DNA of 64,000 bases from Metabacillus dongyingensis (lineage in GTDB: Bacteria > Bacillota > Bacilli > Bacillales > Bacillaceae): the NCBI RefSeq assembly GCF_019933155.2, contig NZ_CP082944.1, positions 4,838,001 to 4,902,000 of the forward strand, in the 5' to 3' direction. The position numbers and the translations under genes were made by a program. The number at the start of each line of letters is the position of its first letter. Position 1 is the stretch's first letter. This document shows, piece after piece, positions 1 to 64,000 of the stretch. The notes below the pieces were generated by a model that worked only from the letters and a program-made list of their open reading frames with translations, made no database searches and had not been told where the DNA came from.

Positions 1-182
1 GATATTTAAGGTGCTCACCGCACTTTTAAGACTCTAATGCTTAACTGGCAAAGAGCACGAAAACCATTTTATATACGTAGTTTTACTGCGAAACAACAAT
101 CTATGCGAAAACAGCTATGTTTACTTAAACCTGCGGAGAGCTTTCTCCCTAGTATAAGACAGTCCGCTGAAACATACGATAT

Positions 183-212
183 TTATTCGGTTCTGCGTAT
201 TCTTATTCCTGC
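183..212 (-). promoter_or_regulatory. SigH-type promoter for a gene off the left edge (probably spo0F)
   Basis: Read on the minus strand, GCAGGAATA (plus 204-212) is followed after 12 bases by ACCGAATAA (plus 183-191). This matches the SigH consensus (RNAGGAWWW, 11-12 bases, RNNGAAT) at all key positions. In B. subtilis spo0F lies beside ywjG in opposite orientation and uses a SigH promoter, so the downstream gene (beyond base 1) is inferred to be spo0F. No coding start is visible before the edge. Confidence 0.65.
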
Positions 213-229
213 TTAAATAAGAAGAACTT

Positions 230-239
230 TATCGACAAA
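230..239 (-). promoter_or_regulatory. Spo0A-box-like site
   Basis: The minus strand reads TTTGTCGATA, one base off the strong 0A box (TTTGTCGAAA). It lies about 18 bp upstream of the SigH -35 element at 204-212, the arrangement expected for a Spo0A-activated sporulation promoter such as spo0F. The remaining stretch 1-182 shows no gene on either strand. Confidence 0.5.
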
Positions 240-254
240 TTCTGAAATGCCCTG

Positions 255-284
255 TTAGGAGTTCTAATTATTATTCGTTATAAT
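255..284 (+). promoter_or_regulatory. SigA-type promoter of ywjG
   Basis: A perfect TATAAT lies at 279-284, with a weak TTAGGA -35 at 255-260 (18-bp spacing). It is immediately followed by an AAAGGAG ribosome site at about 294-300 and the ATG at 311. The -35 is poor, so the call rests on the -10 and position. Confidence 0.4.
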
Positions 285-310
285 AATGGATGTAAAGGAG
301 TGTTTTTTCT

Positions 311-844
311 ATGATGAAAATTTTCATGACACAATTGAATGGCCACTTCAGCCGGATCCATGAGCAGGAAGAGTCTGCAATAGAGGACGGCGCAAGACTG
401 CTTGCACAGGCTGCAGTCGGAAGCGGCACTATATATATACATGGGTTTGATGAACTTGGCGGCATTACTGGTGAAGCGGTGTTAAGCGCTGAGCCCCTGC
501 CTGGTGCAAAATCTTTATTTCTTGAGGACGGCTCAATGAATAAGCTGACAGATGCAGACCGCGTACTGCTGTTTACCCATCGGTCGAATGACCTGAAGGC
601 GATAGAGCTTGCTCTGAAGCTGCAAGAAATCGGCGCCGGCACAGTCGGCGTATCATGCTTGATGAAGGATGAAGATGCAAGTCTTGATGAGCTTGTGGAT
701 GTTCATATTGATACAAAGCTGAAAAAGGGTCTGATTCCGGATGAGGATGGCAGCCGCTATGGCTATCCTGCTTTAATGACATCGCTATTTGCCTATTATG
801 CACTGAGTTTTACACTAAAAGAGATACTTAGTGAGTATGAATAG
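311..844 (+). CDS. ywjG: DUF2529 protein YwjG
   Basis: A 177-residue soluble protein resembling the conserved Bacillaceae YwjG/DUF2529 family, whose function is unknown. The middle of the chain (around residues 85-115, with VLLFTHRSND) reads like a sugar-isomerase (SIS)-type fold, an impression rather than a proven assignment. The start is the first ATG of an ATG-ATG pair, 10 bases after an AAAGGAG site; the second ATG (314) is equally possible. Synteny with pyrG and a presumed spo0F on the left supports the identification. It converges on pyrG, and a 340-bp gene-free space with phased motifs separates the two. Confidence 0.8.
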   Translation: MMKIFMTQLNGHFSRIHEQEESAIEDGARLLAQAAVGSGTIYIHGFDELGGITGEAVLSAEPLPGAKSLFLEDGSMNKLTDADRVLLFTHRSNDLKAIELALKLQEIGAGTVGVSCLMKDEDASLDELVDVHIDTKLKKGLIPDEDGSRYGYPALMTSLFAYYALSFTLKEILSEYE

Positions 845-922
845 ACATGCGGTGCCGAAAGGAGGCCTTGCCAGCGCAGAAAAATGAAATCTGCTGCATC
901 TTCCAAACATGCAGAAACAGTT

Positions 923-1037
923 TTCAGCGAAAATCGCCCTTTTATTAGCGGAAAAGGAATAATTTATAGCCAGTTTTCTGTTTTTATTAGCCGATTTTGA
1001 GTTTTATTTAGCCGGCCATTTTTTCGAACTATCCGCT
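923..1037. repeat. 21-bp phased motif block, locus 1
   Basis: Hexamers of the type (A/T)NTAGC start at 923, 944, 965, 986, 1007 and, degenerate (ACTATC), 1028: six motifs exactly 21 bp apart. Bases between motifs share little apart from T-richness. The block fills the gap between the convergent genes ywjG and pyrG, where nothing else is recognisable except the pyrG terminator. The same spacing recurs at 14687-14993, 28143-30062 and 38377-38466. Confidence 0.7.
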
Positions 1038-1143
1038 ACATTTAATAATTGTGCACTTTTTCTAATTTCTGAGAATTGGCCTGGACTAGCCAAAATTTAT
1101 CTTGGGACAACACGGGAACATCAAAATCCTCTGTTAGCTAAGA

Positions 1144-1180
1144 CAAAAAACCCCTGACAGCTCAGCTGTCAGGGGTTTTC
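1144..1180 (-). terminator. pyrG terminator
   Basis: A perfect CCCCTGACAG / CTGTCAGGGG stem lies at 1151-1175. It is followed on the minus strand by a T-run (plus AAAAAA at 1145-1150) just after the pyrG stop. TTTT on the other side may let it work in both directions. Confidence 0.9.
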
Positions 1181-1186
1181 TCATAT

Positions 1187-2872
<1,686 letters not shown>

Positions 2873-2899
2873 TTATAAGTTTTGTTTGGGGGCTATAAA

Positions 2900-3030
2900 G
2901 AAAAGCGGAAGCGCCTTGTTCAGCTCCGACAGGCAGATAAGGATCCGGCAGATAAGGCGCTTTTTGCCTTTACTGACGGGGCCGTTCTGACCGAGGAGCT
3001 AGGCGCTGGAGCTAGACATGAATGCTCAAA
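2900..3030 (+). repeat. Dispersed palindromic repeat, copy 1
   Basis: Begins GAAAAGCGGAAGCGCC and ends with GGAGCTAGACAT plus GCTCAAAC. Internally CCGGCAGATAAGGCGC and CCGTTCTGACCGAGG are shared with the other copies listed here. Imperfect self-complementarity lets it fold into a long hairpin. It lies in the transcribed pyrG leader, between the attenuator and the gene, in antisense orientation to pyrG. Confidence 0.8.
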
Positions 3031-3137
3031 CTTGCTCTCGCCTGTAAATAAATAAAGCGGAAGTAACTTGCCCGGCAGTAAAAATGCCAGCTTTCGGCTG
3101 CCTATATATGGCCAGCAGGAATTGATCCGCGCTTTGT

Positions 3138-3217
3138 AAAAATAAGAAAGCTCCCTTTCCGCTTTACGAAAGGGAGCATGGTATATAAAATCCATAGGTA
3201 TTGCTTTTAAAGAGCCC
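3138..3217 (-). promoter_or_regulatory. pyrG CTP-responsive attenuator
   Basis: The predicted transcript starts with GGGC (plus 3214-3217), 7 bases after the -10. About 40-65 nt downstream is a terminator stem, GCTCCCTTTC / GAAAGGGAGC (3150-3159 and 3168-3177), followed on the minus strand by a T-rich run. In B. subtilis pyrG, low CTP causes repeated G addition at the GGGC start, and the poly-G end pairs with the C/U-rich 5' arm to prevent termination. All required parts are present: GGGC start, CUCCCUUU arm, terminator. The mechanism here is inferred from that family knowledge. Confidence 0.85.
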
Positions 3218-3224
3218 AAATAAG

Positions 3225-3253
3225 ATTCTACCTAGTTGGTTCCTGAAAGTCAA
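3225..3253 (-). promoter_or_regulatory. pyrG SigA promoter
   Basis: On the minus strand TTGACT (plus 3248-3253), a 17-base spacer and TAGAAT (plus 3225-3230) form a near-consensus SigA promoter. It is placed directly after the rpoE stop and before the GGGC start at 3217. Confidence 0.85.
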
Positions 3254-3258
3254 GATGA

Positions 3259-3813
3259 TTATAAATCTTCTTCCTCTTCTTCTTCAAGATCCTCGTCCAG
3301 GTCTTCTTCCAACTCTTCTTCTTCAAGATCGAACTCTTCGTCTTCAATGACTTCATCGATTTCTTCTGCATCGTCATCCAGATCGTCGTCGTCATCAAGG
3401 TCATCGTCAGTATCGTCTTCGTACTCTTCGATGTCATCATATTCTAATTCTTCTTCATCCACTTCATCGAAATCATCAATTTCAAGGTCTTCAGCAACCG
3501 CTTTTTTCGCTTTTTTCTTCTTAGGCTTAGCGACTGGCACAACCTCTTCTTCGATTTGTTCATATGGGTACCAGCTGCGCAGTCCCCAAGTATTTTCCCC
3601 AACACAAATATAACGTCCGTCGATATTCAAATCCGTGTAGAATTGTGAAATTTTATCTTCAACCTGGCTTTGAGTCAAGCCGATTATTTGGCTGATCTCT
3701 TTTACTAAATCTTTAAAAAGATATGGCTGTTTTTTTTCTGTCATCAGGTCGTATGCAACTTCAACCATTGACAATTCTTTAAGCTGTTCCTTGGAATATT
3801 GTGAAATACTCAA
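3259..3813 (-). CDS. rpoE: RNA polymerase delta subunit
   Basis: The delta factor of Gram-positive RNA polymerase promotes enzyme recycling and promoter selectivity. It is 184 residues long (B. subtilis about 173). Residues 1-90 form the HARE-HTH/RpoE-N domain ([39 protein letters not shown]). After a lysine patch (KPKKKKAKK), residues 105-184 are almost pure Asp/Glu, the disordered acidic tail typical of the family. The start is TTG at 3813, 9 bases after GGGAG. The acidic tail is slightly long, which is common since this tract varies in length. It is transcribed separately from pyrG, whose promoter overlaps its stop. Confidence 0.97.
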
Positions 3814-4070
3814 AGTGAGGCACTCCCTTTCTCGTCGTTCATCTATTGGAGGTAAAAAAAACGCAAGCGGCTTTGTCAGCTGGACAGCCTGTTTTTTCTC
3901 ACCCTATAAGAAATCCGGAAGTGAGATTGATAGCACCGTCCGAATCCTATGTATTCAAGTCATACCATTCATTATAAACAAATTCTAACACTTTATGCTA
4001 CCTTAATCTTCTTCCTTGTAATAAATCAGAATAATTTTCATCATTTCTATTAAAATTTAGATCTTCATAG

Positions 4071-4098
4071 AAAAACTCGGAAGAATTCCCGAGTTTTC
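4071..4098 (-). terminator. Terminator of the telA-like gene
   Basis: The inverted repeat AAAACTCGG / CCCGAGTTTT overlaps the stop codon and is followed on the minus strand by TTTTTC. It closes the Ter-type island on its rpoE-proximal side. Confidence 0.75.
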
Positions 4099-5185
4099 AG
4101 CGGCTGTTTTTGATTTGTTTAAAGTTGTTCTGAAGCTCCTGAAGGCGGACGCGGCCTTGTTCGCGCAGCTGTTTGTTCTCATCTTCAATTGCCTTTGTTT
4201 CCTGCATGCCTTTTAGGATAATGCTCCAGGTTTCTTCGATTGTTTCCATTTTAATGCTTGGACTTCCTGAAAGTCTTGCAATATCAACACTTTGCTTTGA
4301 TATATTTTGAGCGTTTCGGACAAGCATTTCATTTGTGCGTTTTTCAAGCTCGTTCATAGAATCGGCCACAAGCTTCTGTCTTTTTGCAGCAATAGCATTG
4401 ATAAGACCTGTTTTAAAGATTGGAATGGTTGTGACGAAAGCAGAGTTGATTTTTCCTATCAGCTTTGTATTTCCTCTTTGCAGAAGCCGAATTTGCGGCG
4501 CTGACTGATAGGCAACTTGTTTGGCAAGCTCCAGGTCATAAACTCTTTGTTCAAGTACTTCTACCGCATTTCGCATTGTATCAAGCTCCATTTGTGCAAG
4601 CTGATCTCCTGATGCTGCTTTTGTTTCTAAAGCCGGAAGCTGCTGCTTCAGTTCAGCTGCTTTCATATCCCCGGCCACGATATATTTTTCAAGCTCCATG
4701 TAATACTGGAAGTTTTGTTCATACAGCTGTTCTAGTGTATTGGTTGAACGCTTCATTTCATCTTCATATTTGACGATTTCCATGTACACTTTATCAATTT
4801 CCCCGCCCATCGTCTGGTACTTGGACATGATTTTCTCTACCATTTTCTGGCCGCGGTTAAAGATTTTCTTCATAAACCCTTTATTTTCCGCAAAATCCTT
4901 TGGATCAAAGCGGTCCATGATTTTGCCAAGATGTTTGAGGAGAGCGCTTGACTCTTCCATACTGCTTGACTGCATCGTATTTAATATTTTTCCTGAAAAA
5001 GCGGAAATTTCATCCGCCGGCGCTTTTCCATATTCAAGCATGCCGACTTGATTGCGGTAGTCAATCATTTGCGCAAGCTTTTGAACTTCCGGTTCTTTTT
5101 GCAGCTGCACTTTCATATTGTTCGGCCCTTGCTGCAGAACCTCTTCCATTTGATCCACTTTACCCAGTCCTGGTACTTGAGACAT
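4097..5185 (-). CDS. TelA/YceH-family toxic anion resistance protein
   Basis: A 362-residue, all-helical cytosolic protein of the TelA (PF05816-type) family, associated with tellurite and cell-envelope stress resistance. B. subtilis YceH has almost the same length. Conserved blocks include the central GGEIDKVYMEIVKYEDEM segment and the QSAPQIRLLQRGNTKLIGKI block near residue 235, typical of TelA. The biochemical activity of the family is not established. ATG at 5185 follows GGGAGG with good spacing. It lies 26 bp after the yceG-like gene and is surely co-transcribed with it, reproducing the yceG-yceH pair of the B. subtilis yce operon. Confidence 0.9.
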   Translation of the reverse strand: MSQVPGLGKVDQMEEVLQQGPNNMKVQLQKEPEVQKLAQMIDYRNQVGMLEYGKAPADEISAFSGKILNTMQSSSMEESSALLKHLGKIMDRFDPKDFAENKGFMKKIFNRGQKMVEKIMSKYQTMGGEIDKVYMEIVKYEDEMKRSTNTLEQLYEQNFQYYMELEKYIVAGDMKAAELKQQLPALETKAASGDQLAQMELDTMRNAVEVLEQRVYDLELAKQVAYQSAPQIRLLQRGNTKLIGKINSAFVTTIPIFKTGLINAIAAKRQKLVADSMNELEKRTNEMLVRNAQNISKQSVDIARLSGSPSIKMETIEETWSIILKGMQETKAIEDENKQLREQGRVRLQELQNNFKQIKNSR

Positions 5186-5211
5186 GTTGGTATCCTCCCT
5201 CGATAATAAAA

Positions 5212-6819
5212 TCAGAACATTTTTCGGATGAATTTTTTCAGCCGCGAAGGCTCCTGAAACGCTTCACCAAAGCTCATTTCATCCAGCCAATGACTGTCAA
5301 AATATCGTTCATCTACAAAGTTTTCTATGTCATTATGACCCGGCGGATTGTAAATCACGATATCCAGTCCGAATTCATTCATTAAAAGCAGAATGGCTGC
5401 ATCAGCACGTGTCATGATGCCGTTATTCTCATTATTGTAAAGCACAACCCGCGGCACATATTGAGAGTAATCGAAATTCTGCAGCAGCTTAATCATGCTG
5501 TTTGGAATATTCATAGCTTGATTAAACAAATATAATTGCAGATCATATAAGCTTTCCTGATCTTGTTTTTTCAATTTAGGATGTGCGCAATATCTCGAGA
5601 TTGCTTCAGCAATTCCCTTTTGCAGGCCGGTTGGAAGGTTGCTGTATCTCCACCAATGACTGTTCATCATTTTTTCAGCCTGGAGCTCCTGCTTTTCACT
5701 CAGGGCATTTTGATAATGAAAGTGAGGGTTTCCTTTCGCTTCCCAAGTAAAAGGAAATTGTTTAATAACCTCTGCATATTCATAATCGGCCAAGTCCTGA
5801 ATCTTGCTCCAGTAAGCCCGCCGGTTTTTTGTCATCCCAAAAATTTTTGAAAAGATGGCCGGTATATTCACTGTCTGGTTCCGGACTTCAAAATTCGGCC
5901 TTAAAAATGCTCTTTCTTTTATAAGAATGAAAAGTTCGTCGTATGTTGTTTTCAGCGTAATGGCATTAGGAGAATAATTTCTGAATTGCCACGGCTTATA
6001 AAGCATGGAATCATCTGAATGAAGTACCTGGTCTATTTCTTTCGATGCTTTATAAGCAATAGTAGAAGTTCGCTCAGGCCTTATTTTTGGAAACGCTGTC
6101 AGTTGATGAGTCCCCGGATAGCGAATGATCTTGCATATCGCTTCATCCGGATCTGCATCGGCCATTATATCTGTTCCCTCCGGATGGGCAATGATGACGT
6201 CACAGCCGAAAAGAATAAGGAACGTAAGAAAGTATTGCTCGCTTGCCGTCGCATTTCCATACCAGAAAAATGCTGGTATTCTGTCTTCTTGCTTTGCAGT
6301 TTTCTCAAGTTCTTTATATAAATGATTCCACGTCCATTTAACAAGATCCACAATGACTCTTCTGAAATCTCCTGTTTCATCCTTGCGCTCCTCGAAAAAA
6401 GGAGTCAGCACTTTGATGACACAAGCTCTCAAATGGCGGTTCAATTCAGGATTTTTAAGCATTGGAAGCAGCTGGTCACGGTCCATAAAAGCGACAAACC
6501 GGTTCACTGACAGTTTTTCTTTTCCATGCAGTATTAATAAGTTCTGAATCGCCTGGAATTTTTCCTGCGGAATCGTTTTGTCGAGATTTTCACTGATAAA
6601 GTGAAGGTCAAGTTCTTCGTTATGAACAAGATCATAGAGCATTTGAAAATACTCATCTTCCACTAAAGGTGTTCCAAGCATCCGAATGGCTATTTGAGGG
6701 ATTTTCATTTCAGAGGGAGTATTCACAAATCCCGAGCGCTCGGATAACGGCTGAAAAAGAAGCGCTTGCCAATCTGTTTCAAGATTAGCCGCTGCTACTG
6801 GCTGATATGTTCGAATCAT
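5212..6819 (-). CDS. YceG-like Ter-operon protein
   Basis: A 535-residue protein matching the YceG family found with TelA and TerD in tellurite/envelope-stress operons; molecular function unknown. The C-terminal half contains ATASEQYFL near residue 200, RVVLYNNENNGIMTRADAAILLL and LDIVIYNPPGHNDIENFV near the end, all characteristic of the family. No signal peptide or membrane segment is evident. The ATG at 6819 (MIRTYQP) is chosen because GGGGGAGGG lies 7 bases upstream; the longer reading frame start has no ribosome site. Gene order HTH-yceG-telA suggests one transcript. Confidence 0.88.
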   Translation of the reverse strand: MIRTYQPVAAANLETDWQALLFQPLSERSGFVNTPSEMKIPQIAIRMLGTPLVEDEYFQMLYDLVHNEELDLHFISENLDKTIPQEKFQAIQNLLILHGKEKLSVNRFVAFMDRDQLLPMLKNPELNRHLRACVIKVLTPFFEERKDETGDFRRVIVDLVKWTWNHLYKELEKTAKQEDRIPAFFWYGNATASEQYFLTFLILFGCDVIIAHPEGTDIMADADPDEAICKIIRYPGTHQLTAFPKIRPERTSTIAYKASKEIDQVLHSDDSMLYKPWQFRNYSPNAITLKTTYDELFILIKERAFLRPNFEVRNQTVNIPAIFSKIFGMTKNRRAYWSKIQDLADYEYAEVIKQFPFTWEAKGNPHFHYQNALSEKQELQAEKMMNSHWWRYSNLPTGLQKGIAEAISRYCAHPKLKKQDQESLYDLQLYLFNQAMNIPNSMIKLLQNFDYSQYVPRVVLYNNENNGIMTRADAAILLLMNEFGLDIVIYNPPGHNDIENFVDERYFDSHWLDEMSFGEAFQEPSRLKKFIRKMF

Positions 6820-6910
6820 CTCTCTTCCCTCCCCCAAAAGTCACATCCAGCTATCTATTTTATATTCTTACGTTTCATTCGAGCAGAAATGTAACGTTCC
6901 AGAAAAGAGT

Positions 6911-7123
6911 CTATCTGCCTGTTCTCTTTTCGCCAAAAACGTGCTGCATTCCTTCACTCGTTACAACCCATGTTTTCCCGAATTTTCGAATGGTGCCTTT
7001 AGGGAATTGATCAATCCGTTTACGCAGGGCAGAATTGTCTATTCCCCATTCCCGGCAGGCCTGAGTGGAACTCATAATATTCTTATCCAATAAATTTGTA
7101 TGGTTCTTTTCTAATGTAACCAA
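6911..7123 (-). CDS. Small helix-turn-helix protein
   Basis: A protein of about 70 residues made almost entirely of one DNA-binding-like unit: MSSTQACREWGIDNSALRKR (two helices with a tight turn), then a beta-wing-like KFGKTWVVTSEGM. It resembles the small HTH proteins of Firmicutes that read a W-x-[IL]-[DN] helix followed by KFGK-WVV. The start is uncertain: GTG at 7132 overlaps the GGAG site, so TTG at 7123, 8 bases from it, is preferred. Placed between the HAD gene and the yceG-like gene, it may regulate the island, but this is inference only. Confidence 0.7.
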   Translation of the reverse strand: MVTLEKNHTNLLDKNIMSSTQACREWGIDNSALRKRIDQFPKGTIRKFGKTWVVTSEGMQHVFGEKRTGR

Positions 7124-7193
7124 TACGTTCACTCCAATAATATCTAAAGAAAATCAATCTTGCAGCCATTTGAAATCGGAACACCTTGTTATT

Positions 7194-7202
7194 ATTGTAC
7201 CA
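7194..7202 (-). promoter_or_regulatory. Possible extended -10 promoter for the HTH-yceG-telA unit
   Basis: The minus strand reads TGGTACAAT, an extended -10 (TGN-TACAAT), in the 101-bp gap between the HAD gene and the small HTH gene. No good -35 is visible. It would allow separate expression of the downstream three genes. Confidence 0.3.
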
Positions 7203-7224
7203 GCACGAGGTAAATATTTCTATT

Positions 7225-8040
7225 TTACAACTCAGCTGGTGCCGGGCTTACTTTCGCCAATATGTTTTCCAAAATTTCTTCAGAGGCAAAAATCCCATTT
7301 TTGTTCGTTCTTTTAATCGTTTCTACTAAACGTGTATTTGATTCGCCCAATTCTCCGTGCAGCGGTGAAAAGGCATGATCTGCACCTTCAAGCATGCATA
7401 GATCAAGCAGTGAATCCCCCGCAGTAATAACAGTTTTTGCACCAATTGCTTCTTTGACATAAGCAACGGCATCCCATTTGTTGATCGGCTTTGGTACAAA
7501 GTAAAGCTTTCTCCCTTGCAGAGAGTGCTTCCAGCCATGTCGATCCAGCCACAGGATAAATTCCTGCAGACGCACTTCAGGAATGAGAGCGCGATCGATA
7601 ATATTATATAGAAAGAGATTTTCAGCATTTTTTTGTTTTAACACCCAATCATCTGCTGCAATCTCCTGAAACTTGAGGGAAACCTCTTCTAAACTTGTGC
7701 ATTCATTTTTCATCAGGTTTTCTAAATGCTCTTTCCATTCCGAGTCGAGCTTCCCGTTCTTGAATACATGTCCACCGTTACTGGTGACCGCATAGCCTGG
7801 GATAATTTCTTCCTGGAAAACAGTGATGCGCTCGTATTGTGAGGGGGTTCTTGTAGTTACGGGCACAAATGTCATTTGCTCCGCAATTTCCTTCAGCATG
7901 GAAATGGCTTTTTTCGTCATAAATGAAATTTCCTGACCTTCGAGCGTTTCGATCAGGCGAATATCAGATTCGCTCACCGGCTCCCGGAAGGACCTTCTTG
8001 AATAAATGAGTGTTTGATCCAGATCACTTGCAAAAATCAC
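7225..8040 (-). CDS. HAD-superfamily hydrolase of the Ter island
   Basis: A 271-residue HAD phosphatase-type protein. Motif I is ASDLDQTLI (nucleophile Asp6, acid Asp8). Motif II is represented by VPVTTRT (about residue 60). The last motif is TAGDSLLDLCMLEGADHAFSP, typical of Cof/sucrose-phosphatase-like HADs. Proteins of this kind accompany PRTase and C-C lyase genes in ter operons, where a nucleotide-like metabolite is proposed to be made; the substrate is unknown. The start is GTG at 8040, 8 bases after AGGAGG. The ribosome site overlaps the stop of the preceding gene, implying translational coupling. Confidence 0.85.
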   Translation of the reverse strand: MIFASDLDQTLIYSRRSFREPVSESDIRLIETLEGQEISFMTKKAISMLKEIAEQMTFVPVTTRTPSQYERITVFQEEIIPGYAVTSNGGHVFKNGKLDSEWKEHLENLMKNECTSLEEVSLKFQEIAADDWVLKQKNAENLFLYNIIDRALIPEVRLQEFILWLDRHGWKHSLQGRKLYFVPKPINKWDAVAYVKEAIGAKTVITAGDSLLDLCMLEGADHAFSPLHGELGESNTRLVETIKRTNKNGIFASEEILENILAKVSPAPAEL

Positions 8041-8052
8041 AGATTGTTCCTC

Positions 8053-9171
8053 CTAGTTTAGGGGCTTAATAATGCCGCAGCATGAATATGACATGTTCTT
8101 GTATTCGATGACCGGTACGTTTCTTTCTTTTGCAAGCAGGAAAATGTGTTCAAGATCCTTATTGTTTAAATCTTTCACAAGAATTTTCCATGGTATTCGG
8201 CGCAAAAGCACACGTGTTGTTTCTCCGACCCCTGGTTTAACATGGTGAATATTTTCAATGCTGAAATCATCCTGAATTTGTTTAATGTCCTGGATGCCTT
8301 TCCAAGTCGGTTCTTTATCCTCTGCCTCAAGCTTTAACACTTGCTCGGCGATTTCTTTCGAAACATGTGAAAACTCAGAGACGACAACGTCAATAAAGTG
8401 ATTCGAAACATCCTCAGGAAGCAGTTCAGAATAATATTTAGCCCCGTGAAAATCATCAGGTCCAATGAACTGGTCATTTAATACGGTCCTGCTGACCAAT
8501 CCTGAAACGGTAGAATTCAAGCAGGCACTTGGAATTAAGAAATCTTCTCTAGTTCCGTAAATCTCCGTGCAATAACCAGGATCTGCCAAGACAGCAAGTG
8601 AATCATCGATATTCATTTCGTATTTCCTATTGAAGCCGGCGACAGCCTCTGTCAGTTCTCTCGTAATAGCGCCTTTACCAGTCCAGCCGTCCACAAACTG
8701 TACATGATCATTCGGATGATTCTGAGCAATATATCTTATCGCATTTTCATCAATCCCGCGGCCTCTGACGATGGAAACACTATAATGAGGAACGTTAAGA
8801 TTATAGGTTTTCAGCAGATATCTCTTCATCAAAATGCCGATCGGTGTACCTGCTCTTGCAAGTGATACAAGAACGATGCTGCGGCCCTTCACTTTAAGGA
8901 TGCGCTCTGCAACTGTTCCTACTGCAATCGCCAGTTTCTGTTTGTACATATCTAAAGAATGATGAAAAAGCTGTAAATATTCATCTGTCGGCTTGTATTC
9001 AATCGGTAGCATTTCTGAGTAATGGGTTCCGCTTTGAACTGCCTGCTCTCTTTCTAAGGTTGATTTTTCAAGGCTGACCTGACTCAGATCCTTTAATAAG
9101 AAAATAACGTCCTGCTCCGAGTAGCTTCCCATTGCTGCCGGTTTTGGCAATTGCTGCTCCACCTTATTCAT
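8053..9171 (-). CDS. StiP/PRTase-PELOTA-type protein of the Ter island
   Basis: A 372-residue protein resembling the family annotated as cysteine protease StiP, which contains a divergent phosphoribosyltransferase core followed by a C-terminal PELOTA-like RNA-binding segment. Visible blocks are IVLVSLARAGTPIG, HYSVSIVRGRGID and VQFVDGWTGKGAI (PRPP-loop-like). At the C-terminus TRVLLRRIPWKILVKDLNN and VPVIEYKNMSYSCCGIIKPL fit an L7Ae/PELOTA-like tail. ATG 9171 lies 9 bases after GGAA; the upstream in-frame GTG abuts the site. It overlaps the previous gene by 8 bp. Whether it acts as a protease or a transferase is undecided; the glycosyl/phosphoribosyl role is the better structural fit. Confidence 0.82.
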   Translation of the reverse strand: MNKVEQQLPKPAAMGSYSEQDVIFLLKDLSQVSLEKSTLEREQAVQSGTHYSEMLPIEYKPTDEYLQLFHHSLDMYKQKLAIAVGTVAERILKVKGRSIVLVSLARAGTPIGILMKRYLLKTYNLNVPHYSVSIVRGRGIDENAIRYIAQNHPNDHVQFVDGWTGKGAITRELTEAVAGFNRKYEMNIDDSLAVLADPGYCTEIYGTREDFLIPSACLNSTVSGLVSRTVLNDQFIGPDDFHGAKYYSELLPEDVSNHFIDVVVSEFSHVSKEIAEQVLKLEAEDKEPTWKGIQDIKQIQDDFSIENIHHVKPGVGETTRVLLRRIPWKILVKDLNNKDLEHIFLLAKERNVPVIEYKNMSYSCCGIIKPLN

Positions 9172-10531
9172 CTGCTGCACTTCCTTTTTTGTTTGTACTG
9201 AAAAAAACGAGATTGATGATTGGAAAAACTCTTTTCAGCTGGTTCATCATTGATTTCATATGATCACTTAAAACAGCCCGTTCAAAAAAGACAAAGACTT
9301 CATCGTATTGACCCTGTTCTGCATTATAAAAGAAATTAGCCGTTTCTCCGTCTTCCGGGCTTGTAAAAGGATAACCGCTTTTCACCGCGTAATCTTCCCT
9401 GTCAACCGGATGAATCGGACTTCTGGTGGTTGATTGATAGAAGATCCCTTCTCCCATAAAGGATGCCGTTTTCATAGGCACATACATAAATTCCCCTGTA
9501 CCAAGGCATAGCGTTTTCTTTCCTTTACGGAATTCAAAAAGCCTGGCTGCTGCGCTTTGACAATAATCATCGACACTAAGCTGCTCCTGATCTGAAAGAC
9601 CGAATCTGCCTGTGTGTATTATATAGGGTGCAGAAAGAAGTTCAGAGGAATATGAAGTCGTATCATTACCAGATATATAGATTTCATTTATCTCAGATTC
9701 AGACACCTGTTCTGATCGTTTTTCAGCCTGGTTCTCTGCAACCGGGTTCCCGGTTGTTGAAATAAGACCTGTTATTAAAGAAACAGTATGAATCGTAACA
9801 CCAAGTCTTTCTTCTGTTTCTTTGAATCTTTTTTGATCCTCTTCTGAGCGCCAATCCAGAATAGACACGACTGTATATTCACGGCGAGGATACTTCGATT
9901 GGATAGATTCAATGATATTCAGAGCCGTTTTCCCTGTTGTTACTTCATCATCCACTAAAACGATCGGACTGTCATTTTCAAATAGACTATTGTCCACATA
10001 ACAGCGGTGAGAGGTCGCATGAGAGTGCTCTTCTTCAAAATTAATTATGGAATCCATTCCAGATACCAATTCCCTTGTCGTATGAAAAAAAGAAGCATTT
10101 TCAAAGTTTTCAAAAACTGCATGTCCAAGGGCAGTTGCTGTTTCAGCAAATCCTATAAATAGAGCCTGATCGTTTAAAGTGCAGCGGTACCCACTCTTTT
10201 GAATCGCTTCTCCGTTTAATCCAGCAAGGATTTGGTCTCTTTCAGGATGGGTTTCTCCGTGTACAACCTCCATATATCTTGCTGCAAGAGCTTGTCCAGT
10301 TAAAAGAGCAAGCGCAGGATCAACAGGAATATGTTTGCCGAGGACTTTGCTCACAAATAAGAAGCCTCTTTTTTTATTAATCCGTGCTGCCATTGAAAAC
10401 AGGTTTTCCAAAGGAAGAAGATACGGATTGCTTGTCAATTCAATTTCCACAGAAAGCTTTCCTAATAAATCAAATGTATAATTGTTCGTTTGTTGTTTCG
10501 CTGATAAGGTCAATAAATGATTGCTGCTCAT
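9164..10531 (-). CDS. Phosphoribosyltransferase with TRSP domain (Ter island)
   Basis: A 455-residue protein. The N-terminal PRTase domain carries a canonical PRPP-binding loop, IVLVDDEVTTGKT (around residue 195). The C-terminal part (from about residue 300: YIIHTGRFGLSDQEQ, CLGTGEFMYVPMKTA, YQSTTRSPIHP) is the TRSP-type domain usually fused or adjacent in ter-linked biosynthetic operons. The expected reaction is transfer of phosphoribose to an unknown base-like acceptor. ATG 10531 follows GGGGTG. The gene starts 62 bp inside the upstream lyase gene, an unusually long overlap. Confidence 0.85.
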   Translation of the reverse strand: MSSNHLLTLSAKQQTNNYTFDLLGKLSVEIELTSNPYLLPLENLFSMAARINKKRGFLFVSKVLGKHIPVDPALALLTGQALAARYMEVVHGETHPERDQILAGLNGEAIQKSGYRCTLNDQALFIGFAETATALGHAVFENFENASFFHTTRELVSGMDSIINFEEEHSHATSHRCYVDNSLFENDSPIVLVDDEVTTGKTALNIIESIQSKYPRREYTVVSILDWRSEEDQKRFKETEERLGVTIHTVSLITGLISTTGNPVAENQAEKRSEQVSESEINEIYISGNDTTSYSSELLSAPYIIHTGRFGLSDQEQLSVDDYCQSAAARLFEFRKGKKTLCLGTGEFMYVPMKTASFMGEGIFYQSTTRSPIHPVDREDYAVKSGYPFTSPEDGETANFFYNAEQGQYDEVFVFFERAVLSDHMKSMMNQLKRVFPIINLVFFSTNKKGSAADE

Positions 10532-11687
10532 GGAACACCCCGTATATTTTTGATTTCAAGATGATTTTCCGCGCCCAATTGTAATGGGGTTTAATTTCGT
10601 TCATTTTATTTGAAAACTCACTTCTGATGACGCCGTTATAAGATTGCGCCTGATCAAGGATTGATGATGCATCCAAATATTCTTCCTTTGTCACGGCATT
10701 CAGCGCGTTTACTATTTTAATATGCAGCGGATGAATAATGGTCTTGCCTACAAGGCCATTCGTATTATCAAGGACGATTTCATGGATTAATCCATCGTCA
10801 TAACGGTCGATCAGGTTTGCTCTGAACTCAAGACCCTCGGTGCCGTATGCCTGCTGAAAAGGAGTCTGTCTGATTTGAGGCTTTAAAATCCGCTGGCCTC
10901 CGCCAAAATATTCCCAAACGGGTCCTGAAATGACATATTCTTTTTCACATCTTCCAAACACATTAATGATGTCCGTAATGCAGTCACGAATGACGGAAAT
11001 ATCATAAATGGTTGTATCTCGGCTTCTTCTGATGCCGAATAATCCTGATAAATCCGTTCCGCCAAGGCGAACATTCAGAACGAGTTCATAGTAATCATCA
11101 AGAATCTCTTTGATGCCGAGCAATTCTGCTATACGCGACTCTTTATAAATAATTTCCTTCGTCTCTAAAATAGGCATCCCATACAGTGTGACAGAATAAA
11201 GAGCGGCGACCTCCTGCAGGGCAGCATAATAGCCTCTTCCATTTTCAGAAGTGAATTTCGGGAAGACAAACCCGCTTAAAAGCTGGATATGATGCTTAAG
11301 CTTTGAGGCAAGGCGTTTCATTTGGTCTTCACTTCTGATCCGCACAAAAATAAGCGGCAGATTCCTCTGATCAAACTGGCCTTTTAAGATGCTGTTTGAG
11401 ATTACTTCGATTTGCCTGACTGTATTCTCTTCCGCTGATTCTACTTCCGTATCACCGATTGAATCCTCAAGACAAATAACCATTGAAGTTAATCCTTCAT
11501 GCTTTCCATTAAGAAATTTACCAGATAGTACATCGCTTGAAATTGCTGTCCGATTACCAGGCATGTAGAGAGTCGCACCTAACGTATAGGCCAATGTTTC
11601 CCGTTCTGTTTCTTTTGAAAAATGGATTGGTTCGTATAAAAAGATTTCATTTCGCTTTTCTTTTGATAAATATTGAAAATGCTTCAA
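10470..11687 (-). CDS. HpcH/HpaI-like C-C bond lyase (Ter island)
   Basis: A 405-residue protein related to the citrate-lyase beta/malyl-CoA lyase TIM-barrel superfamily. Supporting blocks are ICLEDSIGDTEVESAEENT (metal/acid region), PLIFVRIRS, a metal-site Glu in GMPILETKEI, and NTNGLVGKTIIHPLHI, close to the GKxxIHP motif of citrate lyase proteins. Such lyases recur in ter operons beside the two PRTase-type genes. The substrate is unknown. The start is TTG at 11687 with GGAGG 7 bases upstream. The 3' end overlaps the next gene. It is separated from the terD pair by a terminator and two repeat copies, so it probably has its own promoter, which I could not recognise. Confidence 0.85.
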   Translation of the reverse strand: MKHFQYLSKEKRNEIFLYEPIHFSKETERETLAYTLGATLYMPGNRTAISSDVLSGKFLNGKHEGLTSMVICLEDSIGDTEVESAEENTVRQIEVISNSILKGQFDQRNLPLIFVRIRSEDQMKRLASKLKHHIQLLSGFVFPKFTSENGRGYYAALQEVAALYSVTLYGMPILETKEIIYKESRIAELLGIKEILDDYYELVLNVRLGGTDLSGLFGIRRSRDTTIYDISVIRDCITDIINVFGRCEKEYVISGPVWEYFGGGQRILKPQIRQTPFQQAYGTEGLEFRANLIDRYDDGLIHEIVLDNTNGLVGKTIIHPLHIKIVNALNAVTKEEYLDASSILDQAQSYNGVIRSEFSNKMNEIKPHYNWARKIILKSKIYGVFHEQQSFIDLISETTNEQLYI

Positions 11688-11743
11688 GCTTGTTCCTCCA
11701 TTCAGACCCTCTGCGTGATGTACTAGGTGGTAAATTGCTTATG

Positions 11744-11866
11744 CGAAAAGCGGAACCGCCCTGGGCAGACTCGGGCAGGCAGATAAGGATCCGGCAGATA
11801 AGGCGCTTTTTGCCTTTACTGACGGATCCGTTCTGACCGAGGGGCTGGGCGGTGCAGCTGGACAAT
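11744..11866 (+). repeat. Dispersed palindromic repeat, copy 2
   Basis: Starts CGAAAAGCGGAACCGCC and contains the CCGGCAGATAAGGCGC and CGTTCTGACCGAGG cores. It is directly followed head-to-tail by copy 3, with about 123-bp periodicity. It lies in the 372-bp gap between the C-C lyase and terD. Confidence 0.85.
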
Positions 11867-11989
11867 CGAAAAGCGGAACCGCCCTGGGCAGACTCGGGCA
11901 GGCAAATAAGGATCCGGCAGATAAGGCGCTTTTTGCCTTTGCTGACGGACCCGTTCTGACCGAGGAGCCTTTGAGCGGTGCATTCAAAC
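11867..11989 (+). repeat. Dispersed palindromic repeat, copy 3
   Basis: Near-identical head-to-tail neighbour of copy 2 (same opening GAAAAGCGGAACCGCC, same cores). The pair is the only tandem arrangement of this family in the window and suggests a local duplication. Confidence 0.85.
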
Positions 11990-12000
11990 TTTTTCTTTTT

Positions 12001-12034
12001 AAAAAGGCGCGTTGTTTATAAAAACAACGCACCT
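12001..12034 (-). terminator. terD terminator
   Basis: The stem GCGTTGTTT / AAACAACGC (12009-12030) is followed on the minus strand by GCGCCTTTTT, just after the terD stop. Confidence 0.85.
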
Positions 12035-12060
12035 CTCATCATTATTTTTCAGTCCGGTTT

Positions 12061-12639
12061 TTAAACGTCTAAACCGTAGTCTTTTACAAGTGATCCTAAG
12101 CCGCCCTGGTAGCCGCTTCCGATTGCGTTGAATTTCCATTCAGCGCCGTGACGGTATAACTCGCCAACTACAACCGCTGTTTCGATAGAGAAATCTTCTC
12201 CTAAATCGTAGCGGATTAATTCTTGATTACTCTCTTCGTTTAAAATGCGTACATATGCATTTGAAACTTGTCCGAAGTTTTGGCTGCGTGATTCAGCATC
12301 ATGGATCGTAATTGTGAACGCAATTTTGTCGATTGTTGATGGTACTTGAGAAAGGTTTACTTTGATTACTTCATCATCGCCTGAACCTTCTCCAGTACGG
12401 TTGTCCCCAGTATGCTCAACAGAACCGTTTCCGCCTACAAGATTGTTGTAGAAAATGAAATCTGCTTCGCTTGCAGCTTTGCCGTTTGCATCTAATAGGA
12501 AAATAGATGTGTCCAAGTCAAAATCATTTCCGCCGTCATACTTGTTTGTGTCCCAGCCAAGACCTACTAATACTTTTGTTAAACCAGGATTTGATTTTGT
12601 TAAATCGATTTTTTGACCTTTAGATAAACTGATTGCCAT
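12061..12639 (-). CDS. terD: TerD-family stress protein
   Basis: A 192-residue TerD/CABP family protein (calcium-binding beta-sandwich; tellurite and general stress resistance). It opens with [17 protein letters not shown] and has the family Asp-rich calcium motif [15 protein letters not shown], then [17 protein letters not shown], and ends [19 protein letters not shown], like B. subtilis YceD/YceE. ATG follows AAAGGAG. It is 43 bp downstream of its paralogue at 12683-13291; both are likely driven by the SigW-type promoter at 13475-13500. Confidence 0.95.
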
Positions 12640-12682
12640 TTCGATTCGACTCCTTTTATGTATAAGTTTTTATTTTTAATAA

Positions 12683-13291
12683 TTATGAGTGACGATTTGC
12701 AATTTCAGTGATTGATGCATCTTTAGTGCCTGATCCGACTGCTGCGAATTTCCACTCGCCGCCGTGACGGTAAATTTCTCCCGGAATAAGAGATGTTAAG
12801 CCGGAATAGTCATCAGACAGGTTGTAATGCACAAGCTCTGTTTTAGTTGCTGAATCCACTACACGGATAAACGCATTTTGAATCATTCCGAAATGCTGCT
12901 TTCTTTGCACAGCTTGATAAATGTTTACAACAAACACAATCTTATGCACGTTCGACGGCACTTTGCTGAGGTCGATTAAAACCTGCTCGTCGTCTCCATC
13001 GCCATCACCTGTTAAGTTGTCGCCTGTATGTTTGACAGAACCGCATTTGCTTGTAAGGTTGCCGAAATAAATCACACTTTTCTTGTCAAGCAGACGGTCG
13101 TTTTCATCCAGCATCATTACAGATGCGTCACAATCCACATTGCTTCCGCCTCCGCCGCCGAATAAGCCGCCAAGCAGTCCGCCGCTTTTTTGCTGTACAG
13201 GGTCCCAGCCAAGGCCTACCATTAAATTCTTCAGGCCCGCATTGCCTTTTGTCAGATCAATCTTCTGACCCTTTTGTAATGTAATTGCCAT
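12683..13291 (-). CDS. TerD-family stress protein with glycine-rich insert
   Basis: A 202-residue TerD paralogue, about as long as B. subtilis YceC. It starts [19 protein letters not shown]. Compared with the neighbouring TerD it carries a Gly-rich insertion, GGLLGGLFGGGGGSN, before the calcium-type DCDASVMMLDEND motif. It then shares HTGDNLTGDGDGDDE and the EIYRHGGEWKF block. ATG 13291 is chosen because GAGGGAGAG lies just upstream; the longer frame begins before any ribosome site. First gene after the SigW-type promoter. Confidence 0.93.
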   Translation of the reverse strand: MAITLQKGQKIDLTKGNAGLKNLMVGLGWDPVQQKSGGLLGGLFGGGGGSNVDCDASVMMLDENDRLLDKKSVIYFGNLTSKCGSVKHTGDNLTGDGDGDDEQVLIDLSKVPSNVHKIVFVVNIYQAVQRKQHFGMIQNAFIRVVDSATKTELVHYNLSDDYSGLTSLIPGEIYRHGGEWKFAAVGSGTKDASITEIANRHS

Positions 13292-13474
13292 TTCTTCACT
13301 CTCCCTCTTGGGTAATGTGGAAACTTGCAAGTCTGAAACCAAGACCAAAGTCACTCTTATAGAACAAATGGATCATTTGATCTATCATCACGGTAACGTG
13401 ACCACAAGTTTAATACTACCAATAAATTAACAAAATTTAAACTAAAAACCTTTTTAGCAGGTGTTAATCTTTCA

Positions 13475-13500
13475 TACGATTTAATTAAAAAAAAGTTTCA
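13475..13500 (-). promoter_or_regulatory. SigW-type (ECF) promoter of the terD pair
   Basis: The minus strand has TGAAAC (plus 13495-13500), exactly 16 bases, then CGTA (plus 13475-13478): a perfect match to the SigW consensus. It lies immediately after the ATP-grasp stop and about 185 bp before the first terD ATG. In B. subtilis the yce/terD operon is also controlled by ECF sigma factors responding to envelope stress. Confidence 0.75.
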
Positions 13501-13510
13501 TATTAAATGC

Positions 13511-14524
13511 TTACAAAATGATTTCTTTTTCGAGGAATGTCGCTTTAATATCAAGCTTCATTTCTTGCTTACCCACTTTTTCCCCAAGAAGCAATTTGAC
13601 AGCAAGATACGGGAAATTCACCCCGGATAAACAGCTGAAATAGAGTCCGCCTGACATTCTCGGATTAATTTCCAGTAATTTTGGCAAGCCATGATTGAAT
13701 TTCACTTGAATGTTAAAAATATAATCCAGCTTAAATTCCTTTGTGAAATCCTCTGCAAGTCTGATAAGCTCTTTGTTATTCTCTAAAATCCTGATTCTTC
13801 CCCCGCCTTTTTTCCGCGGAACCGCAGCAAGCAATTCCCCGTTAAAAGCCAGGCAGTCAATGCTGTATTCTTCGCCCTCTAAAAACTCCATCACCATCAG
13901 CTCAGGAAATTCCGGGACAGCTTTCAGGCCATCGTACACTCTTTGAAATGGAATGCGGTAGCTCGGCGCCATCACTTCTTTTAAAGGGTCGAGCCCATCA
14001 TCAATAATCCGAAAACCATAGCCGCCTTCTCCTACAACCGGCTTATAGCAAACGCCAAGACCTTCATTTTTCAGTTTTTCATAGGTTTCTTTAAATTCTT
14101 CAGCTGTGCTTGCCGTATAAAAAGAGGGGATTTCAAAGATGCCTTTTTCTTTGCATACATCATAAAATTCATCTTTATTTTCGATTGTTTCTAATAGATT
14201 TGCGTCTCTATTTACTAATACCTTTGTGCCGATTGCTTCAAACTCTTTTATAGCTTTGGCAATAGGCAGCATTTTATATCTTGGAACAAACAGTTCAATC
14301 CCATGTTTTTTACAAAAATTCAGACAATACCTGACGTACTCCCCGTCTGTTTCAAACTTTGGCTCTACTTCAGAATAATCGCAGTTGGCAAGCATAACGT
14401 GGTCAGGATCCGGGTGCGTACCGTACACTTCGAACTTTATGCCGTCTTCATTGGCCCGGATCATGTCGATGTAATGATAGGCAACTGAGAACCAGCGGTT
14501 AAACCATATTTTATATGTACTCAT
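13511..14524 (-). CDS. ATP-grasp enzyme of the Ter island
   Basis: A 337-residue ATP-grasp ligase-like protein. N-terminal preATP-grasp region; then ATP-grasp blocks EGLGVCYKPVVGEGGYGFRI, ELMVMEFLEGEEYSIDCLAF and the metal-binding PKLLEINPRMSGGLYF near the C-terminus, all with the expected Glu/Asn residues. Such enzymes join a carboxylate to an amine with ATP. They are regular members of ter-linked biosynthetic clusters, where the product is unknown. ATG 14524 is preferred over the longer frame because AGGGG lies 11 bases upstream and the homologous part begins with YKIWFNRW. Confidence 0.88.
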   Translation of the reverse strand: MSTYKIWFNRWFSVAYHYIDMIRANEDGIKFEVYGTHPDPDHVMLANCDYSEVEPKFETDGEYVRYCLNFCKKHGIELFVPRYKMLPIAKAIKEFEAIGTKVLVNRDANLLETIENKDEFYDVCKEKGIFEIPSFYTASTAEEFKETYEKLKNEGLGVCYKPVVGEGGYGFRIIDDGLDPLKEVMAPSYRIPFQRVYDGLKAVPEFPELMVMEFLEGEEYSIDCLAFNGELLAAVPRKKGGGRIRILENNKELIRLAEDFTKEFKLDYIFNIQVKFNHGLPKLLEINPRMSGGLYFSCLSGVNFPYLAVKLLLGEKVGKQEMKLDIKATFLEKEIIL

Positions 14525-14686
14525 TTTTATGAAAACCCCTCTCTTCAGCGTGTGCCGAAGTTTTCTATGTTCTTTCATTTTATACTAAATATGGAATGAA
14601 CTAAATGAAAAATTCAGGAAGGAGAATTGTTCTGTCATAAAGAGATTCAGATTAGTATTGGGCACCATTCTGAACCAAAGCATCCC

Positions 14687-14880
14687 GCTCGCAAAAACTG
14701 TACTTCTATTGCCAAAAATCCCCCTTCAACTCGTGAGAATCAAAGCCCAACTCTCAGAATCTGGCGTCCAATTTGCAAGCCGGCATTTCCTATGGTAAAA
14801 CCACTTTAAAATACCTATTTATAGCTGCTGCTGGCCATTTTATTGTTAATCCTGCTAAATTCAGGCTGGGTATTGAGAAT
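14687..14880. repeat. 21-bp phased motif block, locus 2a, with diverged 228-bp unit
   Basis: Motifs GCTCGC, ATTGCC, ACTCGT, ACTCTC and ATTTGC start at 14687, 14708, 14729, 14750 and 14771: five, exactly 21 bp apart. The following sequence (about 14812-14870: ATACCTATTTATAGCTGCTG, CTGGCCATTTTATTGTTAA, AATTCAGGCTGGGT) is recognisably a diverged version of the second half of the 228-bp unit at 28.1-30.1 kb. This is therefore an old single copy of the same element, downstream of icmF. Confidence 0.7.
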
Positions 14881-14903
14881 CAATCTTGGATCTTTAACAC
14901 TCA

Positions 14904-14993
14904 ACTCTCATAAAACACCCTCCAATTAAAGAATTTCCCCCTCTAACTCACGGGAATTACTTCGCAGCACCCAGAAACGGGCATCCAACTTCC
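14904..14993. repeat. 21-bp phased motif block, locus 2b
   Basis: A second five-motif block: ACTCTC, ATTAAA, ACTCAC, GCACCC (weak) and ACTTCC start at 14904, 14925, 14946, 14967 and 14988, again exactly 21 bp apart. It lacks the second half of the unit. Together with block 2a it fills the gap between the ATP-grasp gene and icmF; I see no gene there. Confidence 0.65.
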
Positions 14994-15011
14994 AAACCCC
15001 TTGTTCTGCGG

Positions 15012-15045
15012 AAAATAAAAAACCCTCCCCGGAACTCCGGGGAGG
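15012..15045 (-). terminator. icmF operon terminator
   Basis: The stem CCTCCCCGG / CCGGGGAGG (15024-15045) with a minus-strand T-run (plus AAAAAA) lies directly after the icmF stop. It ends the seven-gene acyl-CoA operon. Confidence 0.9.
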
Positions 15046-15053
15046 CCATTCAC

Positions 15054-18000
15054 TTACATATTGCGGCGATACTGCCCGCCTACTTCATATAATGCCTGCG
15101 TGATTTGGCCTAAGCTTGCGAATTTTACCGTCTCCATCAATTCAGCGAAAATATTCTGATTGTGGATGGCCGCTTGCTTTAAGCGGTCAATTGCTTCGGC
15201 TGCGTATGCCTCATTGCGCTCCTGGAACGCTCTTAAGTTTTGGATCTGAGTTTCTTTTTCTTCTTTGGATGCGCGTGCGATTTCCATGTTATCGACTGAT
15301 TCTTCTGACGGCTTATTTGGATTGATGTACGTATTTACACCTATGATCGGCAGCTGTCCTGAATGTTTTTGCATTTCATAATGCATGGACTCGTCTTGAA
15401 TTTTTCCGCGCTGATACTGAGTTTCCATGGCACCCAGTACACCGCCGCGCTCATTGATGGAATCGAACTCCTTCAGAACCGCTTCCTCTACTAAATCTGT
15501 TAACTCTTCAATAATAAAGGATCCTTGAAGCGGATTTTCATTCTTCGTTAATCCGTGTTCTTTTGTAATAATCAGCTGAATGGCCATCGCTCTTCGGACG
15601 GATTCTTCCGTCGGTGTTGTGATTGCTTCATCATAAGCGTTCGTATGAAGCGAGTTGCAATTATCCTGCAAGGCCATTAATGCCTGCAGAGTGGTGCGGA
15701 TATCGTTAAAGTCGATTTCCTGTGCATGCAGAGAGCGTCCTGATGTCTGCACATGATATTTCAGCTTTTGGCTTCGGTCGTTGGCGCCGTATTTTTCTCT
15801 CATAACCGTTGACCAGATGCGGCGTGCGACGCGTCCAATCACCGTATACTCCGGATCTAATCCATTGCTGAAGAAGAAAGAGAGATTCGGTGCGAAATCA
15901 TCGATTTTCATGCCCCGGCTTAAATAATATTCAACGTAAGTGAAACCATTGGCAAGAGTAAAGGCCAGCTGGGAAATCGGATTAGCTCCGGCCTCAGCAA
16001 TATGATAGCCCGAAATAGAAACAGAATAGTAGTTTCTCACTTTTTCATTGATAAAGTATTCCTGAATGTCACCCATCATTTTAAGTGCGAATTCAGTAGA
16101 GAAAATACACGTGTTTTGACCTTGATCTTCTTTTAATATATCTGCCTGAACCGTACCGCGGACTGTTTGCAGCGTTTTCTCCTTCACCGCTTTCAGCTCA
16201 TCTGCAGTTAGTGCCCGGCCAAGCTCTTTTTCCTGTTTTTGAATCTGCTGTTCAATCGCTGTATTCATGAACATTGCAAGAATGATAGGTGCAGGACCGT
16301 TGATGGTCATTGAAACGGAAGTTGCAGGTGCACACAGATCAAATCCCGCATAAAGCTTTTTCATATCATCCAGTGTACAGATGCTTACACCGCTTTCCCC
16401 GATTTTCCCGTAAATATCAGGGCGGTAAGCAGGATCTTCCCCGTAAAGTGTAACAGAGTCAAATGCTGTGCTCAGGCGCTTCGCAGGATCGTCTTTGGAC
16501 AAATAGTGAAAACGGCGATTCGTCCGTTCAGGTGTTCCTTCTCCGGCAAATTGGCGCTTCGGGTCTTCTTCTGCACGTTTGAATGGAAAAACGCCGGCCG
16601 TATATGGAAATGAACCCGGAACATTTTCTTTGTATACCCATTTCAAAATTTCACCGTAATCTTTGTATTTCGGCAAAGATACTTTAGGAATGGATAATCC
16701 TGAAAGAGAAACCGTTTTTAATTTTGTCACGATTTCTTTATCGCGGATTTTGGTCACAAATTGATCAGCTTCATATTTCTCTCTCAATTCCGCCCATGAA
16801 TCTAAGATCCGTTTTGATTCTTGTGAAAGTTCTTCTTCTACACTCTTTTTAATAGATTCCAATGATTCCAGCACTTCTGGTGCAGCGTCTCTTTCTTTCA
16901 CACTTTCGATCGCGCCCTGCAGCTGAAATAACCTTCTCGCAATGTCAGCCTGATATTCAGCTTTTTGATGATAGGTGCGTACAGATTCGCTGATTTCTCT
17001 TAAATAGTAGCGGCGGTCTGTCGGGATAATGACGTTTTGCTTTTCTACATCCTTCACGACTGGAAGGGTTGAAGACCAGCTTTTGTCTGCCTTTTTATTA
17101 ATTAGATCTAAAAGGGCCACAAACAGTGTATTTGTTCCTGGATCATTGAACTGGCTTGCAATTGTTCCATAAACCGGCAAGTCTTCGAATGGACTTTCAA
17201 ACAGCAAGTGGCTGCGCTGATATTGCTTTTGCACCTGGCGCTTTGCATCCTGAGATCCTTTTCTTTCAAACTTGTTGATTACAATCAGATCTGCATAATC
17301 AATCATATCTATTTTTTCCAGCTGGGACGGGGCGCCGAATTCGCTTGTCATGACATATAAAGAGAGATCACAGATTTCAGTAATTGCTGCATCACCTTGG
17401 CCGATTCCGCTTGTTTCAACAATAATCAGGTCATAGCCTGCACCTTTGACAACGGCAATCGCATCATTGATCGCAAGAGACAATTCAGATCTAGATTGTC
17501 TTGTCGCAAGACTTCTCATGTAGACCCTTGGCGAAAAGATAGCGTTCATGCGGATACGGTCACCCAGGAGGGCGCCGCCTGTTTTTTGCTTTGTAGGATC
17601 GATGGAGATGACGGCAATTTTGATTTCAGGGACTTCATTTAAAAATCTGCGGATCAGTTCATCTGTAAGTGAACTTTTCCCGGCGCCGCCAGTACCTGTT
17701 ATCCCAATAACAGGAGCGTCTGAAGTAAGCTGCTTCACTTCAGAAATCACCTTTTCGGCTGTTGCCGCTGCTTCGTTTTTGCTTCCGAGCTGTGATTCAG
17801 CAACCGTAATCAGCTTAGCAATCGCCCCAACATCACCAGTTTTCAGCTTTTCGATTTCGTCTTCAATTTTAGTAACTGTTTGAAAATCGCACTCTTTAAT
17901 CATGAGCTCAATCATTCCCTGAAGACCAAGCTCCCTGCCGTCTTCAGGAGAAAAAATACGTGCAATGCCATATTCATGCAGTTCTTTTATTTCACGCGGA

Positions 18001-18317
18001 ATGATGACACCGCCGCCTCCGCCGTACAGGCGGATATGCGAGGCTCCTCTTTCTTTTAAAAGGTCATACATGTATTTAAAAAATTCAACATGTCCGCCTT
18101 GATAAGAAGAGATTGCTATCCCCTGCGCATCCTCCTGAATAGCTGCATTTACGATTTCTTCAACCGAACGATTGTGTCCAAGATGAATGACCTCTGCTCC
18201 GCTGGCCTGCAGAATTCTCCGCATAATGTTAATCGAAGCATCGTGTCCGTCAAACAAACTTGAAGCCGTTACAAAACGAACGGCATATTTCGGTTTATAG
18301 GTCTCCTGTTTATGCAT
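15054..18317 (-). CDS. icmF: Fused isobutyryl-CoA mutase IcmF
   Basis: Adenosylcobalamin-dependent interconversion of isobutyryl-CoA and n-butyryl-CoA, with a built-in G-protein chaperone. At 1087 residues it has the full IcmF architecture. The B12 domain is first ([15 protein letters not shown] with the cobalt-ligand His, residues 23-37). The MeaI-type GTPase follows ([13 protein letters not shown] near residue 205, then [12 protein letters not shown]). The large TIM-barrel mutase domain with the substrate region PYTAGVFPF (about 570) comes last. ATG 18317 follows AAAGGGGA. It is the last gene of an operon with acyl-CoA dehydrogenases, consistent with branched-chain acid and valine-type degradation. 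B. subtilis lacks this gene at the locus. Confidence 0.96.
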
Positions 18318-18342
18318 ACGTCCCGCATCCCCTTTACTCTCG

Positions 18343-18981
18343 TTATTTCGTATGATTCCCGTTTTTTCCTACCCCTTGAAGAATCAGTTTTGTCTGAACT
18401 TCAATATACTCATCCAACGTGTAATTTCTTTGCAGAGCCCATCTTCTGAACCCCCACATTTGCCCCTGAACGAATATATTGTGCGCCAATAATTCCCGCT
18501 CCCTTAAGGAAAGCGAGATTTCTCCTTTATCCACGCAGCCTGCAATCACTTTTTCAAACATCCCGACCATTTCGATTTCTTTTTGCAGGACGTACGGGAG
18601 AGCATCACGCGACAGTGACTTTGCCTCCTGGTACATGACAAGCACCTCATCCTGCATTTCATCGACAACTTTGAAATAGTTTGCAATGGCAACCTTTAAG
18701 CTTTCAATTGTGCCCTGCTTAATATCAATGTCTTTCTCCAGTCTGTCGCGAACCTGGTCATAAATCGTGTCACAGACTAGATACAGCACATCTTCCTTTT
18801 GTCTGATGTATTCATACAGCGTGCCGATGCTGAATCCCGCAGCCTTTGCAATTTCTCTTGTGGTTGTGCGGTGGAATCCTTTTTGCTTAAAGAGATTTAC
18901 CGCACCTTTAATCATTTGGTCACGGCGTTTTTGAACAAGCCGCTCATCTTTGACAGAAGCATGCACTTCACGTTTCGTCAT
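18343..18981 (-). CDS. TetR-family regulator of the acyl-CoA operon
   Basis: A 212-residue TetR-type repressor. The N-terminal HTH spans residues 20-65 ([20 protein letters not shown], then [17 protein letters not shown]). The C-terminal half is helical and likely binds a ligand such as acyl-CoA. It resembles FadR-like TetR proteins of Bacillus fatty-acid operons. It sits between icmF and acdA in the same transcript. A perfect TGAATG-AG-CATTCA palindrome inside the operon promoter (25769-25782) is the obvious candidate operator, so autoregulation is inferred. Confidence 0.88.
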
Positions 18982-19012
18982 CTTCCACCGCCTCCCTGTT
19001 TTAATTGTCCTC

Positions 19013-20152
19013 TTATTTTGTAATCATCCTAGAGATCACCAGTCTTTGAATCTCCTGTGTTCCCTCATAGATTTGAGTGATTTTTGCATCCCTCATATAC
19101 CGTTCTACTGGGTAATCTTTTGTATAGCCGTAGCCGCCGAAAACCTGAACAGCTTCTGTTGTCACCTTCATTGCAGTATCCCCTGCAAAAAGCTTTGACA
19201 TGGCCGATTCTTTTCCATAAGGCAGCCCTTCTGATTCAAGCCATGCAGCCTGATAGGTTAAGAGACGGGATGCTTCAACCGTTGTAGCCATATCAGCCAA
19301 TTTAAAGCCAATACCCTGCTGCATCGCAATCGGTTTTCCGAACTGCTGGCGTTCTTTCGCATAAGCAACAGAAGCATCAAGAGCGCCTTGGGCGATTCCG
19401 ACAGCTTGAGCAGCAATTCCATTTCGGCCGCCGTCAAGTGTCATCATGGCAATTTTAAAGCCTTCTCCTTCTTGACCAAGCAGGTTTTCTTTTGGCACGA
19501 TGCAATCTTCAAAGATGATTTCTGTTGTCGGCGAGGAACGAATGCCAAGCTTGCTTTCTTTCTTGCCCACAGAGAAGCCCTTGAAGTCTTTTTCAACGAT
19601 AAACGCGCTTGTGCCTTTATGCTTGCTTTCAGGATCTGTTACAGCAAACACGATATACGTATCGGCAATTCCTCCGTTTGTGATGAAGATCTTAGAACCA
19701 TTAAGTACGTAATGGTCGCCGTTTAATTTAGCCGTCGTTCTCATGCCGCCTGCGTCAGAGCCTGAACCTGGCTCAGTTAATCCGTAAGCGCCGATCTTTT
19801 CGCCCTGTGCCATTGGCTTCAAATACTTCTGTTTTTGTTCTTCTGTTCCGAATTTGAAAACAGGCCAGCCCGCAAGTGATGTATGGGCAGATAAGGTAAC
19901 TCCAATCGACGCGCACACTCGTGAAAGCTCTTCAATCGCAATGACATACGCTAAGTAGTCGCTGCCAATGCCGCCGTATTCTTCTGGCCAGGGAATGCCT
20001 GTTAAGCCAAGCTCCGCCATTTTGTCAAAAAGTGCACGGTCAAAACGCTCTTCCTCGTCGCGTTCTGCAGCTGTAGGCTCTACTTCATTTTTAGCGAAGT
20101 CTCTTACCATTTTGCGAATCATTTCATGCTCATCTGATAGTTTAAAAAACAT
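19013..20152 (-). CDS. acdA: Acyl-CoA dehydrogenase AcdA
   Basis: FAD-dependent alpha,beta-dehydrogenation of acyl-CoA in beta-oxidation. 379 residues, very close to B. subtilis AcdA throughout. The N-terminal helical domain runs from [20 protein letters not shown]. The FAD/substrate signature is [18 protein letters not shown]. The catalytic-base segment is [19 protein letters not shown] at the C-terminus. In B. subtilis acdA lies directly after rpoE; here the Ter island and icmF/tetR separate them. It is 21 bp downstream of its paralogue. Confidence 0.95.
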
Positions 20153-20173
20153 CTATTTCATCCCCCGTATTGA

Positions 20174-21310
20174 TTAATTTAAGATATGTTTACTGATGAC
20201 GATTCTTTGAATCTCGCTGGTTCCTTCATAAATCTCGCACACTTTTGCGTCCCTGAAGTAACGTTCGACCGGATAATCTTTTGTATAGCCATAGCCGCCG
20301 TATACTTGAATCGCTTCTATGGCAACCTCCATCGCTGTTTTTGAGGCGAACAGCTTAGCCATTGACGCTTCTTTTCCGCAAGGAAGTCCGTTCTGCCTTA
20401 AGAAAGCGGCTCTGTATGTCAGAAGTTCAGAGGATTCAACACTTGTTGCCATGTCTGCAAGTTTAAAACCGATGCCTTGCTGAGCCGCGATCGGCTTGCC
20501 GAATTGAACACGCTCTTTTGCATAGTTGATGGAGTTCTCAAGCGCAGCCTGCGCGATGCCAAGTGATTGGGCAGCGATTCCGATTCTCCCCACATCCAGA
20601 TTGGCCATGGCAATTTTAAACCCGTCTCCTTCTTCCCCAAGAAGGTTTTCAAACGGAACCTCAGCATCTTCGAAGGAAAGCTGGACAGTCCGTGACCCAT
20701 AAAGCCCCATTTTGTGCTCATCTTTCCCAATCACAAGGCCCTTCGTATCCTTTTCAACAACAAATGCTGAAATCCCCTTTGTGCCCGCCGCGTGATTTGT
20801 TGACGCAAACACGATATACGTGTCTGCTTCTCCTCCATTTGTAATAAACACCTTAGATCCATTCAAAATGTATTTGTCGTCTTTTTTAACCGCTTTTGTT
20901 TTTAAACTGCCTGCGTCAGATCCTGATCCTGGCTCCGTTAAACAGAAAGCCCCTAAGTATTCGCCGCTTGCAAGCTTTGGAATATACTTCTTTTTCTGCT
21001 CTTCTGATCCAAAATAAAGAATCGGATTTGTGCCGACTGATGTATGAACGCTTAGAATGACCCCGACTGTCGCACTTACTTTTGATAGCTCGTGGATGGC
21101 AATAATGTAAGAGGTAAAATCCATACCTGCCCCGCCGTATTCCTCAGGTATTGGAATTCCCATTAGACCAAGTGAACCCATTTTACGGAGAATCTCTTTT
21201 GGAAATTCTCCCTGCTCCATTTTTTCAACAAACGGCTCGATTTCTGTTTGAGCAAAATCCCGAACCATCTTCCTCATCATTTCCTGCTCTTCTGTGAAGC
21301 GAATATTCAT
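20174..21310 (-). CDS. Acyl-CoA dehydrogenase (MmgC-like)
   Basis: 378 residues, second acyl-CoA dehydrogenase of the operon. It has [17 protein letters not shown], the FAD-site sequence [19 protein letters not shown] and the catalytic Glu region [19 protein letters not shown]. It is about as long as AcdA but clearly diverged from it, suggesting different chain-length or branched substrates; that preference cannot be read from the sequence. It follows the hydroxyacyl-CoA dehydrogenase gene with a 24-bp gap. ATG start with GGGGGA upstream. Confidence 0.93.
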
Positions 21311-21334
21311 GTCCTGTCCCCCTGTGATGTCTGA

Positions 21335-22189
21335 TTAACCCTCGTATGAATAAAAACCTCTGCCAGTTTTGCGGCCAAGCCATCCAGCTTTTACATATTT
21401 TCTGAGAAGCGGACATGGACGGTATTTATCATCGCCAAAGCCTTCGTGAAGTGTTTCCATAATATAAAGACATGTATCAAGACCGATAAAGTCAGCAAGT
21501 GTGAGCGGGCCCATCGGATGATTCATTCCGAGCTTCATCACTTCATCAATCGCTTCTTTCTCTGCAACCCCTTCGTACAGAGTGTAGATGGCTTCATTGA
21601 TCATCGGCATCAGAATTCTGTTTGAGACGAAACCCGGAAAATCATTGACTTCAACCGGAACCTTTTTCAATGTTTTCGTCATATCTTCAATCGCCTGATA
21701 GACTTCTTCACTCGTTGCAAGACCGCGGATAATTTCAACCAGCTTCATCACAGGCACCGGATTCATAAAATGCATGCCGATTACTTTTTCAGGACGCTTT
21801 GTTGCGGCTGCGATCTCTGTAATTGGCAAAGAAGAAGTATTTGTCGCAAGAATGGTCTGCTCTGGTGTAACCTCATCAAGCTTCGCAAAAATATCTGATT
21901 TGATCTTCATATTTTCAACAGCTGCCTCAATCACTAAATCTGTTTGTGCTGCATCCTGAAGATCTATGGAAGCTGTCAATCTGCCTAAGATTTCGTGCTT
22001 TTGCTCCGCTGTCATTTTTTCTTTATCTACTTGTCTTTGAAGATTTTTATCAATCGCAGCAAATCCCTTTTGAACGAATTCTTCTTTTAAATCATTCAAG
22101 TAAACCTTGTATCCTGCCATTGCACAAACCTGCGCAATGCCTGCACCCATTTGACCTGCCCCGATAACCATTACATTTTGAATACTCAT
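21335..22189 (-). CDS. 3-hydroxybutyryl-CoA dehydrogenase
   Basis: NAD(P)-dependent oxidation/reduction of 3-hydroxyacyl-CoA. 284 residues, the usual length of Hbd/MmgB. N-terminal Rossmann fold VMVIGAGQMGAGIAQVCAM; the HCDH signature region DFPGFVSNRILMPMINEA; catalytic His within IGMHFMNPVPVMKLVEII. The ATG at 22189 is preferred because GGGGG lies 6 bases upstream, whereas the ATG at 22195 abuts it. Between thiolase and acyl-CoA dehydrogenase genes. Confidence 0.94.
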   Translation of the reverse strand: MSIQNVMVIGAGQMGAGIAQVCAMAGYKVYLNDLKEEFVQKGFAAIDKNLQRQVDKEKMTAEQKHEILGRLTASIDLQDAAQTDLVIEAAVENMKIKSDIFAKLDEVTPEQTILATNTSSLPITEIAAATKRPEKVIGMHFMNPVPVMKLVEIIRGLATSEEVYQAIEDMTKTLKKVPVEVNDFPGFVSNRILMPMINEAIYTLYEGVAEKEAIDEVMKLGMNHPMGPLTLADFIGLDTCLYIMETLHEGFGDDKYRPCPLLRKYVKAGWLGRKTGRGFYSYEG

Positions 22190-22216
22190 GTACATCCCCC
22201 TTGTTCGTTTTAACGC

Positions 22217-23398
22217 TTATACTTCTACCATAATTGCGTCGCCCTGGCCTCCGCCGCTGCAGATTGCCGCAATGCCGATTCCGCCGCCGCGTCTTTTCAG
22301 CTCATGAATTAATGTAATAATGATTCGTGCCCCGCTCGCTCCAATTGGATGCCCTAGAGCTACGGCTCCGCCGTTTACATTTACTTTTTCAGGATCGAGT
22401 CCCGCCAGCTGATTGCTTGCTAAAGCGACTGCTGAAAATGCCTCATTTATTTCAAACAAATCAATTTCTTCAAGCTTCTTGCCTGTTTTTTTCAGAAGCT
22501 CAAGAATGACAAGTCCTGGTGTTTTCGGAAAATCCTTCGCTTCAAGCGCAATGGATGTATGACCGATAATCGCCGCAATCGGCTGCTTTCCTTCTTGCTT
22601 TGCACGTTCTTCGCTCATCAGTACAAGAGCTCCCGCGCCGTCATTGACTCCCGGTGCATTTCCTGCCGTAATGGTGCCGGCTTGATTAAAGACTGGTTTT
22701 AACTTAGACAATCTTTCAATCGATGTATCTTTTCTCGGAGCTTCATCGTGCTCTATTTTAAGGGGATCCCCTTTACGCTGCGGAATCTCTACACTCACGA
22801 TTTCTTCGCCCAATTTCCCTGATTCGATCGCTGCAACTGTACGTTTGTGGCTTCTTAGTGCCCACTCATCCTGTGCTTCTCTTGAAATTTCCAAGTCTGA
22901 TGCTGTTTCATTTCCGTACGTGCCCATGTGAACCCCAGTAAAGCTGCACGTAAGACCATCATGGACCATTAAATCCTGAACCTTGGCATCTCCCATACGC
23001 AAGCCCCATCTTGCTTTAGGCATGATGTACGGAGCATTGCTCATTGATTCCATTCCGCCTGCTACAATGACCTCTTCATCTCCTGCACGGATGATTTGAT
23101 CAGCCAGCGTGACACTTCTCATTCCTGATGCACATACTTTGTTGATGGTTTCTGTTTTTACGTTCCAGGGAATGTCTGCATGTCTTGCAGCCTGACGGGA
23201 AGGAATTTGCCCCTGACCGCCTTGCAGAACAGATCCCATAATAACTTCATCCACCTCTTCCGCGTTTACATTTGCACGCTTCAAGGCTTCTTTAATGGCA
23301 ATGCCTCCAAGCTCTGAGGCCGTAAGGGAACTGAGGCCTCCTCCAAATTTTCCAAATGGTGTTCTAACACCGCTTACGATCACTGTTCGATTCATCAT
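22217..23398 (-). CDS. Acetyl-CoA acetyltransferase (thiolase)
   Basis: 393-residue type II thiolase. Active-site Cys in [11 protein letters not shown] (about residue 88), His in [13 protein letters not shown] (about 348) and the second Cys in [12 protein letters not shown] (about 378). It condenses or cleaves acetoacetyl-CoA. It resembles B. subtilis MmgA/YhfS-type thiolases. GAGGGGAT precedes the start; the second ATG of the ATG-ATG pair is also possible. Second gene of the ywjF-led operon. Confidence 0.94.
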
Positions 23399-23550
23399 TC
23401 TTCATCCCCTCAATTCTTTTATAAGAAAACGTTTACAAAATTCCGATTGAACGCTCGCTCAGCTTACCCCCAGGGAAGAAGGTGAAACGAAATCGCTCCA
23501 CCTTCCTATATATCTATCTCTGTCATTCTCCATTTATGCTGAAATTCCTT

Positions 23551-25662
23551 TTAAGCAACGCTCTCTTTTTTCTCGCCGAGAACCGCTTTTTCAAGAAGTT
23601 CTGCTACATCATACGTGCTTACTGTTTCTTCAACTTCTTTTGCCTTCGTTCCGTCGCTCAGCATCGTTAAGCAATATGGACAGCCAGAGCTGATGACGGT
23701 CGGGTTCACTTCAAGCGCCTGATTTGTTCTTGCCACGTTTATACGTGAACCGGCATCCTCTTCCATCCACATAAGTCCGCCGCCTGCACCGCAGCACATT
23801 CCCGTTTCACGGTTTCGGGTCATTTCAACAAGCTTCACACCCGGTATGGACTTCAAAATTTCGCGAGGCGGCTCATATACTTCGTTGTAGCGTCCCAAAT
23901 AGCAGGAATCATGGAAGGTAATCGTCTCATTCACTTCAAATTTAGGAACAAGTCTTCCTTCCTCTACAAGCTTGGCTAGAAGCTCTGTATGGTGGAACAC
24001 TTCTGCCTCTAGTCCAAAATCAGGATACTCATTTTTGAAAATATTGTACGCATGCGGATCAATGGTGACAATTTTCCTGATCTCATTCTTCTGAAATTCA
24101 TCAATATTTTTCGTCGCAAGCTCCTGGAATAAAAATTCATTTCCAAGGCGGCGAGGCGTGTCTCCCGAGTTCTTTTCCTTGTTTCCAAGAATCGCAAACT
24201 TCACTCCAGCTTCATTTAGAAGCTTCGCAAAAGATAATGCGATTTTCTGGCTGCGGTTATCGTAAGATCCCATGGATCCAACCCAAAACAGGTATTCAAA
24301 CTCTTCGCCTGCTTTACTCATTTCTTTTACCGTTGGAACATGAACGTCGTCGCGCGCCTCGCGCCAATCTTCACGCTCTTTTCGGTTAAGGCCCCATGGA
24401 TTGCCCTGACGTTCGATGTTTGTCATGGCGCGCTGAGCATCAGGATCCATTTTTCCTTCTGTCAAGACTAGATAACGGCGCATATCAATAATTTTGTCTA
24501 CATGCTCATTCATAACAGGACACTGATCTTCACAGTTGCGGCATGTTGTACAAGCCCAGATTTCTTCTTCTGTGATGATTTCGCCAATGAGGCTTGGGTT
24601 ATATTCAATCGTCGCTGCTGCTTCCTGAGAGCCCTGTCCTGATGCCATGGCTGCAAGCTGATTGCCCTTAGTGCCGGCAAAAGCATACGTTGGCACCCAT
24701 GGTGACATTGACGTTACTGCTGCCCCTTTTTCCGTTAAATGATCACGCAGCCTTAAAATTAAATCCATCGGAGAAAGCATTTTGCCTGTTCCCGTTGCAG
24801 GACACATATTTGTACAGCGTCCGCATTCGACACACGCATATAAATCAATCAGCTGTGTTTGTTTGAAATCCTCAATTTTCCCAACACCGAATGATTCCTG
24901 TGATTCATCCTCAAAATCAATCTTCTCAAGCTTTCCAGGGTTTGAAAGACGGCCGAAGTAAACATTCGCCGGACCCGCAAGCAAGTGAGCATGCTTTGAT
25001 TGAGGCACATAAACTAAGAACGTTAAAAGAATCAGCAAATGCACCCACCATGAAATGTAGAAGATAACAGCAGCGCCTGTCTCGCCGACAAAGCTCAGCA
25101 AATAGGCAAAGCTTGAAGCAATTGGTTCTGTCCATGTTAATTCATGATTGTGCCAGATCAGGTTCATTCCGTTACCGAGCAGAACCGACAGCATTAAGCC
25201 GCCGATAAAGATTAAAACAAGACCTGCTTTAAAGTTTTTCTTTAACCGCACAAGCTTCTCAATGTACCTGCGGTAAAAAGCCCATACTACCGCAACCAGG
25301 ATCATCAAAGTGACAAGTTCCTGAAAGAAAGTGAAGCCTGGATAAAGCGGTCCAAGGGGAAGGTGTTTGTCTGGCAGTAAGCCTTTAATAATAAAGTCAA
25401 GCGCTCCAAACTGTACCAGAATAAACCCGTAAAAGAACATCACATGCATGATGCCGCTTTTTTTATCCTTGAGGAGCTTCTTTTGACCGAAAACATTGAC
25501 CATAATGTTCTTCAGTCTTTCATTTAACTGCTGATCAAACTCTGTTTTCTTCCCGAGCTTGATGTATGCCATTCTTGAACGGATTAAGTAAATAAACAAA
25601 CTCGCTCCGTAAGCGGTTACAAGTATGAATGCAGCAAAATTGATCCATAACAGTGCTTCCAA
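23551..25662 (-). CDS. ywjF: Membrane Fe-S oxidoreductase YwjF
   Basis: A 703-residue protein with an N-terminal membrane region (about five to six hydrophobic helices, residues 5-230) resembling the gamma subunit of nitrate/heterodisulfide-reductase-type complexes. Two 4Fe-4S motifs follow (CVECGRCTNMCP near 288 and CTTCRNCEDQCP near 390). The C-terminal cysteine-rich (CCG) domains include DSCYLGRYN and MCCGAGGGLMW. The likely role is passing electrons from acyl-CoA dehydrogenases/ETF to the quinone pool; this fits the operon but is inference. TTG start with GGGGGAG just upstream. First gene of the operon, directly behind the operator-containing promoter. Confidence 0.92.
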   Translation of the reverse strand: MEALLWINFAAFILVTAYGASLFIYLIRSRMAYIKLGKKTEFDQQLNERLKNIMVNVFGQKKLLKDKKSGIMHVMFFYGFILVQFGALDFIIKGLLPDKHLPLGPLYPGFTFFQELVTLMILVAVVWAFYRRYIEKLVRLKKNFKAGLVLIFIGGLMLSVLLGNGMNLIWHNHELTWTEPIASSFAYLLSFVGETGAAVIFYISWWVHLLILLTFLVYVPQSKHAHLLAGPANVYFGRLSNPGKLEKIDFEDESQESFGVGKIEDFKQTQLIDLYACVECGRCTNMCPATGTGKMLSPMDLILRLRDHLTEKGAAVTSMSPWVPTYAFAGTKGNQLAAMASGQGSQEAAATIEYNPSLIGEIITEEEIWACTTCRNCEDQCPVMNEHVDKIIDMRRYLVLTEGKMDPDAQRAMTNIERQGNPWGLNRKEREDWREARDDVHVPTVKEMSKAGEEFEYLFWVGSMGSYDNRSQKIALSFAKLLNEAGVKFAILGNKEKNSGDTPRRLGNEFLFQELATKNIDEFQKNEIRKIVTIDPHAYNIFKNEYPDFGLEAEVFHHTELLAKLVEEGRLVPKFEVNETITFHDSCYLGRYNEVYEPPREILKSIPGVKLVEMTRNRETGMCCGAGGGLMWMEEDAGSRINVARTNQALEVNPTVISSGCPYCLTMLSDGTKAKEVEETVSTYDVAELLEKAVLGEKKESVA

Positions 25663-25758
25663 TTTGTCTCCCCCGTTTCTGTGCTGAATACTCCCATTGC
25701 CCCATCATTCTAAAAACTTAAAATCCATGTAATTTTCTGAATCTTACCCTATATTTAC

Positions 25759-25787
25759 ATGATAATAATGAATGAGCATTCAGTCAA
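25759..25787 (-). promoter_or_regulatory. ywjF operon promoter with embedded operator
   Basis: On the minus strand TTGACT (plus 25782-25787), 17 bases, and TATCAT (plus 25759-25764) form a good SigA promoter. The spacer holds the perfect palindrome TGAATG-AG-CATTCA (25769-25782), similar to FadR-type half sites TGAATGA. A repressor bound there would block RNA polymerase, and the operon-encoded TetR protein is the natural candidate. Confidence 0.75.
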
Positions 25788-25863
25788 TGATTTTATGCTG
25801 ATAATTTTTCTGCAAGACGTAAAACATAATAGGTAGATGATAAAGCGATAAGGAGGGCTTACG

Positions 25864-27066
25864 TTGAACAGCATGTTACTAATAGGATTAATCGCATTGA
25901 TATTTGTTGTTTGGCTGAGGCTCGACTATTACTTTGGAAGAAAAAAACATCTCCGCAGCTTAAATGAAATGAAGTATCCCCTGAGAAAAAGTGATATTGA
26001 ATTATATATTGTGGGTGAACACTTTTATAAAAAATTGTTTGCGGACATCGAAAATAGCACACATTCGATCCATGTGTTATTTTATATTGTAAAAAATGAC
26101 CCTGACAGCGACGACTTTCTTGCCCTTCTCATTAAAAAAGCAGAACAGGGCATCGAGGTCAGACTCCTTCTGGACTATGTTGGAAGCAAATCACTTAAAA
26201 AAGAGAAAATTGAAGAATTAAAAAAGAGCGGAATTTCATTTTCGTATACACATAACCCCGCTCCTCCTTACTTTTTTTATACTCTTCAGGCACGCAATCA
26301 CCGTAAGATAACTGTTATTGACGGAAAAATCGGTTATTCTGGAGGATTCAATATTGGAAAAGAGTATTTAGGAAAGGACCCTAAGCTTGGTTTTTGGCGG
26401 GATTATCACCTGCGCGTAACAAGTGAAGGTGTGCAGGATCTCCAATCACAATTTTTACGTGATTGGCATGAAGCGACAGATGAAGATCTTAAGACTGTTC
26501 AAGCTTACTTTCCTCCCCTCTCACAAGGCACGCTTGAACATCAATTCCTTTCTACCTACGGTCAAAGTTTAGAAGGCCATTTTTTATCGTTCATCAAGCA
26601 GGCACAAAAAGAGCTTATGATTTGCACGCCTTATTTTATACCGGGCAAACAAATACAGGAAGAGCTGATAAAAGCAAGGAGGCGCGGAGTAGATATTAAA
26701 ATACTTGTGCCAATGAGGGCGGACCATCCTTTTGTCAAAGAGGCCTCCTTTCCTTACTTTGGCCCCCTGATTCTTTCGGGCTGTGAGATTTATCAATATT
26801 ATTATGGTTTTTATCACGCAAAAGTCATTGTTGTTGATGATAAGCTATGCGATATTGGAACAGCTAATTTTGATAAGCGCAGCCTTTATTTAAATGATGA
26901 GATGAACTGTCTTATTTATGACAAGGAATTTATTAAATATGTGAAGACTACGGTGAACGATGATATTAGAGGTTCTGTGCAGCTGACCTATGACAAATTT
27001 ACTCAAAGACCTATTGCACAAAAAGGATTAGAAGCAGTTGCCACCATGATTTCTCATTTTTTATAG
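25864..27066 (+). CDS. clsB: Cardiolipin synthase-like phospholipase D protein
   Basis: 400 residues: one N-terminal transmembrane helix ([15 protein letters not shown]), then two phospholipase D HKD motifs, [18 protein letters not shown] near 158 and [20 protein letters not shown] near 320. It joins two phosphatidylglycerol molecules to cardiolipin at the membrane. It matches B. subtilis ClsB (YwjE) by length and position next to uvsE. The start is TTG at 25864 with AGGAGG seven bases upstream. Divergent from the ywjF operon; 29 bp precede uvsE, so the two are probably co-transcribed. Confidence 0.94.
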
Positions 27067-27095
27067 GCCATTTCATAAGGAAAGGGAGCAGTTAT

Positions 27096-28052
27096 ATGTT
27101 CATTCGATTCGGATATGTATCAAGTGCATTAAACTTGTGGGACTGCTCTCCTTCAAAATCACTGACGTTTGCCCGCTATTCCAAGCTTGATGAAGAGGCT
27201 GGGATAGAAGCGCTCCATTCGGTTACAAAGCAGAATTTGGAGCATACTCTGCGGATGATTCATTACAATATCGCACATCAAATCGAACTTTACCGTTTCT
27301 CATCATCCCTGGTTCCGCTTGCCACTCATCCAGATGTGAAATGGGATTTTCTCACCCCTTTTCGGGACATTTTAAAAGAAATCGGGGATCTTGTACGAAG
27401 AAACAGCCTGAGAACAAGTTTTCATCCGAATCAGTTTACATTATTCACAAGCGACAAGCCTCATATTACGGAGAATGCGGTTATCGATATGCAGTACCAT
27501 TATGACCTGCTAAAAGGCATGGGACTTGAAAAAGAAGGTTATATCAATATTCACGTTGGCGGAGCCTATGGGGATAAAAAAACAGCAACAGAACGGTTTT
27601 ACAGCAATATAAAGAAGCTTCCACAGGATATCAAGCAGCGGATGACTCTTGAAAATGACGACAAAACATATACTGCATCTGAAACGCTTGCCATTTGTGA
27701 AAATGAAGGAATTCCGCTTATGTTTGATTATCATCACTACTGCGCGAACAAATTAGATGAAGATGATTTGGAAGAGCTGCTGGTAAGATTTGAAAAAACG
27801 TGGAAAGGCAAAGGGGCCAAGCCAAAAATACATATATCCTCCCCTAAGACTGAAAAAGAATTCAGAAGCCACGCTGATTACGTAGATCTGGATTTTATCA
27901 TGCCCCTTCTGAAAAAGCTGAAGGAGATGGAAATGGATTGTGATTTTATGATTGAGGCGAAGCAGAAGGACCGAGCTGTTTTGAAGCTTGTTGAAGAGAT
28001 TTCAGCTATTCGCGGGGTAAAACGGCTAAGCGGCGGTTCAATCAATTGGTAA
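27096..28052 (+). CDS. uvsE: UV DNA damage endonuclease
   Basis: 318-residue UvsE/UVDE TIM-barrel endonuclease that nicks 5' to UV photoproducts in an excision pathway independent of UvrABC. Typical blocks: [18 protein letters not shown] at the N-terminus; metal-ligand segments [42 protein letters not shown] and [11 protein letters not shown] in the expected order. ATG follows an AAAGGGAG site. Ends 60 bp before the tandem array and is closed by a strong terminator. Confidence 0.96.
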
Positions 28053-28088
28053 CAGAATCACAGGGTTTTGCCCTGTGATTCTGTTTTT
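28053..28088 (+). terminator. uvsE terminator
   Basis: A perfect 13-bp stem, CAGAATCACAGGG / CCCTGTGATTCTG, with a TTTTG loop, followed by TTTTT. It lies right behind the uvsE stop and insulates the tandem array from uvsE transcription. Confidence 0.95.
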
Positions 28089-28112
28089 ATGAAAAGCCAA
28101 TACTTATTGTAT

Positions 28113-30062
28113 TGGGTTTGAAACCCGGTCCTATAAAACCCAACTCGCAAAAAACGCCATTCTATTAGCAAAAACCCTTCTTCTACTCGCAGGAATCACG
28201 GTTCAACTCGCGAAAAAGATCATCCAACTCGCATACCTCAATTTCAAACGAAAAAACTACATAAAAATGCCTGTTTCTAGCTGCCGTTGGCTATTTTATC
28301 GTAGATGCAGCTGACTATATAAAGAAAAATTCAGCTGCATTGGGTTTTAGACCCGGTTCCAAAGCACTCAACTCGCAAAAAACGCCATTCTATTAGCAAA
28401 AACCCTTCTCCTACTCGCAGGAATCTCGGTTCAACTCGCGAAAAAGATCATCCAACTCGCAAACCTCGATTTCAAACGAAAAAACTACATAAAAATGCCT
28501 GTTTCTAGCTGCCGTTGGCCATTTTATCGTAGATGCAGCTGACTATATAAAGAAAAATTCAGCTGCATTGGGTCTCAGACCCGGATCCAAAGCACTCAAT
28601 TCGCAAAAAACGCCTTTCAATTAGCAAAAACCCTTCTCCTACTCGCAGGAATCACGGTTCAACTCGCGAAAAAGATCATCCAACTCGCAAACCTCAATTT
28701 CAAACGAGAAAACTACATAAAAATGCCTGTTTCTAGCTGCCGTTGGCTATTTTATCGTAGATGCAGCTGACTTTATAAAGAGAAATTCAGCTGCATTGGG
28801 TCTCAGACCCGGATCCAAAGCACTCAACTCGCAAAAAACGCCTTTCAATTAGCAAAAACCCTTATCCAACTTGTAAGAATCACGGTTCAACTCGCGAAAA
28901 AGATCATCCAACCCGCATACCTCGATTTCAAACGAAAAAACTACATAAAAATGCCTGTTTCTAGCTGCCGTTGGCTATTTTATCGTAGATGCAGCTGACT
29001 ATATAAAGAAAAATTCAGCTGCATTGGGTCTCAGACCTGGTTCCAAAGCACTCAATTCGCAAAAAACGCCTTTCAATTAGCAAAAACCCTTATCCAACTT
29101 GCAAGAATCACGGTTCAACTCGCGAAAAAGATCATCCAACTCGCAAACCTCGATTTCAAACGAAAAAACTACATAAAAATGCCTGTTTCTAGCTGCCGTT
29201 GGCCATTTTATCGTAGATGCAGCTGACTATATAAAGAAAAATTCAGCTGCATTGGGTCTCAGACCCGGTTCCAAAGCACTCAATTCGCAAAAAACGCCTT
29301 TCAATTAGCAAAAACCCTTCTCCAACTTGCAAGAATCACGGTTCAACTCGCGAAAAGGATCATCCAACTCGCAAACCTCAATTTCAAACGAGAAAACTAC
29401 ATAAAAATGCCTGTTTCTAGCTGCCGTTGGCCATTTTATCGTAGATGCAGCTGACTTTATAAAGAGAAATTCAGCTGCATTGGGTCTCAGACCCGGATCC
29501 AAAGCACTCAACTCGCAAAAAACGCCTTTCAATTAGCAAAAACCCTTATCCAACTTGTAAGAATCACGGTTCAACTCGCGAAAAAGATCATCCAACCCGC
29601 AAACCTCGATTTCAAACGAAAAAACTACATAAAAATGCCTGTTTCTAGCTGCCGTTGGCTATTTTATCGTAGATGCAGCTGACTATATAAAGAGAAATCC
29701 AGCTGCATTGGGTCTCAGACCCGGTTCAAAAGCACTCAACTCGCAAAAAACGCCTTTCAATTAGCAAAAACCCTTCTCCAACTTGCAAGAATCTCGGTTC
29801 AACTCGCGGAAAAGATCATCCAACTCTCAAACCTCGATTTCAAACGAAAAAACTACATAAAAATGCCTGTTTCTAGCTGCCGTTGGCTATTTTATCGTAG
29901 ATAAGCTAACTTTATAAAACAAATTCAGCTGCATTGGGTCTCAGACCCGGATCCAAAGCACTCAACTCGCAAAAAACGCCTTTCAATTAGCAAAAATCCT
30001 TCTCCTACTCGCAAGAATCACGGTTCAACTCGCGGAAACTGGCATCCAACTCGCACAACCTA
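28113..30062. repeat. Tandem array of 228-bp units with internal 21-bp phasing
   Basis: The first motif of each unit (ACTCGC or ATTCGC before AAAAAACGCC) starts at 28143, 28371, 28599, 28827, 29055, 29283, 29511, 29739 and 29965: seven periods of exactly 228 bp, one of 226, and a ninth partial unit. Units differ by only scattered substitutions. Each holds five 21-bp-phased motifs, a TTTCTAGCTGCCGTTGGC segment, a 10-bp hairpin (ATGCAGCTGA / TCAGCTGCAT, e.g. 28305-28340) and a small palindrome GGGTCT-C-AGACCC. No plausible gene is present on either strand; the only long frame (29305-29532, minus) is a by-product of the 21-bp period. The array lies between the terminators of the convergent genes uvsE and argS. 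Confidence 0.95.
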
Positions 30063-30065
30063 GAA

Positions 30066-30096
30066 AACAAAAAAAGAACGGCCAATGGCCGTTCCT
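30066..30096 (-). terminator. argS terminator
   Basis: The inverted repeat GAACGGCCA / TGGCCGTTC lies at 30076-30094, followed on the minus strand by TTTTTTTG. It separates argS from the repeat array. Confidence 0.9.
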
Positions 30097-30102
30097 ACAA
30101 AA

Positions 30103-31773
30103 TTACATCTTTTCTGGTGCAGAAACACCGATTAATGAAAGTGAATTTTTCAGCGTAATTTGCGTTGCTCTCATTAGAGCCAAGCGCGCTTTACTTTTCT
30201 CTTCATTTTCTGGATCCAGTACTTTTTCTGCATTATAGAAGCTGTGCAGAGCAGATGCCACATCATTCACGTAATTTGTGATGCGATGCGGAATGCGTTT
30301 TGTTGCTGCTTCTGCCACTGCCTGCGGGAATTCACCGAGTATTTTCAGCAGTTCAATTTCTTTTTCAGATGAAACATCTGTGAAATTCAAAACAGCGTCA
30401 TAAGATAATCCTTGTTCTGCTCCTTGACGCAGCATGCTTTCAATCCGTGCATGTGCATACTGTGCATAGAAAACTGGATTTTCATTGGATTGTGATGCAG
30501 CAAGGTCCATATCAAAATCCATGTGTGTGTCAGCGCTTCTCATTGCGAAGAAATAACGAACAGCGTCAAGACCTACTTCTTCCATCAGGTCACGCATTGT
30601 AACAGCTTTGCCTGTACGTTTGCTCATTTTCATTTTCTCGCCGTTTTTGTAAAGGTGAACAAGCTGAATAATTTCAACCTCAAGAGTATCCTTTTCATAG
30701 CCAAGGGCTTCAATAGCAGCCTTCATGCGCGGGATGTAGCCATGATGATCTGCTCCCCAAATGTTGATCAGCTTCGTAAATCCACGGTCAAGCTTATCTT
30801 TGTGGTAAGCGATATCCGGGGTTAAATACGTGTAAGAGCCGTCATTTTTAATTAATACACGGTCTTTGTCGTCTCCGAACACAGTGGAACGGAACCATGT
30901 TGCGCCATCTTCTTCGAAAATATGGCCTTTTTCACGGAGTACTTGAAGAGCCTGATCAATTTTTCCGTTATGGTAAAGGGAAGTTTCTGAATACCACACA
31001 TCAAATGGTACACGGAATTCTTCCAGGTCCCTTTTCAATTTATCCATCTCGAATTTCAATCCGTATTCACGGAAAAATCCAAGACGCTCTTCTTTGCTTT
31101 CATTTGCAAAACGATCGCCGAATTCATCAGCAAGCTTTTTGCCGATTTCGATGATATCCTGACCATGATAGCCGTCCTCAGGCATTGCTGCATCTTGTCC
31201 GAGAGCCTGCAAATAACGGGCTTCAACTGAAAGTGCAAGGTTGTTAATCTGGTTTCCTGCATCATTGATGTAGTATTCACGTGAAACATCATAGCCCGCT
31301 TTTTCAAGAATATTGCAAAGAGAGTCGCCGACTGCTGCGCCGCGCGCATGTCCTAAATGCAAAGTTCCAGTCGGATTAGCAGATACAAATTCAACTTGAA
31401 GCTTCTCTTTATTGCCGATATTGACCTCTCCATAAGAGTCACCAGCTTCAAGAATGGATGGGATAAGATCTGTTAAGTATGAGTTGTTCATATAAAAATT
31501 GATAAATCCTGGTCCTGCGATTTCAATTTTTTCTATAGATGCTTTTCCTTTATCAAACGAAGCAACAATGTCTTCTGCAATTGCGCGAGGTGCTTTCTTA
31601 GCAACGCGTGCAAGCTGCATCGCCATATTTGTGGAATAGTCTCCATGGGCTTTATCCTTAGGCAGCTCAAGAATAGCATCCGGAATTTGACTTTCTTCTG
31701 CCAGGCCTGCCTTAAGCACTGACGCTTTAATTTCACCTTTTAACCGTTCTTTTACTTGATCAACGATGTTCAT
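30103..31773 (-). CDS. argS: Arginyl-tRNA synthetase
   Basis: 556-residue class I aminoacyl-tRNA synthetase charging tRNA-Arg; same length as B. subtilis ArgS. HIGH motif as [14 protein letters not shown] (about residue 125); KMSKS-like [12 protein letters not shown] (about 370). N-terminal Arg-tRNA synthetase domain and C-terminal anticodon-binding DALR region ([11 protein letters not shown] onward) are present. ATG 31773 follows GGAGG and overlaps the ywiB stop in an ATGA quartet, so translation is coupled. No T-box leader is visible upstream. Confidence 0.97.
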
Positions 31774-32201
31774 CCTTTTTCCTCCCTAAACATGATATGT
31801 AAAGTATGTAAATGCGAATCTTCTTCGCCAATCTGCAATTCATAATCAACTTTGATGATGCCGTTTGATTTCCCTTCCATTGTGCGGACGGAAATCGCTG
31901 CAGTAGTGGTTTCAAGCTGGAGCTGTCCGAATTGTGTCTGATAATTCGTGATCGTTTCGGTTCCTACAATAAAGCGCTGCTTCATTGAGATGGATCCGGA
32001 CCTCATAATAAAAACCTCGTCGTCTTTGAATTTAACGACGGTTTTTACTTTTCCGTACTCGTGTTCCTCGTGATAGCTTAAATAGGAGGCGTTATTTTTA
32101 ACATAGTGTTCACCGTTCGTAAAAAGCTCCAGGTTCTCTGAATCATCACCCTGGCTGATCTCGGTTTTCACGATAATTTGAACTGGTTTACTGACTGTCA
32201 T
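31770..32201 (-). CDS. ywiB: DUF1934 beta-barrel protein YwiB
   Basis: 143-residue cytosolic protein matching YwiB/DUF1934 (calycin-like beta-barrel), function unknown, always just upstream of argS in Bacillus. Alternating hydrophobic strands, e.g. VQIIVKTEI and [17 protein letters not shown], support a beta-barrel. ATG 32201 after AAAAGGATG is chosen over the longer frame. The last codons overlap argS by four bases. Confidence 0.85.
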
Positions 32202-32344
32202 TTTGACACATCCTTTTAAAGTATCCGCTATTAACTTATCTAGTATAAAGATTTCATGGAAAAAGTTCAATAGGATGGCAGGTCGTATTCATGGTTGACG
32301 TTCTGATATTATTTATACGTTTTTAAGAAAATATTCCCATATAA

Positions 32345-32373
32345 GAAAAAAGCCCCAGTCAAACCTGGAGCTT
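32345..32373 (-). terminator. speE-speB terminator
   Basis: An imperfect stem, AGCCCCAG / CCTGGAGCT, with a minus-strand T-run (plus AAAAAA) just after the speB stop. Confidence 0.8.
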
Positions 32374-32383
32374 CTCCTCAAAT

Positions 32384-33265
32384 TTAAGGACGCTTTTGCA
32401 CCCAACCTAAAATCATTTCACGAATCAATTTGCTTGCCGTATTAGCCGTCTGCTCAGAGTTATCATAGATTGGAGCTACCTCTACAAGATCAGCGCCCAC
32501 TACGTGAATATCCGAGTTTGCAATGGCATGGATGGATGCCAGCAATTCTCTTGATGTAATACCGCCAGCGTCTACCGTACCTGTACCGGGTGCGTGAGCC
32601 GGATCTAGTACATCAATATCAATTGTTACATAGACAGGGCGTCCTGCAAGCTTTGGCAGCACTTCTTTTAAAGGCTCAAGTACTTCAAACTTAGAGATGT
32701 GCATGCCGGCTTCCTTTGCCCATTGGAATTCTTCCCTCATGCCGGAACGAATACCAAATGAGTAAACGTTTGGTGGTCCAATCAGATTTGCGGCTTTGCG
32801 GATTGGCGTTGAGTGAGAAAGAGGCTCTCCTTCATACTCTTCGCGCAAATCCGTATGTGCATCCATATGGATAATCGCAAGATCTGGGTATTTCTTGTAC
32901 ATCGCTTTGATAACAGGCCATGATACAAGATGCTCCCCGCCCATACCGAGCGGGAACTTGTCCTCTGCCAAAACTTTATCAATGAAATCTTCGATCATAT
33001 CAAGGCTTCGCTGCGGATTTCCGAATGGAAGCGGAATATCCCCTGCATCAAAATACTTCACTTCTTCAAGCTCGCGGTCTAAATACGCGCTGTATTCCTC
33101 AAGACCGATTGAAACCTCGCGGATGCGGGTTGGACCGAATCTTGAACCCGGGCGATAGCTGACTGTCCAGTCCATCGGCATTCCATAAAGGACAGCTTCA
33201 CTGTCTTCAAATGTTGGATGACTTTTAATAAAAACATTGCCTGAATAGGCTTCATCAAAACGCAT
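32384..33265 (-). CDS. speB: Agmatinase
   Basis: Hydrolyses agmatine to putrescine and urea. 293-residue ureohydrolase with the metal-binding motifs GMGGEHLVSW, AIIHMDAHTDLRE and YVTIDIDVLDPAHAPGTGT (binuclear manganese site). ATG 33265 follows GGGAGGAAATACG; the longer frame start lacks a site. Directly downstream of speE, forming the arginine-agmatine-putrescine-spermidine pathway pair seen in B. subtilis. Confidence 0.96.
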   Translation of the reverse strand: MRFDEAYSGNVFIKSHPTFEDSEAVLYGMPMDWTVSYRPGSRFGPTRIREVSIGLEEYSAYLDRELEEVKYFDAGDIPLPFGNPQRSLDMIEDFIDKVLAEDKFPLGMGGEHLVSWPVIKAMYKKYPDLAIIHMDAHTDLREEYEGEPLSHSTPIRKAANLIGPPNVYSFGIRSGMREEFQWAKEAGMHISKFEVLEPLKEVLPKLAGRPVYVTIDIDVLDPAHAPGTGTVDAGGITSRELLASIHAIANSDIHVVGADLVEVAPIYDNSEQTANTASKLIREMILGWVQKRP

Positions 33266-33280
33266 CGTATTTCCTCCCAA

Positions 33281-34111
33281 TTATTTGATTAAGTCTGCTA
33301 CAAATTTAGGCAGGACAAACGCTGCTTTATGAAGCTCTTTTGTATAATATTTTGTTTCAATTTCATGGAAACGCTCTTCGCTTACTTCTAATGGATCATA
33401 TTTTTTTGAACCGATTGTAAATGTCCAAAGACCGCTTGGATATGTTGGGATGTTTGCTGTATATAAACGTGTAATCGGGAAAATTTCTCTTACATCACGC
33501 TGTACGTTTTGAATAAGCTCAGGCGTAAACCAAGGGTTATCCGATTGGGCAACAAAGATGCCATCTTCTTTTAACGCTTTTGAAATGCCTGCATAGAAGC
33601 CTTTTGAGAATAGGTTAACAGCAGGTCCAACTGGCTCTGTTGAGTCAACCATAATGACATCATACTCATTATCGCTCTTTGCAATATGCATGAACCCGTC
33701 GCCTACCTTCACTTCAACGCGCTCGTTTTCAAGCTCTCCTGCAATTTCAGGCAAGTACTTTTTAGAGTACTCGATTACTTTGCCGTCAATATCAACAAGT
33801 GTTGCTTTCTTAACGCTTGGGTGCTTCATAATTTCACGGATTACTCCGCCGTCTCCGCCTCCGACTACAAGTACGTTTTCAGGATTTGGATGTGTAAATA
33901 AAGGAACGTGCGCTACCATTTCATGATAAACAAATTCGTCTCTTTGTGAAGTCATAACCATGCCGTCTAAAAGCAGCATGTTGCCGAACTCCTCTGTTTC
34001 TACCATATCTAATTTTTGAAATTCAGTTTGCTCTGTATGTAAAGTGCGGTTAATTTTGATCGTGATGCCGAAATTCTCGGTTTGCTTTTCTGTAAACCAA
34101 TGTCCTCCCAT
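33281..34111 (-). CDS. speE: Spermidine synthase
   Basis: Transfers aminopropyl from decarboxylated S-adenosylmethionine to putrescine. 276 residues, as in B. subtilis. Signature [15 protein letters not shown] and [17 protein letters not shown], the active-site stretch [12 protein letters not shown] and the C-terminal [16 protein letters not shown] 34111 follows GAAAGGAAG. Sixteen bp before speB; one transcript. Confidence 0.97.
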
Positions 34112-34298
34112 TTTAAAACTTCCTTTCTATATCAATTTTCTTAAAGCCCTAATTACGATTATACCCTAATCAACAAATACAATTCGCCAAAATTCGAGTT
34201 CAAAACCTCAGGAAAAAGTATAGATGAATCTAGCAAAATTGCAAGAAGAATTTTAATAGAGAAGGTTTAAAAAACCTTGGAAATTCTCATACTGGTAA

Positions 34299-34385
34299 GA
34301 AAAGCGAAAGCTCCTTGGCCAGCTCGTGAGGAAAATTGTCTTTTTCGCAGCTGGTTAGGCGCTCGAGCTGAACAAGAATGCAGGA
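34299..34385 (+). repeat. Dispersed palindromic repeat, copy 4 (short)
   Basis: A shortened, diverged copy: starts GAAAAGCGAAAGCTCC and ends GGCGCTCGAGCTGAAC. The internal CGGCAGATAAGG part is replaced by CGCAGCTGGTTA. It lies immediately upstream of pbpG, probably in its leader. Confidence 0.6.
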
Positions 34386-34438
34386 CATGATCTACTGCAC
34401 TTAAATTTTTAAAGAAACAGAACAGATGAGGAAACGAG

Positions 34439-36520
34439 GTGGAGAAATTGGAAATCATCACACCCAGACGATTGAAAATCACGATAAAAGCTGTGCGTGC
34501 GGCAATATTTATTGGCCTTATATTATTTTTCATAGCATCAATTGTCCTTGCGGCGATTCTGCTTGCGGCGAAATGGCAGGGAGCTCCTTCCCTGTCTGTT
34601 CAGCAATCTTCTATTATGTATGCAAATGATGGATCTGAGATGGGAAAGACCCATCACGGCGGTAAAAGGTACTGGGTTGATCTAGATGAGATTTCTCCTT
34701 CCTTAATTGAAGCTACTGTTGCGATAGAAGACCGTCATTTTTATGATCACAACGGCTTTGACTACAAACGGATAGCAGGAGCTGCTCTTGCTGATTTAAA
34801 AGCAATGGCCAAGGTTCAGGGAGCGAGCACAATCAGCCAGCAATATGCGAGAAACCTGTTTTTGGTTCACGATAAAACATGGAAACGCAAGCTGACAGAA
34901 GCGTTCTACACTGTCAGACTTGAACTGAATTACAGCAAAGAGGAGATTCTAGAAGGCTATTTAAATACGATTTATTACGGTCATGGCGCTTACGGCGCAG
35001 AAGCTGCAGCCAATTATTATTTTGACAAATCCGCAAGTGAATTATCCATCAGTGAAGCAACCATGCTTGCAGGTATTCCAAAAGCGCCAAGCCTTTATTC
35101 GCCCTTTGAAAATGAAGAGCGGGCAAAAAGCAGGCAGGGTCTTATTTTGAAAACGATGGTGAATCAAAAAATAATCAGCCAAAAAGAAGCTGATCAGACG
35201 TATAATGAAGCGCTCAGCTACCGTTCTGTGAAAGATGTGAAAACAGCAGACATTGCTCCTTATTTTCAGGATGCGGTTATGAATGAGCTGTCAAAAAAGC
35301 TGAATCTAGATCAGACAACGATTGAAACGCGGGGTTTAAGAATTTTCACTACCTTAGATCCAGATATGCAGAAAATAGCTGAAGAAAAGATTGCAGATGT
35401 CATTGATGATGCATCTGACATCCAGGTCGGGTTCATGGCAATGGATCCAAAAACCGGCAGCGTGAAGGCTCTTGTTGGCGGCCGTGATTATGCAGAAAGT
35501 ACGTTTAATCGCGCAACACAGGCAAAAAGACAGCCTGGTTCAACGATGAAACCGTTTCTGTATTATGCTGCCGTAAATAAAGGATTCACCCCTTCTACCC
35601 TTTTAAGGAGCGAACCTTACACATTTAAGTTTGAAGACGGCAAATCAAGCTATAAACCTGGCAATTACAACGGGTATTATGCAAACGGGGACATTACATT
35701 GGCTCAGGCAATAGCACTTTCGGATAATATATTCGCCGTTAAGACTCACCTTTATCTTGGAATGGATGAGCTGATTCAGACCTCTAAAAGCTTCGGAGTG
35801 ACAAGCAAATTATCACATGTGCCATCCCTTGCTCTTGGAACCTCGCCAGTGCGATTGTCTGAAATGGTGAACGGTTATGGAATGCTCGCAAATGGCGGCA
35901 AGAGGATTGAACCTTCTTTTATTAAAAAGGTTGAGGATGCAGAAGGAAACGTGATTTATCAGAATGAAAAAGAGCAAGAACAAATCTTAAATAAAGAGGC
36001 GGCGTTCGTTACCTCGCATTTGATGACAGGCATGTTTGATGAACAATTGAATGATTATACGTCCGTAACAGGCCACACCATTATTCCGAAGCTCTCCCGC
36101 GAGTATGCAGGGAAATCCGGAACGACAAAAGCTGACAGCTGGATGATCGGCTTTGCTCCGCAGCTGGTGGCGGGCATCTGGACGGGCTATGATAAAGACA
36201 AAACGATTGATCTTGTTGCTGAAAGAGGGTACGCCAAACAAATATGGGCCGATTTTATGGAAGAAGCACTGGAAGATCAATCAGTTAAAGCATTTAATCC
36301 CCCTAAAGGCGTGATTGGCGTTTATATCAATCCTAAAACAGGCAAGCTTGCATCAGACGATTGTCCGGTTAAGCGATTTGCTTATTTTGTAAGGGGTACT
36401 GAGCCGACAGAGTACTGCACTGAGCATCTGGAGCATGGAAAACAGAGCGAGCCTCCTGCAAAAGCTCCTAAAAATCAGGATGAAACATGGTATAAGAAAG
36501 TCTTGAGATGGTGGGATTAA
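34439..36520 (+). CDS. pbpG: Class A penicillin-binding protein PbpG
   Basis: 693-residue bifunctional peptidoglycan synthase (glycosyltransferase plus transpeptidase); in B. subtilis PbpG (YwhE) serves spore germ-wall synthesis. Single N-terminal membrane anchor (about residues 17-42). GT51 motifs: AIEDRHFYDHNGFD, GASTISQQYARN, KRKLTEAFYTVRLE. Transpeptidase motifs: SxxK as RQPGSTMKPF, SDN in ALSDNIFAV, KTG-type box GKSGTT. GTG start at 34439 after GAGGA. Divergent from speEB. No clear sporulation promoter could be assigned. Confidence 0.93.
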   Translation: MEKLEIITPRRLKITIKAVRAAIFIGLILFFIASIVLAAILLAAKWQGAPSLSVQQSSIMYANDGSEMGKTHHGGKRYWVDLDEISPSLIEATVAIEDRHFYDHNGFDYKRIAGAALADLKAMAKVQGASTISQQYARNLFLVHDKTWKRKLTEAFYTVRLELNYSKEEILEGYLNTIYYGHGAYGAEAAANYYFDKSASELSISEATMLAGIPKAPSLYSPFENEERAKSRQGLILKTMVNQKIISQKEADQTYNEALSYRSVKDVKTADIAPYFQDAVMNELSKKLNLDQTTIETRGLRIFTTLDPDMQKIAEEKIADVIDDASDIQVGFMAMDPKTGSVKALVGGRDYAESTFNRATQAKRQPGSTMKPFLYYAAVNKGFTPSTLLRSEPYTFKFEDGKSSYKPGNYNGYYANGDITLAQAIALSDNIFAVKTHLYLGMDELIQTSKSFGVTSKLSHVPSLALGTSPVRLSEMVNGYGMLANGGKRIEPSFIKKVEDAEGNVIYQNEKEQEQILNKEAAFVTSHLMTGMFDEQLNDYTSVTGHTIIPKLSREYAGKSGTTKADSWMIGFAPQLVAGIWTGYDKDKTIDLVAERGYAKQIWADFMEEALEDQSVKAFNPPKGVIGVYINPKTGKLASDDCPVKRFAYFVRGTEPTEYCTEHLEHGKQSEPPAKAPKNQDETWYKKVLRWWD

Positions 36521-36583
36521 CATTTATTTGCGAATATAAGTGATTTATTTTCGACATTCTGTCAATTTCTCGTCAGCCACATG

Positions 36584-36617
36584 AAAAACCCCGGACCTCA
36601 TACGGTCCGGGGTTTTT
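36584..36617 (+). terminator. pbpG terminator
   Basis: The stem CCCCGGACC / GGTCCGGGG with a six-base loop, followed by TTTTT, 65 bp after the pbpG stop. The preceding A-run could let it serve the other strand. Confidence 0.92.
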
Positions 36618-36711
36618 CGTGTCCTAGCTTTATAAGCTATGTTCAGTTTACTAATAAGCGATTTAAAGCTCAAGAATTTGACAATTTGTTCACATAAACG
36701 TCACAGAATTG

Positions 36712-37227
36712 TCACGCTTCTCCGAGCCCTGCTTTTAGCTCCTGACTGGAATTTTTCCACATATCTGCATTATGGTTTTTCAGGAAGTTCACTAATATAC
36801 CTTTTGACGCATCATCCATATGCTCAACCATAATGTGGCGCTTTAAGGATTTATCCATTTTATTTACATGCTCAGGAAGTGATTTATACCCTCTTCTGAT
36901 TTCACGGTCTACTGTCATTTCACATGCAGTAACACCTGCATAATAAGGTCCCTCAGGCTTGCGGTCGATGGTCACCCATACGAGCCAGAACGGCTTTCCG
37001 TTTGGTACCTCTTCTTTGTTCGGAAGAAACTTGATTCCTTTTTCAACAACACTTCTGGCATGCATCGCACCGATGTCCACAAACGCTTCCCCTTCGGTTA
37101 CATCAACGAAAACCGGTGAAATGTTATCGAGGCTGAGTGCGCCGACTCCGTATCCGCCGTGACCGTCCGTCGGATCGCTTTTAATGATATTAAAACCAAT
37201 CTTTTTTTTCTTTTTATCTTGTTCCAA
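36712..37227 (-). CDS. ywhD: YwhD-family protein
   Basis: 171-residue soluble protein of the conserved YwhD family; function unknown. Characteristic blocks GFNIIKSDPTDGHGGYG at the N-terminus and GPYYAGVTACEMTVDREIRRGYKS in the middle. TTG start at 37227, seven bases after AGGAGGT. Twelve bp downstream of the ywhC metalloprotease gene, likely one transcript. Confidence 0.88.
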   Translation of the reverse strand: MEQDKKKKKIGFNIIKSDPTDGHGGYGVGALSLDNISPVFVDVTEGEAFVDIGAMHARSVVEKGIKFLPNKEEVPNGKPFWLVWVTIDRKPEGPYYAGVTACEMTVDREIRRGYKSLPEHVNKMDKSLKRHIMVEHMDDASKGILVNFLKNHNADMWKNSSQELKAGLGEA

Positions 37228-37239
37228 AGAAATGACCTC

Positions 37240-37905
37240 CTAGAAAAACGGGTTAAGTATTGATTCAAAAACAGTCATAACAATATCAGTCCCATAAGAG
37301 AAAGCTGGCTGTATTGTGTATTTATCCAAAGGTGTTAACACTAAAATTAAAAAGACAACCATGCCGTAGCTTTCAAACTGCGTCATTTTTGCCCGGATTC
37401 CTGACGGGGCCAAATCTTCAATAATCCGGTATCCATCAAGCGGCGGAAACGGAAAAAGATTAAAAATGAACAGCGTGATATTCAGGAAAATTAAAATGTT
37501 GAAAAACTGATGCAGGCCTTCCGCCATTCCTGAAGACAAGGAAGATAAAGCACCTGTACTTAAAAGTATATACCAAACAGCAAGCCCAATAAAAGCGATG
37601 ACCAAATTGCTTAATGGTCCTGCTACAGAGACGAGAACACCCGCAAGGCGCGGATTCTTGAAATAAAACCGGTTCACAGGCACTGGCTTCGCCCAGCCAA
37701 AACCGGCAATGAAGATCAGCAGTGTACCGATCGGATCAAGATGGGCAAACGGTGACAGGGTCAGTCTCCCCTGATTCTTCGCAGTCGGATCTCCAAATTT
37801 ATATGCTACATATGCATGTGCAAATTCATGAACCGTAAACGCAAGCGCCAAAACAATCACCACATACGGAATAAGCTCTAAATCAAACGCCAAAAACTCC
37901 ACCAA
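37240..37905 (-). CDS. ywhC: Site-2 protease family membrane metalloprotease
   Basis: 221-residue polytopic membrane protein of the M50/S2P family. Zinc-binding HEFAH (HExxH) at about residue 26 within the first hydrophobic segment, and the third ligand region [15 protein letters not shown] near 150. About five to six membrane helices. Substrate unknown; other family members cleave membrane proteins. Start TTG 37905 or GTG 37902, both with AAAGGAG nearby. Divergent from ywhB. Confidence 0.88.
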
Positions 37906-38000
37906 TCATTCTCCTTTGCAAGCGGCTTCGCTAAACATTCTATCCTCCATCAAGTATACTATAGAAGAATCCAACTACGATAGAAAAAGGAGAGATCAAC

Positions 38001-38189
38001 ATGCCATACGTAACGGTAAAAATGCTTGAAGGCCGTACAGAGGAACAAAAAAAAGCTCTAGTCGAAAAAGTAACCGCTGCTGTATCTGAAACAACAGGTG
38101 CTCCTGCAGAAAAGATTGCGATTTTCATTGAGGAAATGAGCAAAAATCATTATGCTGTGAACGGTAAGCGTTTGAGTGACGAGGATTAA
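38001..38189 (+). CDS. ywhB: 4-oxalocrotonate tautomerase-like YwhB
   Basis: 62-residue tautomerase. The catalytic Pro follows the initiator Met (MPYVTVKMLEGRTEEQKKAL), and Arg residues at the family positions are present. It is thought to assemble as a hexamer; physiological substrate unknown. AAAGGAGAG precedes the ATG. Monocistronic with its own terminator. Confidence 0.93.
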   Translation: MPYVTVKMLEGRTEEQKKALVEKVTAAVSETTGAPAEKIAIFIEEMSKNHYAVNGKRLSDED

Positions 38190-38202
38190 GTACATATAAG
38201 GA

Positions 38203-38236
38203 AGACCGGCCTCTTTGGAGAGGGCCGGTTTTTTAT
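38203..38236 (+). terminator. ywhB terminator
   Basis: The stem ACCGGCC / GGCCGGT followed by TTTTTTATTT, 15 bp after the stop codon. Confidence 0.9.
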
Positions 38237-38376
38237 TTCTAAAGAGCAGAGAAATTCCATATTAAAAATTTTTGATTTGCTTCAGCAATTAAACTTTGTT
38301 TTCAGCCAGAAAGGGGCAAATATAGATACAAAACTTCAGTATTAGCGACATTCACAAATATGAATTCATCTGCTTG

Positions 38377-38466
38377 GCTAATTGATTCCGGATTTTAGCT
38401 AAATAATATAAGATTTACGCTATTAATCTTGGGAAATCAGCTAATAAAATGTCATTTTAGGCTATA
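38377..38466. repeat. 21-bp phased motif block, locus 3
   Basis: GCTA starts at 38377, 38398, 38419, 38440 and 38461, five times exactly 21 bp apart: GCTAAT, GCTAAA, GCTATT, GCTAAT, GCTATA. Relative to the other loci the motif is reverse complemented. The 15-17 bases between motifs are unrelated to one another. It lies in the gap between the convergent ywhB and ywgA, which otherwise holds only terminators. Confidence 0.75.
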
Positions 38467-38560
38467 AATAAGGAACAGGACTATTCAAATCTGCTCAGGT
38501 TCCAATTCGTTATCTCAACTGCAGCATCTTCTTCCAGCCGCTAACCCTCCCTGGGCATAA

Positions 38561-38593
38561 TAAAAATCCCGGAGCCAAATATGACCGCGGGAA
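38561..38593 (-). terminator. ywgA terminator
   Basis: A TCCCG / CGGGA arm pair with a long loop, followed on the minus strand by TTTTTATTAT, just after the ywgA stop. Moderate strength. Confidence 0.6.
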
Positions 38594-38598
38594 CTCTT

Positions 38599-39105
38599 TT
38601 ATTGAACAACCTTCGTGCGAATGGACTCTATGTACGCATACGCCTGTTCAATTTCTTCTTCTGTGTATTTTTGCTTGCTCTTCAGGGTAAATACCTTCTC
38701 TTTCACTTCTTCTTTTTCAAGAGTGTCAAAGAAAAGGACCGTAGATACGAGCTCCAGGAATCTTGCTGACTGGCTGTTTAAGTCCTCCATACATTCTTTA
38801 AGAGGAGGCATCTCGAGCTCATAATGAGTTAAAAATTCCTCGCCTGCTTCTGTCAGGGAGTAGCGGTATTGAAAATAGCCGCCTTTTTTCTCATGCATTT
38901 CGTTCAGAAAGCCCAAATTGCACAGCTCTTCAATTCTGAGAGTAAGCTCCTCCGAATAAGGTCCGTAAAAATGAAAGTCATACTTTTCATAAAAAGGAAG
39001 ATTGATTTTTTTTGCGATATAGATCATTTTCTGAAGCTTTTTCCGTCCGGTGATTTCTCCTGATGAAGAGAACACCTTCATCAGTTTTGCGTGTTCGTTA
39101 AGCAA
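38599..39105 (-). CDS. ywgA: YwgA-family protein
   Basis: 168-residue soluble protein matching YwgA, conserved next to ywfO in Bacillus; function unknown. The N-terminal part (KLQKMIYIAKKINLPFYEKY, FYGPYSEELTLRIEEL) resembles the winged-helix antitoxin-like fold of phage GepA/SocA-type proteins, then a helical tail. TTG start at 39105 with GGAG nine bases upstream. The family resemblance to SocA-like proteins is an impression only. Confidence 0.8.
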   Translation of the reverse strand: MLNEHAKLMKVFSSSGEITGRKKLQKMIYIAKKINLPFYEKYDFHFYGPYSEELTLRIEELCNLGFLNEMHEKKGGYFQYRYSLTEAGEEFLTHYELEMPPLKECMEDLNSQSARFLELVSTVLFFDTLEKEEVKEKVFTLKSKQKYTEEEIEQAYAYIESIRTKVVQ

Positions 39106-39150
39106 ACCCCAACACTCCTAACCTTGTATTTTCACACTATCTCTCTTTTT

Positions 39151-40455
39151 TTATAAGTTTAACAATTCCAAAATCCGTTTCTTGGCCGTTCGTTTTGCTG
39201 ACATATCTTGAATGAGATCTAATGGAAAATACAGCTTATGGTCTGTTCTGCGTTTTCCGGATATCGCGTCTACTATTTCAGACTGACGGGAAAGCTCACG
39301 CAGGTCCCCATTCGGCAGCTGCAAATGAATCGGCAGCCTCTCCTCTTCCTCTCCCGGGCGATAGAAGTCATACGGAAGATCTGAAGATGAATCAACAACT
39401 AAATAATAGTCAGGATCAATGCCTGCCTTTTTAAAGAGAGCCGTAAGCTCCATCAGCTTTTTCATTTCCATTGTGGCTGCCGGATTAAACTCGGCATATT
39501 GAAACAAATTCCGGTTCATAAATCTTGTGCAAAGATCTCTCAATATAGGATCTGTCTCTTCCTGCCACTGCTGAAAATAGTACAGAACAACTGATTCATC
39601 CAATTTCAGATAATCCTGAGTTGTCACTTCATCTTCAAAAATGGAGTAAAAGTGAATGGGATCCTGCTTAAATGAGTAATAGTCTTTGTGCAGCTGTTTT
39701 GCACGATGAAGGATTTTCGTCAAAATTACTTCTGCACTGCGGGTTACCGGGTGGAAGTACACCTGCCAATACATCTGGTAACGGCTCATAATGTAATCCT
39801 CGACTGCATGCATGCCGCTTTGCTTAATCACGACCTGATCCTCGCGGGGCCTCATGACCCTGAGAATCCTCTCCATATCAAAATGACCATAGCTGACGCC
39901 TGTAAAATAGGCATCCCGCTGCAGGTAATCCATGCGGTCAGCATCAATCTGGCTTGAAATAAGGCTTACAACCTGTTTATTTTCATACGTTTTGGCAATG
40001 ACTTCCGATACCTTCTTCGGAAAATCATCTCCCATGCGGCTTAGCACCTCATTCACTTCTGTCTCTCCAACAAGAATGTCACGCGTGAACTTTTCATGAT
40101 CCAAATGAAACACTTTTTCAAAAGAATGCGAGAACGGACCATGTCCGAGATCATGCAGCAGTGCTGCACAAAGCGAAAGCAGACGGTCATCCTCATTCCA
40201 TTCAGGACGCCCTTTAAACACATCGTCTACAATTCTCCGTACAATTTCATAGACTCCTAAAGAATGATTAAAGCGGCTGTGCTCTGCTCCGTGAAAGACT
40301 AAATAGGTCGTCCCTAATTGACGGATCCTGCGGAGTCTTTGAAATTCTTTCGTTCCGATTAAATCCCAGATCAGCTTGTCCCGTACATGAATGTATCTGT
40401 GAACAGGATCTTTAAATACTTTTTCCTCAGATAACTTCCCGCTCCGATAGGCCAT
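39151..40455 (-). CDS. ywfO: HD-domain nucleotide hydrolase YwfO
   Basis: 434-residue HD-superfamily phosphohydrolase; B. subtilis YwfO is known as a dGTP-stimulated deoxynucleotide triphosphohydrolase. HD residues: His in HSRFNHSLGVYEIV, HD in ALLHDLGHGPFSHSFE, further Asp in SSQIDADRMDYLQRD. ATG 40455 is preferred because GAGGGA lies just upstream; the longer frame start has no site. Forty-five bp upstream of ywgA in the same direction. Confidence 0.92.
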   Translation of the reverse strand: MAYRSGKLSEEKVFKDPVHRYIHVRDKLIWDLIGTKEFQRLRRIRQLGTTYLVFHGAEHSRFNHSLGVYEIVRRIVDDVFKGRPEWNEDDRLLSLCAALLHDLGHGPFSHSFEKVFHLDHEKFTRDILVGETEVNEVLSRMGDDFPKKVSEVIAKTYENKQVVSLISSQIDADRMDYLQRDAYFTGVSYGHFDMERILRVMRPREDQVVIKQSGMHAVEDYIMSRYQMYWQVYFHPVTRSAEVILTKILHRAKQLHKDYYSFKQDPIHFYSIFEDEVTTQDYLKLDESVVLYYFQQWQEETDPILRDLCTRFMNRNLFQYAEFNPAATMEMKKLMELTALFKKAGIDPDYYLVVDSSSDLPYDFYRPGEEEERLPIHLQLPNGDLRELSRQSEIVDAISGKRRTDHKLYFPLDLIQDMSAKRTAKKRILELLNL

Positions 40456-40541
40456 CGCTTTCCCTCTTCCATCTTGACTTGTTTCCATTATATCGATTCT
40501 TTTTTGATGCAAACAACCATTTTTTAAAGGAATCAGCCGGA

Positions 40542-40578
40542 TAAAAAAATCACCACTGCATGATAAGCCAATGGTGAT
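40542..40578 (-). terminator. Terminator of the DUF1450 gene
   Basis: The stem TCACCA / TGGTGA with a minus-strand T-run (plus AAAAAAA), adjacent to the stop codon at 40580. Confidence 0.7.
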
Positions 40579-40579
40579 A

Positions 40580-40804
40580 TTATTTACTGATTTTTGTTTC
40601 GATCTTAACCATTAATTCGTCCTCGTTTGGTGCTGAGAGCGGACGATTATTTACAAATGCAAACGATTTTTTTCTTCCCGGACCGCAGTAAGATTGGCAC
40701 CCGATATCAATTTTCGCTTCGGGATCAACCTTTTTCAGGCGGGGGAGCAACGTCTTAATATTGGTTGCCTGGCAATCGTCGCATATTCTGAATTCATTTG
40801 CCAC
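40580..40804 (-). CDS. DUF1450 small cysteine protein
   Basis: 74-residue protein of the DUF1450/YuzB-like family with two cysteine pairs, ICDDCQATN and [21 protein letters not shown], suggesting a metal site or thioredoxin-like ferredoxin fold. Function unknown. Short single gene between ywfO and rsfA. A Gly-Pro-Gly loop after the last Cys is the family hallmark. Confidence 0.85.
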
Positions 40805-40956
40805 CTTATTTACAACCCTTTCCTTCTATTGAATCACGTTCAAACACTATTTGGTATTTTACCGTTAATCGACCCTCATTGCAAGCCGGGGGAAATAACT
40901 TCTCATTATAGACAAATGTAAAAATAAAGAAAATCTAGTATCCTTGTAAAGTTTTT

Positions 40957-40986
40957 GTATAAAGCCCAGAGTTTCTGGTCAAAATG
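40957..40986 (+). promoter_or_regulatory. SigF-type promoter of rsfA
   Basis: GTATA at 40957-40961, 15 bases, then GGTCAAAATG (40977-40986): a full match to the forespore SigF consensus (GYATA, 15, GGNNANANTR). In B. subtilis rsfA is a SigF gene. The start codon is 205 bp downstream, with a repeat copy between. Confidence 0.75.
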
Positions 40987-41017
40987 ATAACAAGAAAATA
41001 CACAACTATCTATCTAA

Positions 41018-41150
41018 GAAAAGCGCAAGCGCAAAGCCCCGCTCCGGCAGGCAGATAAAGGTCCGGCAGAAAAGTCCGGGTTTGACTTTTTTGGCAGAGC
41101 CGTTCCGGCCAAGGACTTGAAGGCGCTGAAGCTAGACATCAAAACGCAAT
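41018..41150 (+). repeat. Dispersed palindromic repeat, copy 5
   Basis: Starts GAAAAGCGCAAGCGC, contains CCGGCAGGCAGATAAAGGTC and CCGTTCCGGCCAAGGA, and ends GCTAGACATCAAAACGCAA. It lies between the SigF promoter and rsfA, hence in the mRNA leader. Confidence 0.8.
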
Positions 41151-41190
41151 ATTTTATAGTTTCTAAAACTTAAAAAAGGGAGTTGAGACC

Positions 41191-41937
41191 ATGAAGCAAA
41201 GACAAGATGCCTGGTCAGAAGAAGATGATTTATTATTGGCTGAAACCGTGCTCCGCCACGTTCGCGAAGGAAGCACACAGCTAAACGCATTTGAAGAAGT
41301 TGGAGACAAACTCAATCGCACATCAGCTGCCTGCGGTTTCCGCTGGAATGCAGTAGTCAGACATAACTATGAAAAAGCGCTTCAGCTTGCAAAAAAACAG
41401 CGCAAACAAAAGATGAGAGCAACCGGCAAGGGTCAGCCTGCCAAAAAACAATTGCTTTATTCTCCGCAGGAATCAGAAGCAGCACCGGAAATGACAGAAG
41501 CTGAATCTTTTGAGATTGATAATGAGGAACTGCCTGCAGTGACTCATCCTGTCTACAAAGAAGAGGTTTATAAAGAAGAATCTTATGAAATTCCATATAC
41601 AGCTCGGAGAACACCTGCCGCATCTGCAGATCTTACAATGAACCAGGTTGTCGCATTTTTAGAATCTTATTCTTCAAACAATGAACATGTAAATGCCTTA
41701 AAACTTGAGAATGAGAGATTGAAACGTGAAAACTATGAGCTATCCAGACGCAATCAGGATCTGGCTGTAAAGGTTTCTCAGCTTGAACAGGATACTGTTA
41801 TGGTTCAAGAAGATTATGAAACATTAATGAAGATTATGAATCGTGCAAGAAAACTAGTTTTATTTGAGGAAGAAGAGCGTCCGGCTACGAAGTTTAAAAT
41901 GGACCGCAACGGCAATCTTGAAAAGCTTGCCGAATAG
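41191..41937 (+). CDS. rsfA: Prespore-specific transcription factor RsfA
   Basis: 248-residue regulator of SigF-dependent genes in the forespore. N-terminal Myb/SANT-like DNA-binding domain ([20 protein letters not shown], then [19 protein letters not shown]). A variable middle part follows, and a C-terminal coiled coil (residues 175-225, [20 protein letters not shown]). Length and architecture match B. subtilis RsfA (YwfN). AAAGGGAG precedes the ATG. The predicted SigF promoter upstream strengthens the call. Confidence 0.94.
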
Positions 41938-41939
41938 TG

Positions 41940-42070
41940 CGAAAAATGGAAGCAGCAAGTCAGCTTCGACAGACAGAACAAAATCCCCCGAAAAAGTCCG
42001 ATTCGACTTTTTGGGGGATTTTGTTCTGGCCTAGGAGTTAGGTGATGGAGCTAGACATAGAAGCGCAAAA
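41940..42070 (+). repeat. Dispersed palindromic repeat, copy 6; probable rsfA terminator
   Basis: Diverged member with long arms: CAGAACAAAATCCCCC / GGGGGATTTTGTTCTG, ending in the family tail GGAGCTAGACAT and AAGCGCAAAA. Lying directly after the rsfA stop, its hairpin could terminate rsfA mRNA even though no long T-run follows. Confidence 0.7.
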
Positions 42071-42091
42071 CTTTATACTGCTAAGCTCATA

Positions 42092-42121
42092 AGAAAACAC
42101 ATCAGAAACAAACCTGATGCG
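42092..42121 (-). terminator. lipL terminator
   Basis: The stem ACATCAG / CTGATGC with a minus-strand GTTTTCTTAT tail, ten bp after the lipL stop. Confidence 0.65.
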
Positions 42122-42130
42122 TTCGTTTTT

Positions 42131-42973
42131 CTATTGCACAGTTCCAAACACTTTTTCATTCCGGTCATACATGCGAAGCAGATTTTTTTCAAACAGCACC
42201 TGTTCATCGACAGACAGTGCAGCAGCGTAAATTCTGCCGCTCAGGTCCTTTAAGGTTTTCAGAAACGACAGCATAAGAGTTTGAACAGTAATTTCATCAT
42301 GAAGCAGTTCGCTTAAGGATGCCATTGTTTCAGGAACAATTTGAGGATATACAAATTTCGTCGGTTCACCTTTTTTCGCAAGCTCATAAAATCTGCGTAT
42401 CAATTCCGCCCTCCAAGCTCCGCTGCCGTTGGCACAAAGATAAATTTGAACAGCGATGCCCCCGCGCAGTCTTCGCTGTGAAATTCCGGCGAATTTTTTC
42501 CCGCCTATGCTTAAGTCATAGCTGCCTGGGCAATAAGATCCCGTTATTTCTCTTGCTTCTATCTCAGTACCATAGTCCGCAAGCATCCGCTTAATCAGGT
42601 CCCACATCGTGTCATAGCCGCGATTGATATCGATCCCCTTTTCAGTTTCAGGGAAAATCAGTGATATATTAAGAACCCCTTCATCTAAAACAACAGCAAG
42701 GCCGCCTGAATTTCGTACGATCACGCGATACCCCTGTTCTTTTAAATAAGAGATTCCATCCTGTAAATAAGGAAGCTTTGTATCTTGAATGCCAAGCACA
42801 ATCGTTTTGTGGTGAACCCATGTCCGGGCCGTTGCAGGTGAAGTGCCGTTCCCGACCGCTGCACATAACGTATCATCCATCGCAAAGGACTGTCTCGCAT
42901 CAAAATGAGGTCCGAGACTGGACTGATCGACAATCTTCCATTCATTTTGTTTTAATAAGGTTTCAAATGACAT
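42131..42973 (-). CDS. lipL: Octanoyl-[GcvH]:protein N-octanoyltransferase
   Basis: 280-residue amidotransferase of the lipoate protein ligase fold. It moves octanoyl from GcvH to E2 subunits during lipoate synthesis in Bacillus. Conserved [16 protein letters not shown] segment reads [19 protein letters not shown]; catalytic Cys in [13 protein letters not shown] (about 150); the Lys motif [12 protein letters not shown] follows. ATG follows GGGAGG. Matches YwfL by synteny with pta. Confidence 0.93.
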
Positions 42974-43040
42974 GTTGATGAAATCCTCCCGAGTTTATAA
43001 GCATGTATATTATAGCATGAACAATCGGAAATATTGATGC

Positions 43041-43075
43041 ATAAAAAGAGACAGCCTGCTCTCAGGCTGTCTCTC
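43041..43075 (-). terminator. pta terminator
   Basis: The stem GAGACAGCCTG / CAGGCTGTCTC with a four-base loop and minus-strand TTTTTATG, 12 bp after the pta stop. Confidence 0.92.
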
Positions 43076-43086
43076 ATTTCTCACTA

Positions 43087-44058
43087 TTAAACCGCTTGTC
43101 CAGCAGTAATCAGTGCAAGCTTATAAACATCTTCTGCATTACATCCGCGTGAAAGATCGTTCACAGGTGCATTCAAGCCTTGCAGAATCGGTCCGACTGC
43201 TTCAAAGTTTCCTAAGCGCTGTGCAATTTTGTATCCGATGTTCCCTGCTTCTAGGCTTGGGAAAACAAATACGTTTGCATCGCCTTTGATGACAGAGTCC
43301 GGTGCCTTTGATTTTGCTACAGAAGGTACAAATGCAGCGTCAAATTGGAACTCACCGTCTAACACAAGGTTAGGCTCCATTTCTTTTGCTATTTTTACCG
43401 CTTCAGCAACGCGCTCTGTTTCAGGTGATTTTGCAGATCCTTTTGTTGAGAAGCTGAGCATAGCAACTCTAGGTTCGATATCAAACATATCGGCTGTTTT
43501 TGCACTTTCGATTGCAATCTCAGCAAGATCTTGGCTATTAGGCGAAATGTTGATTGCACAGTCAGCAAATACATATTTCTCGTCGCCGCGAACCATGATG
43601 AAGACACCTGATGTTTTCTTGACTCCCTCTTTTGTTTTAATGATTTGAAGCGCCGGGCGAACTGTGTCTGCCGTTGAATGAGCAGCACCGCTTACTAAGC
43701 CGTGAGCTTGTCCAGTGTACACAAGCATTGTTCCAAAGTAGTTTTCATCAAGCAGGATTTTTTGCGCCTGCTCTTCTGTAGCTTTGCCTTTTCGGCGTTC
43801 TACGAAAGATTGAACAAGCTCGTTCATGCCTTCAAATGTATTAGGGTCATAAATTTCGACACCATCTAACGTAAGATTCAGTTCATCTGCTTTTTTCGTA
43901 ATCTCCTCATTGCTGCCGACAAGAATCGGTTTTAGAATTCCTTCTCCAGCCAAACGGTTTGCAGCAGTAAGAATACGCTCATCCATTCCTTCAGGAAAAA
44001 CGATTTTAAGCTCTTTTCCAGTTACTTTTTCTTTTAAAAGAGTAAATAAATCAGACAT
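43087..44058 (-). CDS. pta: Phosphate acetyltransferase
   Basis: 323-residue phosphotransacetylase converting acetyl-CoA and phosphate to acetyl-phosphate in overflow metabolism; same length as B. subtilis Pta. Characteristic blocks LVSGAAHSTADTVRPALQII and GDEKYVFADCAINISPN, with GDANVFVFPSLEAGNIGYKI near the C-terminus. ATG follows TAGGAGG. A catabolite-responsive element (44144-44157) upstream is placed as in B. subtilis, where CcpA activates pta. Confidence 0.97.
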   Translation of the reverse strand: MSDLFTLLKEKVTGKELKIVFPEGMDERILTAANRLAGEGILKPILVGSNEEITKKADELNLTLDGVEIYDPNTFEGMNELVQSFVERRKGKATEEQAQKILLDENYFGTMLVYTGQAHGLVSGAAHSTADTVRPALQIIKTKEGVKKTSGVFIMVRGDEKYVFADCAINISPNSQDLAEIAIESAKTADMFDIEPRVAMLSFSTKGSAKSPETERVAEAVKIAKEMEPNLVLDGEFQFDAAFVPSVAKSKAPDSVIKGDANVFVFPSLEAGNIGYKIAQRLGNFEAVGPILQGLNAPVNDLSRGCNAEDVYKLALITAGQAV

Positions 44059-44143
44059 TACAAAACCTCCTAATTAGTATAAATCCATTGATCCAAGATT
44101 AAGGATACTCCACTTACAGACAAATTCAAACAGCCGCGGGCAA

Positions 44144-44157
44144 ATAGAGCGCTTACA
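44144..44157 (-). promoter_or_regulatory. cre site upstream of pta
   Basis: The minus strand reads TGTAAGCGCTCTAT, 12 of 14 positions of the CcpA consensus TGWAANCGNTNWCA and very near the activating pta cre of B. subtilis. It is about 90 bp upstream of the pta start, the right place for activation rather than a roadblock. Confidence 0.6.
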
Positions 44158-44307
44158 CCTTAAATTCTTTATTTTCACAATTAACTAACATTTAAACTTA
44201 TGTACTTCCTTTATAATATGGACAATGAAGGCTGTTTCCATTATGGAATGGACAAACTATGGTATAGTTAATAGGTAATTAAGAATGATGAAACGGAGTG
44301 AACTTAT

Positions 44308-45051
44308 ATGAGTGAAGCTGCACAAACGTTAGATGGCTGGTATTGTTTACATGATTTCCGCGCAATGAACTGGGCGCTTTGGAAAACAGTAAGCAGTGAC
44401 GAGCGTCAAGCAGCAATTTATGAGTTTCAGGGTTTGCTTGAAAAATGGGGAATTGCTGATGATCAAAAGCAAGGCAGTCAGGCATTATATTCGATTGTCG
44501 GACAAAAAGCTGACTTTATGCTGATGATTTTGCGCCCTACTATGGAAGAGTTAAATGTTATTGAAACAGAGTTTAATAAATCGAAGCTTGCTGATTATAC
44601 TCTGCCTGCATATTCATATGTATCTGTTGTAGAGCTCAGCAACTATTTGCCTGCTGGTGAAGATCCATACCAAAATCCTCAAGTGCTTGCCCGTCTTTAT
44701 CCATCTCTTCCTGAAGCAAAGCATGTCTGCTTCTATCCGATGGATAAACGCCGCAATGGCCAGGATAACTGGTACATGCTTCCGATGGATGAGCGCAAAA
44801 GCCTGATGCGCAGCCATGGCATGATCGGCCGCCAATACGCTGGAAAAGTAAAGCAGATTATTACAGGCTCTGTCGGTTTTGATGATTTTGAATGGGGTGT
44901 CACGTTATTCTCAGATGATGTTCTTCAGTTCAAAAAACTTATTTACGAAATGCGTTTTGACGAGGTCAGCGCACGTTACGGCGAATTTGGCACATTCTTT
45001 GTAGGAAACATTCTTCCTGCCGATAAATTGTACGGATATTTTCATATCTAA
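44308..45051 (+). CDS. hemQ: Coproheme decarboxylase HemQ
   Basis: 247-residue chlorite-dismutase-family protein catalysing the last step of the coproporphyrin-dependent heme pathway of Gram-positives. Characteristic [14 protein letters not shown] at the N-terminus; the active-site Tyr region [19 protein letters not shown]; proximal His in [18 protein letters not shown] after ACGGAGTGA. TGGACA and TATAGT about 45-60 bp upstream form a plausible promoter. Divergent from pta, as in B. subtilis (YwfI). Confidence 0.96.
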
Positions 45052-45066
45052 GGAACGATAGTATAA

Positions 45067-45097
45067 GCCCTTGCCTAAGCCGGCAAGGGCTTTTTAT
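45067..45097 (+). terminator. hemQ terminator
   Basis: The stem GCCCTTGCC / GGCAAGGGC followed by TTTTTATAT. Confidence 0.92.
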
Positions 45098-45126
45098 ATA
45101 TAATAAAAACAGCACCGTCGGCAATC

Positions 45127-45239
45127 CTCAGCGCCTAACTCCCCAGTCAGGACGGCTCCGCCAAAAAAAGCAAACTAGGGCCTTTTTCAGAAGATCCTTC
45201 TCTGCCTGTCGGAGCTGACCAAGGCATTTCCGCTTTTCT
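45127..45239 (-). repeat. Dispersed palindromic repeat, copy 7 (inverted)
   Basis: Reverse-complement copy: its right end reads CCGCTTTTCTT and it contains GGAGCTGACCAAGGC, TCTGCCTGTCGG and CCTAACTCCCCAGTCAGGAC. It lies between hemQ and the decayed cwlJ. The remaining part of the gap holds a SigE-like promoter. Confidence 0.75.
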
Positions 45240-45243
45240 TAGT

Positions 45244-45272
45244 GTCATAACACTGCCTTTCCCATCATACCT
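45244..45272 (+). promoter_or_regulatory. SigE-like promoter of cwlJ-gerQ
   Basis: GTCATAA (45244-45250), 15 bases, then CATACCT (45266-45272). This resembles the mother-cell SigE pattern (-35 KMATATT-like, -10 CATACANT). gerQ is a mother-cell gene in B. subtilis. The -10 is good, the -35 moderate. Confidence 0.45.
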
Positions 45273-45349
45273 ATTAATGAGTAAGACCTAATTTTTTTCA
45301 TCTAATCACCTTATACAACCAGATGTTTTTTCATAAGGCAGGTGATGAC

Positions 45350-45769
45350 ATGGGAGTGATTTCCTATACATCAAGGAAGTTATGCTGCCTGCATGATTGA
45401 TCCGTGCAGAGAGCGAAGGAGATGGCAAGCTCGGCATGTTCATGGCTGGAAATGTTGGAGTAAGTCTGGTTCGTGCTGAATGTCTCGATTTTAGGGATCT
45501 AACATCGCTTACCAGATGATCTTCCAAAAGCCGGGCGGATTTGAGGCTGCAGAAAAGGGTTATTATTATCAGGATGCAAGGCAAAGCAGGATTGATTTGG
45601 CCAAAAAAGGCACCAGCGGTCAAAGATTTCATCCGGCAGCCAATTCCCTTTGGTTTTCGGATCTTTCGGAAAATGTCCGGGAACCTGGTATAACCAGCCG
45701 AATACAGGAAGGTTCAAATCGCCCTTTTTCTTTTCGCCTACTCGAGCAAATTGTCCTGACGTTTTTTAA
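45350..45769 (+). pseudogene. cwlJ: Decayed cwlJ (spore cortex lytic enzyme)
   Basis: The stretch reads as a CwlJ/SleB-family cell wall hydrolase only if several breaks are bridged. MGVISYTS begins at 45350; EVMLPA, an in-frame TGA (45394-45396) and LIRAESEGDGKLGMFMAGNVG follow in a second frame. QMIFQKPGGFEAAEKGYYYQ (from about 45513) is in a third, and WYNQPNTGRFKSPFFFSPT to the TAA at 45769 in the first again. The total of 140 codons equals intact CwlJ. At least three frameshifts and one stop make a sequencing error unlikely. It sits just before gerQ, its usual operon partner. Loss here suggests the Ca-DPA cortex-lysis role is absent or supplied elsewhere. Confidence 0.88.
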
Positions 45770-45794
45770 TTTTTTCTATCTAAGGAGGTACAAC

Positions 45795-46220
45795 ATGAAT
45801 TCAGCGTACAATCAGTTTGGAGCAGGCTTCAATCCATATGGAGCCGGGTATGATTACCGTCAGCAGCAGCCGCAGTATGGCTATCCCCAACAGCAGCAAC
45901 AGCAGGGCGGCCAGCAGCAAACACCCACTCAGGCTCAAGGCGGAATGCTGCCGCTAGAGGAATCGTACATTGAGAATATACTTCGTTTAAATCGCGGGAA
46001 AGTAGCTACAGTCTATATGACGTTTGAAGCCAGCAAAGAGTGGAACTCTAAAATTTTTAAAGGTGTCATCGAAGCCGCAGGACGAGATCATATTATTTTA
46101 AGCGATCAAAAAACAGCAAAAAGATACCTGCTGTTAATGGTTTACTTAGACTATATTACGTTTGATGAGGAAATTGCTTATTATTATCCGTATGATATGA
46201 CTTCATATCCTCCAAGATAA
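45795..46220 (+). CDS. gerQ: Spore coat protein GerQ
   Basis: 141-residue spore coat protein needed to localise CwlJ for Ca-DPA germination; cross-linked by transglutaminase in B. subtilis. The N-terminal half is rich in Tyr, Gly and Gln (residues 5-45, many glutamines). The conserved C-terminal domain begins MLPLEESYIENILRLNRGK and contains YMTFEASKEWNSKIFKGVIE. ATG 45795 follows a perfect AAGGAGG; the longer reading frame upstream belongs to the cwlJ remnant. It is intact, unlike its partner gene. Confidence 0.96.
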   Translation: MNSAYNQFGAGFNPYGAGYDYRQQQPQYGYPQQQQQQGGQQQTPTQAQGGMLPLEESYIENILRLNRGKVATVYMTFEASKEWNSKIFKGVIEAAGRDHIILSDQKTAKRYLLLMVYLDYITFDEEIAYYYPYDMTSYPPR

Positions 46221-46229
46221 TCGTACAGG

Positions 46230-46258
46230 GCATACATGAAAGATGTATGCTCTTTTTG
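46230..46258 (+). terminator. gerQ terminator
   Basis: The stem GCATACAT / ATGTATGC followed by TCTTTTTG, ten bp after the gerQ stop. Confidence 0.88.
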
Positions 46259-46276
46259 TGCAAAAAATGGTCCGCA

Positions 46277-46702
46277 TTAACCCTTCCAATAATAGCGCTC
46301 ATCTTTCTCCTGATCTTCGCTGGTTTCTTCAAGGTCACGCTCATTTCTGCTTTGAAACAGGGTAAGCGTCTGTTTTTCGATGTCAGATGGATTTACAGCG
46401 GCTGCATGTTCTGCCTCTCCATCTTTTCCTTTAACTGCATCTATTAATTGTTCCATCAGAACGTTGCGCTTTTCTTGCTGTTTTAAAAGAGCTGCCAGAC
46501 CGAGCAAGAGGCTCCCGGCTGCAAGTAATGTAACATAGACGGAGAAGGACGGAATGTACTGCCATATCATTAAAGACGCGGGGCTTCCATATTCACCAAG
46601 TTCTTCTTCCAGCGACTTAAAAATGAGTGATATATGATTTAATGCACCTGATACACCTGATAAAATCATCAAACTGCCTATAATCAAAAGCACCTTCTTC
46701 AC
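46277..46702 (-). CDS. Two-helix membrane protein of unknown function
   Basis: 141 residues. A hydrophobic N-terminal segment (VLLIIGSLMILSGVSGAL) and a second (SFSVYVTLLAAGSLLLGLAAL, about 52-72) are followed by a charged, soluble tail rich in Glu/Asp (from about residue 75). I do not recognise the family. ATG with GAAGAAGGTG-type weak context; the gene stands alone between gerQ and ywdK. The amphipathic DIEKQTLTLFQSRNERDLEE stretch may form a coiled coil. Confidence 0.7.
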   Translation of the reverse strand: MKKVLLIIGSLMILSGVSGALNHISLIFKSLEEELGEYGSPASLMIWQYIPSFSVYVTLLAAGSLLLGLAALLKQQEKRNVLMEQLIDAVKGKDGEAEHAAAVNPSDIEKQTLTLFQSRNERDLEETSEDQEKDERYYWKG

Positions 46703-46822
46703 GTTTTAAACCACCCTTTTTTTTCTTATTTTACCATGTATTGTGTGATAGGGATAATAGATTTGCAGGTTAATTATCGATTCCTGAGGTTTATGATCAA
46801 ATTGATACCCCTTCCCTTTTTC

Positions 46823-46852
46823 AAAAAAAAAAGAGTCCCGCAAAGGACTCCT
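46823..46852 (-). terminator. ywdK terminator
   Basis: The stem GAGTCC / GGACTC with a long minus-strand T-run (ten A on the plus strand), next to the ywdK stop. Confidence 0.88.
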
Positions 46853-46858
46853 CCAATT

Positions 46859-47230
46859 CTATAAAAACTTCACAACTGCAATGATCATCATTACCCAGGC
46901 AATTAAAAATGAAAGGCCTCCGAGCGGTGTGATGGCACCAAGAACACTAATTTGAGTAACGGTTAAGACGTACAGGCTTCCGGAAAATAAGAGAATTCCG
47001 ATAAACATGAGCCAGCCCGCCCATGTCAGCATGCCTGCCTGCGGAAGTTTGTCGATTAAAAAAGCGATAACGAATAAACCGCCGGCATGAAACATTTGAT
47101 AAGTGACGCCTGTCTGCCAGATTTTCAAGTATTTCTCAGGTACCTTTCCTTCAAGCCCATGAGCTCCGAATGCGCCTAATGCGACGGCCAGAAAAGCGTT
47201 TGCTGCAGCAAGTATTAAAAATAGTTTCAA
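46859..47230 (-). CDS. ywdK: DUF423 membrane protein YwdK
   Basis: 123-residue membrane protein of the DUF423 family: four hydrophobic helices, with the family sequence ALGAFGAHGLEGKVPEKYLK after the first helix and GITPLGG-like AITPLGGLSFLIAWV near the end. Function unknown. ATG with GAGGAG upstream. Matches B. subtilis YwdK by position and length. Confidence 0.92.
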   Translation of the reverse strand: MKLFLILAAANAFLAVALGAFGAHGLEGKVPEKYLKIWQTGVTYQMFHAGGLFVIAFLIDKLPQAGMLTWAGWLMFIGILLFSGSLYVLTVTQISVLGAITPLGGLSFLIAWVMMIIAVVKFL

Positions 47231-47327
47231 GATTATCTTCTCCTCGATTTTGAAATCAGCCTCTAGTTTTCATCTTACCCTATCATTTCTTTAAATCAAG
47301 ACAGACAGCCGATTCGTCAACAGATGT

Positions 47328-47561
47328 TCAAATCTTTGGATTCTTGTTTTTATTTTTATCATCACCTTGTCCATCCTCATCCTCCTGCATATATTTTTCC
47401 TCGTGAAAGGCGACGGGTGCCTGGCCGGTTATTTCATCAAAAGGAGTATAATACGTTGTTACAGTCTGCTTTTTGACAATAATTTTATATAATCCTATGA
47501 AAACCAGGATGATGATTGGAAATGAAATGACGGCTAGATTTACAAAATCACTCGGACTCAT
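47328..47561 (-). CDS. Small single-pass membrane protein (DUF3951-like)
   Basis: 77 residues: one transmembrane helix (VNLAVISFPIIILVFIGLY) then a conserved-looking TTYYTPFDEITGQ segment and an acidic/lysine tail ending KNKNKNPKI. It resembles the short Bacillus DUF3951 proteins; function unknown. ATG follows AGGAGG and starts 16 bp after the ywdI stop, so both are probably translated from one mRNA. Confidence 0.75.
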   Translation of the reverse strand: MSPSDFVNLAVISFPIIILVFIGLYKIIVKKQTVTTYYTPFDEITGQAPVAFHEEKYMQEDEDGQGDDKNKNKNPKI

Positions 47562-47576
47562 AAAACCGCCTCCTGT

Positions 47577-47858
47577 TTAAAAATCAAATATAGAATCCCC
47601 GTTCACGACGCCCTCTTCTTTTTTCTTGTTGTTAAAATTAGATGCTCCCATCATTTTTTGAAGCTGAAGGGAATCCACTTGATTCGGAGAAGGCTGCTTC
47701 GTTTCATAGCGCTCTTCCGCCTGCTCTTCAAGCACCAGATCACATAGTGTTTTCACTGCAAGCAGTCTTTCTCTTACTTCTGAATCACTTGATCCGTGCA
47801 TGGCACCGTGAATTTCTTTTTCCATTTTTGCAAGCAGCTTTGAAATATGTATATCCAT
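47577..47858 (-). CDS. ywdI: YwdI-family protein
   Basis: 93-residue helical protein matching YwdI (DUF5327); function unknown. N-terminal amphipathic helices (ISKLLAKMEKEIHGAMHGSS, VRERLLAVKTLCDLVLEE) are followed by a polar linker and a terminal GDSIFDF motif typical of the family. ATG with GAGGAACGGCAGG upstream. Located as in B. subtilis between ywdK and ung. Confidence 0.85.
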   Translation of the reverse strand: MDIHISKLLAKMEKEIHGAMHGSSDSEVRERLLAVKTLCDLVLEEQAEERYETKQPSPNQVDSLQLQKMMGASNFNNKKKEEGVVNGDSIFDF

Positions 47859-47904
47859 CCTGCCGTTCCTCCATTTCTTTGGTATTTCTATATCGCATGA
47901 AACA

Positions 47905-48075
47905 TTATCTTTTTGAAGTGTATTTCATACAGGCTTCACCTGATGATTTCATCACGGTTACAGAAGGTCTTACAGCAGATTTAAAACCGTAAGCCCTGCA
48001 GCCGTTTGGAAAATCCCTGTCCCAAGTGACATAGTAATACGTGCATTTTAAGCAGTTGATCGGTTGATTCTTCAT
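47905..48075 (-). CDS. Small cysteine-rich protein, 56 residues
   Basis: A short frame starting ATG at 48075 encodes MKNQPINCLKCTYYYVTWDR and onwards, with two cysteine pairs: CLKC near the N-terminus, a single Cys in NGCRAYGFKS, and GEACMKY near the C-terminus. This C-x2-C, C, C pattern with TWD and CRAYGFKS resembles a conserved small zinc-ribbon-like protein of Bacillaceae encoded beside ung. Function unknown. A weak AGGAT site precedes it. Codon choice and the Cys/aromatic pattern argue for a real gene. Confidence 0.7.
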   Translation of the reverse strand: MKNQPINCLKCTYYYVTWDRDFPNGCRAYGFKSAVRPSVTVMKSSGEACMKYTSKR

Positions 48076-48152
48076 ATCCTATATCCTGCCTTTATTCTTA
48101 TCCTTGTAACCTATTATACCAATAGACGCTCTACATCGCCTGAAAAAAAGGG

Positions 48153-48178
48153 GTTTAACTTTTACCGGTTAGTGCTAT
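48153..48178 (+). promoter_or_regulatory. Possible SigB promoter of the 48.2-kb stress gene
   Basis: GTTTAA (48153-48158), 14 bases, then TGCTAT (48173-48178): a full -35 match but only 4 of 6 at the SigB -10 (GGGTAT). Suggested mainly because the downstream gene belongs to the YflT general-stress family. Confidence 0.3.
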
Positions 48179-48209
48179 TTAAACACTAAGTAACCTAAAA
48201 GGAGAGTGA

Positions 48210-48563
48210 ATGAAAATGAAACCAGCTGTAAAAGAATACACAAATGACGAACTATTAAAAAATGACGTAATGGAACTGAAAAGTAAAGGTGTCGACAAGC
48301 ACGACATTTATATTCTCTCACATGATGATGAACGCACAAACCGTATAGCAAACAATGCAGAAGCGAATACCATCGGCATCTCTGAATTAGGTCTTGGAAG
48401 TGCGGTGGGCAACATTTTCAGCAAAAAAGGCGATGAGCTTCGCACAAAATTAGAAGAAGTCGGATTCAGCTCTGCAGAAGCAGAACGCTATGAAGAAAAG
48501 CTTGATGAAGGTAAAATCTTATTGCTTGTTACAGATCATGAGCGTGTAACAGGCTGGGTATAA
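48210..48563 (+). CDS. YflT-family general stress protein
   Basis: 117-residue protein of the YflT/GSP17M family (heat-stress induced, function unknown). Signature features: short repeats of D-I-Y-I-L-S-H-D-D, NTIGISELGLGSAVGNIFSKKGDELRTKLEEVGFSSAEAE and a final KILLLVTD strand, reminiscent of a flavodoxin-like alpha/beta unit. AAGGAGAGTG precedes the ATG at 48210 or 48216. Paralogue of the gene at 51455. Confidence 0.85.
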   Translation: MKMKPAVKEYTNDELLKNDVMELKSKGVDKHDIYILSHDDERTNRIANNAEANTIGISELGLGSAVGNIFSKKGDELRTKLEEVGFSSAEAERYEEKLDEGKILLLVTDHERVTGWV

Positions 48564-48570
48564 TCAGTTA

Positions 48571-48602
48571 AGAGGAGGTGCGGACAGCACCTCCTCTTTT
48601 TT
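48571..48602. terminator. Shared bidirectional terminator (YflT-like gene and ung)
   Basis: AGGAGGTGC / GCACCTCCT flanked by AAGAG and TCTTTTTTA, between two convergent genes. Confidence 0.9.
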
Positions 48603-49278
48603 ATCTGTTTCTTATTTCCCAGTCAATTTCATTCCGTCCCATTTTCTTCAGTGCCTCATTCGCTCTTGAAAACGGCTTGCTTCCGAAGAATCCTTTTCTG
48701 GCGGAAAAAGGACTGGGGTGCGGCGATTCAATCACTATATGTTTAACTGTATCAATCAGCGCTTTCTTTTCTGCTGCATGCTTTCCCCATAAAATAAACA
48801 CGACTGGCTGTTCGCGCTCATTCAAAAGCTCAATGATGCGATTTGTGAACGTTTCCCAGCCTTGCCCTTTGTGTGAGGCTGCCTGACCTTTTCTTACTGT
48901 CAAAACAGTATTCAATAACAGCACACCTTGCTTAGCCCATTTTTCAAGGGAACCATGATTTGGAGGATCATATCCAAGATCATCCTTCAATTCCAGAAAA
49001 ATATTACGGAGCGAAGGCGGCTGCTTGACACCTTCCTGAACAGAGAAGCTAAGGCCGTGAGCCTGATTTGGCCCATGATAAGGATCCTGGCCAAGGATCA
49101 CTACTTTTACCTCTTCATAAGAAGTGAATTGCAGAGCGTTAAACAAATCGTCCATGTCTGGATAGATGGTCTCTGTCTCATATTCTGTTTTCAGAAATTC
49201 TCTCAGCCTCTGATAATATGGTTTTTCAAATTCCGGTTTTAGCCACGTCCACCAGCCGTCATGAAGCTGCTGTTTCAT
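48601..49278 (-). CDS. ung: Uracil-DNA glycosylase
   Basis: 225-residue family-1 UDG that removes uracil from DNA. Catalytic Asp motif [20 protein letters not shown] (residues 61-80) and the C-terminal His loop [20 protein letters not shown]. Same length as B. subtilis Ung. ATG with AAAGGATG upstream. Confidence 0.97.
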
Positions 49279-49300
49279 CTGTTTTCATCCTTTCTTAAGG

Positions 49301-49603
49301 TTAAATACAGGTTTCTTCTACCAAGGTAATTAATTTTTTCAGAAGGGTAACTGAATCTTCAAGTGCTAATGAATAGAACCTCTTCGTACCCTGCTGTTCA
49401 ATGGTCACCAATCCCTGATCCTTCAATATTTTCAGATGATGGGAAATTGCTGGTCTTGAAAGCCGGGATTGATCGGCAATTTCATTCACAGTCAGCCTTT
49501 CCGTTTCTGCTAATAAAAGAATAATGTCCTGTCTCGCGGGATCGCCGAGAGCATGGAATAATGGGATGCATGAACGAAATGTATCAATGGCTTGGTCTCC
49601 CAT
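49301..49603 (-). CDS. ArsR-family repressor
   Basis: 100-residue winged-helix regulator. HTH: RLTVNEIADQSRLSRPAISH with HHLKILKDQGLV, then the wing KRFYSL. No typical Cys-V-C metal motif is visible in the recognition helix, so it may not sense arsenic-type metals. ATG 49603 follows AAAGGTG. It overlaps the end of the SDR gene region by a short distance only if the longer frame is used; with this start it follows the SDR stop by 16 bp. The palindrome GTTTAAA-CA-TTTAAAC at the operon promoter is its likely operator. Confidence 0.88.
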   Translation of the reverse strand: MGDQAIDTFRSCIPLFHALGDPARQDIILLLAETERLTVNEIADQSRLSRPAISHHLKILKDQGLVTIEQQGTKRFYSLALEDSVTLLKKLITLVEETCI

Positions 49604-49619
49604 TTGATTCACACCTTTC

Positions 49620-50384
49620 TTAAGCGCGCTCTTGCGTCTTCCGCACAATGCCTGTTACCGTTTTTCGCGGCATGAATCGTACAGCTGCTGCAAGAATTGT
49701 ATTTTTAAAGCCTGGAATAATCAGAGTCTTACCTTTTTTCATCCCTTCATATGCCGCATCAGCAACGGGTTTCACTTCCATTACTCCACTTTTAAAGAGC
49801 TTGGATTGTCCAAGATTGGCGCGTTCACTGAAGCTTGTTTTAGTAGGGCCGGGACATAAAACAAATACTGATACACCAGTGCCTTTCAGTTCATTTTCAA
49901 TTGCTTCACTAAATGATAACACATAAGCTTTTGCCGCGTAATAGACCGCCATCAATGGACCGGGCTGAAAAGCGGCAGTGGAGGCAACATTTAAAACCTG
50001 GCCTGATTTTTTTGAAATCATATCAGGTAAAAATAATTTGGTTAACAGCGTGATTGATTTGATATTCAAATCAATCATATTCAGTTCCTCTTCCGCAGAC
50101 GTGTTTATAAAATCCCCATATAAACCAAAACCGGCATTGTTCACTAAAACATCCACATGAATCTTCTCCTGCTGCAATTCCTGAAACAATTCATGAATTT
50201 GATTCATATTACTTAAGTCCTTAGCTTTGACGATTGCTGTCGTATTTTTAAGTTCGTCAGCCAGTTTCATTAGTTTCATTTCGTTTCTTGCTGTCAAGAT
50301 TAGACGGAAGTTATCCTCTGCATACTTATAAGCAAGCTCTCTTCCGATTCCATCTGAAGCTCCTGTAATTAATACGGTTTTCAA
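49620..50384 (-). CDS. Short-chain dehydrogenase/reductase
   Basis: 254-residue classical SDR: cofactor loop TGASDGIGRELA, NNAGFGLYG, active-site Ser in VLNVASTAAF, and YxxxK as YYAAKAYVLSFSEAI. Substrate unknown; resembles DltE/YqjQ-type reductases. TTG start at 50384 with AAAGGAG nine bases upstream. First gene of an operon with the ArsR repressor. Confidence 0.92.
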   Translation of the reverse strand: MKTVLITGASDGIGRELAYKYAEDNFRLILTARNEMKLMKLADELKNTTAIVKAKDLSNMNQIHELFQELQQEKIHVDVLVNNAGFGLYGDFINTSAEEELNMIDLNIKSITLLTKLFLPDMISKKSGQVLNVASTAAFQPGPLMAVYYAAKAYVLSFSEAIENELKGTGVSVFVLCPGPTKTSFSERANLGQSKLFKSGVMEVKPVADAAYEGMKKGKTLIIPGFKNTILAAAVRFMPRKTVTGIVRKTQERA

Positions 50385-50410
50385 CTATATAAACTCCTTT
50401 TAGTCTATTT

Positions 50411-50426
50411 GTTTAAACATTTAAAC
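50411..50426 (-). promoter_or_regulatory. ArsR-type operator palindrome
   Basis: Perfect palindrome GTTTAAA-CA-TTTAAAC, three bases downstream of the -10 of the SDR-arsR promoter. The location and AT-rich dyad are typical of ArsR-family operators; the assignment to the adjacent repressor is inference. Confidence 0.65.
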
Positions 50427-50428
50427 TT

Positions 50429-50457
50429 ATAATACCATCGAGATTATAACTTTGCAA
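50429..50457 (-). promoter_or_regulatory. SDR-arsR promoter
   Basis: Minus strand TTGCAA (plus 50452-50457), 17 bases, TATTAT (plus 50429-50434): a good SigA promoter overlapping the operator region. Confidence 0.7.
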
Positions 50458-50463
50458 TCATTA

Positions 50464-50490
50464 AACAAAAACTCCTGCCGCAGCAGGAGT
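50464..50490 (-). terminator. Glycosyltransferase gene terminator
   Basis: The stem ACTCCTGC / GCAGGAGT followed on the minus strand by TTTTTG, overlapping the stop codon region. Confidence 0.85.
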
Positions 50491-51290
50491 CAGATTAATC
50501 TCGATATCATTGGCTTCCCGTCCCAGACAAGCAGGCTTAGCGCCTCTCTTGCCTTTAATTCGGGTTCTTCTAATAGAACAAAGAAGTTTTTTTGAGGAAG
50601 CTCTCCCAATTGATGCTTTTCACTGAGCTTTTCAAGGTAAGATTGTCTTCTTTCATTAAGAGCTGCAGATTGATGATTGCCTGTATCAGAAAAAGCATAA
50701 ATAACGCTAGCTACCGGCACCCGCTTCACTTGAAATTTTCCTGAAACTCTTAAAAAGAAGTCCCAGTCCCAATAATTGTGAACCTCTGGATCAAAATATC
50801 CGATCGACTGATGGACATTTTTTAAATATAAGCTTCCTGACGGCACAAACGTTGAGAAGCGCCTCATTTCTTTTGAATCATATGTATAGGCAAATAATCT
50901 GCGGCTGATAGGAACTCGTACGTGGTTCTGTTCCTCAAACCCGACAATCTCAACATCTGAATAGACAAGATGCGCATCTGTCAGTTCATGAACCATTCTT
51001 TCAATATGCTCAGGGGTGAAATAGTCATCATCATCACTCAGCATAATAGCATCGCCTTCTGCCTGGAAAGCTCCGGCGTTGCGGGCATGAACATGTCCTG
51101 CATTTTCTTCTAGATCAATGATGCGTATTGGAAGATCATGATAGGCATCTTTTAAAGAGTCTACCGGTTCCCCTCCATCATTCACAACAATAATTTCATA
51201 TGGGCGGTATGTTTGACGGGCAATAGATTCTAGCAGCTCTGCAAGAGTGTAAAGACGGTTATATGTCACAATAATGACTGAAACACGCAA
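50490..51290 (-). CDS. Family 2 glycosyltransferase
   Basis: 266-residue GT-A type enzyme. Opening SVIIVTYNRLYTLAELLESI, nucleotide-binding IIVVNDGGEP, DxD-type metal motif MLSDDDDYFTPEHIERM, then YWDWDFFLRVSGKFQVKRV with the ED-like acceptor region. Acceptor and sugar unknown; likely surface polysaccharide. No membrane segment. ATG with AGGAG upstream. Single gene. Confidence 0.9.
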   Translation of the reverse strand: MRVSVIIVTYNRLYTLAELLESIARQTYRPYEIIVVNDGGEPVDSLKDAYHDLPIRIIDLEENAGHVHARNAGAFQAEGDAIMLSDDDDYFTPEHIERMVHELTDAHLVYSDVEIVGFEEQNHVRVPISRRLFAYTYDSKEMRRFSTFVPSGSLYLKNVHQSIGYFDPEVHNYWDWDFFLRVSGKFQVKRVPVASVIYAFSDTGNHQSAALNERRQSYLEKLSEKHQLGELPQKNFFVLLEEPELKAREALSLLVWDGKPMISRLI

Positions 51291-51392
51291 TCCTGATCTC
51301 CTCTTTTCCTATTTATTTCTACTGCTCATTAAATCATAAAAAGGAAAAGATTGCTCTAGGCTGATACTTTAGACTCATTTATTAACCAGCTT

Positions 51393-51418
51393 GTTTTTAA
51401 AACTTGTACATTGGGTAT
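51393..51418 (+). promoter_or_regulatory. SigB promoter of the 51.5-kb stress gene
   Basis: GTTTTT (51393-51398), 14 bases, GGGTAT (51413-51418): close to the SigB consensus GTTTAA / GGGTAT. About 37 bp upstream of the start codon of a YflT-family stress gene, so functionally coherent. Confidence 0.7.
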
Positions 51419-51454
51419 TTATTAACTATCAGCAGAAAAAGGAGAGAGATTAAA

Positions 51455-51772
51455 ATGAAAACATTTGTAGTTGAAAATGGTGTTCAAGCAACTGAAAAAA
51501 TCAATCACCTTGAAGTTGAAGGGTTTGTAAAAGACGATATTTATCTTTTCGCACATGACCCGAACCGCTCAAAACATCTCACTTCCGGAACAGATACTGA
51601 AAGTGTCGGCGTTTCCGAGCAAGGCGTCTTTTCATCAATGAAAAACGTTTTCCGTTCACGCGGAGATGAGCTTCGCTCGAAAATGGTATCTCTGGGATTA
51701 ACAGAGAACGAAGCAGCTCATATGGAAGAAGAGCTTGATAAGGGCAAGGTAGTAATTGTAGCACACCAATAA
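51455..51772 (+). CDS. YflT-family general stress protein (second copy)
   Basis: 105-residue paralogue of the protein at 48210: DDIYLFAHDPNRSKHL, VGVSEQGVFSSMKNVFRSRG, DELRSKMVSLGLTENEAA and a final KVVIVAHQ strand correspond block by block. ATG 51455 follows AAAGGAGAGAG; the longer frame begins inside the promoter and is rejected. Likely SigB-controlled. Confidence 0.88.
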   Translation: MKTFVVENGVQATEKINHLEVEGFVKDDIYLFAHDPNRSKHLTSGTDTESVGVSEQGVFSSMKNVFRSRGDELRSKMVSLGLTENEAAHMEEELDKGKVVIVAHQ

Positions 51773-51814
51773 TTCATACAATCTATATTTCCCCCTACTA
51801 ATATAGATGTATAG

Positions 51815-51848
51815 GCGGGTCTCATATCTCATGAGACCCGCCTTTTTT
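51815..51848 (+). terminator. Terminator of the 51.5-kb stress gene
   Basis: The stem GCGGGTCTCAT / ATGAGACCCGC followed by CTTTTTTATAT. Confidence 0.92.
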
Positions 51849-52018
51849 ATATTTAATTGGAACAATTTAACCAAAACCCCCGTCTTATGCTACGAATAGA
51901 GTAAAAGGAGAGATGACTTTAATTATCAGCATTTCGACAAGAAGATTCTACATGTTCCTCATTCGTTGTCTGGTAATCTTTTCTTGTACTTTTTTAACTA
52001 AAAGGGGACTAGAGAGAA

Positions 52019-52747
52019 ATGAAAAAATGGTTTATGCTGTTTGCCGCTCTTTTCTTATTTGCATCTTTTATTGTGCCAGTTAAAGCAGACGCTGTACCTC
52101 AGCTTATCATCATTAACAAAAGCACGAATAAACTTGCATTTTTTGACGGCGGCAAGCTTCTTAATGTATTTAATGTCGCAACAGGGAGAGATAATTCGTT
52201 TACCCCGGAAGGAACGTTTCCAATTGTAAACAAGATCAAAAATCGTCCTTATTACAAAGACAATATTCCAGGAGGCGACAGCCGAAATCCGCTCGGAGAC
52301 AGATGGCTCGGTCTTCATGCTCTTGGCACCAATGGAACGACCTATGCCATCCATGGCAATAACAATCCTAATTCCATCGGAACTTATGCCAGCGCAGGCT
52401 GTATTCGTATGCATAATGAAGAAATCCGCTATCTATTCGACCAGGTACACACAGGCACCTCAGTTATCATTCTTCACTCAAACCAATCCTTTGAAGCAAT
52501 AGCTGCCGCAAACAACTATCCAAATACTGTACCCGCAGATTCAGCACCTGTTCAGGAAGAAAAGAAACCGCAGCCTCCTGCTAAAGAAAAACCTGCTCCC
52601 GCACCTATGGAAGAGCCAAAACCTGAGGCACCGAACCCCGAAGAAGAAGATCCTTTATCGTGTATCAAGAGCAAAATTCAAGGCAGAATTTATTTTCCAG
52701 ATATTCATGTAAAAACGGATGTTACGTGTCCTGCAAAAACCAGCTGA
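52019..52747 (+). CDS. Secreted L,D-transpeptidase
   Basis: 242 residues. Signal peptide at residues 1-24 (WFMLFAALFLFASFIVPVKA). YkuD catalytic domain at about 27-160: PQLIIINKSTNKLAFF, FTPEGTFPI, and the active-site HGNNNPNSIGTYASAGCIRM with His and Cys. A Pro/Glu-rich linker of about 40 residues follows, then a Cys-containing tail (DPLSCIKSKIQGRIYFPDIH). It forms 3-3 cross-links in peptidoglycan outside the cell. AAGGGGAC and GAGAG precede the ATG. The C-terminal tail joins a gene remnant with an overlapping frame, so the natural end may have been altered. Confidence 0.9.
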   Translation: MKKWFMLFAALFLFASFIVPVKADAVPQLIIINKSTNKLAFFDGGKLLNVFNVATGRDNSFTPEGTFPIVNKIKNRPYYKDNIPGGDSRNPLGDRWLGLHALGTNGTTYAIHGNNNPNSIGTYASAGCIRMHNEEIRYLFDQVHTGTSVIILHSNQSFEAIAAANNYPNTVPADSAPVQEEKKPQPPAKEKPAPAPMEEPKPEAPNPEEEDPLSCIKSKIQGRIYFPDIHVKTDVTCPAKTS

Positions 52748-53212
52748 CCTTAATTAAGGGGCCTATTGAAAAGAAAGAGAAGTTTAATATAGTAGGTGTA
52801 TCGAAAAGAGTGCCAATTCAATTCGAAGGTGAAAATCATGCTATCTTAGAACTAGCCCAGTCAATTACCGAACAACAAAGAAATGAAATGCATCAATTAG
52901 CTGATTTATATCCTCATCAAGTCTTGAATGTATCTTATGATTTTGATGATGGTTTCTTGGAAGAAAAAGGCTACTTAACTCATATGATTGGTTTTGCAAC
53001 TACAAAAGAAAATACATTCGATGATTTAGAACAACTTTTTATTGAAGAAAGTTTATGGGCAATTTTCCCTAATCAAGGACCATTTCCTGCTACGCTTCAA
53101 GAAACTACCGCAAAAATTTATTCTGAATGGTTGCCATAATGGTACATCGGAAAATGTATATAGCGAAATTTGGATGCCAGTAAAGAAAAAAGTTAGCGAT
53201 AAACTTGGATGA
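52742..53212 (+). pseudogene. Remnant of an AraC-type effector-binding (GyrI-like) domain protein
   Basis: From about 52748 a frame reads IEKKEKFNIVGVSKRVPIQF, then LLTHMIGFATT-like YLTHMIGFATTKENTFDDLE and TLQETTAKIYSEWLP before a stop at 53137. The following NGTSENVYSEIWMPVKKK is in a different frame (53138-53212). This is the C-terminal effector-binding half of AraC-family regulators such as those of Bacillus. The N-terminal DNA-binding half is missing, and about 20 residues between EWLP and NGTSENV appear lost together with the frameshift. Confidence 0.8.
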
Positions 53213-53262
53213 TTATTATATTTACAGAAGTGTTATTCCGTTAAATCTACATTTACAATACT

Positions 53263-53296
53263 AGACCAGTTAGGAAATATCTTACTGGTCTTTTTG
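53263..53296 (+). terminator. Terminator behind the AraC-type remnant
   Basis: The stem GACCAGT / ACTGGTC followed by TTTTTG. Still well formed, so it may serve the upstream L,D-transpeptidase transcript. Confidence 0.75.
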
Positions 53297-53348
53297 AAAT
53301 TGATAAAATCAACACTTATCGCTAACAGAGCATTCTCTTATTATGTTT

Positions 53349-54105
53349 TATTCCATTAAATGGCCCGATTGCGGAACAAAAGGAATCCTGCATATCAATA
53401 CAGGATTTTTGATCAAACTTTTTTCAACAGCCACAGTAGTCTTTTTATTCTGTTACTCTTTCTCCTTTTGGCCAAAAAACAGAATACGGATTAAAAGGCT
53501 CATGGAGTAAGAAAGAGAAAGAGCATAAGGAAAAACTGATATCACCAAGGGTGATATACCAGGCAAAGCCTAGTGTTTTAATGATATCAATGAGAATGAT
53601 GATATATCCCCTTCGCGTCCCCTTATTTTGAGGTTATAATGTCCCTTTTGTGTCCCTTGGCTGACCGTTGCAGACGTCTCTGAGAAAATCGGGATACCGG
53701 TCGAAACTATCAGGAGATACATAAGGAATCACAGCCACCATTTAAAGGTCCGAAAACTTCATAAGAAGTACCAACTTCATGATGAATGTGTGACCGTCAT
53801 CGAACAGATTAGAGAATTATATTCAGATGGAAAAAGAATTGATGAGGTAGCACTAAAAATAGCAGGCTAATTCCATATGGATTAGACCTGTTATTTTTGT
53901 TGATATTACAAGGTTTTCAACGTTTAAGAGCAGAAATAGTTACCTATTTAGCAATAGGATAATAACTATTGTCCATCATAAAATTAGTGTGCTAATTGGC
54001 TTTGAGAATTCCCAAATTATTTTATTGCCTGATGTCTACTGACAGACCACATTTAAATGGGATTTATATGATATTATTATAAATAATGGATATTCCATTA
54101 AATGG
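53349..54105. repeat. 15-bp direct repeats flanking a remnant region
   Basis: TATTCCATTAAATGG occurs perfectly at 53349-53363 and 54091-54105, 742 bp apart. Between them lie a palindrome (ATATCACC-AAG-GGTGATAT near 53540), the HTH remnant at 53661-53870 and AT-rich non-coding DNA. This may be the footprint of an inserted element, but no transposase or integrase is present. No other gene is visible in 53213-54185. Confidence 0.5.
53661..53870 (+). pseudogene. Remnant of a phage/plasmid-type MerR-like HTH protein
   Basis: In one frame the DNA reads LTVADVSEKIGIPVETIRRY, followed by TVIEQIRELYSDGKRIDEVA, then LKIAG and a stop. This resembles the N-terminal HTH of the DUF3967-type DNA-binding proteins of Bacillus phages and plasmids. 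There is no ATG, GTG or TTG at the front, and the normal long C-terminal part is absent, so it is a fragment. It sits between the 15-bp direct repeats. Confidence 0.6.
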
Positions 54106-54185
54106 ATGTTTAACGAAGGAAGAAATTAAGAAGATTTTGGTGTAATTTTGAATTCGATAAAAACAAGGTGAAAGGATGATCAAAG

Positions 54186-54527
54186 ATTAATAAAAAAATA
54201 GTAGGCGGGTTAATTGCATTTACTGCTTTATTAATTGGCATTCCCTTAATAATTCTTTTTTCATATGAGGAATCAGAAAAATTCGAGGGGTTTCCAGTAC
54301 CCAAAACTGCTGAGATGACAGCTAATAAAAGTAAACTGGAAGCTTATAATTGGGGCCCAGCTTCAGAAGAAAATGGTCTGCCTTTAAGGTACCGAGCAAT
54401 CATTAAACAATGGGGTTGGGAGAAAATAGAGCAAGAAGGTAGTTTAACCGTTTACGAAAAAGATGGACAAGAAGTAGATGTTATTTCACAGACAGATTAT
54501 TTATCTCTTAGCACTTCTGGAAATTGA
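54186..54527 (+). CDS. Small membrane-anchored protein of unknown function
   Basis: About 113 residues. INKKIVGGLIAFTALLIGIP begins an N-terminal membrane helix. A conserved-looking extracellular part follows: FEGFPVPKTAEM, AYNWGPASEENGLPLRYRAI, IKQWGWEKIEQEGSLTVYEK, ending VISQTDYLSLSTSGN. The FPVP and ASEENG blocks recur in short Bacillus lipoprotein-like proteins, but I cannot name the family. No ATG is in frame with the membrane helix: the ATG at 54176 hits a stop after four codons. Either ATT at 54186 (nine bases after AAAGGA) is used, or one base was lost or gained here and the gene is damaged. Confidence 0.6.
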   Translation: MNKKIVGGLIAFTALLIGIPLIILFSYEESEKFEGFPVPKTAEMTANKSKLEAYNWGPASEENGLPLRYRAIIKQWGWEKIEQEGSLTVYEKDGQEVDVISQTDYLSLSTSGN

Positions 54528-54605
54528 AAGTTTTTAATTATCTTTTAACCTTGTTTATTTGATTTTTTTATTCCACAATCAGGGGCTATAATTGAATTAC
54601 TTATT

Positions 54606-54636
54606 AACTCAGTTCTACAATGAACTGAGTTTTTGT
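54606..54636 (+). terminator. Terminator of the small membrane gene
   Basis: The stem AACTCAGTTC / GAACTGAGTT followed by TTTTTG. Confidence 0.9.
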
Positions 54637-54642
54637 ATGCAA

Positions 54643-54664
54643 GAAAACACCGCTAAAAGCGGTG
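54643..54664 (-). terminator. Terminator of the epimerase-like gene
   Basis: CACCGC / GCGGTG with minus-strand TTTTC, about 90 bp after the stop codon; a short stem, so moderate. Confidence 0.55.
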
Positions 54665-54753
54665 CGATTTAGTGTACTAAACCTAATGCTATTCACGGTC
54701 CTAAATAGGGTGTGATTTTTGGTTTTCCCTCCAAAAACGGAACCCCTTTGACC

Positions 54754-55689
54754 TTAATGGCTGGTTTTTTGCATGGAGGAAATGACTGCTCTTATCCCCA
54801 AGTCAAATGGAGTTCTAGGAAGCGGACCAATTTCTTTTTCATATTTGGCTCCTGATAAAAGCACCGGTTTTTCAGTTAAATACATCATTTCAACCGATTC
54901 CCTCATCATTTTGTCGAAAAGACCGATGAAGGAAATCATGCCCTTTTTAACAGTAATCACTTTTTTGCTGTAGCCAGTTGCATCACGCACCACTTTAACG
55001 AACTCTTTTCCAGTCAGTGTCCCCGCACCTGGAATATTCCAATTCTGCTGATAGGCATGAGGAGTGAGGGCGAGCTCTACCGCGGCTTTCGCTCCATCAG
55101 GAGTATAAATATACTCTCTTTCAAGATTCAATGAGCCTACAAATTGGGAAGTGCGATTTTGCAGCATTTGGTTGAGCGTAAAATGTATATAGGTGTTTTC
55201 AGCTTTTGGACCATAATAATCCGGAAAATGAATAATGAGATAAGGAATTTCTGCTGACTTCACCATCTGTTCAAGCTGAAGTCTGATTTTCCCCTTTTTC
55301 GTATGCGGTTTTTTTGAGGCTGCCTCTGTGACCGGCTCTGTTTGTCTTCCATAGGCGTATATATTGTCAGCGAGTATGAATCTTGAGTTTTCCTGTTTAA
55401 CAGCCTGGAGCAAGTTTTGCATAATAAGCGGGTGTCCATCCGTCCACTCAGGATAAGGAATATTAATACTGTGAAAGATAAAATCTTTCTTCCTGCATGC
55501 CTCTGCTACTTCCTCTTGATTCATTGCATCGCCTGAATGAATATTCACCTCTTTTAAATGACCAAAAAGTTCTTTTAACTTTTGTTCATTTCTTGCAAAA
55601 GCTGTAACCTCAAACCCTCTGCTTATAAGTTCCATGACAAGCGCATACCCCATCCCGCCGGATGCTCCAAAAACAATTGCGTGCTTCAT
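54754..55689 (-). CDS. NAD(P)-dependent epimerase/NmrA-type protein
   Basis: 311-residue extended-SDR-like protein. Rossmann start HAIVFGASGGMGYALVMEL, then FILADNIYAYGRQTEPVTEA with a plausible active-site Tyr, and a C-terminal helical part. Substrate unknown. The ATG at 55689 is preferred: GGAGGAG lies seven bases upstream, while the ATG at 55695 is only a base away from it. It lies downstream of a TetR gene and carries the same operator sequence in front, implying repression by that regulator. Confidence 0.85.
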   Translation of the reverse strand: MKHAIVFGASGGMGYALVMELISRGFEVTAFARNEQKLKELFGHLKEVNIHSGDAMNQEEVAEACRKKDFIFHSINIPYPEWTDGHPLIMQNLLQAVKQENSRFILADNIYAYGRQTEPVTEAASKKPHTKKGKIRLQLEQMVKSAEIPYLIIHFPDYYGPKAENTYIHFTLNQMLQNRTSQFVGSLNLEREYIYTPDGAKAAVELALTPHAYQQNWNIPGAGTLTGKEFVKVVRDATGYSKKVITVKKGMISFIGLFDKMMRESVEMMYLTEKPVLLSGAKYEKEIGPLPRTPFDLGIRAVISSMQKTSH

Positions 55690-55709
55690 TTTCATTCTCC
55701 TCCCTTTTA

Positions 55710-55724
55710 TTAACCACTGTTCAA
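55710..55724 (-). promoter_or_regulatory. TetR operator, site 1 (epimerase gene)
   Basis: TTAACCACTGTTCAA, an imperfect palindrome (TTRAMC, 3 bases, GKTYAA), lies just upstream of the epimerase ribosome site. An identical 16-base match occurs at site 2. Confidence 0.6.
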
Positions 55725-55739
55725 TTAAAGACAAAAAAA

Positions 55740-56312
55740 TTAGGTTAAACCTTTCATTAGAAAAATAACATGTGACTTCATCAAGGGCTCCACCTCATTA
55801 AATGTCATCCCCGTCTTACAGTAATGCGTTACAAACCCATGAAGAGATAAAAAGACAGACCATATTACAGTTGCTGAAACCTGCTCTTCTGATAACACAT
55901 AAATAGCCTGAGCAAATTTTTCGTAGCTCACGTTAGGCTCATGAATCATATAGCTTATAACCTCTTCATCTTTTGTTAAAAACATAAGTTCATATTGACT
56001 TTGGTTTTTTAATCCGAATTCAATATATCCCTCGAGTATCTTTTTAATTTTCACTTCGTTATCTAGTCCTTCTTGGTCTAATACACCCTTCAGTTTTTCA
56101 TCAAGAAGTTTGAAATCTGCTTTAACAAGCGCGTAAAAAAGCTCAGCTTTATTTTTAAAATGATAGTAGATGGCTCCGTGACTGTAATTCAGTTCTTTTG
56201 CGATTTGCCTCATTGAAACGTTCTGATAGCCTTTTTCATGAAATAATTGATGTGCAGCTTGCATGATGGATTCTCGCGTAAGCTCTTGATCGACTGCTCT
56301 TCTTGCTGCCAA
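55740..56312 (-). CDS. TetR-family regulator
   Basis: About 190-residue TetR repressor. HTH region: ESIMQAAHQLFHEKGYQNVS then MRQIAKELNYSHGAIYYHFK. Ligand domain helical, with a C-terminal ILSLHGF-like VFLSLHGFVTHYCKTG segment. The start is taken as TTG 56312, seven bases after GAGGTG; the GTG at 56321 overlaps the ribosome site. Two identical operator-like sites, one ahead of this gene and one ahead of the epimerase gene, indicate autoregulation and control of its neighbour. Confidence 0.87.
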   Translation of the reverse strand: MAARRAVDQELTRESIMQAAHQLFHEKGYQNVSMRQIAKELNYSHGAIYYHFKNKAELFYALVKADFKLLDEKLKGVLDQEGLDNEVKIKKILEGYIEFGLKNQSQYELMFLTKDEEVISYMIHEPNVSYEKFAQAIYVLSEEQVSATVIWSVFLSLHGFVTHYCKTGMTFNEVEPLMKSHVIFLMKGLT

Positions 56313-56331
56313 ATTGACCACCTCACTTTAT

Positions 56332-56346
56332 TTAACCACTGTTCAA
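56332..56346 (-). promoter_or_regulatory. TetR operator, site 2 (tetR promoter)
   Basis: Second TTAACCACTGTTCAA, in the same orientation as site 1, 11 bp upstream of the tetR ribosome site and within the divergent region shared with pdxK. Confidence 0.6.
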
Positions 56347-56472
56347 TAATAGTATATGGGTATCTTATCCAATTTGCAACCTATTTCTCATCAATGGCTA
56401 ACCTTTTTCGAAATTGATATAATAGCTATGAAAGATTTGATTTCAAACACCTGGATGGAGGTACACATACTT

Positions 56473-57288
56473 ATGACAATGAAAAAAGCCTTAACATTTG
56501 CTGGATCAGACAGCAGCGGCGGTGCTGGTATTCAGGCAGATTTAAAAACATTTCAAGAGCGCGGAGTATATGGGATGACGGCTTTAACAGTCGTAGTAGC
56601 GATGGATCCGAATAATGAGTGGCATCATCAAGTATTTCCTGTGGAATTAGATACCATTAAAGCACAGGCAGCAACCATCGTTGAAGGAATCGGCGTGGAT
56701 GCAATGAAAACAGGCATGCTTCCAACTGTAGATATCATTAAACTTGCTGCTGAAACAATAAAAAAGAATAATCTTGAAAATGTGGTAGTTGACCCTGTTA
56801 TGGTGTGCAAAGGAGCGGACGAAGTTCTGTACCCTGACCTTGCGGATGCATTGCGCGAAATCCTTACACCGCTTGCAACAGTTGTTACTCCAAACTTATT
56901 TGAAGCTGGCCAGTTAAGCGGCATCGGGACAATTACAACGGTTGACCAAATGAAGGAAGCTGCGGTGAAAATCTTTGATTTGGGTGCTAAATACGTGCTT
57001 GTCAAAGGCGGCGGCAAGCTTCAGCATGAAAAAGCAGTGGATGTTCTTTATGATGGAACTGAATTTCAGATTCTTGAAGGCGAGCGCATCGATACTTCTT
57101 ATACACATGGTGCAGGCTGCACGTATTCAGCTGCCATCACTGCAGAGCTTGCAAAAGGCGCATCTGTTAAAGAAGCCATCTATACAGCTAAACAATTTAT
57201 TACAGCAGCCATCCGCCATTCCTTCCCTCTTAATGAGTACGTTGGACCAACGAACCATGCTGCATTGCGATTATACGAGAATAAATAA
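56473..57288 (+). CDS. pdxK: Pyridoxine / hydroxymethylpyrimidine kinase
   Basis: 271-residue ribokinase-family enzyme equal in length to B. subtilis PdxK (ThiD-like, YwdB). Substrate region KALTFAGSDSSGGAGIQADL at the N-terminus; ATP-site and catalytic motif GERIDTSYTHGAGCTYSAAI with Asp/Cys near 213. Vitamin B6 salvage is most likely; HMP phosphorylation is also reported for the family. ATG 56473 follows GGAGGT; the longer frame start is rejected. No TPP riboswitch is visible upstream. TATAAT near 56418 may be its -10. Confidence 0.92.
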   Translation: MTMKKALTFAGSDSSGGAGIQADLKTFQERGVYGMTALTVVVAMDPNNEWHHQVFPVELDTIKAQAATIVEGIGVDAMKTGMLPTVDIIKLAAETIKKNNLENVVVDPVMVCKGADEVLYPDLADALREILTPLATVVTPNLFEAGQLSGIGTITTVDQMKEAAVKIFDLGAKYVLVKGGGKLQHEKAVDVLYDGTEFQILEGERIDTSYTHGAGCTYSAAITAELAKGASVKEAIYTAKQFITAAIRHSFPLNEYVGPTNHAALRLYENK

Positions 57289-57291
57289 AAG

Positions 57292-57317
57292 GAACCGGCC
57301 TCTGGCCGGTTTTTTGA
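57292..57317 (+). terminator. pdxK terminator
   Basis: ACCGGCC / GGCCGGT followed by TTTTTTG, right after the stop. Confidence 0.92.
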
Positions 57318-57364
57318 TTTTTTCTGGATCTCCCAGTTGGACCTGACTCAAAATCTTTGCACAG

Positions 57365-57463
57365 AACATAAGCGCAGGCGCCAAGGCACCTCCGACAGGC
57401 AGATAAGAATCCGGCAGAAGTCCGGGTCCGCTTTGACGCACTTATTTCTTCAGCGAGGGGCTT
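57365..57463 (+). repeat. Dispersed palindromic repeat, copy 8
   Basis: Diverged copy with AGCGCAGGCGCC, CTCCGACAGGCAGATAAGA, CCGGCAGAAGTCCGGG and a GCGAGGGGC end. Intergenic between pdxK and sacA. The rest of this 286-bp gap holds only the two terminators. Confidence 0.7.
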
Positions 57464-57535
57464 TTTCTGATCCATTCACCGCTTAGTTTTCGAACAATTA
57501 TCTACAAAGCGGTTATATTTTAGATTCCTAAACAA

Positions 57536-57564
57536 CAAAAAAAGCTGCCATTAAATAGGCAGCC
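57536..57564 (-). terminator. sac operon terminator
   Basis: GCTGCC / GGCAGC with a long minus-strand T-run, just after the sacA stop. Confidence 0.85.
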
Positions 57565-57574
57565 CTCCATTCTA

Positions 57575-59020
57575 TTACAAATCCCACTTCTTCAAATGAA
57601 ATACCGTTTCTCCTTCAGAAGAAAACACGGAACTTTTCTCCTCAGCATCCGGGAACATCCTCGCCGTAAACACTTCTTCACCGTCATTTATAAATACTTC
57701 AATTGAAGATGTATCTACAAACACTTGAAGCTTGGTCAGCTCTGCCAAATGACATTTTCTTGATTCAGGATGGCCGTCAGCATAACTGATTCTAGTTAGC
57801 GTAAACAGCTGATCCCTGCGAGAGTAATGTAGCTCGGCATTCTTTTTAATTGAGAGCTTAAAAGAGTCTTCTACTTTTATCTGATCAAGGATCATCTCAT
57901 AAACAGCACCCTCTGTTTCCCGCTTCTGAACTTCCTCATTTGTGATCTTCACCATTTCAAGCACCTGTTCATTTTTTCTTAAAGCTTTTAACTCCTCGAC
58001 AGGCTCCTGCAGCAAGTTTTCACCTTTTATCGACAATTTCCTCGGAAATGTCATTGTGTGAATCCACTTGTTTGCTATGGTCGGATGCTTGTCCTCGTCC
58101 TGATCAGGCACACTCATCCAGGCAATTAATAAGCGTCTGCCTTTTTCATCAACTGTCGTTTGCGGAGCATAAAAATCAAAGCCTCTGTCAAGCTCTGTAA
58201 ATTCACCATGATTTAATTTTGCCGTCTTGTAATCTAGCTCTCCAACAAAGTAGCCGGATTGATAGACGTTCTGATAAAGATTCCCTTCCGGTTCCAACCC
58301 TTGAGGAGACACAATCAGTACATCCTTGCCGTTCAGGCGGAACAGATCAGGGCACTCCCACATATAGCCAAACTCATCAAGCTGTTCTGTATTTGAACCT
58401 GCCGCATCGCCCAGGAGCTCCCAATTATACAGATTTTCAGAGACAAGAAGCGCGGCACGTCCGGCCATTTCCTTTGTTTGAGCTCCTGCAACCATGTACC
58501 ACTTTCCTTCATGCTCCCAAACCTTCGGATCCCGAAAATGGGCAGTATAGCCGTCCGGAAGTTCAGCTACAACGCCTTTTTTATCAAAATGGATTCCGTC
58601 CTCTGAAACGGCAAGGCATTGATACGTCTCCCTTTCTCCATTTTCGTCCTTCACATTTCCAGTATAGAACAGATGTAGTTTATCAAAAGCTTCAATGGCA
58701 CTGCCTGAGTAGCACCCATTCTTTTCATACCACTCGCTTGGGGCAAGAGCGATCGGTTCATGCTCCCAATTGACAAGGTCCCTTGAGGTATAATGGCCCC
58801 AGAATTTTGCTCCATGTCCTGTTTTAAATGGCATCCACTGATAGAAAAGGTGGTAAATCCCCTTCCACTGAATAAAGCCGTTCGGATCGTTAAGGAGTCC
58901 GACTGGAGGCATAATATGGTGCTTCAGCCGATATGGATCTTTTTCAACCGTATTCCGGCTGGCTTCAACCTCTTGATATGCTGCTTCTTTTAGCTCTGAA
59001 TCGAGGTTTATCACATTCAT
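57575..59020 (-). CDS. sacA: Sucrose-6-phosphate hydrolase
   Basis: 481-residue GH32 enzyme splitting sucrose-6-phosphate into glucose-6-phosphate and fructose in the cytosol (B. subtilis SacA 480). Nucleophile in HIMPPVGLLNDPNGFIQWKG, transition-state Asp in HFRDPKVWEHEGKWYMV, acid/base Glu in MWECPDLFRL. C-terminal beta-sandwich from about 340. The start is ATG 59020 or GTG 59014: AAAGGAG is two bases from the ATG but eight from the GTG. The ribosome site overlaps the fructokinase stop, implying coupling. Confidence 0.96.
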   Translation of the reverse strand: MNVINLDSELKEAAYQEVEASRNTVEKDPYRLKHHIMPPVGLLNDPNGFIQWKGIYHLFYQWMPFKTGHGAKFWGHYTSRDLVNWEHEPIALAPSEWYEKNGCYSGSAIEAFDKLHLFYTGNVKDENGERETYQCLAVSEDGIHFDKKGVVAELPDGYTAHFRDPKVWEHEGKWYMVAGAQTKEMAGRAALLVSENLYNWELLGDAAGSNTEQLDEFGYMWECPDLFRLNGKDVLIVSPQGLEPEGNLYQNVYQSGYFVGELDYKTAKLNHGEFTELDRGFDFYAPQTTVDEKGRRLLIAWMSVPDQDEDKHPTIANKWIHTMTFPRKLSIKGENLLQEPVEELKALRKNEQVLEMVKITNEEVQKRETEGAVYEMILDQIKVEDSFKLSIKKNAELHYSRRDQLFTLTRISYADGHPESRKCHLAELTKLQVFVDTSSIEVFINDGEEVFTARMFPDAEEKSSVFSSEGETVFHLKKWDL

Positions 59021-59027
59021 CGCTCCT

Positions 59028-59978
59028 TTACGCGTTTTTTAGAATGCCTTGAACTTCTTCCAGTGTAGGCAATGCGGTCATTGCCCCTTTAACCGATGCA
59101 GCAAGTCCGCCTGATACACTTGCAAACCGGCCGATGTCCTGTAATTCATTTTCCGAAAGCGAGCTTAAATTTCCATCATACTCATTTAATTTATATAAAA
59201 CACCTGAAACAAACGCATCTCCTGCGCCTGTTGTGTCAACTGCATTTACTTTCATTGCATGAATTCTTGCAGTCACGTTCTGTGTAAACGCATAGCTTCC
59301 TTCACTTCCGAGTGTTACAAGCAGCAAAGGAATGTTATAGTCAGAAAGCTTCTTTACTCCTTTTTCAATCGTTGCTTCTCCCGTTAAAAATTCAAGTTCC
59401 TCTTCAGAAATTTTGATCAGATCGGCATAATCAAACATAGAAAGAATCGTTTCACGTGCAGTATTCTCGTTTTCCCATAAGCTCAATCTTAAATTGGGAT
59501 CATACGAAATAATCATTCCGTTCTTTCTGGCAAGCTCAACCGCCTTGATCGTTGCGGTCCTAGAAGGTTCGCTGATCATAGAAATTGAACCATAATGAAG
59601 GATTTTACTGCTTTCAAATAGCGATTCGTTTAATTCTTCACTTTTTATAAACCGGTCTGCACTTGGATCGATATAAAAATCAAAAGAACGCTCTCCATTT
59701 TCGACCAATGTAATAAACACGGCGCCTGTTTTCGCTTCATCTGTCAGCAGCATATGATCTGTATGAACTCCGTAGGACGCTAAAGTATCTTTTAAAAAAG
59801 TCCCGAGTACGTCATTTCCCACTTTTCCAAGAAAAGCAGAATCAGCTCCAAGTCTTGCTAAGCCAACTGCAACGTTTGCAGGCGCTCCTCCTGGGCTCTT
59901 TTGATAGATCAAATTATCTGAATCAACTGGTATAAAATCAATTAATGCCTCTCCTAAACTGATAATCCCGTTTTTCAT
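59028..59978 (-). CDS. scrK: Fructokinase (PfkB family)
   Basis: 316-residue PfkB-family sugar kinase phosphorylating fructose released by SacA. Start KNGIISLGEALIDFIPV; substrate site KSPGGAPANVAVGLARLG; PfkB signature AVDTTGAGDAFVSGVLYKL with the catalytic Asp. ATG 59978 has GGGGAG eight bases upstream; the longer frame is rejected. B. subtilis has no fructokinase gene inside its sacPA operon, so this is a local addition. Confidence 0.92.
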   Translation of the reverse strand: MKNGIISLGEALIDFIPVDSDNLIYQKSPGGAPANVAVGLARLGADSAFLGKVGNDVLGTFLKDTLASYGVHTDHMLLTDEAKTGAVFITLVENGERSFDFYIDPSADRFIKSEELNESLFESSKILHYGSISMISEPSRTATIKAVELARKNGMIISYDPNLRLSLWENENTARETILSMFDYADLIKISEEELEFLTGEATIEKGVKKLSDYNIPLLLVTLGSEGSYAFTQNVTARIHAMKVNAVDTTGAGDAFVSGVLYKLNEYDGNLSSLSENELQDIGRFASVSGGLAASVKGAMTALPTLEEVQGILKNA

Positions 59979-60003
59979 GGATGCAGCTCCCCTCTCTAGT
60001 AAA

Positions 60004-60034
60004 AGAAAATCAGGCATATGACTGCCTGATTTTT
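60004..60034 (-). terminator. Intercistronic hairpin between sacP and scrK
   Basis: AAAATCAGGCA / TGCCTGATTTTT reads as an intrinsic terminator in the sac direction, 40-70 bp after sacP. It probably causes partial termination, lowering scrK and sacA relative to sacP. Confidence 0.75.
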
Positions 60035-60073
60035 AGTTATAGCATACTTAATTCTTGTTTTAGATAGCAAGTC

Positions 60074-61453
60074 CTACTTAGTCTCGTCTTCTTTTAATCC
60101 GAGAAGAAGCGTCGCAATAAACGCTCCTGCTACGGCAATCACGAATCCGATCAGATAATTCATGATGGCAGATGTTCCAAATGGAGCAACAATCGCAATC
60201 ATCGGAATACCCGTTAATCCATAAGCATTTGCCGTTACGTTCGTAAAGACTACATATGCACCCCCAAGTGCTCCGCCGATCATTCCTCCAATAAATGGCT
60301 TGCGGTAGCGCAAGTTAACTCCAAAAATAACCGGCTCAGTAATTCCTAAGAAGGCTGAGAAAGCACCAGGCAATGCAATTTCTTTTGTTTTGGCGCGCTT
60401 TGTCATAAAGAAAACGGCAAGACCCGCTCCGCCCTGAGCAACGTTTGCCATTGACCAGATTGGAAGGAGATAGTTCTTCCCAAGATCGGCAAGAAGACCT
60501 GCTTCAATGGCATGGAAGCTGTGATGAACACCTGTCAGTACGATTAAAGAATAGGTTCCGCCAAAGATAAGACCCGCCATAAAACCGGCTGTATCATAAA
60601 CGTAAGTTAACGTAGTTGTAATCAAAGTACCTAACCCGCGGCCAAGAGGGCCAATGGCAATTAAAGCGATAAAGCCTGTTGAGATAATGGTCAAAAACGG
60701 TGTGACAAGCAAATCAATCGAGTTAGGTACAATCTTGCGGAGCCCTTTCTCAATTTTGCTCATGACATAAACCGCAAGAAGAATTGGAATTACGGTTCCC
60801 TGATAGCCAAGCATCGCGATATCCATTCCTGCAAAATTCAAATACTCAGGCTTCGCCTCAGCCAGTCCCCACGGATTTTGCAGGACAGGGTGAGTAAGAA
60901 TCCCCCCTATGACGGCTCCTAAATAGGGATTTGCTCCGAACTCGCGGGATGCGCTGACACCAATTAGAATCGGCAGAATAATAAAGGCTGCGCTTGAGAA
61001 CATATCCAGCAAAACAATGAATGGACTGTCCGTGCTGACCCATTCAAATGCTTTCATCATTCCAAGCAGACCCATTAATAAACCGCTCGCTACGATAGCA
61101 GGAATGATTGGAACGAAGATATTCGACAGTGTTTTTGCAAATCTGGCAAAAGGATTCATTTTTTGCTTTACAGCTTCAGCATGCGATACGGAATCTACAT
61201 CCATTTTTCCGATCATTGGCTGCAGCTGTTCATAGACTTTATTCACATTCCCGGTACCAAAAATAATTTGAAATTGACCAGAGCTTGCAAATGCGCCTTT
61301 AACCCCTTCAACTTCTTCTATTTCCGCCTTATCTGCTTTGCTTTCATCCTGCAAAACTAAACGGAGTCTTGTCGCACAGTGTGTGGCACTGATGATATTT
61401 TCTTTTCCGCCGAGCAGCGGTACAATTTTTTCTGCAATGTCTTTATAATTCAT
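60074..61453 (-). CDS. sacP: Sucrose-specific PTS enzyme IIBC
   Basis: 459-residue membrane transporter that takes up sucrose with phosphorylation. IIB domain at residues 1-90 with the phosphocysteine in ISATHCATRLRLVL (Cys 26). IIC domain with about ten membrane helices, including GVTEP-type signature FLGITEPVIFGVNLRYRKP near 380. No IIA domain, as usual for sucrose permeases that borrow IIA of the glucose enzyme. AAAGGAGGA precedes the ATG. Expression is controlled by the RAT/terminator switch upstream. Confidence 0.96.
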   Translation of the reverse strand: MNYKDIAEKIVPLLGGKENIISATHCATRLRLVLQDESKADKAEIEEVEGVKGAFASSGQFQIIFGTGNVNKVYEQLQPMIGKMDVDSVSHAEAVKQKMNPFARFAKTLSNIFVPIIPAIVASGLLMGLLGMMKAFEWVSTDSPFIVLLDMFSSAAFIILPILIGVSASREFGANPYLGAVIGGILTHPVLQNPWGLAEAKPEYLNFAGMDIAMLGYQGTVIPILLAVYVMSKIEKGLRKIVPNSIDLLVTPFLTIISTGFIALIAIGPLGRGLGTLITTTLTYVYDTAGFMAGLIFGGTYSLIVLTGVHHSFHAIEAGLLADLGKNYLLPIWSMANVAQGGAGLAVFFMTKRAKTKEIALPGAFSAFLGITEPVIFGVNLRYRKPFIGGMIGGALGGAYVVFTNVTANAYGLTGIPMIAIVAPFGTSAIMNYLIGFVIAVAGAFIATLLLGLKEDETK

Positions 61454-61475
61454 GTTTATCCTCCTTTTTAAATAG

Positions 61476-61549
61476 AAAAAGACCTAAAACTTATAAAGAT
61501 ATCATAGACAGAGTTTCTCCAATGATCTCTTTACAAATTTTAGGTCTTG
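61476..61549 (-). terminator. Antitermination-controlled leader terminator of sacP
   Basis: AAGACCTAAAA / TTTTAGGTCTT arms (plus 61539-61549 and 61479-61489), with minus-strand TTTTT after the second arm. The first arm shares AAGACC with the RAT element, so both structures cannot form together. Confidence 0.88.
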
Positions 61550-61571
61550 CCTGCATAACCAGTCACAATCC
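61543..61571 (-). promoter_or_regulatory. RAT (ribonucleic antiterminator) of the sac operon
   Basis: Minus-strand GGATTGTGACTGGTTATGCA followed by GGCAAGACC. It differs from the classical sacPA/licT-type RAT at one or two positions and overlaps the terminator arm. When SacT dimers bind, the terminator cannot fold and sacP is transcribed. Confidence 0.92.
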
Positions 61572-61589
61572 CGGATATGAACTTTTAAT

Positions 61590-61617
61590 ACGCTTTCATT
61601 GTATGAGATGAAAGCGT
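61590..61617. promoter_or_regulatory. Inverted repeat with two cre-like arms between sacT and sacP
   Basis: ACGCTTTCAT / ATGAAAGCGT with an eight-base loop. Each arm extended outward (TGAAAGCGTGTTCG and TGAAAGCGTATTAA) resembles a CcpA cre with two mismatches. It could equally be a weak sacT terminator; no T-run follows. Confidence 0.5.
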
Positions 61618-61633
61618 GTTCGTCAAGATTTTT

Positions 61634-62455
61634 TTACTCGCTTAATCTCTGGATGTGAAGGGTAATATATCCAATCTCAGATTCTGGAAAATGCAGGATG
61701 TATTCCTCACTTAAATAATCCGCAATCTTCTTTGAACATTGATAGGCAAATGCGTATTTTTCCTGAATGAGTCTAAGCATTTCGATATCCATAACATGAA
61801 ATTCCTCATCCTGCTCAAGGCGATTTAAAGCGAATCTAAGATGGGTCAGCAGCCTCTGATAGGAGATGGAATTTTTACTCAGCTTTAGACCGAAGTGATG
61901 TTCTATTATGCTGATTGATTCTTGAATGATGGTCGCATGCTTTAATGTAACCGTCATATCAGAAGAATCTAATTTCGCCGTATGAATGTGGAGGGCAATA
62001 TGTCCCGCTTCATCTTCCGGAAGAGAAACCCCAAGCTTTTCCTGTACTTTTTGGATCGCCCAAATCCCGATCTCAAACTCCTTTTTGTAGAGCACCTTAA
62101 TTTCATTCAGCAATTTATTTTGAATTTGATAGCCTTGCTGAATTCTTTCAATTGCAAATGACAGATGATCTGTTAATGCTATGTGAATGTGATTGCTAAG
62201 AGGTGACATCAATTGGCCTTCCGCATAGCTGATGACTTCTTCGGCAAGCTCAACGTGTTTCTCGGGAACCATTTGCAGCAGCTGCTGAAATTTCTCGCTT
62301 TCTTCTCTCATCACAAATATTTTTTCAATTTTACTGGCCGGTATAATATCATTTTTGCTTTTTTGAAAAGCAATCCCCGGGCCCATTACAATTTTCTCCT
62401 GCTGTTCATCAAGAACGACTGCAGCATTATTGTTTAAGATTTTATAGATTCTCAA
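61634..62455 (-). CDS. sacT: Sucrose operon antiterminator
   Basis: 273-residue BglG/SacT-family protein. RNA-binding CAT domain at residues 1-55 ([17 protein letters not shown]), then two PRD domains with phosphorylatable His ([20 protein letters not shown] and [15 protein letters not shown] in PRD1; [16 protein letters not shown] and [11 protein letters not shown] in PRD2). PTS phosphorylation controls activity. The start is TTG 62455, nine bases after GGAAGG; earlier in-frame codons belong to no homologous sequence. It acts on the RAT in front of sacP. Confidence 0.94.
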
Positions 62456-62545
62456 AGGTCCATTCCTTCCTGCCGAGCGTGATTGTATCACCATCATGCC
62501 AAAAATGCTGAAAAAGCACAAATACATGTTTTTTTTGTAAATTCA

Positions 62546-62559
62546 TGTAAACGTTTTTA
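62546..62559. promoter_or_regulatory. cre site upstream of sacT
   Basis: TGTAAACGTTTTTA matches the CcpA consensus at 13 of 14 positions. It lies about 90 bp before the sacT start, suggesting catabolite repression of the antiterminator gene. Confidence 0.75.
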
Positions 62560-62580
62560 AAGTTTTTGTTAAATTATTAG

Positions 62581-62727
62581 ATATTCACACGTTATTCCAC
62601 AATTCGACAACAGTTATCAACAGAAGTTATCAACATATCCACAATTTCTATCCACATTTTGTGTGGGTACAATTGTTCGCCACTATATATGCAGAGGAAA
62701 TATATTTATTCACAGGGCTGTTGATAA
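62581..62727. other. DnaA-box cluster
   Basis: Within 147 bp, TTATTCACA (62706-62714) fits TTATNCACA perfectly. Six further 9-mers are one base off: ATATTCACA (62581), TTATCAACA (62614 and 62627), ATATCCACA (62635), CTATCCACA (62648) and, inverted, TGTTGATAA (62719). The surroundings are AT-rich and gene-free. B. subtilis is reported to carry chromosomal DnaA-box clusters outside oriC, one of them (as I recall) beside sacT. Confidence 0.7.
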
Positions 62728-62762
62728 GTCTAAAACTATTGTGATTATCTCAAATTTAACAC

Positions 62763-62880
62763 AGAAAAGCGGACCGCCAGTTTAGTTCAGGGATGGCAGA
62801 TAAGATACCGGCGATAGTCCGGGTTTGACTTTTTAGCCTGATTTGTTCTTGGCGAAGGAGCTAGACATCGAACTGCATAA
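62763..62880 (+). repeat. Dispersed palindromic repeat, copy 9
   Basis: Starts GAAAAGCGGACCGCC, contains GGCAGATAAGATACCGGC and ends GGAGCTAGACATCGAACTGC. It sits between the DnaA-box cluster and the chromate-transporter terminator. Confidence 0.8.
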
Positions 62881-62894
62881 TTTTTTTCTTTGCT

Positions 62895-62926
62895 AAAAAA
62901 GACCCTCTTCCATTTTTGAAGAGGGA
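62895..62926 (-). terminator. Terminator of the chromate transporter pair
   Basis: GACCCTCTTC / GAAGAGGG with minus-strand TTTTTTAG, about 20 bp after the stop at 62946. Confidence 0.88.
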
Positions 62927-62945
62927 CAAACAGAATAGAACCAGA

Positions 62946-63476
62946 CTATGAAAGAAAAACCCCTCCATAAAGCAGAGCTCCGGCTATGACATAGGCAGGA
63001 TGAACTTTCATTTTTTCAAGCAGGACGAAACTAAGGATAAACAGCAGCAGAGTATGCCATATTCCAAAACCAAGAACTGCATTATCCAGGAATTGATAGG
63101 TCATGACTCCAAGCATAACCGCGATGACAGGCCTTACCACTATGGAAAGCCTTTTTACCTGAGGCGATTCCTTATATTTGATTAAAACCTTTAAAAGAAT
63201 CAGCATTAAGATCAATGAGGGAGCAATAGTTGCAAACAGCCCAACTGCTGCCCCAAGCAGGCCTCCCTGCTGATAGCCGATAAATCCGGCCATTTTTGTT
63301 GCAATCGGGCCAGGGAGTGCGTTTCCAAGAGCCAGTGTCTCACTGAATTCACTGACGGTCTGCCATTCATAGCGGTCAACGACTTCTTTTTCAATAAGGG
63401 GTATGGAAGCTGGACCTCCACCATAACCGAGGATGCCCGGAAGGAAGAAAGCCAAAAAAATGTGCCAGTAAATCAT
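62946..63476 (-). CDS. Short-chain chromate transporter subunit (CHR)
   Basis: 176-residue membrane protein with a single CHR domain: PGILGYGGGPASIPLIEKEV, ALGNALPGPIATKMAGFIGY and about five to six helices. Short CHR proteins work in pairs to export chromate or related anions. It overlaps the upstream partner by four bases (ATGA), so the two are translated together. Resembles B. subtilis ywrA/ywrB products. Confidence 0.92.
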   Translation of the reverse strand: MIYWHIFLAFFLPGILGYGGGPASIPLIEKEVVDRYEWQTVSEFSETLALGNALPGPIATKMAGFIGYQQGGLLGAAVGLFATIAPSLILMLILLKVLIKYKESPQVKRLSIVVRPVIAVMLGVMTYQFLDNAVLGFGIWHTLLLFILSFVLLEKMKVHPAYVIAGALLYGGVFLS

Positions 63477-64000
63477 GAATGCATCCCCTTCTCTTTCTTC
63501 TTCCTGCCGCTTTTCTCCCTATAAAAAATAGCCCACATCAGCAGAATGCCAATTAAAATACCCGGATGAACGTGCAGAGCTTCCATTAAGACAAAGGATG
63601 CTCCCATAAGGATAACCGTTTTAACCAATCCAAAGGACTGCGACGATTTCTTCGCGAAATCCCATGTAAGGGTTAGCAGCATAACTGCAACGACCGGCAG
63701 AACGGCTTGAGACATTCCTTTGACCCACGCCTCATCTTTATAAGCATTTAAGGTTGTCAGCAGTAAAATCATCAAGAATACTGTTGGAAGCGCTGTTGCG
63801 ATTACAGCATTCAGCATGCCTGCATAGCCTCCGATCCGATATCCGATGTAACCGGCCATTTTCGTTGCTATTGGACCCGGAAGTGTATTCCCTAGTGCCA
63901 GTACGTCTGAAAATTCATCATCATTCATCCATTTAAATCTCTCAACCACTTCTTTATGCACAAGCGGAATGGTCGAAGGACCTCCCCCAAATCCAAGCAT
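63473..64000 (-). CDS. Short-chain chromate transporter subunit, 5' end cut by window edge
   Basis: At least 175 residues, second CHR partner: LGFGGGPSTIPLVHKEVVER, ALGNTLPGPIATKMAGYIGY, then helices and a basic tail (EKSGRKKKEKG). Aligning its GFGGGP with the partner's GYGGGP shows that the visible Met is internal and roughly 15 N-terminal residues lie beyond base 64000. Confidence 0.9.
   Translation of the reverse strand: MLGFGGGPSTIPLVHKEVVERFKWMNDDEFSDVLALGNTLPGPIATKMAGYIGYRIGGYAGMLNAVIATALPTVFLMILLLTTLNAYKDEAWVKGMSQAVLPVVAVMLLTLTWDFAKKSSQSFGLVKTVILMGASFVLMEALHVHPGILIGILLMWAIFYREKSGRKKKEKGMHS

Follow-up and report, generated by a model that had tools for sequence, protein, structure and literature searches.

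What could hold short GCTA motifs at an exact spacing of 21 bp in DNA whose intervening bases differ from one repeat to the next? The question is raised by a locus of Metabacillus dongyingensis (genome G000, 5.42 Mb) that lies within the window, i.e. the whole stretch of 64,000 nucleotides analysed here (G000 contig C1, positions 4838001-4902000). On the plus strand GCTA starts at 38377, 38398, 38419, 38440 and 38461 without drift, as originally noted, and the phased spacing also recurs, as had been claimed, at three other window loci, all on the minus strand: 908-1012, 28128-30054 and, in degenerate form, 14676-14775 (Table 1). The bases between motifs, first described as not alike, are not random, with an A-rich lean at positions 5-10 and a T-rich lean at positions 16-19. 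The window contains five triplets of GCTA at 21-bp steps, vs none in 100 dinucleotide shuffles. Pairs of the wider motif GC[GT]A[AG] number 27 at lag 21 and 19 at lag 42 (mean 1.2 per lag), much of this excess being contributed by a 228-bp repeat. When the motif is relaxed to GC[TGA]A[AGT] and one skipped unit is permitted, a shuffle holds about 1.0 chain of at least three, the longest reaching four in 30 shuffles; thus a chain of five is beyond chance, whereas lone loose chains of three or four are not.

Table 1. Phased arrays of the window and the features that flank them
Feature	Position	Strand	Evidence or detail
Family B (GCTAAATAAA-type) five-site array	38377..38481	+	R1 model, 39.9 bits
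Family B array	908..1012	-	GCTA at 1012, 991, 970, 949; GCTG at 928; R1, 37.3 bits
Family A (GCGAGTTGG-type) tandem array, 228-bp module	28128..30061	-	Nine phased blocks, at most 5 sites each
Family A blocks 1-5	28131-28232, 28358-28460, 28586-28688, 28814-28912, 29042-29144	-	
Family A blocks 6-9	29270-29372, 29498-29596, 29726-29826, 29952-30054	-	
Degenerate family A-like array	14676..14775	-	R1, 23.3 bits, E 1.8e-6
Tautomerase gene, co-oriented, upstream of the 38377 array	38001..38189	+	Pfam PF01361
Intrinsic-terminator-like hairpin between the tautomerase gene and the 38377 array	38200..38235	+	Sequence; hairpin and T-run rule
pyrG (CTP synthase), co-oriented, upstream of the 908-1012 array	1187..2851	-	Pfam PF06418
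argS, co-oriented, upstream of the 28128-30061 arrays	30103..31773	-	Pfam PF05746/PF00750

The family A tandem modules, in the window and at L148, L149, L150, L152 and L155, have copies 216-228 bp apart, so that linker length is variable; most of their phased blocks fit the model without gaps. Another dispersed intergenic repeat (GAAAAGCGGAACCG... and CAGGCAGATAAG), seen at 11744-11965 and in L243 and L245, also lies near some arrays.

The arrays extend beyond the window. A sequence-only model of five-site arrays (R1), built from 15 arrays, has 64 matches in G000 at E <= 1, counted as 31 places, and 47 at E <= 0.001, at 20 places. At the stricter threshold there are matches in 14 of 60 genomes, G000 included, with 50 in the sister species G005, 34 in G010 and none in G003 or G004. 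R1 recovers the motif families GCTAAATAAA, GCGAGTTGG and GCAAGTAAA, while GGAATTAAT and CTGATAAAA were found by other means. One site of the GCAAGTAAA family retains a spacer like GAGGCATTC in three species (L262:17026 and L266:5515 in G004, L166 and L167 in G000, L341 in G005), one of which, G004, has no R1 match. A pattern scan of public genome contigs gave at least 116 loci, of which, among those listed, 15 fall in what we take to be Bacillales genera. Lag-21 identity is 0.51-0.75 in 11 of these 15 and 0.81-1.0 in the other four. Of the 101 listed non-Bacillales loci, 72 lie in open frames, 22 are repeats of short period and seven are of other kinds.

The prominence of 21 bp can also be assessed without reference to any motif, by scanning evenly spaced stretches of seven genomes (255,793 noncoding bases). 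Lag identity over 84 bp gives 12 places at a period of 21 (four each in G000 and G021, two in G005, one each in G002 and G004, none in G039 or G041), three of which are doubtful by eye, L252 and L262 resembling coding heptads and L289 a 41-bp repeat. Between 11 and 60 no other period occurs more than once per genome, save 20 (two in G021), 42 (two in G000, the L212 and L213 arrays) and a class at 51-54. A second statistic gives 25 places at 21 vs 18 at 26, with four at 20, three at 15 and one or none at any other period within 15-30. The 25 are divided among G000 (eight, five of which are one tandem locus also seen as L152), G021 (six), G002 (four), G004 (three), and G005 and G039 (two each); G041 has no such place by either statistic. 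In these scans 21 bp is the outstanding noncoding period, beside a separate 26/52-bp class. The scans brought out new families: GGAATTAAT...AAAGTC in G000 and G005, CGGATAATAAA in G002, and further ones in G021, which has no R1 match.

The 26/52-bp class is a second kind of intergenic tandem repeat, with a unit of about 52 bp, in some cases as two 26-bp halves, and locus-specific sequence. It occurs at L257, L259, L260, L262 and L264 (G004), L210, L225 and L226 (G000), L271 and L274 (G005), L254 (G002), and L196, L197, L312, L313 and L314; a unit of 52.5 bp would equal five helical turns.

The arrays have a preferred genomic place and polarity. The array at 38377 has the tautomerase gene and its terminator on one side and a convergent gene on the other. 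For 26 G000 loci (25 of the 31 R1 places, and L212), with genes predicted by a codon-usage caller, the gene upstream, in the orientation of the array, is co-oriented in 21 of the 25 determinable cases (one-sided binomial 4.6e-4), four arrays not being behind a co-oriented gene. The corresponding figure for G005 is 15 of 19 determinable cases from 20 loci, many of them orthologs of the G000 loci. The downstream gene is co-oriented in 13 of 25 cases in G000 and nine of 19 in G005, and convergent genes flank nine of the 26 G000 loci. Of 20 arrays searched with a simple hairpin rule, 11 are separated from the gene by a sense terminator-like hairpin, and four are followed by one.

The anatomy of the arrays was examined in 15 chosen family B elements, of which G000 supplied eight and G005 seven (at L164 and L165, where the copy in G005 has five sites and that in G000 four, the former was used). 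In none of the 15 does a sixth in-phase GCNA follow the last site, and in four one precedes the first; because a five-site model served to find or to align the elements, the count of five is in part imposed, and among the public-contig matches listed, arrays in other Bacillales have 7-31 motif units, i.e. can far exceed five sites. In the GCTA family the five differ in consensus, site 4 of family B being exactly GCTAATAAAA in 10 of 15 elements, vs 0-2 of 15 for the other sites. Dyad symmetry of single sites is not significant in any of 12 families/species sets (lowest p 0.096). Same-site spacer identity between families A and B ranks first of 24 permutations, but at 0.424 vs 0.392 it is only slightly raised, and common descent of the two families through site-specific spacers was not adopted.

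How spacing and sequence have fared in evolution can be gauged from 15 aligned G000/G005 array pairs from 14 loci, with 1248 core positions. The cores carry 129 substitutions (10.3%) and two indels: that in L153/L237 is of 3 bp and breaks phase, and that in L164/L311 is of exactly 21 bp; the noncoding flanks carry 525 substitutions (7.9%) and 122 indels over 6642 positions. Substitutions are therefore no rarer in cores than in flanks, whereas phase-breaking indels, with one observed vs 22.9 expected from the flanks, are depleted about 20-fold (Poisson 2.7e-9), in a sample that leans to intact phase because 11 of the 15 pairs were picked via model matches in both species. The G005 orthologs of the window arrays at 38377 and 908-1012 each lack an indel in the array. 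Within the unit, the substitution fraction is 0.03-0.09 at positions 1-7, 9-10 and 17-19, 0.16 at position 8, 0.12-0.23 at 11-16 and 0.11-0.12 at 20-21.

Seven pairs were fetched via flanking genes or synteny: L162/L315, L164/L311, L165/L307 and L212/L319, which are also among the 15, and L213/L343, L345/L336 and L344/L332, weak G000 matches (E 0.03 and 0.08) having helped to locate the last two places. Six of the seven keep phase, with length differences of 21 bp in L164, 63 bp in L213 and again 21 bp in L165, the last lying just ahead of the first shared site. Phase is broken in L344/L332 by three 1-bp indels, in a decayed copy that lacks motifs as well. Phase is also kept in L167/L341, matched in both species, where G005 has a second array. 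The comparison suggests that the 21-bp spacing is under stricter evolutionary constraint than the bases that separate the motifs. The proposal that phase rather than sequence is constrained is thus supported by the indel depletion, with its ascertainment caveat, by the outstanding 21-bp period and by the families that share one spacing.

Arrays and motif families have also been gained, lost and replaced. Seven places were compared among species (38377, 908, L162, L164, L165, L212 and L245), and at four of them another species holds a different 21-bp-spaced motif family. At L245, family B in G005 corresponds in G000 (L331) to CTGATAAAA-type sites, six in number and spaced by exactly 21 bp, within flanks that are about 97% identical. 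The other three places hold family B in G000 and G005, and in G002 they hold six ACTGATAAAA-type sites at 21 bp (38377), five CGGATA sites with one step of 22 bp (908) and six CTGATAAAA-type sites at 21 bp (L165). In G001 and G006 the 38377 place is occupied by 52-bp repeats, as is the L164 place in those two genomes and in G002. On the array side of the gene, no array was seen in G003 or G004 at either window place, in G001 or G006 at the 908 and L165 places, in G001, G002 or G006 at the L162 place, or in G006 at the L212 place; the gene flanking L212 was not found in G001 or G002. Of 17 arrays tried that are one-sided between G000 and G005, seven (L239, L347, L158, three in L166, and L159) had no counterpart in the fetched stretches; the G005 arrays L238, L243 and L346 are absent from G000, where the segment in question is in each case shorter by 300-400 bp, and the G005 place of the 14676-14775 array has other sequence. 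A tentative reading, which we regard as possible though doubtful, takes these observations together: the conserved information may be distance and count (about five sites, two turns apart, behind a terminator), with the motif itself turning over, and the arrays may be architectural elements of the Bacillales in which families of different motif replace each other at one intergenic place, their reader being a putative protein or set of paralogs.

With moderate confidence, we consider the arrays to be DNA elements rather than RNAs or genes, putative sites at which an oligomeric DNA-binding protein is wrapped by, or binds to one face of, the helix in a manner like that of Lrp or RemA. The kept spacing, the unit-sized length changes, the two zones of low substitution and the helix-phased A/T runs described below fit an element contacted on one face. 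The arrays would then be compound sites, typically of five asymmetric direct repeats 21 bp apart, at the 3' ends of transcription units, often beyond the terminator, and oriented as the upstream gene. A protein oligomer would touch the helix on one face at every second turn, wrapping or bending about 84-105 bp. This oligomer may be a ring or disc resembling an octamer, since four steps of 21 bp amount to 84 bp, which would pass once round four dimers, and it may have a role in local DNA topology, i.e. supercoil uptake, or in insulation behind transcription units.

BarR, an Lrp-type octamer, has four to five predicted sites with a 15-bp motif, two turns apart, with the DNA wrapped round the octamer (PMC10201364), and in the accounts cited the octamer operators of BarR, FL11 and LrpC resemble the arrays in having four to five regular sites two helical turns apart, in motif length and in an expected wrapping of about 100 bp (PMC10201364, PMC2995911). 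By contrast, the Lrp/AsnC sites are imperfect inverted repeats of 13-17 bp in control regions or promoters, whereas the array sites are asymmetric direct repeats and, in 21 of 25 cases, follow the 3' end of a gene of like orientation; the arrays also differ in having many dispersed copies and several motif families and in lacking a link to an lrp gene. The number of Lrp/AsnC gene matches (two, seven and one in the array-rich G000, G005 and G010; three each in G003 and G004, which have no R1 match) bears no relation to array abundance, and was rejected as a predictor of arrays.

The RemA regions of Bacillus subtilis are described as poorly conserved AT-rich direct repeats with a helical period, and RemA as an octameric ring thought to wrap DNA (PMC8481266). 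Known RemA regions lie upstream of promoters, with 7-bp protected stretches spaced by 3 bp, whereas the arrays have 21-bp units behind genes, their place being judged from genes. The repeat period of RemA regions is about 10 bp; in the arrays AA/TT is phased at 10.5 bp, in 20 of 21, and the unit itself measures 21 bp. RemA-like genes (PF04025) give two matches in each of 11 genomes, G000 included, and, being the same in number in all 11, are uninformative as a predictor. The resemblance to Lrp and RemA is thus one of putative manner of working, and membership in either system is not claimed, given the lack of dyad symmetry, the place behind genes, Lrp gene counts that do not track the arrays and RemA-like genes in all 11 genomes.

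The REP/BIME elements of enterobacteria are dispersed extragenic repeats at gene 3' ends, and the arrays resemble them in this. REP units are, however, palindromic, whereas the array units show neither dyad symmetry nor a folding excess, and are constrained in spacing. Phased A-tracts of curved prokaryotic DNA, with A/T runs at 10-11 bp, are described in the parts of the reports considered as a periodic bias of whole genomes (PMC3940949, PMC3431218, PMC3372288), unlike the arrays, which are discrete elements with a motif and a polarity. No description of a 21-bp phased class was found in the literature searched, at the level of titles and abstract beginnings.

The best surviving alternative, which we consider rather unlikely, is that the arrays are intrinsically curved or easily wrapped DNA with no dedicated protein, serving as gyrase, HBsu or plectoneme-apex sites that take up transcription supercoils. 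Such a role would be comparable to that of BIMEs in E. coli, and the position at 3' ends, with nine of 26 G000 loci between convergent genes, accords with it. The 10.5-bp phasing of AA/TT has z >= 1.8 in all but one of 21 arrays, and a 21-bp component reaches z 2 in three of 21. In 16 of 19 arrays the 10.5-bp share of A/T content is larger than the shares at 21 and 7 bp, though it is significant vs block-permuted columns (p < 0.05) in only four of 19. A wedge model predicts curvature at z >= 1.9 vs shuffles in 16 of 21 arrays, but near zero in families D and E and in the Virgibacillus array. Motif positions 1-4 are, moreover, less substituted than the rest (18/281 vs 111/967, Fisher p 0.014), and plain bending needs neither a consensus for each site nor a polarity. 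Of the initial suggestion of a protein filament, a nucleoid-associated protein or intrinsic curvature, what stands is that bending or wrapping is plausible, from the AA/TT phasing and the predicted curvature; which protein acts, or whether any does beyond general factors, does not follow from it.

Improbable, in our view, is that the arrays are selfish or neutral tandem repeats, duplicated by slippage, spread past terminators and then decaying, so that phase is a memory of duplication. Unit-sized length changes are consistent with this, as are the five identical 21-bp units of L255 in G002, the tandem modules 216-228 bp apart, the gain and loss of whole arrays, the arrays of 7-31 units in other Bacillales among the matches listed, and the 52-bp repeats at the same places in other species. 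Repeats of this kind would, however, gain indels at the rate of the flanks, whereas phase-breaking indels are depleted, subject to the ascertainment already described. The site number and per-site consensus of family B, replacement by another family of equal spacing and the lack of any recurring unit length in the noncoding scan besides 21 and the 26/52 class also argue against neutral duplication.

An RNA-level element of 3' untranslated regions or of read-through transcripts is very improbable: the polarity shared with the upstream gene and the hairpins after the array in four of 20 cases would suit it, but in 11 of 20 a sense terminator-like hairpin already lies between gene and array, no evident RNA reason exists for two-turn spacing or for 10.5-bp AA/TT phasing, Rfam has no match in the window, and 19 arrays have no folding excess on either strand (mean z -0.15), L156 (z -3.2) excepted. 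Descent from a coding repeat with a seven-residue period, now decayed, is hardly credible, since, although 21 bp is seven codons and open frames of at least 100 aa cover 72 of 101 non-Bacillales and eight of 15 Bacillales loci among the matches listed, the family B motifs contain TAA, all six frames of the Virgibacillus array are open together and none of 26 G000 arrays lies under a called gene. That Virgibacillus array (L068:96-971, 31 motif units) yields heptad-like ORFs. The suggestion that such sequences get annotated as proteins found no support in a single search with one Virgibacillus ORF, whose five matches were four nameless proteins and one named fish protein, with no named bacterial protein.

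We return to the arrays as putative sites for an oligomeric protein. The depletion of phase-breaking indels leads to a sharp prediction for them: that insertion of half a turn would abolish function, while changes to the spacers would not. A search for the reader could make use of the motif families as a ready-made natural series. We know of no Bacillales counterpart of the enterobacterial BIMEs, and in this group the arrays are concrete, countable DNA sites where topoisomerases or proteins of the nucleoid could be active at the ends of genes.
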